DNA of 64,000 bases. Origin: Siphonodentalium dalli (lineage: Eukaryota > Mollusca > Scaphopoda > Gadilida > Siphonodentaliidae). Shown here piece after piece: positions 1-64,000 of this stretch. The stretch spans positions 107,407,319 through 107,471,318 of the forward strand of contig CP136066.1 in the NCBI GenBank assembly GCA_032622095.1, in the 5' to 3' direction. The position numbers and the translations under genes are program-made. Positions within the stretch are counted from its first letter, which is position 1, and each line of letters starts with the position of its first letter. The notes under the pieces are model-generated. The model worked only from the letters and a program-made list of their open reading frames with translations. It was not told the origin of the DNA and made no database searches.

Positions 1-236
1 ATGAAGATGGATAACTCTTAAAATCAAGTGGCTTTTTTGTGTCAGATATTTGACAAACCGGCAAAATATTGTTGAACAAAATGTTGATAAATAACAGGTT
101 TTGGGAAATTTTATACTCTAGTTGACTGTGGTTAGCATTATTTTGGGCAATTAATGGAGTCTGATAACTGGAGCGGTATTGTTGTTGTTGGAATCTGATG
201 ATATGGGGACCATAGAATCGGACTAAGTACCTTTAA
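1..236. mobile_element. T-family TTAA element, copy a (cut by window start)
   Basis: Right part of a dispersed non-autonomous element ending in a GACTAAGTACCTTTAAAG variant of the family terminus. It shares the internal blocks GATGAAGATGGATAACTCT, TTGGGAAATTTTATACT and GTTGTTGTTGGAATCTGAT with copies at 732, 32,491, 57,156 and 58,793. No coding capacity seen. Confidence 0.75.
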
Positions 237-731
237 AGTAATGATAATGGTAATTTGTTACTTTGAGTTTTAAACATAATGGTAATCAGAAATGGCAAGT
301 AATTGTAATGCATTACATTCAAATGTAAGTGACCCACTCCTGTGTACTACCTGTGAAATCAATATTGTGATTAGTTAGTGAAGTAGGTGCTGAAGGAATA
401 TAATATTGATTAGCTGTGTAAGTGTAGAATGTATAATATTCTATTTTATATTATGGTTTATCACTAAAATAGCAAAGTATAGAACCTAGCGACAGAAGGT
501 CTAAATGTTGATGTCACATAGAGAAAAAAAAATATATATATCATAATGAATGGCTATTAATTTTCAATATTAAATATTACAACATAAAGGTTCAATTGAG
601 TTTTCTGCTTGCGCTGTTATTACAGTCTGATGAGGGAGAAAATGAATTGTCTACATCCGGTTGTGCTGATGTTCTTATATTATAACATCAATTTAATTTT
701 TCATAGTATTTTGCTATTAGTTAACAAAAAG

Positions 732-1197
732 TTAAAGATGCATAATCTGATTAAGCCCCACCCCCCCCCCCCCCCCCCCAATTACTATTTATTTGGATTC
801 GGGGGTAAATAATATTTCATTCGAGTCAAGGAAACCACCTATCAAAGCTCAGAGTTAGATATCAATTTTTGACACCAATTATTTTTCTCCATTGAGATTT
901 ATTAGTGGCCCAGTATACAGTCGACGAGCCGATAGTCTCGGACCAAATTGTGGATGAAGATCGATAACTCTAAAATCAAGAGGCTTTCTGTTGGTAATAA
1001 GGCCAAATTTTGTCGAACAACATATTTATAAATAACACGTTTCGGGCAATTTTATACTATAGTTGAAAGTGGTTAGCATTATTTTTGGGCAATTAATCAA
1101 TACTGATAACTGAAGTGGCATTTCTAAAAATGTTGTTGTTGGAATCTGATTATATGGGGACCATCAAATCAGATTGAGTACCTTTAATGCATTTAAA
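732..1197. mobile_element. T-family TTAA element, copy b
   Basis: About 465 bp, TTAA at each end; the left terminus is diverged and the right reads ATTGAGTACCTTTAA. It contains a C homopolymer at about 763-779. The internal order of blocks matches the other T copies. The TTAA target suggests piggyBac-type mobilisation, but the terminal bases AGGTACTC differ from the usual CCC start, so the transposase family is open. Confidence 0.75.
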
Positions 1198-2067
1198 TTG
1201 GACAATTACATTAGAGGTAGTGCATGTTGAGTGTTGTCATGGCAACATGTGACATTGTGGAAACGTCGCTATAAAGTTTCTGATATTATAAATATTTCCA
1301 ATTAAAAATGCATTTTCAGGTTGATGTTTTTCACTGATATATAATAAAAATTTCATGTTCTGATAAAAAGTTTAAAGTTAAAGATTATCTTAAAAAACTT
1401 TTCGAAGATGAAATATTGTGGTTAAAGAAAATGTCAGTTGAAATGGTCAGGGAGAAATCTGAGAAAAGATTGTATGAATGAAAAACAGAGACCAGCCTAG
1501 AGGTTTCAAATTGTTCAATTGTTTCGTTATCAAGGAGAAGTACCAACGACAGAAGTTAAGTTTACACATCAATATCACCTTCTATGATCCAATAATGAAC
1601 AAATTAAAAGTAGGATAAGTCTGGTTTGGTTTATTGTTGTTTCAGCCACATCATGATGTTTTCCGTTTTACGGGTGGAGGACAGACCGCACAATGGATTA
1701 ATGAATAGATGAGTCATTTCACTGAAAGTCATAGGTCAAGGGAGTGGACAGGCAGAAGAGAATGTGTTTGGCAGCTGCTGGATGTGATGTGAGTAAATAT
1801 TGTACTATGACTCCTAATAAAGCAAAATTCCTCAAATTACTTGGATATCAGGAACTTGTGATGTGACTTTCATCTTATTTGTGTGCATTTTTATTTCCTG
1901 TTTGTTCAATTTCTGGATATACACAGAACGACATCTTTCTGCACTGGCACTATTGCCATATCGACAAACCCAATCACACATGTGTCGTTCTTACATAGAA
2001 GAATCCATTAATTTAAGACATTCTTCTCACACTAAAAATACCAAGCAACTGCAAGGCAAAGCCCAAT

Positions 2068-2276
2068 TTAACCCGTTCAGTGCCAAGTCTGATTTTTTTA
2101 TCAATCCATATTTCCTTGATCATTTTTCAAATTTATTGATTATAATAATGTGATACATTGATGGAAAGAGCAGCTCTTTCCATCAATGTATCACATTATT
2201 ATAATCAATAAATTAGAAAAATGATCAAGGAAATATGGGTTGATACAAAAATCGGACTTGGCACTGAAAGGGTTAA
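2068..2276. mobile_element. Hairpin MITE with TTAA target (piggyBac-type)
   Basis: TTAACCCGTTCAGTGCC at the left is mirrored by GGCACTGAAAGGGTTAA at the right, and the inverted arms run almost to the centre (AAAGAGCAGCTCTTT), so the 209-bp element is a near-perfect palindrome. TTAA target duplication and a CCC start are piggyBac hallmarks. It has no coding capacity. It lies in the intron after C9, where the transcript would form a long hairpin. Confidence 0.85.
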
Positions 2277-2752
2277 ACATAATAGGCACATAGGCAGAAA
2301 ATAGATATGAAAATTTTAAAATTGTTGAAATGCTTATCACACTCTAAACAAACAGCACCCAAAGAACCCACGATTGTTTCTGAAAAAAACTTGGATTGTG
2401 TCCACAAGAAACCCAGTGTCACCGGAAGAAAAAAGTCACAAGATCAAATGATAATATGAATCCATTTTAAAGTTTGTAGGTTTTTTTTTAGTTCTTGTGG
2501 CTTTCTTACAGACACGATCAGGTTTTTTTTGGATGTCGTTCACCCAATGAGTAGCAGGTGCTATAGCAGGTGCTAAAAGCATCAAACTTATAATGAATTC
2601 GATAATTTATTTTACAGCCATGCAAACAAAACTGAACCTTGTTGCAATAATGTCAGAAAGAGTAAAATAAATCGACAAGAATGGGACGATATGAATTATG
2701 ATACATTCAGTTAAGCTTAAAACGTAAAGTGCACTAGTATGTGGTGCTATAC

Positions 2753-2866
2753 CTCGTTTAACTTGCTCACAGACCCTGCCTTGGTCTCAAGCCCAGATTT
2801 GGCTTCAGACACCGGTTTAGGGTCAGACACTAATTTCGTCTCTGATCCTGATTTCAAACTGTCATC
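2753..2866 (-). CDS. FER: Probable FER coding exon C9 (Ser/Lys/Glu-rich linker)
   Basis: 114 nt, 38 codons, phase 0 at both ends, residues 422-459. The acceptor is TGATTTAG and the donor AACGAG|GTATAG. The peptide is an imperfect repeat of S-x-(E/D)-x-K blocks (SGSETK, VSDPK, VSEAK, GLETK), low complexity and probably disordered. No homology is visible; support is the open frame, phase and splice signals in the correct order. It could be an alternative cassette exon. Confidence 0.6.
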
Positions 2867-4920
2867 CTAAATCAAGGGAAAAGGAACTAAAGGTGAGAAA
2901 TCATGCATGTGTTAATGAACAAATGACCTATATGGTAGCAATGCACAATTCCAGGAATTTTGTCCAAATTAAGAGGCCCCATGAATCATTTTGTATTTCA
3001 GACAGGAATAGTTGGCATAAACACATTCTATACATTGGTTTGTTCGTACTATTGGTCACGGAGTTATGCCCCTTGGGTTGCACATATAAAATGGCCGAAT
3101 TGAATTTTTTTTTTTTTTAAACTAAAATTGACCATTTTCAACCCAAAAGCAGATCATGACAGAGCAAATGTCAGTCAATAAGCTTCTTCTACCTGATAGA
3201 GCTATGATAAAACTGAGAAATATTTGAAATAGAAAAAAAGTCAAAATTCTGTGGAGAGAAATAGGGCTATTTTCTAATAGGCAAGCACATGGAGTTGACT
3301 GGCACTTATCACGGAAATCATGTTACCCTTCCAAATTAATTTTTTTTTTTGTGGAATCTCACAGCTTTGCAAAATAAATAAACCACCAAACCATCAATGC
3401 CACATTGAACACAGGTCACACAGACTGACACAGGCAGTTATGTCCCCCCGATACTCATTTTCCTAATATGCAGACCTCCTACAACCAGAGAAATCATGTA
3501 CAGCTACCTATGGAATGGTCTAACAAATCAATGAAGGAACAAGATTACACATACTCAAGTTACCAAAGAGTCTTTCCAGACTATGTGCATGTGTTGCATC
3601 ATTCATATATGTTGTGCAAATTCATGACATCAGACAATTATTATGGATTTCTAGAATCTTTCAGTTGTTGTTTGTTTTGTTATGTCAATATGGAGAATTG
3701 GCAATAAGATCATTTGGATTGATCCATTGCTGTAACTTTACTGGTCTCTGGCTCTCTGCAGTTGTAAAATTCAGAGACCAAACATTCACATATATCACTA
3801 CGCACCCCAACAGAAAGCATAATTAGTTTATCTTCAATCTAAATTGAGTGCCAGATGTTGTTGGGGTCTTAAGTATAATGAAGAATATTTCTAATTCATT
3901 AAAATGAGACATTGGGTCATAAGTAATTGAGAAAATTCATAAAAACTTATTTCAACTGACTTTACCAATATTTTTTCATGTTATATTCTTCAATGAAACA
4001 TCAAAAATAACTTACATAAAGCGAATAAACAATGAAGAGTGAAGAGAGCTAATAAGAAAAGTCTTATACATAATTGTTGATAGCCAGAGACATTTAGTAG
4101 CAAAATTTAATGAGTAAGCATTTCCATGTTCCAAACTTACGTAAAAGCCCGCAAGCATTCAAGTGTGAACGTTCTACAGATATAACATAATTTATAGATC
4201 AAATATTCAATCTTCTCTATACTATAATTTTATATTGTATCTTTACTTAATTTGCTGAATGGTTTTTAAATAATTTCCAAGACTTTACAACAGAAAGCAT
4301 TATAGGATGCACATGTTTTTGGGAGTGCAATATGCAGTGCTAAAATATAATTTTGCAAAAATTGGTGCAATAATCAAACAACTTCAGTTGAGAGTAGATA
4401 CAGGTAGTTGCAATGAAATTGTATAAAACATTCAATGAAGTGATATTAGTATAAAAATAGAGACCAATAATGGTTGATTAAGATGAGAAATTTATGTGTG
4501 ATTTACATCACCAGTTTTGAGTATGGAACTAACAGTGTACTAATTAAACTACACCTTCTGTAATATAAGAGAAAACTGTGAAATTAGAATAATTCTAAAT
4601 TTGTTTTTCATAGAAATTAGAGCAAGAATAGAACCTGGGGTATGGTATACACTCAATTTCGGGGTAAAGACATTTTTAATGTGAGTAAACAAACACACAG
4701 AATAAAAATCAATTTCTTGATACACAACTAGCTTACATGATTTCCGAAACAAAAATATCGCTTCTCCTGTAATGAATGAAGGTGGATCACAATTCTAACA
4801 ATGGCACAATATTCTTTATATGTGTATGATCAGTCTCGTTGAAAAGCCAGCAATAACCTTTCAGATTTAATTGACATCTATGAAAGCAGAAGTAAATCCC
4901 ATTTATTGGAAGACCATAAC
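2867..4920. other. Intron C8-C9, left part: nothing recognised
   Basis: AT-rich intronic sequence with short A and T runs (3,107-3,118, 3,341-3,350). The short open frames at 3,468-3,826 have no recognisable domains and are treated as chance. No RNA gene or recognised repeat was seen before the MITE at 4,921. Confidence 0.5.
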
Positions 4921-5071
4921 CAAGCCTTGAAATAGTGTGTCTGTCATTTGCAGAATGAGGTCCCCAGAGGGTGAATTTAGTGATGCTACCCCGCATAGCG
5001 GGCTAGCATCACTAAATTCACCCTCTGGGGACCTCATTCTGCAAATGACAGACACACTATTTCAAGGATTG
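4921..5071. mobile_element. Palindromic hAT-type MITE (H1 copy a)
   Basis: 151-bp near-perfect palindrome. Termini CAAGCCTTGAAATAGTG and its mirror, flanked by 8-bp duplications ACCATAAC/ACCATTAC (7 of 8). Inner arms contain CAGAATGAGGTCCCCAGAGG followed by GTGAATTTAGTGATGCTA. An 8-bp target duplication with CA-start termini fits hAT. It lies in intron C8-C9. Confidence 0.8.
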
Positions 5072-5569
5072 ACCATTACTCCATAATTTGGGAATTTATC
5101 CTGGGAAATTCCAGATGCAAAACAAATAACTACAGAACGAAGCTGCAATTATCATGTCACAAGTTGGTGCCAGTGATGATTCCGATCCAAAACGAGGAAT
5201 AAATGACTAAGACTGTCAATTTGAAATTGTTTGAATAAATAATCACAAATTGTTCAATATTTTGTTTTATAGTGAAGCAACATTGTAACATGTAGCCGAA
5301 AGTGTATTTTTTATCATCACGAAGGAAGGCCAGTGAACGATAGATTTGATTATTGAGCAGCTATTATATATTAAATGCTAATTAAACAATATGAATCCAA
5401 GATATCTATGGATATTTTTTATTGGGGAATAATTAATTGTTAATATGGAAGTAAAATGTAAAAAACAAGAGATGGACTGTTGTCTGGTGCATACCCCCTT
5501 GTGGCATATCACCTATTGTGGGCATATCAATAACCTATGACTGATATACCCAGACAGATAGACCCAAAA

Positions 5570-6060
5570 ATCAGCATTTTCATATAAATAAAGATGAATA
5601 ACTACAGAACAAAAAACCAAAACAAATGGTTGAACACGCCATTAAATGTCCTCATAGTGGTGAACATCCACACCAAATTTCATTGAGATCTGAGCATTAC
5701 TGTTCAAGTTATGGCTTGAGCAGACATCGGACGGACCGAAAGCCAACATTTCCAGATAAACAGAGATGAATAACTCTAGAATGGAAAATCCAAACAAAAC
5801 GATGGAACCCTCTATTGAATATCCTCATAGTAGTGAACATCTATTCCAAATTTCATTGAGATCCCATCACAACTGTTGATGTTAAGAAATGAACAGACAT
5901 CAGACGGACCAAAAAGCCAACATTTCCAGATAAACAAAGATGAAAAACTCTAGAATGGAAAAGTTATGACATGAACAGATATCGTAAGGATGTATGCATG
6001 GATGGCTCGACATACAGATGGATGGACGGGTGCAACAGTATACCCCACTTAAAAAAAAAA
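5570..6060. repeat. Tandem-bodied dispersed element, ~178-bp units
   Basis: Nearly three units start at about 5,575, 5,752 and 5,930. Each has a GATGAATAACTCTAGAATGG-like box and a CCAAATTTCATTGAGATC box, with CAGACGGACC at the unit end; the block closes with GATGGACGGG and an A run. The same family is at 24,050-24,300 and 39,235-39,715. No coding potential. Confidence 0.7.
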
Positions 6061-6188
6061 AATGGGTAAAAATATGCAACTACAGCATGGGATCGCAGGG
6101 TAATAGAAAATTATGATGTGGGTGAATATGTTGAAATGATTAACCTTTGAACATGGCCAGAATAAAAATATGTCCCATGAGTTCTTAC

Positions 6189-6366
6189 CTGTGATGCAGT
6201 CTCTGCAATGTTGGACAAGTCTAAAGCACTGGGAGGAGCATTGTCTCCGAGGATATCCAAAGGCTCCTTGACGACGTGTAGCAATGTCGCTTGCCGCGTT
6301 ATGCTATTTTTAACATCAACTATTTCTTTTTTCGTGAGCTCAGATGACCTTTTCTTTTGTAGACTT
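6189..6366 (-). CDS. FER: FER coding exon C8 (linker)
   Basis: 178 nt, residues 362-421. The acceptor is TTGTTTTCAG and the donor CACAG|GTAAGAAC, a strong consensus. It begins SLQKKRSSELTKKEIVDVKN and ends SALDLSNIAETASQ. Phase joins C7 exactly and exits at phase 0. The sequence between FX and SH2 is poorly conserved in this family, so identity rests on splice sites, phase and position. Confidence 0.78.
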
Positions 6367-7230
6367 CTGAAAACAATAGTGATAATACTGAATTGTATTA
6401 ATGAAATAAAATATGTGTGCTTGTATAAGCGATAACACCACCTGTACATATCCTTTATAAGTTATTGTGATAAATCGGTGGTAACATGGTGTGACATTGA
6501 TGGATTGAAGTTTGTGTTCAACCATGAACTGGACATACGCTCTTGAACACAGTCTCCATGCCATCGAGGAGCACTTGAAGCCAAAATCACACAATGTTAC
6601 TTTCAATGAACAGCGATAATGTATATATTCTGCCAACTGCATGATCATCAATTTCGATTTGACATTTGTTTGAATGAAAAATTACAGATTGTTATCCTAT
6701 TCGGCTCTCCATAGCATTGTACAATGTAAGTGACAACAAAATCAGCTGTCTTCATGTCCCGTTGCCATCACTTCCTGTCAGCATTTCCAACAGCAACAAC
6801 AAAATTTCTATGGAACTTCTTCTCAAGGCACATTTATCACCAACAACACACAAGAGAAACATCTGTTGTTTACATTATTCACTTAAACAAGTGTTTTAAA
6901 CGATTACAAATGCTGTAATGTTCTAAAAATAGCCACATTTTCTGCCCCAGTTCTAAATTAACATCTGATACCCCCCAAATATATACAGAAAGTACAGGAA
7001 AGTTATACGCAACCATTAAACTCCTAACAAATAATTCATTTAAAGATAAGTGTATCTCTTCCAGGCCACAATTACAACAACAACGTAATTTAAATAATGA
7101 AAGTGTCAATGACACTGTAGCTCAACTTGGAAAGGGAATAATTTAATGTATTACAGTCAATGGAGCCATTAGGAATGTGGAAAGTTGAATATCTAATACA
7201 TGTTTATAGACATGAAGAGAAAAGTTAAAT

Positions 7231-10060
7231 CCAAGATGGCTGCTGGCGGCCTTGTTTTCGGCCGAATGACCCCAAAATGAGTCGTTCCCATCTACATGTC
7301 ATCGTTAACATCCATGACAAATTTTATGACGATCAGACTAAAGGTACGACCTGTAGCCCATGCTAAAGAATTTAGTCATACAAAGAGTAAAATCCAAGAT
7401 GGCTGCTGGCGGCCATGTTTTTTGGCCGAATGATCCCAAAATGACTCGTTCCCATCTACATGTCATTATTAACATTCATGACAAATTTTATGATGATCAG
7501 ACTAAAGGTATGATATGTAGCCCGTGCTAAAGAATTTAGTCATACAAAGAGTAAAATCCAAGATGGCTGCTGGCGGCCATGTTTTCGGCCGATTGACCCC
7601 AAAATGAGTCGTTCCCATCTACATGTCATCGTTAACATCCATGACAAATTTTATGATGATCAGACTAAAGGTACGACCTGTAGCCCATGCTAAAGAATTT
7701 AGTCATACAAAGAGTAAAATCCAAGATGGCTGCTGGCGGCCATGTTTTTGGGCCGAATGACCCCAAAATTACTCGTTCCCATCTACATGTCAATATTATC
7801 ATCCATGACAAATTTCATGATGATCAGAAGAACAGTACGACCTGTGGCCCATGCTAATGGATTAAATTTTGTAATCCAATATGGCCGCTGGCGGCCATGT
7901 TTTTTGTCCGAATGACCCCAAAATGACTCGTTCCCATCTACATTCCAATTTCAACAACCATGACAAATTTTATGATGATCAGACTAAAGGTATGACCTGT
8001 AGCCCGTGCTAAAGGATTTAGTCATACAAAGAGTAAAATCCAAGATGGCTGCTGGCGGCCATGTTTTTTGGCCGAATGACCCCAAAATGACTAGTTCTCA
8101 TCTACATGTCATTGTTAACATCCATGACACATTTTATGATGATCAGACTAAAGGTACGACCTGCAGCCCGTGCTAAAGAATTTAGTCATACAAAGAGTAA
8201 AATCCAAGATGGCTGCTGGTGGCCATGTTTTTTGGCCGATGACCCCAAAATTACTCGTTCCCATCTACATGTCAATATTATCATCCATGACAAATTTCAT
8301 TATCATCAGACAAACAGTACGACCTGTGGCCCGTGCTAATGGATTAAATTTTTAAATCCAAGATGTCCGAATGACCCCAAAATAACTCGTTCCCATCTAC
8401 ATTCCAATTTCAACAACCATGACAAATTTTATGATGATCAGACTAAAGGTACGACCTGTGGCCCATGCTAAAGGATTTAGTCATACAAAGAGTAAAATCC
8501 AAGATGGCTGCTGGCGGCCATGTTTTTCGGCCGAATGACCTCAAAATGACTCGTTCCCATCTACATGTCATTATTAAAATTCATGACACATTTCATGATG
8601 ATCAGACTAAAGGTACAACCTGTAGCCCGTGCTAAAGGATTTAGTCATACAAAGAGTAAAATCCAAGATGGCTGCTGGCGTCCAGGTTTTTTGGCCGAAT
8701 GACCCCAAAATTACTCGTTCCCATCTACATGTCATTGTTAACATCCATGACACATTTTATGATGATCAGACTAAATGTACGACCTGCAGCCCGTGCTAAA
8801 GAATTTAGTCATACAAAGAGTAAAATCCAAGATGGCTGCTGGCGGGCATGTTTTTTGGCCGAATGACCCCAAAATTACTCGTTCCCATCTACATGTCAAT
8901 ATTATCATCCATGACAAATTTCATGATGATCAGAAGAACAGTACGACCTGTGGCCCGTGCTAATGGATTAAATTTTTAAACCCAAACATGTTTTTTGTCC
9001 GAATGACCCCAAAATGACTCGTTCCCATCTACATTCCAATTTCAACAATCAAAACAAATTTTATGATGATCAGACTAAAAGTAGGACCTGTAGCCCGTGC
9101 TAAAGGATTTAGTCATACAAAGAGTAAAATCCAAGATGGCTGCTGGCGACCATGTTTTTTAGCCGAATGACCCCAAAATTACTCGTTCCCATCTACATGT
9201 CATTGTTAATATCCATGACAAATTTTATGATGATCAGACTAAAGGTACGACCTGCAGCCCGTGCTAAAGAATTTAGTCATACAAAGAGTAAAATCGAAGA
9301 TGGCTGCTGGCGGCCATGTTTATTGGCCGAATGACCCCAAAATTACTCGTTCCCATCTACATGTCAATATTATCATCCATGACAAATTTCATGGTGATCA
9401 GACGAACAGTACGACCTGTGGCCCGTGCTACTGGATTCAATTTTGAAATCCAAGATGGCTGCTGGCGGCCATGTTTTTTGTCTGAATGACCCCAAAATGA
9501 CTCGTTCCCATCTACATTCCAATTTCAACAGCCATGACAAATTTTATGATGATCAGACTAAAGGTACGACCTGTAGCCCGTGCTAAAGGATTTAGTCATA
9601 CAAAGAGTAAAATACAAAATGGCTGCTGGCGGCCATGTTTTTTGGCCGAATGACCCCAAAATGACTCGTTCCCATCTACATGTCATTATTAACATTCTTG
9701 ACAAAAGTTATGATGATCAGACTAAAAGTACGACCTGTAGCCCGTGCTAAAGAATTTAGTCATACAAAGAGTAAAATCCAAGATGGCTGCTGGCGGCCAT
9801 ATTTTTGGGCCGAATGACCCCAAAATTACTCGTTCCCATCTACATGTCAATATTAACATCCATGACAAATTTCATGAAGATCAGACAAACAGTACGGCCT
9901 GTAGCCCGTGCTAATGGATTGAATTTTGAAATCCAATATGGCCACTGGCGGCCATGTTTTTTTTCCGAATGACCCCAAAATTAATTATTCTGGTCTAAAT
10001 GTTGATGTCAACAGCTATGACAAATTTCATAATGATCCGACGAAAGGTACGACCTGTAGC
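7231..10060. repeat. Satellite array, ~164-bp units with trimer higher-order structure
   Basis: About 18 head-to-tail units in intron C7-C8. Starts of the AAGATGGCTGCTGGCGGCC box or its equivalent are near 7,231, 7,394, 7,558, 7,721, 7,876, 8,040, 8,204, 8,358, 8,499, 8,663, 8,827, 8,982, 9,131, 9,295, 9,450, 9,614, 9,778 and 9,933. Three unit types are visible: X (AACAGTACGACCTGTGGCCC and TAATGGATT end), Y (CATTCCAATTTCAACAACC) and Z (AAAGAATTTAGTCATACAAA). X-Y-Z recurs about every 483 bp. Two units are shortened (8,358 lacks the GGCTGCTGG block). The right edge runs into a CGTACACA tract. Confidence 0.92.
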
Positions 10061-10282
10061 CTGCATTGTTGATGCCTTACGTACACACGTACACACGTAC
10101 ACACGCACACAAAGCCATGGCAATAGCTCAAACTTTACAAAGTAAAGTTGAGCTAAAAACCGACTTCAAGATTACAAATGGCTTTTTGTGAATACAACAC
10201 AGACAAATAAATTCGATTGAGTATCTTATTAGTCTATAAAGGCATAAAAAGTTGTTTAGAAGAGCGTTGATGGCCAAATCTC

Positions 10283-10544
10283 TTAACCCTTTCATGGTGG
10301 GAGCTGTGCTGGTGCAGCATTAAATATCCTGTGCTGATGCATTCTATTATATATGCGAGTCTCCCATAGCCAGCCTTGCATATATAAGAGAATACATTGG
10401 CTTACAAGTCAATGTAAATATTGTTAGGTCAATGTATTCTCTTATATATGTGAGGCTCCCTAAGGGTGACTAGCATATATAGGAGAATGCATTGGCACAG
10501 GGTTTTCGCAAAATTTCATGAAAACTCCAATCATGGAAGGGTAA
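10283..10544. mobile_element. PB1 MITE copy a (TTAA, piggyBac-type)
   Basis: Starts TTAACCCTTTCATGGTGGGA and ends with the degenerate mirror ATGGAAGGGTAA. The interior has several inverted copies of CATTCTCTTATATATGCGAG, one of which reads across GGCTCCCTA. A member of a five-copy family in this window. It lies in intron C7-C8. Confidence 0.8.
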
Positions 10545-11030
10545 AGATAGTGTATCTCTTCCAGGCAACAATTAAAAGAACAATATAATTTATATAAAAC
10601 CGACTTCAAGATTACAAATGGCTTTTTGTGAATAGAACACAGACAAGTAAATGAGATTGAGTTTATAAATTCATAATAAAGTCGTTTAGAAGAATGTTGA
10701 TGGCAAAATCTCTTTAAGAATCAAAATAGCTTTGGCCTTGATTGAGCGTGCTAACAAGATAGAGTCTCCCTCTTGCTACATACACTCTGAACATTTTTGC
10801 GAAATCACCTGAAGCTTCTGTTCTAAAATAGCACGTAAAACTGTCGTGAAATGTTGTTTGTTTTGCACAAAAAAAAGTCAAAATATAATAAAAATTAATT
10901 GATAGATGCGTTTCTTGACAGGTGTCTTTGATTCATATTTATTATTTTGTTCACTGGAAACTACATAAAACTTCTCAGGAAGAGATACATTATTTTTAAA
11001 AGGTCATGCAGGTAGTACAAGGCTTCTTAC

Positions 11031-11174
11031 TCTTCTCTATCAGATGCATCATCATCAGCACTGGATAGCTTTGATTCCAGAGCGCTCAGCTTCTCCTCGA
11101 ATTCCTTCAGAACTTTCTCTTTGTTTTCTAAATTGGATTGTAGCTTCTCTATTTGGTCTTCATAATGAGCTCTC
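11031..11174 (-). CDS. FER: FER coding exon C7 (FX coiled coil)
   Basis: 144 nt, about residues 314-362. The acceptor is TTTTTCCAG and the donor AAGA|GTAAGA. It encodes a strong coiled coil, HYEDQIEKLQSNLENKEKVL followed by KEFEEKLSALESKL, then an acidic tail (SSADDDASDREE). It aligns with the vertebrate FER segment with AEELMQTQQMLLNKEEAVLELEKRI. The FX domain is known to bind phosphatidic acid in FER. The exon sits immediately left of the splice-donor minisatellite; the nearest array unit lies about 64 bp upstream of its acceptor. Confidence 0.88.
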
Positions 11175-11227
11175 CTGGAAAAATCATATGAAATAAGCAT
11201 GTCAGACACTTGGTACATAGAGTTCTC

Positions 11228-11757
11228 GTAATACTCACTTGGCACAATGGGTTGCTAATATACTAACTTGGCACATGCAGGTTTGCACCATACTAACTTG
11301 GTACATAGGCTTAACATCTTACTAACTTGGCACAAATGGGTCTTTATCACACTAACTTGGGACATTTGAGGTTTTGTCATACTAAATTGGTATATACTAA
11401 CTTGGTACATAGGGTTAACATCATACTAACTTGGTACATATGTGGTTTCATTAGACCAAATTGGCACATATGTGTTTTTATCATACTAACTTGGCACATA
11501 TAGGTTTTCATCATACTAACTTGGCACATATGGGTTTTTATCATAATAACTAGGCACATACAGGTTTTTATCATGCTAACTTCTCACATATAGGTTTTCA
11601 TCATACTAAATTAGCACATAGGTTTTCATCCCACTAACGTGGCACATATGGGTTTTTATCATACTAACTTGGCACATTTGGGGTTTCATTAGACCAAATT
11701 GGCACATATGTGTTTTATCATACTAACTTGGCACAAATGGGTTTTTATCCACCCATT
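11228..11757. repeat. Splice-donor minisatellite, block 1 (~18 units of ~30 bp)
   Basis: On the plus strand the unit reads roughly CATACTAACTTGGCACATA plus GGGTTTTTAT. On the gene strand it reads GTGCCAAGTTAGTATGATG, which matches the exon C6/intron junction at 19,826-19,850 at about 22 of 24 positions. Around 18 units are visible; some have GACCAAATTGG or GTAC variants. The unit nearest exon C7 (11,231-11,245) reads GTGCCAAGTGAGTAT on the gene strand, a better match to the U1 consensus than the real donor. The block lies between exons C6 and C7. Confidence 0.9.
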
Positions 11758-11894
11758 ACTAACTCTATTGACTATATACAGCCTGTTACGTTAATTACAT
11801 CAACATAGGTTTATTAGGTCAATGTAGCTTTATTAGGATAGTACTACTTTCATGATGTAAGTATATATGCAATTTGCTCAGGTAACTAGGGATG

Positions 11895-12965
11895 CTAACC
11901 CTTTGAACCCTGGCTCCCCACAACGATCGACGCCCTGACCCTGGGCTCCCAGTGGTATTTTCACTTATTGTAGACTGTGCTCAGGCGTATGGTGCTGTAT
12001 TGTATGCATTCTCTTCTACCATATTATTTACACCATTGGAAAGATTATTAAATTCTGAATTCAGCACATCACAATCTATTTCAATATCTTAAATCCAGAA
12101 AAAGTTATACAAAATTGAAAACTTATTAGATTTATTATACCGTACTGACCCGGCTCAAGGCCCATGCCCGTGTTTAAGCCCACCCATATCTTTTGGCCAA
12201 ATTCCATGCACAGGGGTATATTCGAGTTTAGGCCCACCCCAAATTTTGTTCAATTTCAGCAGTGGTAAGTAAGTATTTGCTATCAGCTTGTAGACAGCAA
12301 AACAGATTGACAAACTCGAGAAATATAATATTTATATTAAAAACGGAAAATTATACCTCGTAGGCAAGTGAGAATATTTAATAAAACAAAGGCCCCCTGG
12401 GCCTAAAGCCGGGTCAGTACGGTAGAAACTGCCAAAAAATGTTAACGTCACAATCCCAATGTAAATTTACATGACGTCATATGGGCTTTAGCCAAGAAAA
12501 ACTCTGGGTGTTCTCTGAATACCCCACAAATAACTAAAATGCGCGACATTGTGCGGTCTATTGGCTTATGCCATCTTAAAGACAAGATTCTGAACTTTAT
12601 TCTCGTGTAAATCTGTATAGCGTATACCTTTGCGCAAAAAAATTATGATTTAATGAACTCAGAAGTTGGTTTATTCTTGAACAAAACTCGTATGACATGT
12701 GTTTACATCCGACAATTGTTATAACTTCGTTATGCCAAACACAACCTCGATTTTTGGGCAGCTAAAACAGTTATAATATGAATTTTATGCAACACTATTT
12801 TATTTTTCTCAACGTTGAGTATTTATCAAAATATAAAAAATAAAATGCAACACTGCGACGCCGACGGTAGAACGAGATTACGTCATGGCCGGAAAACCGG
12901 CCAGTCACGTATATATGCAATTACGTTCTGGCCGGAATACCGGCCAGCCGGGTTCAAAGGGTTAA
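11895..12965. mobile_element. TTAA element (piggyBac-type), 1.07 kb, non-autonomous
   Basis: Left end CTAACCCTTTGAACCC, right end GGGTTCAAAGGGTTAA. The terminal inverted repeat begins CCCTTTGAACCC next to TTAA (left copy mutated to CTAA). The interior has CCGGCCAG/CTGGCCGG repeats near 12,890-12,950 and a nested TA element at 12,138-12,424. No transposase frame seen. It sits inside the splice-donor minisatellite and separates blocks 1 and 2. Confidence 0.8.
12138..12424. mobile_element. TA-target MITE (Tc1/mariner-type), nested
   Basis: Perfect 18-bp inverted termini TACCGTACTGACCCGGCT and AGCCGGGTCAGTACGGTA, including the TA target at each end. About 287 bp, no coding capacity. Nested inside the TTAA element at 11,895-12,965, hence younger. 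Confidence 0.85.
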
Positions 12966-12974
12966 CTAAGCTAA

Positions 12975-13127
12975 ATTACATAAGGTTTTCATCATACTAA
13001 CTTAGCACATATTTTTTATCACACTAACTTGGCACATATTTTTTATCATACTAACTTGGCACATATGGTTTCTCAGTATACTAACTTGGCACATAGTATT
13101 ATCAACACTAATCTGGCACATTGTGTT
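12975..13127. repeat. Splice-donor minisatellite, block 2 (5 units)
   Basis: Five further units of the same minisatellite (CATCATACTAACTTAGCACA onward), directly right of the TTAA element. The blocks were evidently continuous before the insertion. Confidence 0.88.
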
Positions 13128-13235
13128 TTAGTACTAGAGTATATTGTACACTAGCAGGGGTACCCGGCGTTTCCCAGGTTAAACCCTCTGCATGTTGTGG
13201 ATATTTGGTGGGAATAGAGATTACTCTTGTTCAAA

Positions 13236-13585
13236 GTGATATATTATTTTTAAAATTATAATACATTTTTCCTTAAAGAAAGCCTGAACACTGAACTATA
13301 TGGATATATGTCCTGCGTTTGTAAACCATAGTAGAAAAGGGGTTAACTTTTTGGTCGCCTACGATCACTCACGGTCTTCAGTGGCTTGCCTCGGAATCAG
13401 TCACGCATGCACAGTCCCAATATAACCGATTGAATCTCGTCAGTTTATTTTCAACTCAATCAGGAGATTGGCGAGTTGCGGGGTTGGGAATGGCACCGCC
13501 ATGGGAGGGCCCTATGATAGTTCAGTGTTCAGGCTTTCTTTAAGGAAAAATGTATTATAATTTTAAAAATAATATTTTTCCGCCA
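13236..13585. mobile_element. Small hairpin element, derivative of the adjacent 4-kb element
   Basis: Arms ATTATTTTTAAAATTATAAT through CCTTAAAGAAAGCCTGAAC (about 13,238-13,295) are mirrored at 13,527-13,585. The interior 13,271-13,451 is a ~180-bp inverted copy of 17,368-17,549 (CACTGAACTATATGG, then GCGTTTGTAAACCATAGTAG, then CCGATTGAATCTCGTC). It appears to be a short member of the family of the neighbouring 4-kb element, abutting it. Confidence 0.7.
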
Positions 13586-16500
13586 AAGGAAGCCCTCACA
13601 CTGAACTATATGGATTAGAATGCAAGCCCAGGAGGAGGTACGAGCAATAAAGTTAATAGCCAAATTTTGAGTAAAGGTACTCTTCTAAAACAGATTGTAC
13701 CATATATGAACACTTTAATGAATCTGTTAGGATTATTTACATGAAATAACTCATATAGTTAGAGTGCTATATTGCTCAAATGTGTACCGCCCCCTTGTTT
13801 TGAAACAAACATCCCATGAGGTGCCATCCAATGCATAGTTGCGAGCGAACCGAGCAAGTATAACGGAAGAAGAAACTCTTCGTTCTTCTCTGTGTCGTCT
13901 TCCTCAGCTGTCTGTTCTAAGGTCCCACCCGTCAAGGTCCCATGATGCAGGATCATGAAGGAAGGAGACTAACTCACTCTCCGCCTTAGCGACAGAACGA
14001 CCTGCACAGACGGAGGCCCACTCCGACGATGGCGAGAACCAAAGTTAACTAACTGCTATTTGCCAAAGAAAAAGCCAGAGAACCTGATGCCAAATTTGTG
14101 GCACAGAGATTGAGTTGAGAACCCATTAGGCCAAACAGGTTGTACAATGATAATGGAGTCAAGCCATCTGAACAGAGGGAGCCCCCACCACCGCATCTTG
14201 CAAGGTGGTCATGCCCCCTGTAGTTCTTCTTAGAACAGTTTCCTTGTTTTTCTTCTACTGATCACATGTCTCTGAGGTACCTATGCATCACAAGATATCC
14301 GACAGAAACCCTGTGATACAAATCTTACGCGTATATAAATATATAAAATGATATAAAATATATATATCAAGGTGATATATAAGTCAGCAATGAGATCATT
14401 TCAGAAGGCCCTTTGGCTCTTTGACAACTGAAATCAGTTCAAATGATGTACAATGTAATCAGATGATAAACACGGGTAAATTGTCACCATACGGAATATT
14501 CAGTTCTGAGCCTCTGCCCAGAACATCATGTCACTTGCCCCCCCCCCCCCCCAAACATGCAGCAGAACGACCTAGGTGTGTGATAGGTATGTTAGTTTGA
14601 GGCATGCAGCAAACTAGGGGAAGACCCGCTCCAAAATGGCTCGCTGATGAAGGAAACAAATTAAATTATCATCCTCCTAGTAAAGGACACACATCCCTTT
14701 ATAATGTTGTTACTTATTGAATTTTAAGAGCCATGATAGAGAGGAACTCCCCCGACCTAAGTGGTCCTGTTGAAGGCATGTTTAAGGAAAATAGGACAAA
14801 TCCAGCATAGACCGAAGCGATCAGAGTTGTCAGCATGGCTGCAGGCCCTTATGATTGGGTGGCTGGTGCCATGTGGTTGGGATCCCCTCATATGGGTTGG
14901 TCCCTGCCTGCAAGGAAAGGTCTGATGGCTAGTCAATGAGCTTCCTCGAAAGCTGAGCTGGACAGCGCAAACGTCTTTGCCTGTTTTATTGTTGAATGTT
15001 GATAGGACAAATCCGGCATATACCGAAGCGCGCAGAGTTGGCAGCATGGTTTCAGGCCCTTATGATCGGGTGTCTGGTGCCATGGGGTTGGGATCCACTC
15101 TGACTGGGTGGTCCCCTGCCTGCAAGGAAAGGTCTATAACGCTAGTCAATGAGCTTCCTCGAAAGCTGAGCTGGACAGTGCAAACGTCTTTGCCCGTGTT
15201 ATTGTCTATTATCTATAGGACAAATCCAGCATAGACCGAAGCGTGCAGTGCCCTGTTAATTGTATTACCATGTGCCAGATAATCAAATTGATATTGGTAA
15301 TAGGAGTATGAAGAGCCATGAGATGTACTCTGTCGGCCAGGCCATTGGCAGGGTCGTTGTGGCACGTGACAAGAGAAATGCTTTCCATGTAAATGTGCTT
15401 CATTCATGTGTGAAGTCTATTGACCAGTGCGTCAGTCGCGGGTCGTGTACCTTACCTATGAAATGTATATCACAGGTAAGATAGATCGAGTTCTCGATGC
15501 ATTTTGAAGACGGTGGTACGAGTGCGCAGGGCGTGCCAGGAGGGCTTGAGAGTTCATAGTTCAGTAGGAAGAAGCCTATAGATGAGATAATCCGTGGATA
15601 GGAAATCACGATCCGCAGCTTCTGCCTTACCGATGCCAGACTGTGACGACCGAAAATACCCACAGTCTGACGTATTGTGCGCAGACGGGTCGTCATCGAA
15701 AGCCTCAGACGCCTTGGGGTGTAAGGATAGCATGTCGCTCCCTGCCCTAGCGTCGGAACGACCTGCAATGTCCATAATGGACGACAAAACACTAGAGGGA
15801 GGCCCATTCCGGCGATGGCTCAATCGAGGTGTAAATACCTCCCATGGAATTTTAAGCTACGCCAACTGCTTGAGCAAAAGGCTGATAAACTGAGTTCCAA
15901 TTTTGGAGTCCAGTGTCGAAATGAAGAATCCCATAGCCAAAACTGGTTTCTTCTGATAACCGGAAGGAGGTGGAGCCATCGGACCGGGGTGAGCCCCCCC
16001 CAAATTGCAGGTGGTCCCGACCAAGCTGAATGTCCTGTCCAAGCAGAACGATGGGTAGCGGCCATTGCAGCAGAAACCCCAAGACGGCTGAGAGGCAGGC
16101 AAGGCCGTGTCTTTATATAGAGCGTGACCAGGGGGACCGGGCTTGCTACCGAATGGGTAGGGCCACTGCCCTATGCCGAAGTCGCCGTAGGCCGCCCAGC
16201 CGGTGTCGTTACGTTCGCACGCGATTTGGCAACTTCAGCACACAGAACCGCTCGCGCCGGTGTGGGACCAAATGTCCTGGGGGTCCCAAGTACCCCGGCA
16301 TCGCCACCGGTCGCCTCCCCACTAATTGATTGAATGCCGAGGCATAATCGGGGGGAGTGTGAACTGTTCCTGCCCGAGAAGAGAGAAATACTAGCCGGGA
16401 AGGATCCAGAGATGGTGCAAATAAAGGCTCTATATCATACTAGTAGACTATCTCATCTGATTTTCATGTTTTAGTTGTTGAATTATAGAAAAATTCGTTG

Positions 16501-17556
16501 AAATAATGGAAAACCTACTTGAATAATTACTATCCCCAGGGGCGCTTTGAGCGCCCAAACCTGTAACAGGTAGAAAAACATCCCTGGATCCTTCTCAGAA
16601 ATTTACAAGCCCACCGGTTCAGACCGGCTTGCTGAACCGGCTGGTGTATAATCGCAGCTATTGTTCATTATATACAAGGTAGCTATTAATCGACATACAT
16701 CTAGGACATGGCTGAGATTTATTCGTAGCACTACGGTACTACTGTCATATGAAGTTATTGTTATGCATGTGACATTGATAAACCAAGATCTAATCAACTG
16801 TGTAGATTGTAATCAACTTCAAGGTCAAACGTGATTAACACATCTGGATCATTTGTATTGAAACATAAAACAACATAGTATTATGTGAAAGCACGTTGTT
16901 CATAACATGACGAGAGATAGCGTCAGTAGCGATGGAATTATTGCTAAATAAATTTCCACGCATTAAAACGTCAAAATAATTCCCACGAAATTAGGATACT
17001 TCCGGCGGCGAATCACATGGCATTTTTGATATCTGACAAATTCTATCATACCTTATAGGTGCTATAATAATTCCATAGATGTATTTCTCACAATAATCTG
17101 TGCGCCTCGTAAGGCCTTGAAATGGCGGCTAATTATGGCGAAATGTTGATTTTCATATTCGATAAATTTTTTAAGTTCGCCGCCTGTTTGAAAACACGAA
17201 CAATTATATGTTTGAAGCGAAACGGTCCGTGAATTCGAAACGATAATTATAAAAACGAACGCGTAGGCGACCAGTAATTATTGTATCGATAAATTGAATT
17301 TGTCGTTATTGTTAAACGACAAATTCGGAAAAATACTCCCTTAGACTTCCGTTCGGTTTGGTAGCAGAAAATAAACTGACGAGATTCAATCGGTTATATT
17401 GGGACTGCGCATGCGTGACTGATTCCGAGGCAAGCCACTGAAGACCGTGAGTGATCGTAGGCGACCAAAAAGTTAACCCCTTTTCTACTATGGTTTACAA
17501 ACGCAGGACATATATCCATATAGTTCAGTGTGAGTGCTTCCTTTGGCGGAAAAACA
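13574..17556. mobile_element. 4-kb terminal-inverted-repeat element with GC-rich interior
   Basis: Left end TTTTTCCGCCAAAGGAAGC then CACACTGAACTATATGGA; the right end mirrors it as TCCATATAGTTCAGTGTGAG then CCTTTGGCGGAAAAA. Between about 13,760 and 16,650 the base composition shifts to clearly more GC than its surroundings, with internal duplications: modules with GAACGACCTGCA and GGAGGCCCACTCC occur near 14,000 and 15,760, with a weaker version near 14,570, and a ~212-bp tandem lies at 14,793-15,245. Open frames of 60-135 codons exist on both strands (for example 15,594-15,893 plus and 15,400-15,807 minus), but none shows a domain I recognise. Superfamily not assigned; target duplication not resolved. 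Confidence 0.65.
14793..15245. repeat. Tandem duplication, ~212-bp unit (two units plus a partial third)
   Basis: AGGACAAATCCAGCATAGAC starts at 14,793, 15,004 (variant CGGCATATAC) and 15,217. The units share GGTTGGGATCC, CCTGCCTGCAAGGAAAGGTC and GAGCTTCCTCGAAAGCTGAG. One frame runs through the second unit (plus strand, 14,977-15,234). Part of the GC-rich interior of the 4-kb element. Function unknown. Confidence 0.85.
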
Positions 17557-17989
17557 CATATTCTCATAAATTGTATATTCAAATAGCATCACAAAACATG
17601 ATTCTTACACATGGAATGTAAGTAGTGGCTCACCTTGTCAATTGTCATTTGTTTATCGTGATTAATTCCACCAATAAAGAAGAATTTATTTATTTTCTGC
17701 ATATATGCCAGACGTTAACATTATAAACACATTAGTTCGCAAAATTTAAAGACGACAATTGGGCTTTATACATATATAGAGATGTATCAATCAGTCTAGT
17801 TGGTTAGACTAATATGGAACAGACTCAATTGTGTTATAATAATAATATATACATGATCAATTTTAATATGCAATCCCATGACGGTTCGAGGTCTCTCAGT
17901 TTGCAAGAATATGTGTATCAGTTAAATAAAATGAGAAATATACGTTTAATGCTTTCTTCTATGTATCTGTTTTGCTAGCTCATTAACGT

Positions 17990-19345
17990 TTTTAACACGC
18001 ATGATTTGATTCCACGTATCATTTGAGAAAAATTTGTATGAATTTGATGGTTATTGGCACTAAACATATTTTTTATCAGTTTTGGTTACCCTCCCGTCCC
18101 TATTTCAGACTGAGGCAGCGCCTCTTTTGTCATCATTAAACCACACACTTAGACTCATTATGGAAATATACTAAAAATATATATAACATTGGTAAAAATT
18201 GACAAGAATACAAATTCGTATCAAATTTAGGGCCCCCATATCTCTCATCCAAACGGCACCAATATCTAAACCACACGATTAGATTTCTCGTATCACGGAG
18301 AAGAATATGTATCAATCTAGTGGAAATCGGCGTTAAACATATTGTTCATCTTTTTTGTGTGTGTGTGTTCCTCTCACCCTCTATGCATCCTGACTCGAAT
18401 GGGCCCCACTTGTGACAGCTTGTGACATCCTTAAACCACACAATTAGACTCCAGATATCATGGAGATGATTATTGTTAAGTTTGGTACTAATCGGCGACT
18501 AAATCAATTTTGATCAAATTTAGTGCCCACCCACCCCTATCTCTCACCAAAAACAGCACCAACATGACATCTTTAAATCACACGATCAGACTCCTCGTAT
18601 TATGGATAAGAATGCGTATCATGTTGGTGGAAATTGGCGCTAAAATTATTGCGTATCAATTTTTGTGCCCCTCTGCCTTTCAGTTCACCCCTGACTTGAA
18701 TGACGCCACTTTTGACAGATTTAAGCCACTCCATTAGACTCCTAATACCATGGGGATGATATTGTATATGTGTGGTGGCAATCGGTGACTAAACCCATTC
18801 TTATCAAATTGAGTGCCCCTCCCACAATCTTTCATCCAAACGATAGCAATTTGGAGTCTTTAAATCGCACAATTAGAGTCCTTGTTGTAGTGGTATGTAT
18901 TATGTCGTGCTCGCAATGTGTACCTATGTTTATATACCTCATGTGCTATATAAGACGTGTCGCACTAAACATCGTCTCGTCTACCTTTATCCACATTTAT
19001 TATCACATAGTTTTATCAATTTGTGTGCCCCTCTCCCCTTCCGTGCATCCCTGACGCGAATGGCGCCACTTTTGACATATTTAAACAAAACCATTACATT
19101 CATCATATCATGGGAATGATTATATATTATATAAGTTTTGTGGCAATCGACAACAAACATTGTTTCTGCACCCCCCCCCCCCTTTCTGCCCCTGACAACA
19201 ACGGCGTCACTTTAGAAAATCCTAACCCGCGCCATTATCTTTCTCGTAAAAAGTTACCCCTAGTAGACCCCTTTGGTGCCATCTAGATGGTCCCATGTGA
19301 ATTTCTATACAACACAGACAGACAGACAGACAGACATTCGCAAAT
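17990..19345. repeat. Diverged tandem repeat body, units of roughly 200 bp
   Basis: Recurrent blocks: TTTAAACCACACAATTAGAC-type, then a TATCATGG-type block, then a GGTGGAAATCGGCG-type block, then ATCAAATTTAGTGCCC and a CACTTTTGACA block. Unit boundaries are too diverged to fix by eye. It ends in a GACA tract (19,314-19,336). No coding potential. Confidence 0.65.
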
Positions 19346-19369
19346 ATAGATATAGATTACTGTTTTATA

Positions 19370-19632
19370 TTAGCCATTTCATGACAGAATCTGCACTGGT
19401 GCAGCATTAAAGAATATGTGCCAGTGTATTCTCTTATATATGTGAGTCTCCCATAGGGAACCTTGCATATATTAGAGAATGTACTGGCTTACAAGGTCAA
19501 GGTAAATATTGTCAGGCCAATGTATTATCTTATATATGCGAGGCTCCCTACTGGAGACTTGCATAAATAAGAGAATGCATTGGCACAGGGTTTTCACAAC
19601 ATTTCAGGCAGTTCCAGTTTTAAAATGGTTAG
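19370..19632. mobile_element. PB1 MITE copy b
   Basis: Degenerate termini (TTAGCCATTTCATGACAG and AAAATGGTTAG) but the typical interior GTGCAGCATTAAAG, CATTCTCTTATATATGC-type inverted copies, and TGGCACAGGGTTTTC. The oldest-looking PB1 copy. It lies in intron C6-C7. Confidence 0.7.
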
Positions 19633-19825
19633 AACTGTAACTTGAAATTGAGTCTTGGGAAGAATCCAAAGATATTTTGGGAAATATTGAAGAATTCCTC
19701 GTATTGTTTAGAAGGCAATAATAAACATATTGAATGTTTTACAGTAGAAATTTTTTCGGACAATTGGGCTTCCATAGTTTAGGCATCCTATATCAGGTAT
19801 AAAAACAGCAATGTTGAGTTGGGTT

Positions 19826-19850
19826 TCATTATACTAACTTGGCACGTAGG
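19826..19850 (-). promoter_or_regulatory. C6 splice donor, apparent founder of the minisatellite
   Basis: On the gene strand: CTACGTGCCAA|GTTAGTAT then AATGAAACCC. The minisatellite units reproduce both the last ~12 exon bases and the first ~13 intron bases of this junction. Only one unit sits here, and it is the functional donor judged by phase. Confidence 0.85.
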
Positions 19851-19961
19851 GTATCTATTGTCATGTCATCCACAGCGATGTCACCATTTCTGAGCGGCCC
19901 TTTGTAGTCATCAAGGAGTTTTGTATCTACTTCAAAGTGGGAAGGAGCTAAGGGATCAGAT
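19839..19961 (-). CDS. FER: FER coding exon C6 (F-BAR/FX boundary)
   Basis: 123 nt, about residues 273-314. The acceptor is CTTTTCAG. It encodes PSHFEVDTKLLDDYKG, matching the IEFDTSLL element after the F-BAR, and ends MTIDTLRAK, entering the FX coiled coil. The donor is GTGCCAA|GTTAGTAT: A rather than G at the last exon base, and an internal GTTAGT. This junction and about 12 exon bases before it recur as the unit of a minisatellite further along the same intron (see findings). Use of a later donor would read AAG TTA GTA TAA, a stop within four codons. Confidence 0.88.
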
Positions 19962-20489
19962 CTGAAAAGGAAAGAGTTCTTATATTTATTCATTTTTTCC
20001 CCCCCCAACACATAAAAATAAAGTCATTGTAAGACATACAAATTTAATCATAAACGTACTGATACAGGGTTCCAGCATTCAAGGGTGAGTTGATTTTAAA
20101 TTTAATCCAGGCCATTTGGCATAAATTTTTAATGCCCTCGATAAAACCAAATGCAAGGATTTTCAAGGCTAGGTACTATATTCCTATGTATCAAAAATAA
20201 ATGCACTAGTAGTGAGTGGAAAACATGTTCTTATAGCAATAGATCACATTGCGGCCATTCACAAAAGGGAGGGAGGTGGCCATGTTCAAATTCCAGCTGC
20301 ATCCACCTTTCTTGTCTTATGCCAAATTCAGCAGTCTGGCTGGTAATTTGATTGGCACCCCCTTGGGTTAGAAAATACCAACTGGTAACTCAAGATTCCA
20401 ACCTAACAACCCCTATAGATGAAATTTTTCCCACAGATGTCAATTTGTATCTAAAATTTGACTGACAGTTGAAATTTTAACAACAATTG

Positions 20490-20525
20490 TGGGGAGGGGG
20501 GGGGGGGGGGGGGGGGGGGGTGAGG
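20490..20525. repeat. G homopolymer tract
   Basis: About 30 bases almost entirely G in intron C5-C6, with a few A or T interruptions. On the gene strand this is a C tract. The exact length is unreliable in most sequencing. Confidence 0.7.
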
Positions 20526-20768
20526 CACCCGCCTGCCTCCCCTCACATACATATCTAAATCAAATTGCAGCAATTTAGTATATGATCTAAACTTCTTGTG
20601 ATAACCATGGTTAATAGATCATTTTCCTTTTGAATCCAATACTAATTGATTACAAAATGTACCAAATAACAAAAATCATAATTCAAAGGTTTCCAAATAA
20701 CTAAATACTCTGATGAGTAGTTACTTGATTACTGATTCTTTTATAGGAGTATTCAGCAGATAAGGTCA

Positions 20769-20912
20769 ACAAACTGATATAGGCTGTTTGGTAGGCTTTA
20801 TAGGCTCAACATTCGTACAAACTAATATAGGCTGTTTGGTAGGCTTTATAGGCTCAACATTCGTACAAACTAATATAGGCTGTTTGGTAGGCTTTATAGG
20901 CTGAACATTCGT
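20769..20912. repeat. 48-bp tandem repeat, three near-identical units
   Basis: Units start at 20,769, 20,817 and 20,865 with ACAAACTAATATAGGCTG, TTTGGTAGGCTTTATAGGC and TCAACATTCGT. Only one or two differences between units indicate a recent duplication. It lies in intron C5-C6. Confidence 0.9.
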
Positions 20913-21242
20913 ACAAATGAATCAAAAATGTTTTCTCTGCCTGTCACCACCAAACACAATCTGAACATCCCTGCAAAAGACAAATAGACCATTCCACTGT
21001 ATATATTTATAACTGAATGAGAGAACCAATTCAGTAAATTACTTTGGTGGCATCAGCTACGCAATCTAAATAAACGTTTATCAAATGGCCCCATTCAAAT
21101 AGATGCTAGAGTAAGAAATGTTTTATCTCAACTTTCTAACAAAACAAATCTAGAATACTTTGGCAAGCTGTAAATCAAAAGTAATCTAATCTAAAATACT
21201 CTCCAATTTTTGTTGTATTTATGGTTAATAAGAGGAACTGAC

Positions 21243-21383
21243 CTGTAAGTTGTAGTAAACTCGCCTATATATTCCCGTTCTGGTTTGAAGCCTTCTAATG
21301 ATAAATCTATCGACTTGTATGTGTTTTGATACTGTGATGATGAGAAGTTTGTATATTTGCAGTAATCTTCAAAGACATCTTTG
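21243..21383 (-). CDS. FER: FER coding exon C5 (end of F-BAR)
   Basis: 141 nt, about residues 226-273. The acceptor is ATTTCAG and the donor ACAG|GTCAGT. The first base completes a Cys codon from C4; the last two bases join A of C6 to make Arg. The encoded segment KDVFEDYCKYTNFSSSQY corresponds to the GIFDEYSQITSL helix of vertebrate FER, and EYIGEFTTTYR to its EYNNFIDVHRT stretch. Confidence 0.88.
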
Positions 21384-21417
21384 CTGAAATGAAAAAAAAT
21401 GTCCATGTCTTTTAAGC

Positions 21418-22015
21418 TCCTGTGAATATTTGAATAATCAAATCAAATACTGAATCGAATACTACACAGTATTCATGAATCAAATCGAATATCGAATCAA
21501 ATATATCAGTTTGGTGACCAGTAGTGATTAGCGAGAAAACCCCATGTTTTGAGTCCGGTAAATAACCTATCGCATACAATCATGCATTCCCCGTATAGAA
21601 ATCAGAAGTTATAAATTTTTTAATTTGTGTTGAATAAATTGTTGTAATATTTGAATTAACTCCGCCAAAAAATAAGCAATGTTTAATGTCGGGAAGTTAG
21701 AATTTAGATACAACAATAAACCAAAGGACGGTAAACAAGAATAGTCATCATGTTTAGGTACTATATATATATATATATGCGCTTTCGCAGAACCGTTGTT
21801 TATGCATCAATAATTATATTTAATAACCTGATTCCGGGTCGGATGTCAATGATTTTATAACCATTACAGTCCTATTTCTTGAAATAGATGTGAATCTATT
21901 CTACATGTATGGCATATACATGTATTCGATAGATATTTGCGACTGATTGTCGAATCGAATACTCAGATCGAATTGAATATTATTTCGAATATCGAATAAT
22001 CGCAGGACCCTAATG
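21418..22015. other. Possible degraded element rich in GAATCGAATA motifs
   Basis: Repeated CAAATCGAATATCGAATC at 21,440-21,510 and GAATCGAATACTCAGATCG to TCGAATAATCGCAGGACC at 21,950-22,010. The ends look like weak inverted repeats, but no target duplication was found. Intron C4-C5. Confidence 0.35.
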
Positions 22016-22259
22016 TCTATTTATATTATTTATGCAAATAACAAACGATAACGTGGAATATTATTGGAACATGGTCCGTCTATTACAATTAGCTTTTGAT
22101 CATGCAAATAATCTCCAGCTTACTATTTACCATACTGAAAACAGTGATTTTTTTAGAGTAAAGTACTAGAAATTTACTACCAAAACAATGAGTTTTTTAC
22201 ATTGTATCCGTTAACACAAATAACAGAGATCATCTTTACTCAATAATGAGTAGGTCCCT

Positions 22260-22640
22260 TTGGAAGCTCCAAAACATTGTATTATCAATCTATCCGGTGT
22301 AATCAACTGTGAACATGTTGTTTTTGTTGAGGTATAACAACATGTTTTCTGTGCTTAAGTTTCACCTGGACTGTTTTGCAACGTCTATTATTTTCAATAG
22401 AAGGGGAATAACTCTATATCTTAGTTTGAATTCTGTTGAATTCTGGGAGCAGGACGGGTGGACATGTTTCTATGATTTCAGCTATTTTCTATTACTCTAT
22501 GGGCACCTTCTGAGACACAGACCTTCCAAATGGTGATGAATTTTAACCATATTTTATGTCATAGAGTGTTATTAATTAAAACCGTATATCAAGGATCTAT
22601 AAAACAAATAATCGGTGACTTGAAAATTAAGTGGGCCTTT
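22260..22640. repeat. Dispersed repeat N, copy 1
   Basis: Inverted relative of 60,155-60,500. Shared blocks: AACTGTGAACATGTTGTTTT, GTGCTTAAGTTTCACCTGGA, AATAACTCTATATCTTAGTT and a GGTGATGAATT block. Both copies keep an open frame with the same start (SVLKFHLD, GITLYLSLN), but there is no known domain. Intron C4-C5. Confidence 0.7.
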
Positions 22641-22950
22641 AATATTTGAACATCTTCCACCAAAGGGAATTCTTCAGTACCTGTCTGCCGTCCGCTTATA
22701 ATTCCTGAACTTTCCTCTAGATGACTAACAGACCAATCTGATGTTTAAAATTTTTTTATTATTGAATCAGGCTGAATGGAGAATTTATTTGAAAGGGTTA
22801 AAGATGAATTTGAAAGATTAAATTTGACATTTTCCCATAAAATGGCATGATCATTTAAGGTACACTCTTGGGGGATTTGGGACCTTATATTAGGAGGACT
22901 CACTGCTTTTGAGGTATTTATACATGTATATCTACTTTATCTTTCCTTAC

Positions 22951-23143
22951 CATTTTTGTACATAGAGTTCTTGAGTTGATTGGTGATAATCGAGTAATGA
23001 CGGCAGTAGTTGGTTGAGATATCCGGATTGGTTCTCTGTGACATCTGCCAGCGATATCAAATACTCATTGTGATGTCTGTGCAACCGCACAGTATTTTTA
23101 TAGTACTTTGATTTACTGTCGTCAAACTTGCCACCAGTCTTCC
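22951..23143 (-). CDS. FER: FER coding exon C4 (F-BAR)
   Basis: 193 nt, about residues 162-226. A pyrimidine tract and TTTTTTCAG acceptor precede it; the donor is ATG|GTAAGG. It carries VRLHRHHNEYLISLAD and a following NQLLPSLLDYHQSTQELYVQKW segment, closely matching the family pattern LHxxHNxYVxALxxA...Y...LP.LLD.LQ...E. This is the best conserved F-BAR portion after C1. One codon is split on each side, and phases agree with C3 and C5. Confidence 0.9.
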
Positions 23144-23780
23144 CTGAAAAAAATTTAAATAGTCAATCAATAAGAAATATCAACTGAACGAAAATGCATA
23201 AATTAGGTAAAAATTAGATAGCATAAGGAGTGTTCAGACAAATCCATTGTATCCTTTGCATTGTGTTTTGGTGCATTGCAATGAAATTGGAATAAAGACA
23301 ATAATACTAAGGCATTTAGACGGCTGTGATGTGCCCGTTACGTTGTATCCGTTAACACACACAACAGTGATATTCTATTTTCAACACAACGCAAGCTGTA
23401 ATGCATACCTTATATGGTATTTATTTCATGTGTTTGCATCATGACGTTTGATGAAGTTTCTGTCAATTAGAGGCCAGGGAGTAGAGTGAATCAGCGATAT
23501 CAAACATGTATTACTTTCGAATCCAAGTATATTTATGATATGAATTTCGTGACGCTTGATTTCCAAGTAATCTGACCGAAAAGATGAAATATTATCGAGA
23601 ATGTTTTATTGTATTTTTTAATTGTGTTGTTCTTTGCTAATATTTGACATAGAGTAATTTTTTATCAGTTTTGTGCTTTGTTAATAGCCTATGGTGTAAC
23701 TTGAAGGTCCTGTAAGTACATAATATCAAATTAAATACATTTATACTGATCAGATCATGTATACTATAATACTGTTATAC

Positions 23781-23877
23781 CTTTAACACACAAATCTTCA
23801 AACTTGGACTTGTCTGCTTTAACTCTATCAACAAGTTTAACATATTCACTTTTGTTCTTGTGCAAGTCATCTTGAGA
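23781..23877 (-). CDS. FER: FER coding exon C3 (F-BAR)
   Basis: 97 nt, residues 130 to the first base of codon 162. The acceptor is TTTTCAG before TCT CAA GAT and the donor is AAAG|GTATAAC, phase 1. It encodes a charged helix with SEYVKLVDRVKADKSKFEDL, the equivalent of the [21 protein letters not shown] helix in vertebrate FER. Too short to identify alone; supported by exact phase continuity with C2 and C4. Confidence 0.85.
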
Positions 23878-24049
23878 CTGAAAAGAAATGTTACTTTATA
23901 ATCAGCACATCAATGTTCCATGTTAAACCAATCCCGACAAGAGGTTACACCATGGGTGCTGGGATACCCACATGGTGAAAATTTAAATATGGGCGGGACG
24001 GAAACAAAATTGTGATGAACGAACAAATTACTTGTCAATTCTAACAAAT

Positions 24050-24300
24050 GACGGATGGAAATCCAACTTTTTCAGATAAACAAAGAGGGATAACTCTTGA
24101 ACGGAAAATGAGAACAATGTCAGTGAACCCTCTTTTGAAAGCCTTCCTAATGACAAACCTGGATACCACATTTCATTGAGATCCAATCAACCATGGTTGA
24201 GATATATGAGCAGATGGGAGCATGGACGGACAGACGACAGACAGACGGATGCATGTAATCCAGTATACCATACACTATGTGTACCATACTATGGTATGGG
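24050..24300. repeat. Tandem-family repeat (~178-bp type), single unit
   Basis: GGGATAACTCTTGAACGGAA, CACATTTCATTGAGATCC and GGACGGACAGACGACAGACA; ends CCATACTATGGTATGGGTAA. Same family as 5,570-6,060 and 39,235-39,715. Intron C2-C3. Confidence 0.65.
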
Positions 24301-24789
24301 TAAACATAACGAGAGGCCGATCAGGATCGGCAGATGTTAACCCATCCCTTGGCGATAGTAAATTACTATGATTGGAATCATAAATGAGAGTTTTGGTGTT
24401 GAATTATAGAGTATACTTTTATGTACTATTATAGACAAATGTACATAACACAAATTATTTGAATTTATGGGTCACTAGCATTTATATAAGAGAATGCACT
24501 GGTACAGCTAAACCACCACAGCCTTGGGTTAAATGTGAAAGGTGGCCAGGACATGGGATACTTGGGTTAAGAGAGTTTACAATAACCAGAGTAAGAGTGC
24601 AAATTAATTAGATAGAGCTACTGCCTGTAAGCCTGTGTGTGTCCTGTCCCTAAAAACATAGCTGATTTCTCCTCACACTAATGTCTAAAAATAACTCTAA
24701 TTATCAATAACTCAGATACTGCTTGTCTCTTACAGAGCTAAAGTTTTACTGCTGGTGCTGGTAATCAATTATTTGTTGACTGCTATGGT

Positions 24790-25350
24790 TATCTGTTCAA
24801 TTCTTAGTTGAAAAAGGGCCATAACTCTGGTATAAAATGTTGGATCTAACCCATATTCAATCTCGATTTGTATTTTGAGTTGAGAAACTCGCATACCAAA
24901 TTTGGTTCTTATCAGTTGAAAAATGGTTGATTTATCAAAATATGCAGAAATTCTATGTCAAAGGGCCATAACTCCATTGAAAAATATCGGATCAAACACA
25001 TATTCGAACTCGATCTGTATTTTGGTCCGAGAAACTTGCATACCAAATATGATTCTGATCAGATAAATTTTTTTGGAGTTATGGTAGCATGCATGAATTC
25101 TAAGTCGAAAAAGGGCCATAACTCCGTGAAAAAAACTCGGATCGAACCCATATTCGAACTCGATCTGTATTTGGTGCTGACAAATTCATATACAAAATTT
25201 GGTTCCTATCAGATATAAAATGTTCGAGTTATCACACCATGCGTAAAGTGTCTACAGACAGACAGACAGACAGACAGACGGACTAACGACGAGTGGTCAA
25301 TCCGGACAACGACCCTATGTTTACCATACTATGGTATGGGTAAACATAAA
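24790..25350. repeat. Tandem-bodied element, ~150-bp units (GGGCCATAACTCC type)
   Basis: Units start near 24,815, 24,963 and 25,113 with AAAGGGCCATAACTCC, followed by CATATTCGAACTCGATCTGT and ACCAAATTTGGTTCTGATCA-like blocks. A GACA tract at 25,256-25,280 and CCATACTATGGTATGGGTAA close the element. A second copy is at 38,040-38,430. Intron C2-C3. Confidence 0.75.
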
Positions 25351-25512
25351 AATCCATTCCCATGTTTATGTTGGGCACATTTCTATATATTGTGCACAGT
25401 GTTTACCGACTTGAATTTTGGGAAATATAAAGGCCTGATTCCCACAGTAAAACAACACTGCCTTTAAAAAGAATTGTCTAAATGAATGAACTTATAACTG
25501 GTTTGTTCATAC

Positions 25513-25686
25513 CTTACTCAAATCTGACTCAAGTTTATTTCGCTCATCAAGGTAGAATTTTCTGGCCGACTTTTTATCACCGATCAAAGTTGTTATCTTC
25601 TCGACTGCTTTACTTGATAAGTTCTCCGTACTACTCTTGAGTATTTTAACAAAGGTATCAGTTTCGCTCCAAAGTTTGTCCCACAC
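25513..25686 (-). CDS. FER: FER coding exon C2 (F-BAR)
   Basis: 58 codons, residues 72-129, phase 0 at both ends. The acceptor is TTTTACAG before GTG TGG GAC and the donor is AAG|GTATGA. The helix begins VWDKLWSETDTF and later reads TTLIGDKKSARKFYLDERNK, matching the FER stretch that in vertebrates has SW..., then a DKQQVKK-like segment and Y. Heptad-like charged helix suits the F-BAR dimer core. A TTAA-flanked MITE begins 28 bp upstream of this acceptor. Confidence 0.9.
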
Positions 25687-25714
25687 CTGTAAAAGTAAGT
25701 AAAAAATGCATTGC

Positions 25715-25975
25715 TTAACACTTCCATGACTGGAGCTACCTGAAATTTTGCGAAAACCATGTGCCAATGTATTCTCTTATATGCGAGTCTCTTATAGGGA
25801 GCCTCGCATATATAAGAGAATACATTGGCCTAACATTAATTACCTTGCCCTTGTAAGCAAGCACATTCTCTTATATATACAAGGCTCCCTATGGGAGACT
25901 TGTATATAAAAGAGAATGCACTGGCACAGGATCATTATTGATGCACAAGCGCGGCTCCAGTCATGAAAGGGTTAA
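25715..25975. mobile_element. PB1 MITE copy c, 28 bp upstream of exon C2
   Basis: TTAACACTTCCATGACTGGA at the left and TCCAGTCATGAAAGGGTTAA at the right; inner inverted CTCTTATATATACAAGGCTC-like arms. Only 28 bp of intron remain between the TTAA and the C2 acceptor (25,687), so the branch point is inside or at the edge of the element. Confidence 0.85.
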
Positions 25976-26532
25976 TTCCGGAAAAAACCACTGGAGTACT
26001 GTGAGGATTAAACTGGCATTATTTGATAAGATTTGGCTACATGTTCCTCAAAAAAGAGGCTATTGTGGAAATATTATTATATAATAATAATGTATCGAAG
26101 CCTCTGTATTTCATATAAATTTCATTGGATTGAACCTGCAAAACAAACATAACGGAATGACAGCTGATGGCTACAATGGGGATGATAGTCCCCAAGAAAA
26201 AAACGTTTTCAAGTGGACAATAAACAATATCAGACCGAATCTATAATCGTTACAAAAACAGCCCTCATAATTGGCTACGGCAATCGGCAATGCCGAAGCC
26301 ATTTGCTGAAGCAAACTGGGTCACGATAAAGGGTTGCCGTAGCAGATTGCCGAAGCCAAACAATCTGAATTAAAAGGGCTGCAAAAACAAAACAAATAAA
26401 GAATATGATTTACCCAACCCTGATAATGGCCTCAGTTATATCAACAGAACAGGTGTTCAGATTTGATACCAGTACCATGAAAGATATTATAAAAAAGTAC
26501 AGTGTACCCCTGCGAAAATTTTAAGAAACATG

Positions 26533-26699
26533 TACAGTAATGCCCTAAATAATCAACTCCTTAACCACATCAGAATTATGGGTAACTTTTCAGGATTTAG
26601 TCAGGAATATGGCTTGTTGCCATATTTTCGACTAAATCCTGAAAAGTTACCCATAAATCTGCTGTGGTTAAGGAGTCGATTATTTAGGGATTTACTGTA
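26533..26699. mobile_element. Palindromic TA MITE (family K), copy A
   Basis: TACAGTAATGCCCTAAATAA at the left; the right end reads TATTTAGGGATTTACTGTA. Arms with GGGTAACTTTTCAGGATTTA are mirrored around GGCTTGTTGCCATA. TA flanks and a CAGT start suggest Tc1/mariner mobilisation. Intron C1-C2. Confidence 0.85.
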
Positions 26700-26892
26700 T
26701 GTGACACAAACTGTGATAGTACAGACCATTTGGACTTGGAGATTGATATAATCTGAAGTATTCAGTTGTAGATTGGGGTATTTTTGGTGGGGCCGAACAG
26801 GCTTTGGGACATCAAGCACCCCCACTCCCTCAGAATATCCATTGAGGTTAAAGGGGAAACTACATGTCTCAACACACTTATATTGCTCATAC

Positions 26893-27106
26893 CTTGAATG
26901 TATAACAACAGTTATTGAATTCGGAGCCGTCTAATTTCTGAGCTTGTTGTATGACCGACGCTAGAGACGAGGCATACTTCTTATCACAGTCTATACGAAG
27001 TAGAATACACTTCTTAAATGTCTCTAGTAATTTTATCTCAGTGTCTTGTAGCTTAACTAAGGCTTCATGTGAAATCTTCCCCTGAAGGTCTGCTCCAAAT
27101 CCCATC
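26893..27106 (-). CDS. FER: FER coding exon C1 (start codon, F-BAR helix start)
   Basis: The exon opens after an acceptor reading TGTTTCAG with one untranslated base, then ATG at 27,105-27,103. Residues 1-71 begin MGFGADLQGKISHEALVKLQ, the family signature at the extreme N-terminus, and continue with a TEIKLLE segment, an RIDCDKKYASSL segment and an alpha-helical stretch typical of the FCH/F-BAR fold. The donor is AAG|GTATGA, phase 0. The start is secure because family members begin with MGFG directly after a splice acceptor, and the upstream sequence is non-coding. A hAT-type MITE starts 28 bp beyond the acceptor, at 27,135. Confidence 0.93.
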
Positions 27107-27134
27107 CTGAAACAAGACATTATACATTCATTAA

Positions 27135-27588
27135 CAAGCTTGCAAATAGTTTGTCTGTCATTTGCAAAATGAGGTCCCCAGAGGGTGAATTTAGTGATAC
27201 TATCCCGCACAGCAGGCTAGCATCACCAAATTCATCGTCTGGGGACAACATTCTGTTTAGGTCTCATCTTCTGGGAAGTATCTACAGTCTCAAATTAACA
27301 TTGTTTTTAGTTACTTTTTCCCTTCTGGGAAGTTTCTATACTGGTATCCCCTAATTTGCACAAGATAAAATGCATAATAGAGATGACTAATGGGTGACCA
27401 AACCAAATTTAACTGAGGAACTTCAATCTGAGTCTACATGTAGGTCTGCCATAGAAGTTGATGCCTAAGCAGAATGAGATTCCCCGAGGGTAAATTTGGT
27501 GATGCTAGCCCAATGTGAAGGATAGCGTCAATAATTCAGCATCTGGGGACTTCATTCTGCAAATGACAGACACACTATTGCAGACTTG
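27135..27588. mobile_element. hAT-type MITE (H1 copy b), 28 bp upstream of exon C1
   Basis: Termini CAAGCTTGCAAATAGTTTG and CTATTGCAGACTTG with 8-bp duplications TTCATTAA/TTCATCAA (7 of 8). Two inverted modules with GGTCCCCAGAGGGTGAATTT flank a unique centre. Its left end lies 28 bp beyond the C1 acceptor. Confidence 0.82.
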
Positions 27589-27779
27589 TTCATCAATTAA
27601 AGTGATGTGGAACAACTGGGGAGATCAATTGGGAATAGAGATAAGTAAATGCACTTATTTTCATTTATTTTATCAATAAATTGGCATAACATGGCATTCT
27701 TGTACACATTATGCAGAGTGACTCTCTTCAAATTGTGAAATCAATGCTGTTTCTTTATTAGTGATTAATTTGTCCCGCA

Positions 27780-28130
27780 TTAACCCTTTGGAGAGTATCT
27801 GTAACGTCAAATACATGACATCATGAGTAAATTTAACGTCAACGTCATAGCAATAATTATTAACAAGTTCGAGTCAAAAGGGTCCAATAAAATGAATTTT
27901 CGTTTTAATTTATGTGCATTTTTTGTTAACGTGTGTTATCATAATCGATTGCACTTATACATTTGGGACATTATATTAATCAAAATAAATCCTATACAAA
28001 TCATTTATAAATCAGATGATTTATTGAAGTTATGTCTGCATAAAATACCACTTCCTGAAACGACATATATGTCGTTCTACTCCTCAACCGATAGACGACA
28101 TATATGTCGTTCTACTCGCCAAAGGGTTAA
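27780..28130. mobile_element. TTAA MITE (piggyBac-type), with duplicated internal palindrome
   Basis: TTAACCCTTTGGAGAGTA at the left and CGCCAAAGGGTTAA at the right. Near the right end GACATATATGTCGTTCTACT occurs twice (about 28,050-28,120), each containing the 14-bp palindrome CGACATATATGTCG. No coding capacity. Confidence 0.8.
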
Positions 28131-28272
28131 TAAGTAAATATTTACAATTATTTCTATTATTTTGTGTTTTTGAGATCATACGATCGTTTGGAATTTTTCG
28201 GTAATATTAGTTATATGCTACATCTTTCAGTGGGACTTTGTAACCAATTTGATCCACAGAAATAATTGCATT

Positions 28273-28450
28273 TACAGGAATGCCCTAAATAATCGACTCC
28301 TTAAGCACAGCAGAATTATGGGTAAATTTTTAGGATTTAGTCGAAAATATGGCTTGTTGTATGGCAACAAGCCAATTTACGATTAAATCCTGAAAAATTA
28401 CCCATATTTCTGCAGTGGTTAAGGAGTCGATTATTTAGGGCATTACTGTA
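28273..28450. mobile_element. Palindromic TA MITE (family K), copy B
   Basis: TACAGGAATGCCCTAAATAA to TATTTAGGGCATTACTGTA; arms nearly complete around TTGTTGTATGGCAACAA. Confidence 0.85.
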
Positions 28451-29655
28451 TATGTCTTTTATTGGGCATCCTGCTTGGCCTTTGTATTTCGTTGTTGCAT
28501 AAATGATCATCCAGCTTAAGTCTGAGATAAAGAACACACTTCTATAAAAATTTATCTCAAACTGGGTAGCCAAAATGTGGTGACAAGGACATTCAGCAAG
28601 AGTAGTAGGCTGCTTTAACTTGTAGATAGGTATGGCTAACTTGAATATCTCCATGAATATAAAATTCATATTATATCTGCAATATATTTCAGAAATGGCA
28701 TATATTATTGCAGTGGATATACAGTTTTTGTATATTAATACTCAGCACTTGAAATTGTAATTTTTCTTCCATGACAATGCTTTAGAAATGCATATAATTC
28801 TATATTGGCTTAAATGACTTTTTCTAAGGAATTGCCTTTTGCCATAGCTAATTTTGAGGGCCGGAATACTGGTTAGTGGCATGTGACAACACCCATCTGT
28901 GTGTTCTCAACAGAAGCTATTATTGTGGTTCAAATTGTTCAACTTGCATTTCTAAAGTGACACATGATGGTCAAGTATACAGTAATGTGCAATATTGATA
29001 CCATTATAATAAGACGTTCGTTTGTTTACCTTTCAAAATCATGCTTGAGATAAACTCTGATGAGTAGAATCTCTTCCAGTACCCAATACAACTGGAGTTG
29101 TCAGGTTGCTACATTTTGAGATTTTTACAGTTTTGGACCAGGAATAGGTCTATGAACAAGAGACATTGAGCGCATGCATATAAGCAGACATGATAGTCGC
29201 AGAACAATGACAGATACCAGCCAGATAACAATTTCCATTCTATAAGCAATTTTATTACATGATCCTACCTTTATTCCATTCAATAAACCCATTCAATAAA
29301 TTGTGATATTAAACGTTCGTTTAGTAACAGGAAATAGTGCCATGTGACCTTTGACTTACGGTTTGTCGTCTGTTTACATTCCATACGCTATGTCTCAAAA
29401 TACTATGGCTGCCAATATTTTTCAAAAAAACTATAATGAACGAAAAGTTTGAAAAGTGATGTCATTAGATATACGCCTTTAAATATTCCAAAGAGTCCTT
29501 ATTTATCTGGGACTATTTCTTTACGCGGACAAAAAATGCATAGTTACGTGAAACGTCATCGCATGCCTTATAGAAGCCGATATTAGTTTCGCGTCCCATT
29601 TGTTGATTTAAATATGTTTCGTCGAGGTTTTGGATAATGTAATAAATAGAATCTG
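28451..29655. other. No gene or repeat recognised
   Basis: AT-rich sequence. The minus-strand frame ending near 28,337 overlaps the K element and is chance. ACGTTCGTTT occurs at about 28,994 and TTAAACGTTCGTTT at 29,311, which may mark an unrecognised element. Confidence 0.4.
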
Positions 29656-29762
29656 CAACTCGTCCCCAGTTTATAGCCGAATTTACAAAACTCGTCCAGT
29701 AAATTAGTTCCTAATTTACTGGACTCGTTTTGTAAATTCCGCTATAAACTGGGGACTCGTTG
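29656..29762. mobile_element. Foldback element, ~107 bp
   Basis: CAACTCGTCCCCAGTTTATA at the left is mirrored as TATAAACTGGGGACTCGTTG at the right, with inner arms TTTACAAAACTCGTCCAGTA and mirror around a short centre. A stable hairpin with no coding capacity. Target duplication not evident. Confidence 0.75.
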
Positions 29763-30037
29763 TAGATCCTCTATATATCAACTTTGTTTCTAGTTATTAA
29801 AATGTACTTTTACGTCCATGAAGTAGAAATAGTTGTTATCGAACGTTGCGCGTTAGACTGGTCCTTGCCCTAATCAAACAAGCCGCTTGATTCGTGGTAT
29901 TAAACCTGACCCTTTCTGCCCCAGTAAAGTAAAAAATAAAACCTGTTATTTACTGAATGGATTCTCCTGTTCAGTTATAAAAGTATTCAGTGGAAAGAAT
30001 TATTCTTCATTCATATGCATGTGAAGGTCATGTTATG

Positions 30038-30124
30038 TACAGTAATGCCCTAAATAATCGACTCCTTAACCACAGCAGAATTATGGGTAACTTTTCAGGA
30101 TTTAGTCGGAAATATGGCTTGTTA
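30038..30124. mobile_element. Family K TA MITE, left half only (copy C)
   Basis: TACAGTAATGCCCTAAATAA through TCGGAAATATGGCTTGTTA, then ends abruptly at the hairpin tip. Loss of exactly one arm suggests hairpin-directed deletion or abortive repair. Confidence 0.8.
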
Positions 30125-30330
30125 TATGTTCATCTGCATTTGTTCATGTGTATTAATATAATGTGTAAAGCACTCAGGGGTCCTTATGAGGATATGGGCT
30201 ATATAAGTACTATTATTATTATTTATTATTAAATTTCAAAACTCTTGAAAGTGAAATATTTGCAACACCAAATGTTTCGGTTGTGTGTTATTGCAATACC
30301 TGTAGTAAGTAGTAGTGCAAATATGACAAT

Positions 30331-30696
30331 GAAGTCGGTAGCCGAGAGGTAGCGAACTGGTCTCTCGTGCTAGCAGACCAGGGATCAAAACCTGGTCAGG
30401 GTATTCTGACAAAAATCAGAACTTGTTCAGATACCAAGTTCATGGGCTGAAAGGTCTCATTCGGCTGAAAAGTCTCATTCGAGATCACTGAATAAAGATC
30501 CGAAGGCAAAATGCCGACTTTCCCCATTACAACATTTGTCCAGGTACGCTGTCCAATCGGGCACGGACATTAATGGCTGACCCATGTGTACGCCTCTGTA
30601 TGGGCATGTTAAAGAATGCTACTTGAGTCACCACAGGGTTATAAAGTTACTCGCTGTGGTAGCACCTGGACCTCCGCATAATCTTCAGCAAATTGA
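30331..30696 (+). mobile_element. tRNA-headed SINE, copy 1
   Basis: The head GAAGTCGGTAGCCGAGAGGT resembles the 5' half of a tRNA-Ser/Leu (A-box like TAGCCGAGAGG); the B-box region GGGATCAAAACCTGG is degenerate. The body GGGCACGGACATTAATGGCT then GTTAAAGAATGCTACTTGAG and CACCACAGGGTTATAAAG is shared with the copy at 62,021. No protein. The internal domain may belong to one of the named animal SINE superfamilies, which I cannot fix from memory. Confidence 0.8.
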
Positions 30697-31209
30697 AGGC
30701 ATTGGAGTAATATGTAGACATAGATGCCTTTAAAACAAAGTTTCACAGAATTGTTGTTGTTGTTGGAAGCATTGTCCGGGAAGAGATAGAGATGTTTAAA
30801 TTTTGGGGTTGAAGGTTATGTAGTGCTTTAAAATGGAGATCTGGAATTGAAATGGCCAATGGGTGTTTAATGGCTGTACCCATATGGTAGGGATTACTGG
30901 GGCAGCAATACTCCATATATTCTAGCCAATAAAGAATGGTTATCAGGAGCAGCTATTGTCAAATACAAATAAACCAATCATTTTGCAAAGTGTGGAAGCT
31001 GTAAAATTAAAGCAGAATTATTGATTCTAGAGAGAATAGATTAATCTTCTTGGAGAACTACTGGTACCATATGGTGTTCAGATGAGTAAAAAAGTGCATG
31101 ATAGTCAAGGTACAAAATTAGTGGAGCCCACATTTCAAGAGCAAGGTCTGAAGCTCATTTAGAGAGCTTCTATTTAGGGGCATGGAATATTTAGAAAGAA
31201 TAACCATAT

Positions 31210-31473
31210 TTAACCCTTTCATGACGGGAGATGTGCTGGGCAGCATTAAAGATCCTGTGCCAGTGCATTCTCTTATATATGCGAGTGTCCCAAAGGGAGT
31301 CTCACATATATAAGAGAATACATTGGCCTAACAATATTTACCTTGACCTTGTAGGATAGTGCTTTCTGTTATACAGGAGAGGCTCACTATGGGCAAATCC
31401 CATATCTAAGAGAATGCACTGGCACAGGACATTTAATGCTGTACCAGCATGACTCCCATCATGAAAGGGTTAA
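31210..31473. mobile_element. PB1 MITE copy d
   Basis: Best-preserved termini of the family: TTAACCCTTTCATGACGGGA and TCATGAAAGGGTTAA, TTAA on both sides, 264 bp. Interior CATTCTCTTATATATGCGAG with mirrored ATATAAGAGAATACATTGG. Confidence 0.88.
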
Positions 31474-31479
31474 AGTCAC

Positions 31480-32260
31480 ACATACCTGTTAAGAATTTGG
31501 ACAATATTTTAAGACTCTCAATAATATTATGATGGTGGAGAAAATCCCCAATAAGTATTTTGAGATACAGAGCAGGGTTGATTCACCTTACCATGAAAAA
31601 AATCACAATTGACTTCTCCAAAATCTTTTCTAGGATTTTCAGGAAATTTCATAGAACCTTCCCCGGACAAAATTCCATAACTTTTCCATACCTGTCTGGA
31701 AATTTGGCTGTCTGGGAGCATTCTCCAAAACAACTCTGAGACAGCATTATTGTAATATCAGATTTCAACAGATCTTTACTTGTGGCAAATGTATCAACTG
31801 AAAATTGCATTATTGGTAGTGTCAGATCTGGAACTTTTTGGGATAAGAAGTTGTCGAACCAATGGCATCGCAATGTTTCTTCAATTGTACATAGCGCCTG
31901 GAATCGCAATTTCACAATTCCATGACTTTTCCAAGATTCAAGTCTATTACCAGCATGTAAATCCTGCAGGGCTTTGAAGTTTTCACCAAAAATGTTCCAT
32001 GAGTAAAGCATACAAAATTGGTCGCCTTCTTTAGAATACCAAGAAATGACTTTTTCCACTCCGTCACTGACTTTATCAAAGGAATTTTTAATGACTTCTC
32101 AGTATTATTAGCTTTTGCCTGTCAATTCGAATGGATCTTCTCTACCCAGATTTGGGATGCAACAGGCAGTTTAAGTTATGGTCAATACACATGTTACATC
32201 TTCAATCATTTTTGACACCAAATGTCATGACATTTAACAGATCTCACATCAAAATGTGAT
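31480..32260. other. Low-similarity repeat-like region, open frames not accepted
   Basis: A minus-strand frame of 136 codons (31,649-32,059) repeats short phrases such as KVMEF, WKSHGI and WKSYGI; this looks like a decayed repeat rather than a protein. No domain recognised. Confidence 0.35.
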
Positions 32261-32490
32261 GGCTCTATATAACAATCTGTGTTAGCCTGCTTTATCTGCA
32301 TGTAATTTTCTAATTGGACTTTTAGTCATCTTTGTAGTCGTGCAAAACACATACTACTATATTCATCAAGTGCATAAATTTACTACTAATTATGTTATAC
32401 ATACAGTTATTAAATGATTATATGTATAGCCGCACAAGCCTGTTCTGATATTATATGTATATACATACAAGCATGTTCTAATACAGTATA

Positions 32491-32939
32491 TTAAAGGTAC
32501 TCAATCTGATTAAACACCACTAAATTACTATTTCTTTGGCTTCGGGGTAAAAAATATTTGATTCGAGTCAAGGAACCTATCCATCAAAGCTCAGAGTGAT
32601 CAGATATAAATTTTTTAAGTTTGTTATTTCAATTGTTTGCAGCCCAGAAACACGCCATCAAATGGATGGTCTCGGTCAAAATTGCAGATGAAGATAGATA
32701 ACCCTAAAAACAAGTGGTAACACGGCAAATTCCGTGAATACTCAAGTGATAATACAGTCATATTTCATTGAACAAAATGTGGATAAATAACACGTTTTGG
32801 GAAATTTGATACCATAGTTGACAGTGGTTAGCATTATTTTGTTTCAATTAATCTATTCTGATAACTAAAGCGTATTTTGAAGAAATGTTGTTGTATCTTG
32901 ATGATATGGCGACCCTCTGATTGGATTGAGTACCTTTAA
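32491..32939. mobile_element. T-family TTAA element, copy c
   Basis: TTAAAGGTACTCAATCTGAT at the left, GATTGGATTGAGTACCTTTAA at the right (TTAA both sides), about 449 bp. Interior CAAAGCTCAGAGTGATCAGA and GGTTAGCATTATTTTG match copies a and b. Confidence 0.88.
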
Positions 32940-34072
32940 TGATCAGGGGTTCAGTTTGCTTTATTTGGGTTTATCACCATTTCAGCTTCTAGGCCATATC
33001 ATGACATTGTCAGTTTCACAGGTGGAGAAAAGACTGCACAGAGGGTTAATTTCACCAGAAACTCCCACCGAAAACACCATGAAACCACCGACCCAAGGAA
33101 AGCAGCTAACAAAGTTGCCCAGATACAAGTATCAGGTTACCTTCCCTGTGCGGCTCATGTTGCCCTAATGTGCCATGCACCTTACCAACAATTAAGCCAT
33201 CCAGGGCCCAATGATCAGGAGACATTATTTTGTTCATAAAATAACAGCATGGCAATTGTTTTTCCAAAGATTTTAAAACAATTTATGTTATACAAGTACT
33301 GGTATTATACTTTTGCCAATAACCTGATTTACTATATATGTAACTACTTTTGAGATTCTATTCTTCAAATGTACTATTATGTATTTTTCTCACAGTCTGT
33401 ATAGCAGATATCCAGTCCTGCCATCTTATTTTGATGAGTGCTGTACATAAGCATGTACATGTATATGAGGGGTAAGAGTGAGTAAATCACTGAGCTCAAT
33501 GAGACAAAATGTCTGGGAAAAGCATTATTGCAGACTATTTGTGCATAATAAACAATATCTTGCCTATTACTCCCTGGGCTAGGCTGATGAACGGAGGTCA
33601 GCTGAGGCTAATTTCTCACCTACCTAAGCTGCAATCACCCGGGCTAATTCTACCCACAATATCATTTTCTCATATGTTGTATTCATATCTTGAAATGAAT
33701 AACTATAGTAGTTTTTTATCATCAATTATAAATACCAAGATACCACTGTGAAAATCAGTAAATAATGCAAACAATTCTGTTTTCAGAACTCAAGATAAAT
33801 TTTTAACATGATACATTTGTATACAACACACAAACATGGAAACTTACTTTGGCAAAGTAACTCCGTCATAATAAAATATAAAATTGGCAGCTAATACCAA
33901 ATCTATATTTCATTGAGAAAATATGTCATGGGGTATCCTTCCTCAGAATTTTGTTAATAGACCACATTATTAAAAAATTTATTTAGAAAATTTTAAGTCT
34001 GTATCTTTATTACTTGTACCTTCAAAGGCATACTGCTTATAAATCATATCAAGGTTTGTGCTGGATCATGCA

Positions 34073-34546
34073 ATGAATCTCTACACAGGCTATGCCCAGA
34101 GATATCATATTCCACCAGTCCAAAATCTGGGAACTTTTTGATGTTCTTACTTTATAACATTGAAAAAACAACACAGGTAATATATTTCTTAGTTAATACC
34201 TGTTCCTTAATTATGTTTTTCACAGTATGTGAAGGTCCCATCACGAGATTGCATGATTTGTGTGACAATTGTGAGCCAATTGTGCTTTGCCTCATTTACA
34301 ATCATGTAATTTCTCCTGGGTAATCAGTTCAAATTGGTTCACAAAAGTTGCCTAAATCATTCAATCTCAAGCTGGTACTGGTACTGTGAAGTAGTTTTTT
34401 AAGGAACAGGAACTATACAAAGAATATTCCCAGTGTTGTTGGTTAAAAGTTATAAAGTTCCCCATCAGAACAGATCAGAACATGAACAAATTCCCAGGTT
34501 TTGAATGGTGGAATATGATCTCTACAGATCATTTATGGCATGATCT
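34073..34546. mobile_element. Mutator-like MITE, copy 2
   Basis: GATCATGCAATGAATCTCTA at the left and TTTATGGCATGATCTA at the right; inner inverted blocks CATATTCCACCAGTCCAAAA and its mirror near 34,500. Long inverted arms as in 40,592-41,097, but no clear target duplication. Confidence 0.65.
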
Positions 34547-35298
34547 ATGGGATGGGGGGGGGGGGGTGTCACCAATTATCTATGCTTGTGCTAGACAGAA
34601 TATTAATTTGGCCATTTATGAATTCTTTAGACTTTCAATATCAGAAACGTTGACCTAAATGCTAGTAATTAGTAGTAAATAGGTCCATTCATACAAATGG
34701 AAGAAACAAACTTTTTATCAAATGAACGTATATTCTTCTAATGCATTCCATTTAATAAGTTGCTTAGGACAAGCCTCAGATAGTTTGGAACCTAAGTAAT
34801 TCCTCTTAAATGTAATATTTATTTCAGAAATGCAAGAGAATATAGTTTACACAAAATAGGTGGAATGCCCCTATAAATCCACGGGCACAAACTATTTATG
34901 TTTTTATGTAATTTCCTCTGATGTGTTTTATATTGTATCTCATTACATGTACAGCCCTCTGAAAAATGGGTAATACAAATAACTACAAACAGCTTTATTG
35001 GGTAATTAGAATAACGAGCACTTAAATTATTGGGTACTTGTGATTTGGTGATACCAATAATGAATTTGTTAGATGGTTTGGAATGTGGGCAATGATTTCA
35101 TATTGTTAAACAGTGTTAATATCCAATTGCTTCAAGGAGCAAATGAAGAGTATATTTCCTGTTTATAAGAATCTATTTCCTGTTTATAAGCATCTCGTAA
35201 CACAATATCTTTTGACATTGAATATCAATTGAGGAATTATATTTACCGTAATGAAGGACTATTCAGCGGTCACACCTAGAGCATTATTTCTATCATGG

Positions 35299-35340
35299 GG
35301 AGCCAATAGCTCAGTTGGCTAGTGGGCTGAGCTCTGATCT
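35299..35340 (+). mobile_element. tRNA-like fragment (SINE head remnant)
   Basis: GAGCCAATAGCTCAGTTGGC contains the A-box TAGCTCAGTTGG; the rest does not form a cloverleaf and no B-box follows. A truncated SINE head or tRNA pseudogene. Confidence 0.45.
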
Positions 35341-35437
35341 ACACCTTGAATGCCTTTGAACATTTCCTACATATGAATGGATGGGAATCCTATGCTTTCT
35401 ACACTCATTAAAATGAATATAGGACCACTCTGGTATA

Positions 35438-35656
35438 TACAGTAATGCCCTAATTAATCGACTGCTTAACTACAGCAGAATTATGGGTAACTTTTCAGGA
35501 TTTAGTCGGAAATATGGCTAGTTGCCATTCATCGGAGAGCTCTCGGGGAGAGCTTTCCGATGAAAGGCAACAAGCCATATTTTCGTCTAAAAATCCTGAA
35601 AAGTTACCCATAATTCTGCTGTGGTTAAGAAGTCGATTACTTAGAGCATTACTGTA
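35438..35656. mobile_element. Palindromic TA MITE (family K), copy D
   Basis: TACAGTAATGCCCTAATTAA to TTACTTAGAGCATTACTGTA, 219 bp, full arms plus an extended tip (TCATCGGAGAGCTCTCGGGG and mirror). Confidence 0.88.
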
Positions 35657-35742
35657 ACTTCATTAATGAATGGGAAAAGCAATTCAGTGATGAAAGGGTT
35701 AAGATGCCTATCCCTTTCTTTACTAAATAGATTCTCACATCA

Positions 35743-36237
35743 AGGAAGGGTACAAGAGAAACAAGTTTCTTCAGGGAAGACACCAGTAATCAACTGAACC
35801 TTCGCCGTTGCAAACATCTCAGAATACCATAACATATGGAACCACATCACAAAGAAACTCAGACTTTCCCTACACCAAGAGCACTATCCACGATATTGCC
35901 CTCACCCAAAGGGCCTATACCAGACATTGAAAAAGAACCACTGAAGCAAATATTGTTACAAACCAGTATCGATATACTCAAAGTCAAAATAAATTCTATT
36001 GCGTAACAACTAGTTGAAACCTGTATAAATAACCTACAAAGGGAGTGGAACACCAAAGCCACACCCAAACGATCACGATGACCTGTCAAATCGTATCATT
36101 GACATTATCAATTGCGACCAGCAGTATGTAAGGGGACTTACAATCAGAAAAACATGTGAGATCCACTGGATCTGCACCATCCAAATACCGACCCCACTTG
36201 GCTTGAAAGGAAGGACTTTTAGTCATTTCCCTCCTTG
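35743..36237 (+). mobile_element. Retroelement 3' remnant with 13-bp target duplication, probably Penelope-like
   Basis: Flanked by GATTCTCACATCA at 35,730-35,742 and 36,238-36,250. On the plus strand the last ~60 codons read ...DLSNRIIDIINCD, TIRKTCEIHWICTIQIPTPL, GLKGRTF. This matches the C-terminal pattern RRExxWIxTLQTxxPxGLN found after GIY-YIG endonuclease domains of Penelope-like and related retroelements. The upstream frame is broken, and the RT is absent. The insertion split an older TTAA-type MITE (GATTCTC... at both sides belongs to it). Family assignment is from motif memory. Confidence 0.55.
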
Positions 36238-36444
36238 GATTCTCACATCAGTTTAATATATTGGAATAGTGTATATTCATGAAATTGACGCAGACAACAG
36301 ATAAAGTGCAGAAGGATTCCTATTCATTGTGAGAAATATTCAGATATTAAGTTCAACAAATAGGCCATTTGTTGAACTTATTATCTGAACATTTCTAAGG
36401 TATCTACTCATCAACGAGTATTTAGTAAAGAACCGGTTAACCTG

Positions 36445-38030
36445 GGTCTGCCCCTTTAACTAATTTGGATATAGGTGTACTCAGTGACACCGCTACATAC
36501 CTGGAATAAGCGAACACCTGATATATTATCAATTATTATCCCATGATTGTGTACATACACCACAAGGCAGAAAGATAAGTCGGCTAATAAACTAATCCGA
36601 CAAAAACAATGCAAGATTCACAAAAGCTAGCAACGTACACATCCACATAGGAAACGACTCAGTGTGTGGTCAATGTAAGCGCAATATATTATCCATAGCT
36701 TAAGGCTACAATAACATTAGATGTATTCTGGACATTTAACATCTAAGTTATTGAAGTAATTAAGTACATTGGGTATGTGCGACTATAGATGGTTTCGTGC
36801 ATTAAATCAATTAAAGATGAGCTGCTCTAGGCTGTAGTAAATCCCATTTCTGATCACTATCTTTACGTGCCATCATTGATTCTAATAGGTGTAGGGGCTC
36901 AATAGTCATTATGGTGATGCAACCTCATGGCCTGCATTTTGGTGGGAGGGTTTTAACATGAATTAGTAGTAACATATGTTTAGGTTGTTACAAGGAAATA
37001 GTTATCTTTTATTAACCCATAGAGAAGATGGCTTGTACATTTTATCGTAATATAAGCGAGTTAAAGTACCTTTGAGAGGGTCTGAAGAGGAGTTGATACA
37101 ATGTGATGGTGTTATGACAGGTGGTGCATGGTGTGGCCACGGATTCTGAGATATATGACTCATTTGGGAAGAGAAGTAGCTAGAAAATCTTCATGTCTTT
37201 ATAACTAAACCTCAAATTCCAATTTGCAACCGAAGCCTTAATTCAACTAAACCAAATTTCCAACTCTGTTTTTTGTTCTGATTTGTGCAACTGATAACTT
37301 GGCTTAAAAAACTCACAAAACTAGATTTCTTGAACAACAGGCCGATCAGATGTTTAACCCATCTCTTGGTGATAGTAAATTGCTATGATCAGGATCATAT
37401 TAATCTGTCTAGTAGAAGTGCTTTTATTTCTGGCCAAAAGGAGACAAAAGGCAGAAGACATAACACCTATGTAAACTTATAAGATATCATAACAACTGTA
37501 TGGTGCTAGGAATCTATATATATATAGTACACCAAATACACCAAACTTGAATTTAACAGCACAAATAATTTTGCTTGTATAGCAGTGGGTGAAGATGTTA
37601 AATATCCTATCTGGACCCTGTTTGATCTAATGCAAGTCCAAGCATCCAAGGACATAGAGCTCCATTTAGTTACATGTAAATATATTCTCCTGGTTAAGTG
37701 GTGGTTAACAAAACACCCTCAGAAACAAACATGCCATTGCTCTGTGGAACTTTGTTTATTAAAATATGTCAGATAAGATCAAATCTGACATAGCATGTGG
37801 TCATGTAATTAACTCAAGTTGTCTTAAAATGCTTATTGTTGTCAAAGCAATAAATATATCTAACAAGAATTTGAGAGGAAGATAGGAGTAGAGGGAATGG
37901 TAGGGAGGAGGGGAGGGTAGAGGGAGGGGAGTATAAGTCTCAGTAATTTCATTGAGAATTTGTTTTTATTATTATTAAGTTAAAAAAGATTTGTTTTTTT
38001 GGTTAAATTGAGAATTCAAACAAAAACTGT
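36445..38030. other. No gene recognised; one dispersed-repeat fragment
   Basis: The block GCCGATCAGATGTTTAACCC to GATAGTAAATTGCTATGATC (37,338-37,400) is shared with 24,312-24,385. A purine-rich GGGAGG tract lies at 37,893-37,932. Open frames at 37,285-37,776 have no domain. Confidence 0.45.
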
Positions 38031-38039
38031 TTAAAATTT

Positions 38040-38430
38040 TTTTTTTTATTAAAATTTTCGAAAAAGGGCTATAGCTTAGTAAAAAAAATCTGATCAAACC
38101 CATATTCGAACTCCATCTGTATTTAGGGCAGAACATATACAAATATGGTTCTGATCAGATAAAAAATGTATGAGTGAATTCAGAGTGATAAATTGTTTTT
38201 TTATTAATTAAAATTTTCAAAAAAAGGGCCATAACTTAGTAATAAAAACTTGTATCAAACCCATATTCAAACTTGATTTTGTATTTTGGGCTGAGAAACT
38301 TAAATACAAAATTTGGTATATGATTGGATCAAAAATGTATGAGTTATTGGATGATGTCTACGAGCAGACGGACAGACGAACGACAAATGGTCAATCTGTA
38401 TGTCGACATTATGTGTACCATACTATGTTA
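38040..38430. repeat. Tandem-bodied element (GGGCCATAACTT type), copy 2
   Basis: Two units with AAAAAGGGCTATAGCTTAGT and AAAAAGGGCCATAACTTAGT followed by ACCCATATTCGAACTCCATC-like blocks; ends GACGGACAGACGAACGACAA then CCATACTATG. Same family as 24,790-25,350. Confidence 0.7.
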
Positions 38431-39234
38431 TGGGTACAATAAAAATGAAAATAGCATATTGTAATACAAATAGAACAAAAGTTTGCACCTCAGGTGCTGG
38501 AATAGCCCAACAGTGCCAAATTAAAACATGGGCAGAACAGAATCCAAATTTAAACAAACAAGGTCGCTATTATTATAATCTACATGTATGTTTGCCCATT
38601 CCATACCTAATGTAAAAAGTTTGGGTATATAGGTCGTCTAATATTTTAAGTTATTTTCTTTGTTTTCAACCTTAGTTTTGTCTAGATGTTCCATTGATAT
38701 CAGATAAATGTATTATCTTACAATCCAATTTATAATACACATAGTACTTTTCAATACTTCATAGAAACTAATAAATTTTATATTTCTTTCCAGACATGAA
38801 TGAGATGTTTCAGGTATTCAAGCAAAAAACTGTAGGTATTCTTTTTATTATATGCGGATTATTTAGGCTCAAAGTTGCTAAGTTAAGTCTTAATTAATTA
38901 AATCATTAACTGTACATAATTAAAGAGTGCACGTGTCAGTGTTTACTAACAGGAAAGAGCCTAGGTGTAAAGTTGAATTTTACATGCTGCGACTCAAACA
39001 TAGAATTGTTGATTGATCATGCCCTGTCATAATTTCGTCGCTTTTGATTGGCTAGTGGACAATGTCGATCGACCTTGGCAACTTGTGTTAGTTTCAAACT
39101 TTCAAGCCCTACAGTGAAATAACGCTATCTAGAGTGAAATTATGACATGCTATTTGACTGTGGCTTCTAAGAGATAAATACAACGATTTACCTTTCAGTA
39201 ATTTACCGCTATTTTATAGGCAAGCATATATTAA

Positions 39235-39715
39235 ATATCCATATAAAATTTCATTCAGATCCAATAACCCATGACTGAGATACTGTATCTACATAGATGG
39301 AGAAAAAAAACCAAGAAGAAGGATAATCTTAGAATCGAAAACACAAACGCCATTGGCCCCTCTTTTTAAAGCAGTCAAGATGGCGAACGTCCATACAAAA
39401 CTTCATTCAGATCCTATAACCCATGGTTGAGATATATGACCGATCGGACAGAAAACCAATAGTTCCAGATGAACGAAGAAGGATAACTCTAGAATGGCAT
39501 ATATGAATATCTCATTGGGCCCTCTTTTGAAAGTACTCCTGATGCCGAATATGCACACCAAATTTCATTCAAATCTGAAAATCCATGTCTGACATATACC
39601 GTATGATATACGGTGCACCCGGACGAATGGATGGGTGGACGGACAGCTACTGTAGGCAGACGGCTAGACAGACAGACAGACAAAGTCAATCTAGTATACC
39701 CACATTTTATCATGA
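39235..39715. repeat. Tandem-bodied element (~178-bp type), copy 3
   Basis: GAAGAAGGATAATCTTAGAA and GAAGAAGGATAACTCTAGAA units with AAAACTTCATTCAGATCC and CCAAATTTCATTCAAATC boxes; ends GGACGGACAGC and GACA repeats. Related to 5,570-6,060. Confidence 0.7.
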
Positions 39716-40591
39716 AATGAATCAGATATGTCTACAGTATGTGACATAACCCCATCCCATCAAAATTAAGGTCAGAAACTCAGAACCAATTTGTATATAT
39801 AACTAAGTGAACAAATATGTGAAGGAAGACCTGAGCGACTGTCTGTAGCATTACATAAATCAATCGATCACTGCTCCACAAATAAGTGAATGAGTTTTCC
39901 TCATGCTCTAATGCAAAAATCCACTCAATCATGCAAACACGTGGGTGCCACCGTCTCCAGGCAAATAGTGAATGACTGCATGCCGTTTCTAATCAGAACC
40001 CAATACCACAGACTCACAGAGATGATTTAATGTTGGTGCCAACATTTATATGACTGCCAGCTAGAATCTCTAGAAAACAGTTGTTTTACACCCATTAGAA
40101 CACCTCATTTCGAGACAGACAGATATTTTTACTGTGGTTTTAAAATAACCAGTGGAGCAAAGATTGTTACAATCATTATGCGGTACTTCTGCACAGTATA
40201 ATTTAAATTCTGTGTTAACAACTAATCATCATGCAGCTGTAAATTTGCTATTTTGGAAAGTTGAGAGTAAATATAGATGTTGATTTGTGCCAGAGGAACA
40301 TAGGGTGGGGATTGGCCTGTGTGTTGGGGTGTGGTGGTAACATTGATGAGGAACTTCCAAAGGGTACTTACATTTGTACAGGAGCCACTAAATGCCTTAC
40401 ACCCCCACCACCCATGGCTCTCTCACCCTGCAGAGGAATTAATTAGCCCCTGCAGTCACATCCAAAGGACCACTTTATATTTAAATACCCAGTGTCCATG
40501 AATGTACACCATACTCGTAACATCCAATTTAATGGGAGACTAGTACTTTTTCACTTTTTTGTCAAAAATAAAATCTGGGGATGGAACCTCC

Positions 40592-41097
40592 TAGATCATG
40601 CCATGAATCTCTGCTATGGCTATCACCCGTAGATATCATATTCCACCAGTACAAAACCTGGGAACCTTTTAAAGTTTCGACAGGGAGCCTTATAAAATCG
40701 AAAAAAAAACAAAGGGAATATATTACTTTGTTATTTTTTCGATTTTATAAGGCTCCCTGTCAAGATTTTAAAAGTCCCAACTCGAAATTTCATGATTTAT
40801 GTGACTTTGTGAGCAATTTTGCTTTGTGTTTCTTAGAATTATGGATTTTTTTGGGTAATTAATTGAATGTTTGTTGCAATATCGGCTCTCAAAAGTCACA
40901 GAAAAGTATGCAATTTCGAGTTGGGACCTTCAAATATAGTGAAGTACACTATTAAGCAACAGACAATCATTAACAAATATATTCCCCGTGTTATTTTTTT
41001 TACTTTTGGTTCCATGTCAAAAAGTTCCAAGGTTTTGTACAGGTGGAATATAATCTCTACGAGCGTTGGCCATAGTAGAAATTCATGGCATGATCTA
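40592..41097. mobile_element. Mutator-like MITE with 9-bp target duplication
   Basis: Terminal repeats TAGATCATGCCATGAATCTC and its mirror near 41,080-41,097, continuing inward as long (about 100-bp) diverged arms (CATATTCCACCAGTACAAAA). Flanks GGAACCTCC at 40,583-40,591 and 41,098-41,106 match exactly. A 9-bp duplication and long termini fit Mutator-like elements. An internal small palindrome ATTTTATAAGGCTCCCTGTC lies at 40,680-40,765. No transposase. Confidence 0.82.
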
Positions 41098-41797
41098 GGA
41101 ACCTCCTACAATTACAAGTGGAAGTAAAATAACTGCCAAGAGGTAAACTGTATGAATATATTAATATCTGAACAACTTGACAAAACTAGCAAAACAAATG
41201 TAAGTAACATATTGTTCAAATGCCAACACAGTCGCCTAATAACAACACACAGAGAGCAGATGCTCACGATCGGCTTGAAGTGATGTACGGTAGGCGTTTC
41301 GTTCATCAGCCAATAACTGAAGTGTCGCCTTCAGTTATTGCTTTATGAACATTGGAAACATGTTAATTGTATGGCGAAATGTACTGATTCTTATGGGAGC
41401 TAATTGTGTAATGTAGAGGGTGTGTGATTATTAGGAGAATGTACCATTCTAGTAACCTAATATAAGCTTGGTCCTGGACAGTGCTTTAAAATGCTGTATG
41501 ATTACCAAAAGTTCCCCTTTTGTTTTTTGGCATGTACATGTACACCAATACAATAGCTCTAACTGAAAATATTGCCCTTTTCTGGAAGTTTTGCCCACCT
41601 TATTTGCATCAAATAAGAGGGACAGAAGGAGCTGCTGTCCCTCTTGCCCGGGGCCACAGGGGTCAGAAGAGCTCACTTTAATGGTATTGAGTTTGTTTTT
41701 TTCAAGCATACTGGATGACAACACACATGAACTAGAACTCTACAAATGAATTCTTCAAATACAGATTCATGCCCAATTTATTGTTCATTCGTGCAAA

Positions 41798-42243
41798 CAA
41801 GCCTGCAAATAGTGTGTCTGTCATTTGCAGAATGAAGTTCCCAGAGGGTGAATTTAGTGATGCTATCCCACAAATCGGGCTAGCATCACCAAATCCACCC
41901 TCTGGGAACCTCATTCTGCTTAGGCCTCAACTACTATGGGAGATCTTGGATCAGATTGAAGATTCGTTCCCCAGTTGAAGTTAGTGATGTTAACCCATTA
42001 GTCACCTCGATCATGCATTTTATCTTCTGCAAATTAGGAGATATAGAAACTTATCAGAAGGGGGAAAGTAACTAAAAACAATGTTAATTTCAGACTATAT
42101 ACTTCCCAGAAGGTGAAACCTAAGCAGAATGAGGTCACCAGAGGGTGAATTTGGTGATGCTAGCCTGCTGTGCAGGATAGCATCACTAAATTCACCCTCT
42201 GTAGACCTCATTCTGCAAATGACAGACACTATTTTCAGGCTTG
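41798..42243. mobile_element. hAT-type MITE (H1 copy c)
   Basis: CAAGCCTGCAAATAGTGTGT at the left, ACTATTTTCAGGCTTG at the right, duplications CGTGCAAA/CATGCAAA (7 of 8). Two palindromic AGAGGGTGAATTTAGTGATG modules around a central spacer. Confidence 0.85.
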
Positions 42244-42680
42244 CATGCAAATAAACATTTAATCAAATTAAAGCTTGTCTCATCAGGCTGGAAACGAAGA
42301 AACATGCAATGGCTTGACGGCCAAATCCTCTGAGGACTCCGGAGAATTCCAGACATCATTATTTGTGCAGACGTCCGGATTTCGTGTAGTGAAATGATGC
42401 ACAGCCAGCTTGGACCAAATCAATAAAACTTAAAGTCTGTATTCAGCTGTGGAGTAGTTTTATATTTGTCACTCTGGTACTATAAATTAGATGGGGTACC
42501 CGTAGATTGAATGCTCAAATTATATCTAGTAAATCTCTCCTAAATCTCACTGTTGTCACATCCCTGTCTGGTTCTGGCAACCAAAATGGGTCCATATTAA
42601 CCCTTTCTTTACCAAATGGATTCTCCCATTCAGTGATAAAAGTATACATTGGAATGGTCTATAATTGATCTGGAGGGATG

Positions 42681-42794
42681 TTCAGGAAATATTTAGGATT
42701 TAATTGGAAATATGCCATATTTCCGACTAAATCCTGAAAAATTACCCATAATTCTGCTGTGGTTAAGGAGTCGATTATTTAGAGCATTACTGTA
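42681..42794. mobile_element. Family K TA MITE, right half (copy E)
   Basis: An inner left-arm remnant (TTTAGGATTTAATTGGAAAT) then a full right arm ending TTTAGAGCATTACTGTA. The outer left arm is missing. Confidence 0.75.
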
Positions 42795-43347
42795 TTCTAT
42801 ACCAATGCTAATAATATCTATAAACATGCACTCTGTTATCTGTTCATATATTTGTATTGTTATTATATTATTATATAATATGTTTATATTTATGGTACAT
42901 GGAAGGAAGCATATTGGATATTGAGGGGGGTCAGATATCTGGCTTGAACATAATATGGTGCCTCCAAACATTTTATCTACATGTACACTTTGAAATGGTA
43001 ATTTTGAATATTAAAAGAAATATAAAACATCAAATCTTGATGGTATTAATATTATGCCTCGGCTGAGTAGAACTATCAAAATGTTCCAGTCAATGAAAAA
43101 GGAAAATTGGAAGCAACACAAATTAAATATATGCTATTTGCTATTCATAATGTTTTTGTCTGTGAAAATACTCTGCCAGTTGGTGAAACCAATTAGTATT
43201 CTACTAGTGTGGGAAGTGATGCCAACATCTGTGAGAAAATATATGTCATTAAATCAGTGGAGAGTTAGAATGGCTGTTAGACCAGGTTAGACTGAGAAAT
43301 CACTCAAATCTAGAAGGCTGTTAGACTGAGCAATCTGTCAAAATTCA

Positions 43348-43582
43348 TTAACTCTTTCATGACTGGTGTTGCCTGAATTTTTGCTAAAAAACCTGTGCCA
43401 ATGCATTCTCTTATATATGTGAGTCGCCCATAGGGCCTAACAATATTTATCTAGATCTTGTAAGCCAGTGCATTCTCTTATACATGTTAGGCTCCCTATG
43501 GGAGACTCGCATATATAAGAGAATGCACTGGCACAGGGTCTTTAATGCTGCACCAGCACAGCTCCCGTCATGAAAGGGTTAA
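43348..43582. mobile_element. PB1 MITE copy e
   Basis: TTAACTCTTTCATGACTGG to CCCGTCATGAAAGGGTTAA with TTAA on both sides. One inner arm (CGCATATATAAGAGAATACA) is deleted compared with copy d. Confidence 0.85.
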
Positions 43583-43699
43583 CAAGTTCAGCTAATTTTC
43601 ACTGATCTTTTACTGAGGAGGCCCAATGTATGATGGTATGGTGGCATACTAGTACTGGTATCTTATATACCCCGGTAAACTATGGTAAGGTTATAACTG

Positions 43700-44086
43700 A
43701 GACAATGCTCAAAATATGTGGCCGGGCATTTGCAAAAATGAGATCCCCAGGGGGTGAATTTAGTGACGTTACCCCTCATAGTGGGCTAGCATCATTAAAT
43801 TCACCCTCTGGGGACCTCATTCTGCTTAGGCCTCAACTTTTCTGGAAAGTAGCTTATTATCAAATTAACAAGTTTTTTGAGTTTCTTTAGAAACTTCTTT
43901 TGAAAGTTTTCCCTTTTCTTTTTTTAGTTTAGTTTTTCTATATCCCCAATGTGTCAGGTGACACAATGGATAATCAAGGTGCACAATGGGTGCAAATCAC
44001 CATCTTAAATCTGAGTCAAGGTCTCCAATGGCTGTTGAAGCCATGCAGAATGAGATTCCCAGAGGATAAATTTGGTGATGCTAGCG
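43700..44086. mobile_element. hAT-type MITE (H2 copy c), 3'-truncated
   Basis: TGCTCAAAATATGTGGCCGG then the GATCCCCAGGGGGTGAATTT palindrome and the shared core TATCAAATTAACAAGTTTTT, stopping at GGTGATGCTAGCG without the right terminus. Recognised by similarity to 47,140 and 48,651. Confidence 0.75.
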
Positions 44087-44374
44087 ACAAATATCCACTC
44101 ATTATTTTGATACCCGAATAATGATATGTACAGCCAGGAGCTCCAGACGTAGGGGGCAGAGGGTGCAGAAAATGCCCTCCATGGATCCCCAGAAAAGGCA
44201 GAAGAATCCCAAAATATGAGGGGAAATGGAATTTTAAGTTGTTTATTCCTTTCTTTGATAAATGGATTCTCCCATTCAGTTATAAAAGTATACATTGGAA
44301 TGATCTATTATTAATATATTAATGGAAAGAGAAGAGTAAACATAACACAATGTAGACTCTGTACATAACCAATG

Positions 44375-44692
44375 TACATGTAATGCCCTAAATAATAAAC
44401 TCCTTAACCACATCAGAATTATGGGTAACATTTCAGGATTTAGTTGGAAATATGGATTGTTGCCATTCATCGGAAAGCTCTCAGTGTATTTCCGACTAAA
44501 TCCTGAAAAGTTACCCATAATTCTGATGTGGTTAATGATTTAGTCGGAAATATAACTTGTTGCCATTCAATGGAAAGCTCTCACTGAGGCCTTTCCGATG
44601 AATGGCAACATGCCATATTGCAGACTAAATCCTGAAAAGTTACCCATAATTCTGCTGTTGTTAAGAAGTCGATTATTTAGGGCATTACTGTA
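44375..44692. mobile_element. Family K TA MITE with two hairpins in series (copy F)
   Basis: Outer ends TACATGTAATGCCCTA and AGGGCATTACTGTA. Inside are two successive palindromes: one closing at GGTTAATGATTTAGTCGG (about 44,520-44,545) and a second from there to the right end. Looks like two copies fused, or a gene-conversion product. Confidence 0.75.
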
Positions 44693-45643
44693 CATGTATA
44701 GAGTTAAATGGTGATAACTTTTAAAAACATATCATTGATAGCCCCAAGTTTAGATGTGGGTATTGGTTAGAGGATGCAGACCACTTTTTCTTCACATGTC
44801 CGCTTTATAGAAATGAAAGGACTATCCTATATTTTTAAGGATTGGATGCATATAATCCATGTCTAAAATCTATTGTGAGATTCATCTAGCTTATCTATCA
44901 ATTCTGTCGTAAAAATTATATTCTATCCATGGGTCATTTCAGTACATAACAGTTTGATTGCAGCAACTCAGACGATAATGTCTAATATAAAAATCATAAA
45001 TATATGTAAACACATGTACTCATAACCAGGGACCAATCGGTTTATCTCTTTGCTGTTCTCGAACCACCTTCATTTTCATTTCCTAATTCTCATTTAATTC
45101 TTATTTCCTGGCAAATTCCTACCACCTTGAACAACAAATTTAGTTTGATTAATTTATTTTCTACCCAATTTTATTTATTTCAGTACATGTATTTCTCAAG
45201 GACTTCTTATTTTGGGGAGAGGAGCATTTAGTAAGTTGTAATAACTTGTGCTCTAATCCCGATTGGTCATCGTATATTACTACGATATAATTTATTTTGT
45301 ACAACTGTATTTTGGGATGACAATTTTCACCATGTTTTTTTTTACTTTTAACAGTTATGCTCGCCTCGCCTTAAAGACAAGCTAGAATGGAATATGTAGA
45401 CAATGTCTTTGAACCCTCTTATGAAAGCACTCATATGTTTATCAGCAAACCTAACTACTGGTACTCTTGAGTGCCAAATAGTAGTGATGGCCAAATAATA
45501 GTGACATTGCACATAGTTGGTTGAAATTAATAAATGTGATGGTTCAAACTAATATTTATGGCACACAACTATGGAAGTCCTCGGAAGCAAAATTTAATTT
45601 TAATCAGCACAAATACAGCCACTGTAAAATAATTTTAGTCATA

Positions 45644-45860
45644 TACAGTAATGCCCTAAATAATCGACTCCTTAACCACAACTGAATTATGGCTAACTTT
45701 TCAGGATTTAGTCGGAAATATGGCTTGTTGCCATTCATCGGAAATCTCTCACTGAGAGCTTTCCGATGAATGGCAACAAGCCATATTTCCGACTAAATCC
45801 GGAAAAGTTACCCATAATTCAGCTGTGGTTAAGGAGTCGATTATTTAGGGCATTACTGTA
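45644..45860. mobile_element. Palindromic TA MITE (family K), copy G
   Basis: TACAGTAATGCCCTAAATAA to TTATTTAGGGCATTACTGTA, 217 bp; arms are almost perfectly complementary over their full length (tip ATCTCTCACTGAGAGCT). The best-preserved copy in the window. Confidence 0.92.
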
Positions 45861-46415
45861 TCAACGGGGGGCATGATTAGACACAATGCTGCTGTGTCTC
45901 TTATATGGTACTAGTAAATTAGTCATTCTGGCCGACTGGGTCACTAAACAAAGATTGATAATTCTTGAAAGGAAAATGCGAGCAATATCATACATATGAA
46001 AAGAATTTTGAATGCACTCTTGGTACCAAATTCCAATGAGATCCAAAAACATATCACTGAGATACATGATTTATGTCCATATGGACGAACAACGTCAATC
46101 CAATATACCTCCCATTTTTCTTTGAAAAGTTGGGGGGGGCGGGGGTATAAAATTAACACACATAAGTCAACCTATGAGGAAGAGATAATCCGGGCCGTGG
46201 ATTTGTGACCTAACTAATTTAGGGCTCATTTGGTCCACACTGTCAATAAAAGAGTACATATCTTTTGTAAAACCAGCTTTCAAGACTACAGATACCTTTT
46301 TGTAAATAAAACAGACTGAACTGAAGATTGTGTATATTTTTTGTCTATAAAGACATAATAAAGTATATATTTTTTTTTGTCTAGATAACTGTACCAGAAA
46401 TAAAATATACTAGTA

Positions 46416-46661
46416 TTAATCCTTTGATGGCTACTAAAATACTTATTGCTGAGTAATTCACTGGTGAATGATCAGATAATAAATTTTATAAACCACCTGT
46501 TTGGGCCATTTGTTGTACTCATCATCTAGACGTTCCCTTCAAATAGTTATAGGAATCATATGTGTTCTGCACTTGTTTAGTAATACATCCATCCAAATAA
46601 ATAGACCAATATAAACTTTTATATCTGAATGAGAGAATCCATTTAGTAACGAAAGGCTTAA
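46416..46661. mobile_element. TTAA MITE, 246 bp
   Basis: TTAATCCTTTGATGGCTACT and AGTAACGAAAGGCTTAA. Interior TTTGGGCCATTTGTTGTAC and ATCTGAATGAGAGAATCC, also seen as fragments near 20,990-21,035, 36,333-36,441, 42,598 and 44,250-44,310. Confidence 0.7.
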
Positions 46662-47139
46662 CAACAGATTTGAGGCAAACTATCGTTCAGTTCACCAGGA
46701 AGTTACCTAAAATGAAAATGCCGCAAACGAAAAACAGGTCATGCAGACGAAAAAAAGGTTTCCTAGAAGTTTCGCGAATGTCTTGCTATCAACCATTACT
46801 CAATCAAATGAACCAAAACACGATATCAAAGAATAACGATGGCTCATTATGAACCAGTGGAAGATTGGAGTGATAAAAACATGTAATATATTGAAACAAA
46901 ATACTGTGCTTGTATCTGAATGAAAATTCGCTGAAGAAAGTTGGGAGCTTGATCATGCTGAATATGGAAAATTTCTGGTGATTGTTACACTTTGCATAAA
47001 TTTTTAGATAACCTACATGTATAGCTTATCAGAACATATTCGAAGGGAACAAAAAATAGGTTATGCAAAATCATGAAATGTGCAGGCCTGGATAGTATGG
47101 CACCAACTTGTCACCAGTAGTGCTGATGGGGATCATTGT

Positions 47140-47528
47140 CAGGCCTCAAAATATGGTGCCAACCATTTACAGAATGAGGTCCCAGGAGGGCGAATTTAGT
47201 GATGCTCCCGCTGCCTGCTTGGGCCTTATCTTTTCTGGAAAGTATCTTCATTATCAAATTAACAAGTTTTTTAGTTTCTTTAGTGAGCTTCTTTTTCTTT
47301 ATTAGTTTATTTTCTCTATATCCCCAAATTGGCAGATGACACAGTGGATAATCGAGGTCCCCAATGGGTGCACGTACCAACCTTCGCCATCTGTGAACTT
47401 GAATCTGAGTCCAGATCTCCCATGCAGAATGAGGTCCCCGAAGATGAATTTGGTGATGCTATGCATCACTAAATTCACCCTCTGGGGACCTCATTCTGCA
47501 AATGTCCAGCAACATATTTCGATGCCTG
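47140..47528. mobile_element. hAT-type MITE (H2 copy a), nested in element M
   Basis: CAGGCCTCAAAATATGGTGC to ATATTTCGATGCCTG with duplications ATCATTGT/GTCATTGT (7 of 8), the target being element M's own terminus. Confidence 0.8.
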
Positions 47529-48095
47529 GTCATTGTCACAAGACTCCAATCACATGTGTAGTCATCTGTTCAAACCGGTCATAAATGTGATTATCTTTTC
47601 ACCGGTGATCGATTTCATAGTCGGCTTCTCAAATTTCACGTCATATGCTGTGGATGACAATTAAAAGTCAACGCTATTTGCGACAAAAATGCAACATCCA
47701 TTGATGCTATGAACAAAATTTTATAGAAGACACATGAGTTTTTTGCATTTCTGCGCCATGAGACATTGATTATAAACCTGTACCGCACAAATCTGTTTTT
47801 TACCTCTTCACTGCTCAATGACGTTGTGTGCGGAGACTTTGACATTCTGCCCATTCTGCAGTGAAAACGTATAATGGGAATGTCGCGAATACCATATAAA
47901 TGACTTCATGGAAAGGCTACTATCATTATAAAATTACCAATCCTGATACATTGATTGAGATGTCGAGATACGCTGGTTCAATTGCACTAATTTCTTAGTT
48001 CCCCTTATGAATGACAGCAACCTGTTTAAATGAGCGGAAGTAGGTCTGTACTCAGTATGGAAGTATATCACACAGCATGTATAACAGCCAAGAGG

Positions 48096-48467
48096 TTAAA
48101 GATACATAATCCGATTTAGTGCCCTTAAAGGCCTTAAATTACTATTTCTTCAGCTTCAGGGCTAAAAAATATCTGAATTGAGTTGAGGAACCCACACATT
48201 CAAAGCTCAGAGTTATCAGATTTTGATCTTTGAAATCTGTTATTTTTCACCACCTGGAACAGTTGGTGGCATGGAAAAAATTCTGCTGACTTCTTCCAAA
48301 AATAGTACAGATATACAATTTTCTGCAAATATGATATCGTGATTGGTATTGTTGTGAGTAATTATTGGTAATAAACTATCTGGATAACTAAATCATCTTT
48401 TGGTGAATTCCGTTGTTCTTGTAACTAGATGATACAGGGACCATTAAATCTGATTATATATCTTTAA
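48096..48467. mobile_element. T-family TTAA element, copy d, nested in element M
   Basis: TTAAAGATACATAATCCGAT to GATTATATATCTTTAA; interior AACCCACACATTCAAAGCTC and CAGAGTTATCAGATTTTGAT as in other T copies. Diverged termini. Confidence 0.7.
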
Positions 48468-48650
48468 TTCTGTTGTGGTTTTTTTTCATCTGCTAAAAGT
48501 ATGAAACGATGGTCTTGTTCAATGCGAGAATCGGAAAAGCTGACAACATAAGTGATCGCCTATGAAAAGCTGACTAAAATTGTGACTGGTTTAAAAAGCT
48601 AACTACAAACAGGAGCCTTGTGACAATGACCCATCAGCAACAGTAGCAAG

Positions 48651-49111
48651 CAGGCCTCAAAATAAGGTGCTGGACATTTGCAGAATGAGGTCCCCAGAGG
48701 GTGAATTTAGTGATGCTACAATGCCTGCACATCAGGCTAGCATCACTATATTCATCATCTGGGGACCTCATTCTGCTTTGGCCCCATTATCTCTGGAAAT
48801 TATCTTTATTATCAAATTAACAAGTTGTTTAGATTCTTTACAAACTACTTTAGAAAATCCCTTTTTCTTTTTTAGTTTAATTTCTCTATATCCACAAATT
48901 GACAAAATGCATTTAGGTGGCCAATGGGTACACATCATCATCTGGGAACTTAAATCTGTGCCTAGGTCTCCCATAGCAGATGAGGCCATGCAGAAAGAGG
49001 TCCCCAGCTGATGAATTTGGTGATGCTAGCCTGCTGTGTGGGGTAGCGTCACTAAATTGACCCTCTGGGGACCTCATTCTGCAAATATCCAGCACCATAT
49101 TTTGAGGCCTG
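48651..49111. mobile_element. hAT-type MITE (H2 copy b), intact with perfect 8-bp duplication
   Basis: CAGGCCTCAAAATAAGGTGC to CACCATATTTTGAGGCCTG, flanked by GTAGCAAG at 48,643-48,650 and 49,112-49,119. Subterminal inverted modules GGTCCCCAGAGGGTGAATTT; core TATCAAATTAACAAGTTGTT. It is the reference copy for families H1 and H2. Confidence 0.92.
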
Positions 49112-49119
49112 GTAGCAAG

Positions 49120-51160
49120 GGTAAATAACTTCTTGTTTTATTTTACGGTAAATAGAAATCATATTTCAATAATTTACACTTAAAACATTGTAATATAAGA
49201 CTTGTGTTAAGGTCAGTTTGACTAAAGCATAAACCCAGTCTCAACTCTCATACTCCCAATTGATTCCATAGATGAACAGGGAGTCCCCGACACACGCCAG
49301 CTCAATTCATGTTTGCAAATTAAGCATTGTTACTAATTTGATTGACATGTAACAATGCCCACACATGTTAATATCAATGCTGTCACTTCGACCCCTGTCA
49401 AACCAGTTCTGGTGGAGAAAATTGGAACAAACTGTCCTATATGTGATGTCTCTTTCACAGGAATTATCATAAACTCAAAAAAGTGAATCGCGGAGTAGCG
49501 ATAAAAATATATAGTAAACAAGATGGAAATGAAGATATAACGATAATCGATAATGATCTTCGTACAACATGTACCGGTACGTACTGCTGTGATGTTGCAT
49601 CATCTCCTTATTTAGAATATGCGCACACCATTTACTATGATTTACAACACAGACATAGAAAACAATCCTAACGTGTAACGTACATGTAATTGTATATGTT
49701 AGGAGAAAATACAAACTATATTAATAAATTTTGAATTTCATTGCAAAATCAATTCTATTATTTAGAATTTTTCTGCCTGATTAACATGAATAGTAACATG
49801 AATTAGATGGATTTTGAACAGACAGCAGGGTATTTAGGGATAACTGTGTCGACGTTTGATCAGTTAGCAAACACGACATGACTAGCGGTTTACGATGACT
49901 TGGACTGTCTTGGCGAGACACTCGAGCAGGGCTTGGATAAAGTTTTGAAAAAGTTGGTATATTAATTGCCTTTTCCAGGATGACAGAATTCTTCGAAGCA
50001 ATTTTATTGGAACATTAGTATCTGCCTTATATAGAGAATCGCTAAACAGTAAACTGGAGGTCGTTTGTATGATTAAAAGCTATATGCAAATTTTAATGCA
50101 ATAGAAGATCATAATATTGAAGCACGTTCTGAACATGGTTAGTGAATAGAGTTACTTGTGTCTATGAAAACTACATTTATAACGTATCAGGTGCAAATGT
50201 TTACAAGAAGCTTGGAAAATCCATTATTGGCCTGGAAAACCTATGGATTTCCATAATTTTAAATTGACGATGAAAGTGTGACCCAATTACCAAATAACAA
50301 CAAAATCGTAAAGTGAAATGTGCTCTAGCCATAATCACGAGGCACACTGGTGTAAATTGTGATCTCATTAGGCTGATTGACCTGGCACATTGTGATGCAT
50401 GTGTATCGTCACATGAACAATATTTATTTTTCTCAACATGATGACTATATTATTTATGTTTGTACAATTTGATGTATGTATTATTCTGGACACTGATACT
50501 GAAAGTAATTTAGGATATGCGCAAATCTTTAACTACAATTTAATGGATTGTCTCGACGTCAAGTGGGAATCATGCAAGCATTTCTAGTAATTAATATAAA
50601 TGTTAATTGTTATTGCTTATACAATACAGATGACCTTTAGTGATCAATTTAATTGTTAGTTGCTAAAGAAAAGAGCATAGCACCTACAGGCTTCACGTGT
50701 CTACCAGTCACATGCCTGAGATCGTTACAAATCACCAATACGGGGACCTAAGTAAGTAGTTATCATTTCAGCCTCTGTGATATAAAGAGTCCAAATAAGG
50801 ATAAGGGGCAGAATAAGAGTACGCTGGACAAGGGAGCTTTCCACACATATTAATTAGTGGGAGGATTTTACGGTTGCTAGGAGACAAGGCATCTGCAGAT
50901 ACAGTTTAATTAGTTTTAGAGCACTGCCGATATGGAATAATACACCCAAGATCATAACTTCTTTATGTCGTCAATTGTGAAATATAAAATTAATAAACAA
51001 GGTATGCATTTTTTTGTATCCCAAGAGTAACAAAATCAACAGGGAGATGATCGAGACTTCTAATTAGAAAATTCTAGGCTGGTCCCTCAGTCACATGTAC
51101 TGAAATTCTAAGTACTGGTATACATGTATGTATCATTAATTAAGTGGGACACATGCATTC
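49120..51160. other. No gene or repeat recognised
   Basis: The longest stretch in the right half without an obvious repeat. Short open frames (49,333-49,714, both strands) have no domain or splice context. It may hold single-copy regulatory DNA. Confidence 0.4.
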
Positions 51161-51384
51161 AAAATCTATTGCCAGATACAGACCACCCATTCAGCTATAA
51201 AAGACTTTATGCAGCTCAAGATTACATGATTTAGGTGACTTTTGTTAGCCGATTTTGCTTTGAGTCACCTACGATCATAATATTGTTTCAGCATAGTCAA
51301 TTCTGACATGTTTCTAGTGAAATCGGCGAACAAGTATCAAAAGTTTTGAACAGGTGGAATATTAGATCATGCCATGAATCTATA

Positions 51385-53870
51385 TACTGTTATGCCCTAA
51401 GTAAATGACCCATTAACTGCAGTTATAATCCGTTTACAACTGGGGTTAAACCGTAACCGCACCGCAGTTATTTTCCGTAACTGCGGTGGCATCGCAGTTA
51501 CATGCGGTTAGGTTACCGCAGTTAATAACCCTTAACTGCGGTTACACCGCACGTAAACGTTAACCTTCCGGTATTTGAATATTTAATGGGAAAGAGAGGG
51601 GTACTATACCCATGCATCTACCAGTGTATGTTATCGTTTTGTGTTTTAGCGATCACGGCAAAGTGGTAACTTCATAATCGACCAGGAGTTGATTGTATGT
51701 TTTTGTTATCACCATCGGTACTTGTTGAAAACTGTATAATTTTTCGGCTTGAGAAAAAATACATGCTTATGTTGGAAGCAAAGTAGAGTGCTGAATTTAA
51801 TACTAGTAATAGTACATACGCAATTCACGAATCTAGCTGGCGTGTCACGTTTGTAGTTAATTATGATTATATAGCAGGCCTGTCCATATGAAAAATTGAC
51901 GAGGGCTACAAAATCGCCCACGTGAACCCCAGTGACGAGTGCTAATAGCCCTCATGATTTATTCATGCTATTTGCTTAGCCAGATATACTCCAAAAGGAA
52001 CAGACCAGACTGGAGAATGTATTTGTATGTTATCAATAAAGTTGTTCAATCTTATTTATTCTTGTTTTGAGTGTTTATGTTTGCCTACCCCTGGGATTGT
52101 TACACTGACCAACATCAAATTGATATGTTGTGTTTGATACTACGCTAGGTAAATGTAGGTAACCTAGGTAAGTGTAGTTATGGAAATGGTTATGGTTTAG
52201 AAAGCAAACAATGACAAATTTGGAGGGTTTGAACATTGATATTATAAATTTAACAGAATGATTGATTGTTCACACTGAAAATTATTTGAAACGAGGGAAC
52301 TCAGGATCATGTTAAAACAAAATTTCAAAATTATGACATATCTGGGATTATCTGGCAATGTGTTATGCCACCAGCAAAGTTTTATATTCATTCATACTTT
52401 CCCGTGGCATGTTGATCTCAATCGGTCACAGTGGCGTGCACATATTTTACACCACACGCGTTCTACAAAATCCCGCCCGTTTGCGTTAACAATATCATAG
52501 CCAATCTGGCCTCCAGTATTCCATCCTTCGAAAGTTTTTAACTGAACGTGGCAGCCTTTTTGATCAGCCATTATTGCATTATAGTTAATTTGGCTCCCTG
52601 AATAGAGTCACAGCTCAACTATGGACAGAGCCCCAGTTCAAAACATGTGGAAGGTGCAGGCATGTAAAAATAGCAAGCAGATTCAGTTATCAAAGTGCCG
52701 ACGATGCTGACGTAATACCGAGTCATGGATGACGAGCACGTGTTGCAGGAAGAGCACGGGGTGTTAAACTCATGACACTGTCTAGAAACATCAAAGAACA
52801 CAGATGCCGACGATGACGTTCGTCACATTTGACCCGACTGGCTTCAATCAGATTGTCTTAACCCCTGACTTGCCATTTAAAGCACATTGATTTTGAAAGC
52901 CGACGCGGGCGAAACTGTCGCACGCGTGTAATCGAAAATACGCGGGCTGCACGCGGGCTATCGAAATCGCCCGCGTAAAATGACAGGCCTGATATAGCAA
53001 CAAATGCAAGATCGGAAAACTTAAATATCGGTTTCCGATATCCGACTAATGCCCGACGTTTGAAGAGTGCGGTTGTTCCGTTTAAACGCATTTTTGTTTC
53101 CCTCACTTTACATTTATGATGCATGTGTGGGACTCTAACCCCCACTTTATATTATTATATAATTATCCACTCGAATCCGTTTGAAATTCAGTGGCCATTT
53201 GATCCGTTTGAATGTGTTTTTTCCGTTTTGCGGTTGTTCCATTTTAAACGCGTTTCCTTGCATTGAAAGTGACCGGCACTCATCAGCTAAATTGTCGAAT
53301 AATTATATTTATATATAATTATATAAATATTTATTTTATCGATGGTTAAAGTCGAAAATGGGACGTAAGAATTCCGATTACCCGTCGGGGTTAGCCCAAC
53401 TGTTATTTTCACCAAAAGGCTACTATAAAGTATACAACATTATTACGGTATAAAAAGAAATCTAAAAATATATAAAACACACAAAAACACTTTTATTTTT
53501 TCACACCATACATCACAATCTTCCGTTTACCCAAAACATAAAATATTGGTATATGAATGTCTGTTCTATTTATCTAAAATAAATAGAAGATCCACAACAA
53601 AAAATATTGATATTGAAAGGGACACTGCCATGTTACTTGTGCTAACTTGTCTAACGAGCATGGCAACTAAAACATGATACGCCATATACGCCATATGGTA
53701 TCTGTTCCATCAAGAGCTACATATACCGGTTTAACCGCGACGTATCCGTATTAACCGCACAATTTATTCGGTTCTCTTGCGTTTTAAACGCATCTTATAA
53801 CCGCGGTTAGGTTAAAACGGAACGCAGTTAAACTCAGTTAGATGGGCCATTTACTTAGGGCATAACAGTA
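51385..53870. mobile_element. 2.5-kb TA-target element with subterminal CCGCAGTTA arrays
   Basis: Ends TACTGTTATGCCCTAAGTAA and TTACTTAGGGCATAACAGTA, an inverted match that includes the TA target. Subterminal regions (51,405-51,570 and 53,720-53,840) are dense in AACTGCGGTTA / TAACCGCAGTT-type motifs on both strands. The termini align with family K (TACAGTAATGCCCTAAATAA). No transposase frame recognised; a GC-rich insertion (51,875-52,991) lies inside. Confidence 0.8.
51875..52991. mobile_element. Nested element with CAGGCCTGTC termini
   Basis: CAGGCCTGTC at the left and GACAGGCCTG at the right, flanked by ATATAG on both sides (6-bp identity). The right end is GC-rich with ACGCGGGC repeats (52,900-52,980), partly mirrored near the left end as ATCGCCCACGTG. 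The minus-strand frame 52,858-53,145 crosses the border and is not accepted. Termini resemble hAT (CAG start), but the duplication length does not fit cleanly. Confidence 0.65.
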
Positions 53871-54888
53871 GGCAGTATTATAGCCTACTCTGACCAGTGA
53901 CTATGCCCCATAGAGATCAAATTCTACCAGTTCAAACCTGGGAACTTTTTCATAATCTGACTGGGAACTTTATAACATAATAACACGCTAACGACATTTT
54001 AACATACATGTATATATCCTTATTTCCTCCAGGTAGGAGTTTTTTATAATCTGGCAGTGAACTTTATGACATTGAAAAAATAATGCAGATAATATCTATC
54101 TTGAGTTAATATTTGTTCCTTAATTATATGTAATATATAAAATGCTAAAGACGTTTTATTATATTACTAGCTGGGGTTGCTCAGGTAAAGAACATTGGAA
54201 ACCATTTGACGTGTTTTGGACCCACATTTACACAATTTCAAAGAACTTCTTTGTGGGGGTCTTCCCTTCTGCTGCATGAATGAATAGGTTCAATGTTGAT
54301 ATATTCCTGATATGGTATGGATAAAGAGCATTCTGGTCGCTTATGCTATTCGAGGCAGTGTGTGATGTTGAGTGCGGTTTGAAATTCATCTATTCCTGAT
54401 ATGGTATGAATAAAGAGCATTCTGCTCGCTTTATATGTGCGCAACATGTTAACTACATTCCGTGCAGAGTCTCAGCTGGTCCTTTTAAGACATCTGAGGT
54501 AAACGGGACCAATCTAATAATGCTCACCAAGTCAAATAAACTCTATATACAAATTTTCAGCTATGATGTTACAGCCGTTTGATTGCCTATAAGCGGAAAA
54601 ACAAACAAAGAAACAAATTTTTTAGTTTTATTAGTTCCATATATATATCTTTATTTCCTGGGAGCTTTATAACATTGAAACACTAACGCAGATAATATCT
54701 ATCTTGAGTTATTATTTGTTCCTTAATAATGTATATTTCACAGTTGGCCCAGGTCCCACTCCCAGAGCTTGTGACTACCATACATGATTTAGGTGACTTA
54801 TGTGAGCTGGTTTTGCTTTGCATCAGTTGTATGGGAAGCTAAATTGACATTTAATACCCGTATATAATTGCGCATTTACAGGGGCGCC

Positions 54889-55164
54889 GGAAGAGGGGGC
54901 AGAGGGGGCAGCTGACCCCCCTGCCCTTGTCCAGCGGGGGCTGGACTTGCCCTTTTTCTGGAGACAGAAAATGCTTTTTGTGTTTTAATCTCGTGTTTTT
55001 ATAGCAAAATGTTACTTTTTGGTCCAAACACCACCAATTTCACAAGGAATATTAATTTTATCACAAATTGGCCATAAAAACCGACAAATACCATTAAAAT
55101 AGGGATTTTTGCCACATTTTTGTAGGCTCTGCCCCCCTGCCCTTGGATGCTTCCGGCACCCCTG
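54889..55164. mobile_element. hAT-type MITE with perfect 8-bp duplication
   Basis: CAGGGGCGCCGGAAG at the left and CTTCCGGCACCCCTG at the right, flanked by CGCATTTA at 54,881-54,888 and 55,165-55,172. Interior GGGGGCAGCTGACCCCCC and CTGCCCTTGTCC / CTGCCCTTGGATGC inverted pair. 276 bp, no coding capacity. Confidence 0.9.
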
Positions 55165-55661
55165 CGCATTTATAAGTGCAATAAGGAATATCTAATTGTG
55201 CTTATTCACTCATGTCCGTGTATTTGATTTACTTTATTGTACCATGGTTTGCAAATCAAATTATTTGTCGTAAAAAGGTCATCTGAAAGTTAACACCGAG
55301 GAAATGACTTAATTTTATGCTTTTAAATAGTTCTAAAGCATCATTTTTAGTGACGACCTTATTTTTTGCTCTCGGATGCAGCTTTCCGGTTCATGCAGCG
55401 AGTTCATCTCCCGAAAAAGAATAGTCGCACACACGACAAAATTATCTGCTGTAAGTTTATGTCGCGACACAGGCCATTGCTATTGCGAAGCACAACAAAT
55501 AACACGTGGGGACACCTGTCAATCATCGATGTATTTTTAAAAATCCGTGATGTCATTTTGGGGAAGCTCTTCGCTGAATAGAAATGGTTTTGGCTACATA
55601 AGCTCCAGACTCTATATTTCAAATATAGAGTCGACGTTCACCCAGACTGAGAGATACCTTG

Positions 55662-56165
55662 TTGCGCTTAAGCGCAATAAGATATTCCTTAAGCACAATA
55701 AGGAATATTCTTAAGCGTAATTAATATGTCTCATGAGATCACCCCTCTGCAAATAGCAGAATTATCTTATATTTGCTCCACCCATTGTACCATGGACTAC
55801 ACCATTTGAATTATAGGGAGTTTATGTAATGTGGCTAATTGTGTTTAAGCGCAATAAGGAATATAGCTCTTAAGAATATTCCTTATTGCATTTAAGCGCA
55901 ATAAGGAATCTCTTAAAGGAATATTCTTATTGCGCTTAAGCGCAATAAGAATATTCTTTTAAGACATTCCTTATTGCGCTTAAACCGTATTGCTCTTAAG
56001 CGCAATAAGAGAATACTTATTAAGCACAATAAGCTATTCCTTATTGCGCTTAAGGGCAATAAAATATTTCCTTATTGCGCTTTTAAAAGCGCAATTAGAG
56101 ATTCCCTTAATATTATACTTAAGCGTGATCTTAGAGATTCCATATTGCGCTTAAGCTCAATTATT
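55662..56165. repeat. Palindrome cluster built on TTGCGCTTAAGCGCAA
   Basis: Many copies of GCGCTTAAGCGCAATAAG and its mirror, in two groups (55,662-55,720 and 55,848-56,165), often joined by GGAATATTC. One perfect 38-bp palindrome occupies 55,919-55,956, each half reading GAATATTCTTATTGCGCTT or its mirror. No coding capacity (the open frame 55,974-56,171 is a by-product). Confidence 0.9.
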
Positions 56166-57155
56166 TATTGAATGTCAATTTGGCTTCCCATACACTTGCA
56201 GCCACAGAATTTCCCATGGATATTTATCAATCGATTCAATGGTTATTGCAAAATTTAATCACAAAAAGTCACTTAAATCATGCAATCTCGAGTTCGGACC
56301 ATCATATTCAGCTGTTAAAGTGTTATAAAGTTCCCTGTCACAGTGTCAGAACATAAAAAGTTTTGAACTGGTGGAATATGATCTCTGCATGTATGGCCAG
56401 AGAAGAGATTCATGACATGATCTACTATCCACCCAGTATTACAGTACATACTGATACTATATCCATCCCATTTTGGCATTTATTGATAATCTATTATTCT
56501 TTTAAATATTCTTTGTTTTCCTAGAATACCTTCTGCTATTGCACTGCCTGTGAGATCAATTGAGAATTAAGATGACAGAGCCTCTATGACTGAGAGTGGT
56601 CCAAGGTGAGGACAACAGCCTACCAAGGCATGGGATTGTTACAGTTACATCACTGATAAGCCAGAATGCTGATCCGGCGAGACGAGAAATCCGAGAATGT
56701 AATTTTTAATTGTATTTTTCATGAAGTTTTTACTAATTTTTACTCAATTATAAGTTGCGTTTTCAAATCAACTGATATATAATCACCTTATATTGGGACT
56801 CGCTTGCTGCACAGTATGTGCTGATTTCTGTTTTTGCGAGAATAATCTACATTTTCCCAATAATTATCACAAGCATTTTCTGGGATATCCTCTTTCTCAT
56901 CAATGGATTTACTTCCGCCTATATTTGGACCTAAACGTCATCAAAACATGTGTACCCCTCCCAGCTTTGAGATTTATCGTACTGAAGGAAAAGCATACCT
57001 GTACTGATACCTATAACCAGGGCACACATATGAAGGCTAATTAAGAACTAAGCCCCATGTTTTTTCAGCGAAAATAATGTATTTGTATATTTAGCTTTAC
57101 TCATTTGCATGTATTGTCTATATATATTTATATATATGTTCGGTGTGAATGTTAT

Positions 57156-57657
57156 TTAAAGGTACTCAATCCGATAAAACTCCTCTCAATTACTATTTCA
57201 ATGGTTTCGGGGCCAAAAATATTTGATTCGAGTCGAGGAAGTCACCCATCAAAGCTCAGATTTGTTAGATATCGATTTTAGAAATCTATTATTTTTCATT
57301 ATCGGGAATACTTTCTGGCCCAGAACTCAGTCAAAATTGCGTTATTATTACCACTTGATTTTAGAGTTATCCATCCTTGTCTGTTTGAAACATGTTTTGG
57401 TGTACACACATAGAGCAGGATACGAAATTAACGGCAATTATTAGTACTCATCTCGAGAACATAACAAATTTCAAAAATCAATATCTAATAACTCTGAGCT
57501 TTGTTTGATGTGTTCCTCGACTCGAATCAAATATTTTTTACCCCCAAAGCCAAATAAATAGTAATATTCATTATTCCAATGGCATTCCATCTGGTCGGAT
57601 TGTTGTTGTTGGAATCTGTTGAGATGGGGACCCTCTGGTCGGATTGAGTACCTTTAA
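57156..57657 (+). mobile_element. T-family TTAA element, copy e
   Basis: TTAAAGGTACTCAATCCGAT to CGGATTGAGTACCTTTAA, about 500 bp, TTAA on both sides. It contains TTTGATTCGAGTCGAGGAAG near the left and its mirror near the right, so the element is partly palindromic. It cuts off the 3' end of the LINE fragment to its right. Confidence 0.88.
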
Positions 57658-57664
57658 ATATGTG

Positions 57665-58740
57665 TGTCAATGGTTCTTTTCTGAAGCTATCTGCCTGCTT
57701 TAACAGTGAAGGGTGTAGTAATCCATCCGCCCCCGGAGATTTCGTTGAGTCCAGCTTGAGCAATTATTCCTCTATCTTCTCTTGGGTCACAACTAGGCTT
57801 GATAGCTCCTTGCTGAATTCTCGGATTTCCGAACACGGTTCTGGTTCACTTCCCTCTTCTGTGAAAACACTGCAGAAATATGCGTTCAGGGTCCCTGCGT
57901 TACCAATATTGTCGCTTATTATTCTCCCTTTCCCATCGTCTAAGTCGGCTATTCCTTCCTTTACTATTGTCTTCTGTTTGACATAATAATAATGATTTTT
58001 GGTCCTTTTTAAAATTCTCCGCTATTTTCTTCTCATAGTTTCGGTTAGCATCTCTGCAGACAGCTGACGCTTTTTTCCGTGCTCTTGCATATTTTTCATA
58101 GTTGTTATTCGATTTATTGTATATGTATTTCTTCCATTGTTTTTGTTTTTCTGTTACTGCATTTAGAGCTGCATTCGTCATCCATAGCTTTTTTTCCCCA
58201 CCGTCTACTTCCTCCAGTGGGTGTAATTTTATCTCTTACTTCTAAGATCTTCTGGGTTGTAAATGTCCAAGCTGCATCGATATCCATATCTTCCATTTCA
58301 TTCCAATTTATAGCCCGCATTTCATCTCCGAGATCACTGAATTCTATCTTGTTGTATTTGTATTTTATTTTGTTATCCACTTCTTTCTCGGAGTAGCAGT
58401 TGAATTTGAACATTATAACTTTATGATCACTCTTTCCTATTGGTGGTACGTATTCCAGCTCATTTTATCATTCCCTCTTCATTTGTTAATACCAGGTCCA
58501 GTAAACTGTCCTCTTGGTTTATCCTATGCCTTGTGGGTTGCTTCACATGTTGGTGCATTCCTGTGTCGTTGATAGCTTCTATGAAGTTATATGTAGGTGT
58601 TTCTGTTCCCAATTCAGTTGTCTTATTTTCCCAGTCTATGTGTTTATAGTTGAAGTCCCCCAGAATTAGTTTATGAGTTTCTTTTCTTTCCACCATTTGG
58701 TGGCATATATTTTATATAATGTATCTGGGGGTTCGAAAAT
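57665..58740 (-). mobile_element. Truncated jockey/CR1-type LINE (endonuclease C-terminus to RT start)
   Basis: Minus strand, in order: endonuclease motif LILGDFNYKHIDW (near 58,660), SLLDLVLTNEEG, then YVPPIGKSDHKVIMFKFN (about 58,400-58,450) holding the SDH catalytic motif; a linker with LWMTNAALNAVTEKQKQWKK; then GTLNAYFCSVFTEEG, one stop codon, and LLKLDSTKSPGADGLLHPSL, the entry motif of the RT domain. The RT catalytic core (palm, YxDD) is absent: the sequence ends at the T element. The frame shifts at least twice. A dead remnant. Jockey, CR1 and L2 groups cannot be separated on this fragment. Confidence 0.85.
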
Positions 58741-58792
58741 TAAGTGTGCCTTTAAGTGGCGATATAATAATAAAGGCGTATGCCTGACTCAG

Positions 58793-59280
58793 TTAAAGGT
58801 ACTCAATCCGAACCGAGGGTCCCCATCTCAACAGATTCCAACAGCAACAATTCGATCAGAGGGTCCTATATTACTATTTCTTTGGCTTTGTGGGTAAAAT
58901 ATATTGATTCGAGTCGAGGAACCCATCAAACAAAGCTCAGAGTTATTAGATATTGATTTTTGAAATTTGATATTTACTCGAGATGAGTACTAATAATTGA
59001 CTTCAAATGTCGTAATCTGCTCTAGATGTGTACACCAAAACATGTTTCAAACAGACAAGGATGGATAACTCTAAAATCAAGTGGTAATAATAACGCAATT
59101 TTGACTGAGTTCTGGGCCAGAAAGTATTCCCGATAATGAAAAATAATAGATTTCTAAAATCGATATCTAACAAATCTGAGCTTTGATGGGTGACTTCCTC
59201 GACTCGAATCAAATATTTTTGACCCCCGAAGCCATTGAAATAGTAATTGAGAGGAGTTTTATCGGATTGAGTACCTTTAA
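58793..59280 (-). mobile_element. T-family TTAA element, copy f (inverted relative to copy e)
   Basis: TTAAAGGTACTCAATCCGAA to CGGATTGAGTACCTTTAA. Much of it is the reverse complement of copy e, for example GACAAGGATGGATAACTCTA here against TAGAGTTATCCATCCTTGTC there. Closely similar, so recent. Confidence 0.88.
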
Positions 59281-59406
59281 CTTTGTCATTGTCATGGAAT
59301 GCCATTGGAATAATATGGATTTAGCCCCGTAGAACGATTATAGGTCTGCGTGGGCGACATGCGTACCATACTATACAAAACAGTAACCCACGTAGTGCTA
59401 TCGCCA

Positions 59407-59524
59407 AGGTCCCAGTTAGCCAAGGTCCCAGTTAGCCAGAAGGTCCCAGTTAGCCAAGGTCCCAGTTAGCCTGACTTGAGGTCCCAGTTAGCCAAGGTCC
59501 CAGTTAGCCAAGGTCCCAGTTAGC
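59407..59524. repeat. Short direct-repeat array GGTCCCAGTTAGC, seven copies
   Basis: Seven exact copies of GGTCCCAGTTAGC, mostly at 16-bp spacing (CAA between), twice with longer spacers (CAGAA, CTGACTTGA). No neighbouring relatives. Function unknown. Confidence 0.9.
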
Positions 59525-60154
59525 TGGATACCGCTACACAATACGCATGGATCTGGAAGTCACCGGGTTTTAACACTGGATTTTACAACAATATCACGCT
59601 CAAAATTATGTTGCATGGGGTTAGATTTGGTGTTTAAGCAGGTTTATGCATAGTTTGTTTCGGAGAATAAAGTACCTTACCTATATTAATTAATATAATT
59701 GAAGCAGATTGGGATATAATTGTGCACGCCATTTATTTTTATAATAATGGTCAAGACTAAATGGTATGGTAGGATGGCACATATATTTAGTCAATTTTTG
59801 TTACTTGTGAAAAAGATAGTGGAACATGATTGGAAACAAGAGTGAACAAGGAATAAATTTGGGATGGAATTTCCCAAAAAAAAAAAAAAAAGCATTTAAA
59901 AGTGTCAAATATGTGATAAGGGGGTGGGTGGTTCCCGAATTTTGCCGAGGAAAAACAAAAGTTTTAAGTAGGGGGTGGTGGGCAAATTTCTTGAGGTCGG
60001 AAAATATTTTTTTTAGCCTCATGACTGCAAATATTTTCCAGACCCATCCCTGACCTGACAGGAACATTGTATATGGACACCTGACCCCCCAAATATTGCA
60101 AAATTTAGTTGTTTCATGAAAATTGTCAATCTATATCTGAAAATAAATTAATAG

Positions 60155-60500
60155 TTAAAGGTCCACCGATTATTGTTTATATATATTTTGTGCCTTGATA
60201 TACGGTTTTAATAACAATCCATATATGGCATGAAATATGATTAAAATACTGTAATTCATCACCATTTAGAACGTCTGTGTCTCGGATGGTGACCACAGGG
60301 TAATAGAAAATAGCTGAAATCATAGAAACATTTCTCCCATTTCGCTCCCAGAATGCAACATAATTCAAACTAAGATATAGAGTTATTCCCATTCTATTGA
60401 AAATAATACACATGTCAGAAAAGTCCAGATGAAACTTAAGCACAGAACACACGTCGGTACATCAACAAAAACAACATGTTCACAGTTTATTACTCCGAAT
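60155..60500. repeat. Dispersed repeat N, copy 2 (inverted)
   Basis: Reverse-orientation relative of 22,260-22,640; begins TTAAAGGTCCACCGATTATT and ends AACATGTTCACAGTTTATTA. A TTAA start suggests a transposon, but the right terminus is unclear. Confidence 0.65.
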
Positions 60501-61035
60501 AAGTTGATAATACAATGTTTTTTTTTTTAGCTTCCTCTTTCAAATGGTATATACAATATGACATTTATAAATGTCCCTGGCCAAAAGCTAATAAAGGAAT
60601 GTCACGGAACCGGTGCGAAAATATTTAGGATGCACCATCATACAAGTATATATTCGGCTTCGGTATTAGTATTTAGTCGAGGAATTCCCATTTACATAAA
60701 ACATCTGAGTTGACGAAACCACCATGCAATGAATACCCTCGGGTACGAAATAGTTGTGGGACGTTGTGGTACGAATAGTCGGAATAAGTTGACTCAAGTT
60801 TTGATGACGTTTTATACAACTGCATTTGTAAACGGAAAGAAATCTGTGCACATTGTTACTTGTTTTGCTTTTAATTAAAGAATAACGCGATCAGTATGAT
60901 ATGCCAGGAGTTTTTATAATACAGAGATAGTATTCGGAGAAAATAAATCAGTACAGGTGAAGTAATGACTAACTCAAAACTTGTAAAACTGAAACTTCAA
61001 AGGCATTTATTTCCTTATTCAAGTTATTGCAATTT

Positions 61036-61857
61036 ATTATGCCCCCGATCTCCGATGGAGATTTGGGGGTATATAGTGGAGCCCTCCGTCCGTCCGTCCA
61101 TCCGTCCTTCCTTCCTTCCTTCCTTCCTTCCTTCCTTCCTTCCTCCCTTCCTTCCGTCCGTCCGTCCGTCCGTCCGTCCTTCCGTCCGTCCGTACGAACG
61201 TTTCAACTCATAACTTTGGTTTCGCTAACTCAATTCAGTTGATCTTTGGTATGCTAATAGACCAGCCGGGGGGTGACAATATTTCCCCATAACTGCGGTT
61301 TCGTCCGTCCATTTTTCCAGAGTTACGCCCCTTTTTGGACTTAGAAAATTGTCGACTTGTACGAACGTTTCAACTCATAACTTTGGTTTCGCTAACTCAA
61401 TTCAGTTGATCTTTGGTATGCTAATAGACCAGCCGGGGGGACAAGATTTCCCCATAACTGCGGTTTCGTCCGCCCATTTTTTCCAGAGTTACGCCCCTTT
61501 TTGGACTTAGAAAATTGTCCGTACAAACGTTTCAACTCATAACTTCGGTTTCTCTAATTCAATTCAGTTGATATTTGGTATGCCAATAGACCAGCCGGGG
61601 GGACAAGATTTCCCCATAGCTGTGGTTTCGTCCGCCCATTTTTTCCAGAGTTACACCCCTTTTTGGACTTAGAAAATTCAGGTTTTCTGCTACTTTTTTT
61701 GGTTTCCAGATGATAACTTGATTTTGGATTGTTTACTCATGAATAACATAACTTTACAAAGTGCTATTTAATAAGCAATTGCACAAAAATAAGAAAAATC
61801 CTCTCTGATTGTACAGTCGGGGGCGTTACCTCCGCCCAGCGGTGCACTTGTTAATTT
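61036..61857. repeat. Dispersed element with TCCG/TTCC tract and ~165-bp tandem units
   Basis: Head TATGCCCCCGATCTCCGATG and GATTTGGGGGTATATAGTGG, then a TCCG/TTCC microsatellite (61,082-61,192), then three units starting at 61,193, 61,360 and about 61,522 (ACGAACGTTTCAACTCATAA, CAATTCAGTTGATCTTTGGT, CCAGAGTTACGCCCCTTTTT), then a tail with CAGTCGGGGGCGTTACC. GCCCCCGA at the head mirrors TCGGGGGC at the tail. Confidence 0.78.
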
Positions 61858-62020
61858 TATAATGTCATTATTAGTAACAATTTAGTGAGGTCTGGGAAAT
61901 CCGAAATGTCAACAGGTCTGGCTCATGTGCAGATCTGACTATATAGTCCAATTTGCACATAATGTTAAACTGATATAGCTTTGGCGATGGATAAAAACAA
62001 TACCCATATAGTTTGACAGG

Positions 62021-62345
62021 GAAGTCGTTGGCCGAGAGGTAGCGTACTGGTCTATCGTGCTAGAACTCGGTTAGATACCAAGTTTGTCAGGCTGAAAAGT
62101 CTCATTCGAGATCACTGAATAAAGATCCGAATGCATAAATGCTGACTTCCCCCCATTACAACACTTGTCCAGGTATGTTATCGTGGGTGCAGTACGCTGT
62201 CCGATCGGGCGCGGACATTAATGGCTGACCCGTGTACACGCCTCGGTGTGTGCACGTTAAAGAACGCTACTGGAGTCACCACAGGGTTATAAAGTTACTC
62301 GGCCGTGGTAGCACCTGGACCTCCACATAATCCTCAGCACATTGA
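62021..62345 (+). mobile_element. tRNA-headed SINE, copy 2
   Basis: GAAGTCGTTGGCCGAGAGGT, a tRNA-Ser/Leu-like 5' half, with the B-box region deleted. The body GGGCGCGGACATTAATGGCT, GTGCACGTTAAAGAACGCTA and CACCACAGGGTTATAAAG is the same as copy 1. Confidence 0.82.
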
Positions 62346-62358
62346 CTCATATGATTGA

Positions 62359-62804
62359 GGCCGATGGGGTCATTGTCACAAGGCTCCGGTCAAATTCGTA
62401 GCCAGCTTTTTAAATCGATCACATTCGTAGCCAGCTTTTCATATTCATTCAAGCCTCAACGAACAAGATTAGGTTAATCTCATTTTTCTGAGTTGATAGA
62501 CGAAAAACAACTTGAACTTTAATGTGAAATTAGTTCATCTAATAACTCGAGGTTTCCTATCAATGTCGTTAGAATGCTCGAATTATTTTCCAATATAAGT
62601 TGATAAACAAAGTCATTTCTGGAGCATGACGTCGACATTTTAGTCACGAACATGATGACGTCATATTTCGCGCCATATAAATCATGGAATTAGAAAAGCT
62701 GGCTACGAATGTAATCGCCGGCGAAAAGCTGGCTACATTTGTGATCGATTTAAAAAGCTGGCTACGAATGTGACAGGAGCCTTGTGACAATTACCCCATC
62801 GGCC
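62359..62804. mobile_element. Element M copy b
   Basis: GGCCGATGGGGTCATTGTCA to TTGTGACAATTACCCCATCG and GCC. Subterminal AAAAGCTGGCTACGAATGTG repeats: two near the left end, three near the right. Uninterrupted, so it shows the intact form of 47,122-48,638. Confidence 0.82.
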
Positions 62805-62809
62805 ACATT

Positions 62810-63630
62810 AAGGGCGATGGAGTATCAAGTAGATAGATAGACAAGATACCGGTACCCGCCTCTAGGCTCTACCACAGGTGCTTGTAACATTTTTTTTATA
62901 TATAATAGTAACACTATAGGTGGGACACTGTGGTGGTGATATTGAGTAGCCATTGTTGATGCGGCCGTGTAGGAGTTAATGTGCACCGATTTTGTTCGGA
63001 TAACTGGCAAAATGTTTGATGACTTATGTTAACAAACAGATTAGTACCGGTATGCAAATTGTGTAACCTTGTGCCCTCTCTTCTTGAATTTGACAATATT
63101 TGGTATTAATCACTGTTTTCAATGAGAAAACATTGGAGATTGATCGGGGATCCATCCGCAATCCATCGCGAGACCCGCAGTGAATTTATTGATGTTCACC
63201 GATTGGCCGTATCCATATTTCATAGCATGCCGTCGTATTTATCAACAAAAGTCAGGTGACATGCGGAAAAAAAATAAAGAAGTATTTTTTTTATTTCAGC
63301 CAATCAGCTGACAGCTACAATTCACTGTGATAATTACGGAAAAAATACTGTCTAGTCACTTATATCAAATCATCTAATATATCAAATACAAACACTTTTT
63401 ATTGGAATAAGGAAATAAGTAACATATGAAGCGGTCATCGCATATTATCCTGAATGTATACGTAAGTTATTGTATATTCAGCTGTTTACCCAGCTGGTTT
63501 ACCTGAATTAAATTGGTGCAGATTAACCCCCACCGGCCAAGGCGCCAAACCAAATTTAAATATGGCCGCCACAGAGGCAGCCCTTGTATTTTTATATTAA
63601 TTAATAAAATATTTGTTACATGTCCCTGTG
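62810..63630. other. No gene recognised
   Basis: AT-rich; short open frames without domains (62,825-63,096 minus). No strong repeat structure noticed. Confidence 0.4.
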
Positions 63631-63654
63631 GGCTCTACCAGGTACAAGGCTTAT

Positions 63655-63755
63655 TTTTGCGGGTCCGTGACTACCCGCCGCTGAGACGACCCGCCCTCTT
63701 CACTCCGAGACAACCCACCCAGGGACAACCCGCCCGGGGACAACCCGCCCGCTTA
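63655..63755. repeat. GC-rich CCCGCC repeat block
   Basis: Imperfect direct repeats of GACAACCCGCCCGGG and GACGACCCGCCC in AT-rich surroundings. The open frame across it (63,513-63,773) reads as low-complexity RQPTQGQPARGQPAR and is not accepted as a protein. Confidence 0.6.
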
Positions 63756-64000
63756 AAATTAATTAGGGGGTAATTAGGAGGTGTGAGGGGATTATATGAG
63801 GTGTTTGTTTAAACTAAAGAAACTGGGTTGTGATTGTTGTTTTTTATTTGATGTAATAATAAATAATATACACATATATATATGTAATATAAACACAACA
63901 ATGTATCAATGATAATACACCATGTATGTTTATTCGAGTTTAATGAACGAAGTTTAAAAACAAAAATTAAAAACAAAGTATAATGAACGGAACGAAGTAT

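Follow-up and report, generated by a model that had tools for sequence, protein, structure and literature searches.

The window analysed here, a stretch of 64,000 nucleotides from Siphonodentalium dalli, carries on its minus strand what its sequence identifies as a FER/FES-type tyrosine kinase gene. The assignment draws on ten tblastn matches to human FER (the query being what we take to be the human sequence), all 10 on the minus strand and ordered from residue 1 to residue 810, with exons running F-BAR, SH2, tyrosine kinase on one strand, the order by which FER/FES genes are recognised; the FCH match, at 25.9 bits, lies below the Pfam cut-off of 27.8 bits. The intron considered here separates two exons that we call C6 and C7. 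Their joined peptide aligns to residues 278-349 of human FER (E 2e-4, in a comparison with this one presumed sequence) and is colinear with it across the junction (MTIDTLRAK... against LTAESLQVM...). Because there is no gap at the stretch that recurs in the intron, we regard the exon part of that stretch as old coding DNA. In human FER the residues LRAK of C6 are replaced by LQVM, with conservation limited to the leucine and the spacing, and against Pfam and solved structures the C6+C7 peptide gives merely weak coiled-coil-type matches. C7 is an internal exon with its own donor, so the TAA that follows it is not the gene end, and the next exon can be read in frame at 6366-6189. The features of the intron, in the direction of the gene, are as follows (slashes mark borders):

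19839..19961, minus strand: exon C6 of the FER/FES-like gene, ending in ..GAT ACC CTA CGT GCC AA
19833..19841, minus strand: presumed functional 5' splice site, CAA/GTTAGT, score 67.8
19821..19852, minus strand: C6 junction copy of the repeat unit, ACCC-TACGTGCCAA/GTTAGTATAATGAA-ACCC (alignment to the array consensus; genome-wide core search)
19632..19813, minus strand: single-copy block of 182 bp directly after the C6 copy, with no unit homology (genome search; shuffles)
19370..19631, minus strand: interspersed repeat with inverted halves, presumably MITE-like; it ends near 19370-19361, close to the next element
13151..19356, minus strand: stretch with ends that we take to be of Helitron type (A/TC...CTAG/T); both ends searched, interior apparently nested
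12979..13119, minus strand: array block N, 5 units (N1 weak; wider unit scan)
11895..12965, minus strand: TTAA-flanked element between the array blocks, which we assume to be piggyBac-like (3' end searched, TTAA read at the other end)
11750..11894, minus strand: second interspersed repeat, beside the TTAA element and also parting block N from block A (query ended at 11750)
11190..11734, minus strand: array block A, with 19 units of which A19 is weak; it extends into the region upstream of the C7 acceptor (wider unit scan)
11233..11241, minus strand: highest-scoring donor-like site of the 24 units, CAA/GTGAGT, matrix score 79.2, 64 bp before C7
11031..11174, minus strand: exon C7, internal, with donor AGA/GTAAGA at 11030

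The most conspicuous feature of the intron is a repeat of about 30 bp. In a wider scan allowing up to 8 mismatches it comprises 24 units, 5 in one block and 19 in the other, with starts mostly 27-30 bp apart (one interval is 15 bp) and with the outermost units, N1 and A19, each differing at 7 of 19 core positions. A stricter search of the window for the 19-base core (at most 3 mismatches) gave 18 matches, all on the minus strand between 11227 and 19845, where dinucleotide shuffles predict 0.01. The array of 5 plus about 18 units described in the initial annotation is thus real. The same annotation held that every unit keeps a candidate donor, which is wrong: GT is present in 19 of the 24 units and lost in 5, and the full GTTAGT is kept in 15. 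It was right that the last unit, 64 bp before C7, outscores the real donor (GTGAGT at 79.2 against 67.8, on a Shapiro-Senapathy-type matrix). Among units, the mean ungapped identity of GTTAGT (0.910) is no better than that of the neighbouring exon-derived GTGCCAA (0.917), and hence there is no sign of selection on the donors. The core GTGCCAAGTTAGT as a whole stands at about 0.91 and its flanks at 0.73-0.74, a difference that tells against the reading proposed below, although it may be an effect of indels and drift.

Close copies of the unit are confined to this intron. Our genome-wide searches covered 2.23 Gb in 9 contigs with a method that skips very common words, and found 50 matches to the 19-base core GTGCCAAGTTAGTATRATG with up to 2 mismatches. 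Both exact copies lie in this intron, one in the array and the other at C6; 8 of the 9 matches with one mismatch also fall inside it, as do 4 of the 39 with two. Seven of the 36 outside matches share a single identical sequence and probably belong to a dispersed repeat. A 211-base query from the array returned 5 matches, all inside the same intron. Within the reach of a search that skips very common words, this confinement leads us to reject a genome-wide satellite or transposon as the source of the unit.

What, then, is the unit a copy of? Aligned with the array consensus, as had been suggested as a check, the C6 border matches in 31 of 35 columns, with 2 mismatches and 2 one-base gaps, and scores 46, where the best of 300 shuffles reaches 29. 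The homology first reported there (about 22 of 24 positions, over about 12 exon and 13 intron bases) is therefore real, but it extends further, to 14 exon and 18 intron bases (19852-19821), taking in the CGTGCCAA stretch at the exon end and running slightly longer than one unit. ACCC stands on both sides of the C6 segment, and the 28 bp from ACCC to ACCC come close to the distance between units in the array. A chance likeness between a donor and an unrelated minisatellite has a negligible probability. Donor-like bases are common in any genome, and when up to 2 mismatches are allowed, even a reversed control finds 14 matches in the 2.23 Gb, and the real pattern 36 outside the intron; but the likeness includes the 14 exon bases, and the only two exact 19-mers of the genome share one intron. 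Window shuffles, the genome-wide core search and the alignment shuffles all reject it.

We propose that the C6 exon/intron border of the gene itself gave rise to the array as a minisatellite, whether in place or by copying at a distance, and give this reading a probability of roughly three in four. An origin from the gene's own donor junction had been put forward in the initial annotation, and it is supported here by the confinement of close copies to this intron, the colinearity of C6 with human FER and the ACCC bounds. The opposite order is improbable. In that case the intron would have held the minisatellite first, and this would have entered the end of C6 by conversion or sliding, so that the present donor is a recruited unit. 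Such an order would account for a C6 copy that is single and isolated, for a homology slightly beyond one unit and for the lack of conservation of LRAK in human FER; against it, the protein has no insertion or deletion at the junction, no close array elsewhere in the genome offers itself as a source (within the limits of the search), and a CpG difference runs from exon to array. All 24 units read TATG where C6 reads TACG, with T in place of the C of the CpG, as decay of that CpG would produce once the segment had been copied.

A larger duplication comprising the junction and its flanks was considered separately and rejected. Comparison of seven blocks, three of them wholly or partly interspersed repeat, gave a best pair of 21 (a 43-bp against a 31-bp block) that 8 of 200 shuffles equalled, which is unremarkable for 21 tests. 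Other exon borders of the gene were also searched for copies of themselves. Eight other junction windows inside the window matched themselves only. A second set comprised 20 windows, each placed with the end of a FER match at its centre, over the window plus 16.8 kb. No local array was found among them, and 4 had other matches: two acceptor windows had one short opposite-strand match each, and two donor windows had 2 and 14 dispersed matches.

How the array came to its present place depends on what else the intron holds. Minus recognised repeats, about 0.96-0.98 kb remain, and the array makes up 70-72% of this. Between block N and block A, the sampled parts that were searched proved to be interspersed repeats: the repeat border of the TTAA element lies at 11896, and the 11750..11894 repeat has 39 other matches at 79-93% identity (among 40 scored of 1280 candidates). 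Upstream, the 19370..19631 repeat is likewise dispersed (40 scored of 5028 candidates; for its far end, 40 of 2637), and the Helitron-type stretch has its 5' border at about 19357 and a 3' part that is repeated to about 13150-13138 in most scored matches. Hence the earlier view, that donor copies made up most of the intron before transposons split it, mostly holds. The exception is the 182-bp block behind C6, which genome-wide matches only itself and contains no detectable unit homology (score 18 against a shuffle mean of 18.9, with 210 of 300 shuffles as high). With this block in between, the array does not adjoin its parent copy today, and an array unbroken from C6 onward is not established. 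Decayed, hidden units were also sought in six exon/intron stretches outside the array, and none rose above shuffles.

Under our preferred reading, a segment of about 28 bp bounded by ACCC, with 14 exon bases and the start of the intron, would have been duplicated within the same intron. Short repeats of the ACCC type can start a duplication, and the step would most likely have been slippage or error-prone repair at this microhomology. Amplification of the copied segment would then have produced 24 or more units, most of them spaced at 27-30 bp, and interspersed elements would later have broken up the array. The parent donor would have remained attached to its exon, with the extra donors in sequence that is spliced out, so that splicing was probably undisturbed. 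We infer the direction of copying, the microhomology step and the neutrality of the outcome.

Two routes fit this origin. One option is that the array once ran unbroken from C6 to C7, the 182-bp block being an old insertion with no recognisable relatives or a set of units that have decayed completely. Such a route belongs within the junction origin and is no alternative to it. We give this route not quite an even chance: the first unit does sit at the junction, the sampled stretches between the blocks are interspersed repeats, and most of the remaining intron is array. However, plain slippage in place needs a later insertion, since the C6 copy has no second unit behind it for 182 bp; that block is single-copy and unit-free, and the C6 homology ends right after the ACCC boundary and not at a random point of the unit. 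The other option, more doubtful, is that templated repair copied the donor segment of about 28 bp to a site 190-230 bp downstream (counted without recognised repeats), where it was amplified. This would have left a reservoir of donors next to C7 as a source of new introns or exons, and would mean that boundary minisatellites exist beyond lancelets and are able to leave their boundary.

As read from its sequence, the array probably has little effect on the gene. Use of any downstream donor would, as the initial annotation stated, add an immediate stop (we read LRAKLV followed by two stops). The F-BAR-only protein that it derived from this is unlikely: with SH2 and kinase exons still to come in the gene, the mRNA would be expected to decay instead. 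Splicing directly from C6 to a donor in the array is in any case unlikely because the implied exon would be about 6.9-8.8 kb long, transposons included. We thus consider very improbable a function for the 19 units that keep GT, be it as donors (alternative or decoy) or as sites of U1 binding, by which C7 inclusion would be tuned or the mRNA truncated. The retention of GT and GTTAGT in many units and the strength of the GTGAGT unit would suit such a role, and there is a precedent in human IFI6 (6-16/G1P3), said to hold a minisatellite with multiple splice donors, as Turri et al. reportedly described in 1995. Two downstream units of that minisatellite are stated, in the relevant passage of one paper, to serve as donors (PMC4526556). 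Against this role are the exon length and immediate stop, the decay expected with SH2 and kinase exons following, and donor bases no better conserved than exon-derived ones. As far as that passage goes, IFI6 resembles our case in being a minisatellite of donor-site units, there at the end of an exon, and differs in that its downstream units are stated to serve as donors, a use that is unlikely here.

The copying of an exon/intron border into an array is already known, mainly from lancelets. As described in parts of two papers, the lancelet "mirages" (Adh3, globin, troponin C, PGBD5) are minisatellite-like tandem copies of an exon/intron boundary, with units of 10-72 bp in Adh3 and AG/GT signals in many but not all units, and splicing is reported to be undisturbed (PMC3087553, PMC3902484). 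As with these mirages, the C6-C7 unit combines bases from the exon side and the intron side of the boundary (14 + 18), and, judged by the same passages, its mostly 27-30 bp length (15 bp once) falls inside the Adh3 range and its splice signal is kept in many but not all units (GT in 19/24, GTTAGT in 15/24). Unlike the mirages as described there, the array does not span or adjoin its boundary today, with 182 bp of single-copy DNA and transposons in between, and its parent copy stands alone at the 5' end of the intron, far from the bulk of the array beside C7 at the 3' end. The C6-C7 array illustrates clearly how DNA from a coding end and its splice site can become a minisatellite while the gene suffers no evident damage. 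Should such boundary arrays exist outside lancelets, they may be a general, if minor, source from which new splice sites and introns can arise. A comparable case, to the extent that the source passage describes it, is the gain of introns by tandem genomic duplication, for example in potato RdRp, where splice signals are likewise duplicated inside a gene; unlike there, an existing intron was filled here and no new one is seen (PMC4974935).

At this locus a tblastn search with human FER returned 10 matches, which share one strand and follow the order of the protein. They begin with the start of F-BAR at 27105 and end with the SH2 and kinase exons, which lie at window coordinates -6630 to -16268 (negative values lie in the flank before the window). 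Exons C6 and C7 of this FER/FES-type tyrosine kinase gene lie between F-BAR and SH2, and their joint peptide matches residues 278-349 of FER with no gap across the junction, which makes the exon part of the copied segment long-standing coding sequence. The residues LRAK are not conserved in the human protein. The whole analysis is based on one assembly. The C6-C7 intron (minus strand) is 8,664 bp long and is laid out as follows.

Exons and intron segments in gene order
19961-19839, minus strand: exon C6
19813-19632: single-copy block, 182 bp, without unit homology, first after C6
19631 to about 19370-19361: MITE-like repeat, second
19356 to about 13151: stretch with Helitron-type ends, third, before block N (repeat searches at the 5' border and in the 3' part)
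13119-12979, minus strand: array block N, 5 units
ending at 11896: TTAA-flanked element, between block N and the next repeat (3' end searched, 5' end read by eye)
11894-11750: interspersed repeat, before block A (40 scored of 1280 candidates)
11734-11190, minus strand: array block A, 19 units
11174-11031, minus strand: exon C7, internal, donor AGA/GTAAGA
6366-6189: exon after C7, good borders, frame continued from C7 (partly by reading)

The names MITE-like and Helitron-type are assigned by terminal motifs and not drawn from a library. Most repeat searches scored 40 candidates, so that copy counts and some borders are rough.

The array comprises 24 units of about 30 bp in two blocks (5 + 19, bearing out the counts of the initial annotation), spaced mostly 27-30 bp apart, with the two outermost units weak (7 of 19 mismatches each). 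Between the C6 border, ACCC-TACGTGCCAA/GTTAGTATAATGAA-ACCC, and the consensus of the array, 31 of 35 aligned columns match; the score of 46 compares with at most 29 across 300 shuffles. Chance is rejected as an explanation, with 18 window matches at ≤3 mismatches against 0.01 expected. A 19-mer core (one two-way position) was searched in the 2.23-Gb genome: the two exact matches lie in the array and at C6, while the intron holds 8 of 9 matches with one mismatch and 4 of 39 with two. Outside it there are 36 matches, seven of them one identical sequence, against 14 for a reversed-pattern control. All five matches to a 211-base array piece (simple and very common words skipped) also lie in this intron, and this confinement, with that of the exact core, rejects a dispersed repeat as the identity of the unit.

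PMC3087553 and PMC3902484 describe "mirages" in lancelet genes: exon/intron boundaries duplicated in tandem, in the manner of a minisatellite. They are reported to leave splicing undisturbed and are proposed as an intron source. The C6-C7 array has the same unit make-up but today does not adjoin the boundary, and is therefore classed as a variant of the mirage.

Three lines of evidence point to copying from exon to array: the coding sequence is colinear, the CpG at C6 (TACG) reads TATG in all 24 units, and neither the 19-mer nor the 211-base search found another close source of the unit in the genome. How was the copy made? ACCC bounds the C6 segment on both sides, 28 bp apart and near the array spacing, as duplication at ACCC microhomology would leave it. 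Slippage at the C6 border, building the array in situ, is the likelier of two routes (probability roughly 0.45), but it would place unique DNA after the array, whereas the 182-bp block comes before it, unless inserted later. Templated repair placing a copy away from the border, which we hold to be somewhat less likely, would account directly for the order of parent copy, block and array. The earlier view of an intron largely made of donor copies and later split by transposons is mostly right, since the array (686 bp) makes up 70-72% of the approximately 955-981 bp outside recognised repeats; the exception is the 182-bp block separating the parent copy from the array.

GT is kept in 19 of 24 units and GTTAGT in 15, so that the earlier claim of a donor in every unit is wrong. 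GTTAGT is conserved among units like exon-derived GTGCCAA (0.910 vs 0.917), and nothing here points to selection acting on the donor itself; unit flanks are less conserved (0.73-0.74), which is not fully explained. The unit with GTGAGT is present as described, 64 bp upstream of C7, and may be stronger than the C6 donor, at 79.2 against 67.8 on a Shapiro-Senapathy-type matrix. The immediate stop after LRAKLV is likewise correct. Splicing from C6 by an array donor would require an exon of 6.9-8.8 kb, including transposons and that stop, with many further junctions downstream (FER matches continue to the SH2 and kinase exons); for these reasons decay of such an mRNA is likelier than the suggested F-BAR-only protein. 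In human IFI6, a minisatellite is said, in PMC4526556, to supply several donors.

Some 30 bases ahead of the AG of the C7 acceptor, the last, degenerate unit (11190-11216) carries CTGAC. This is a plausible branch point, and the array may thus extend into the C7 acceptor signals. The intron after C7 holds a long tandem array of about 164-bp units (8239-10061), and the intron before C6 a 48-bp tandem repeat (20769-20917; 3.1 copies, 98%) that is probably young.

Elsewhere in the gene, a transposon-like repeat end forms a FER kinase exon donor, AAG/GTACAGTAATGCCC... (minus strand; 1442-1522 of the flanking stretch L001, at about 107391981 of contig G000:C6). Its terminal sequence begins TACAGTAATGCCC and starts at intron position +2; 14 further matches to it lie across the window and the flank. 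On contig G000:C2 (149826915-150592764), a tandem cluster of kinase-like reading frames, mostly of about 281 codons without stops, takes 92 of 114 matches to the FER SH2-kinase query (counted by eye). A single 515-codon open frame at G000:C7:59624824-59625927, 39% to residues 2-354 of the 358-residue query, suggests an intronless SH2-kinase gene.
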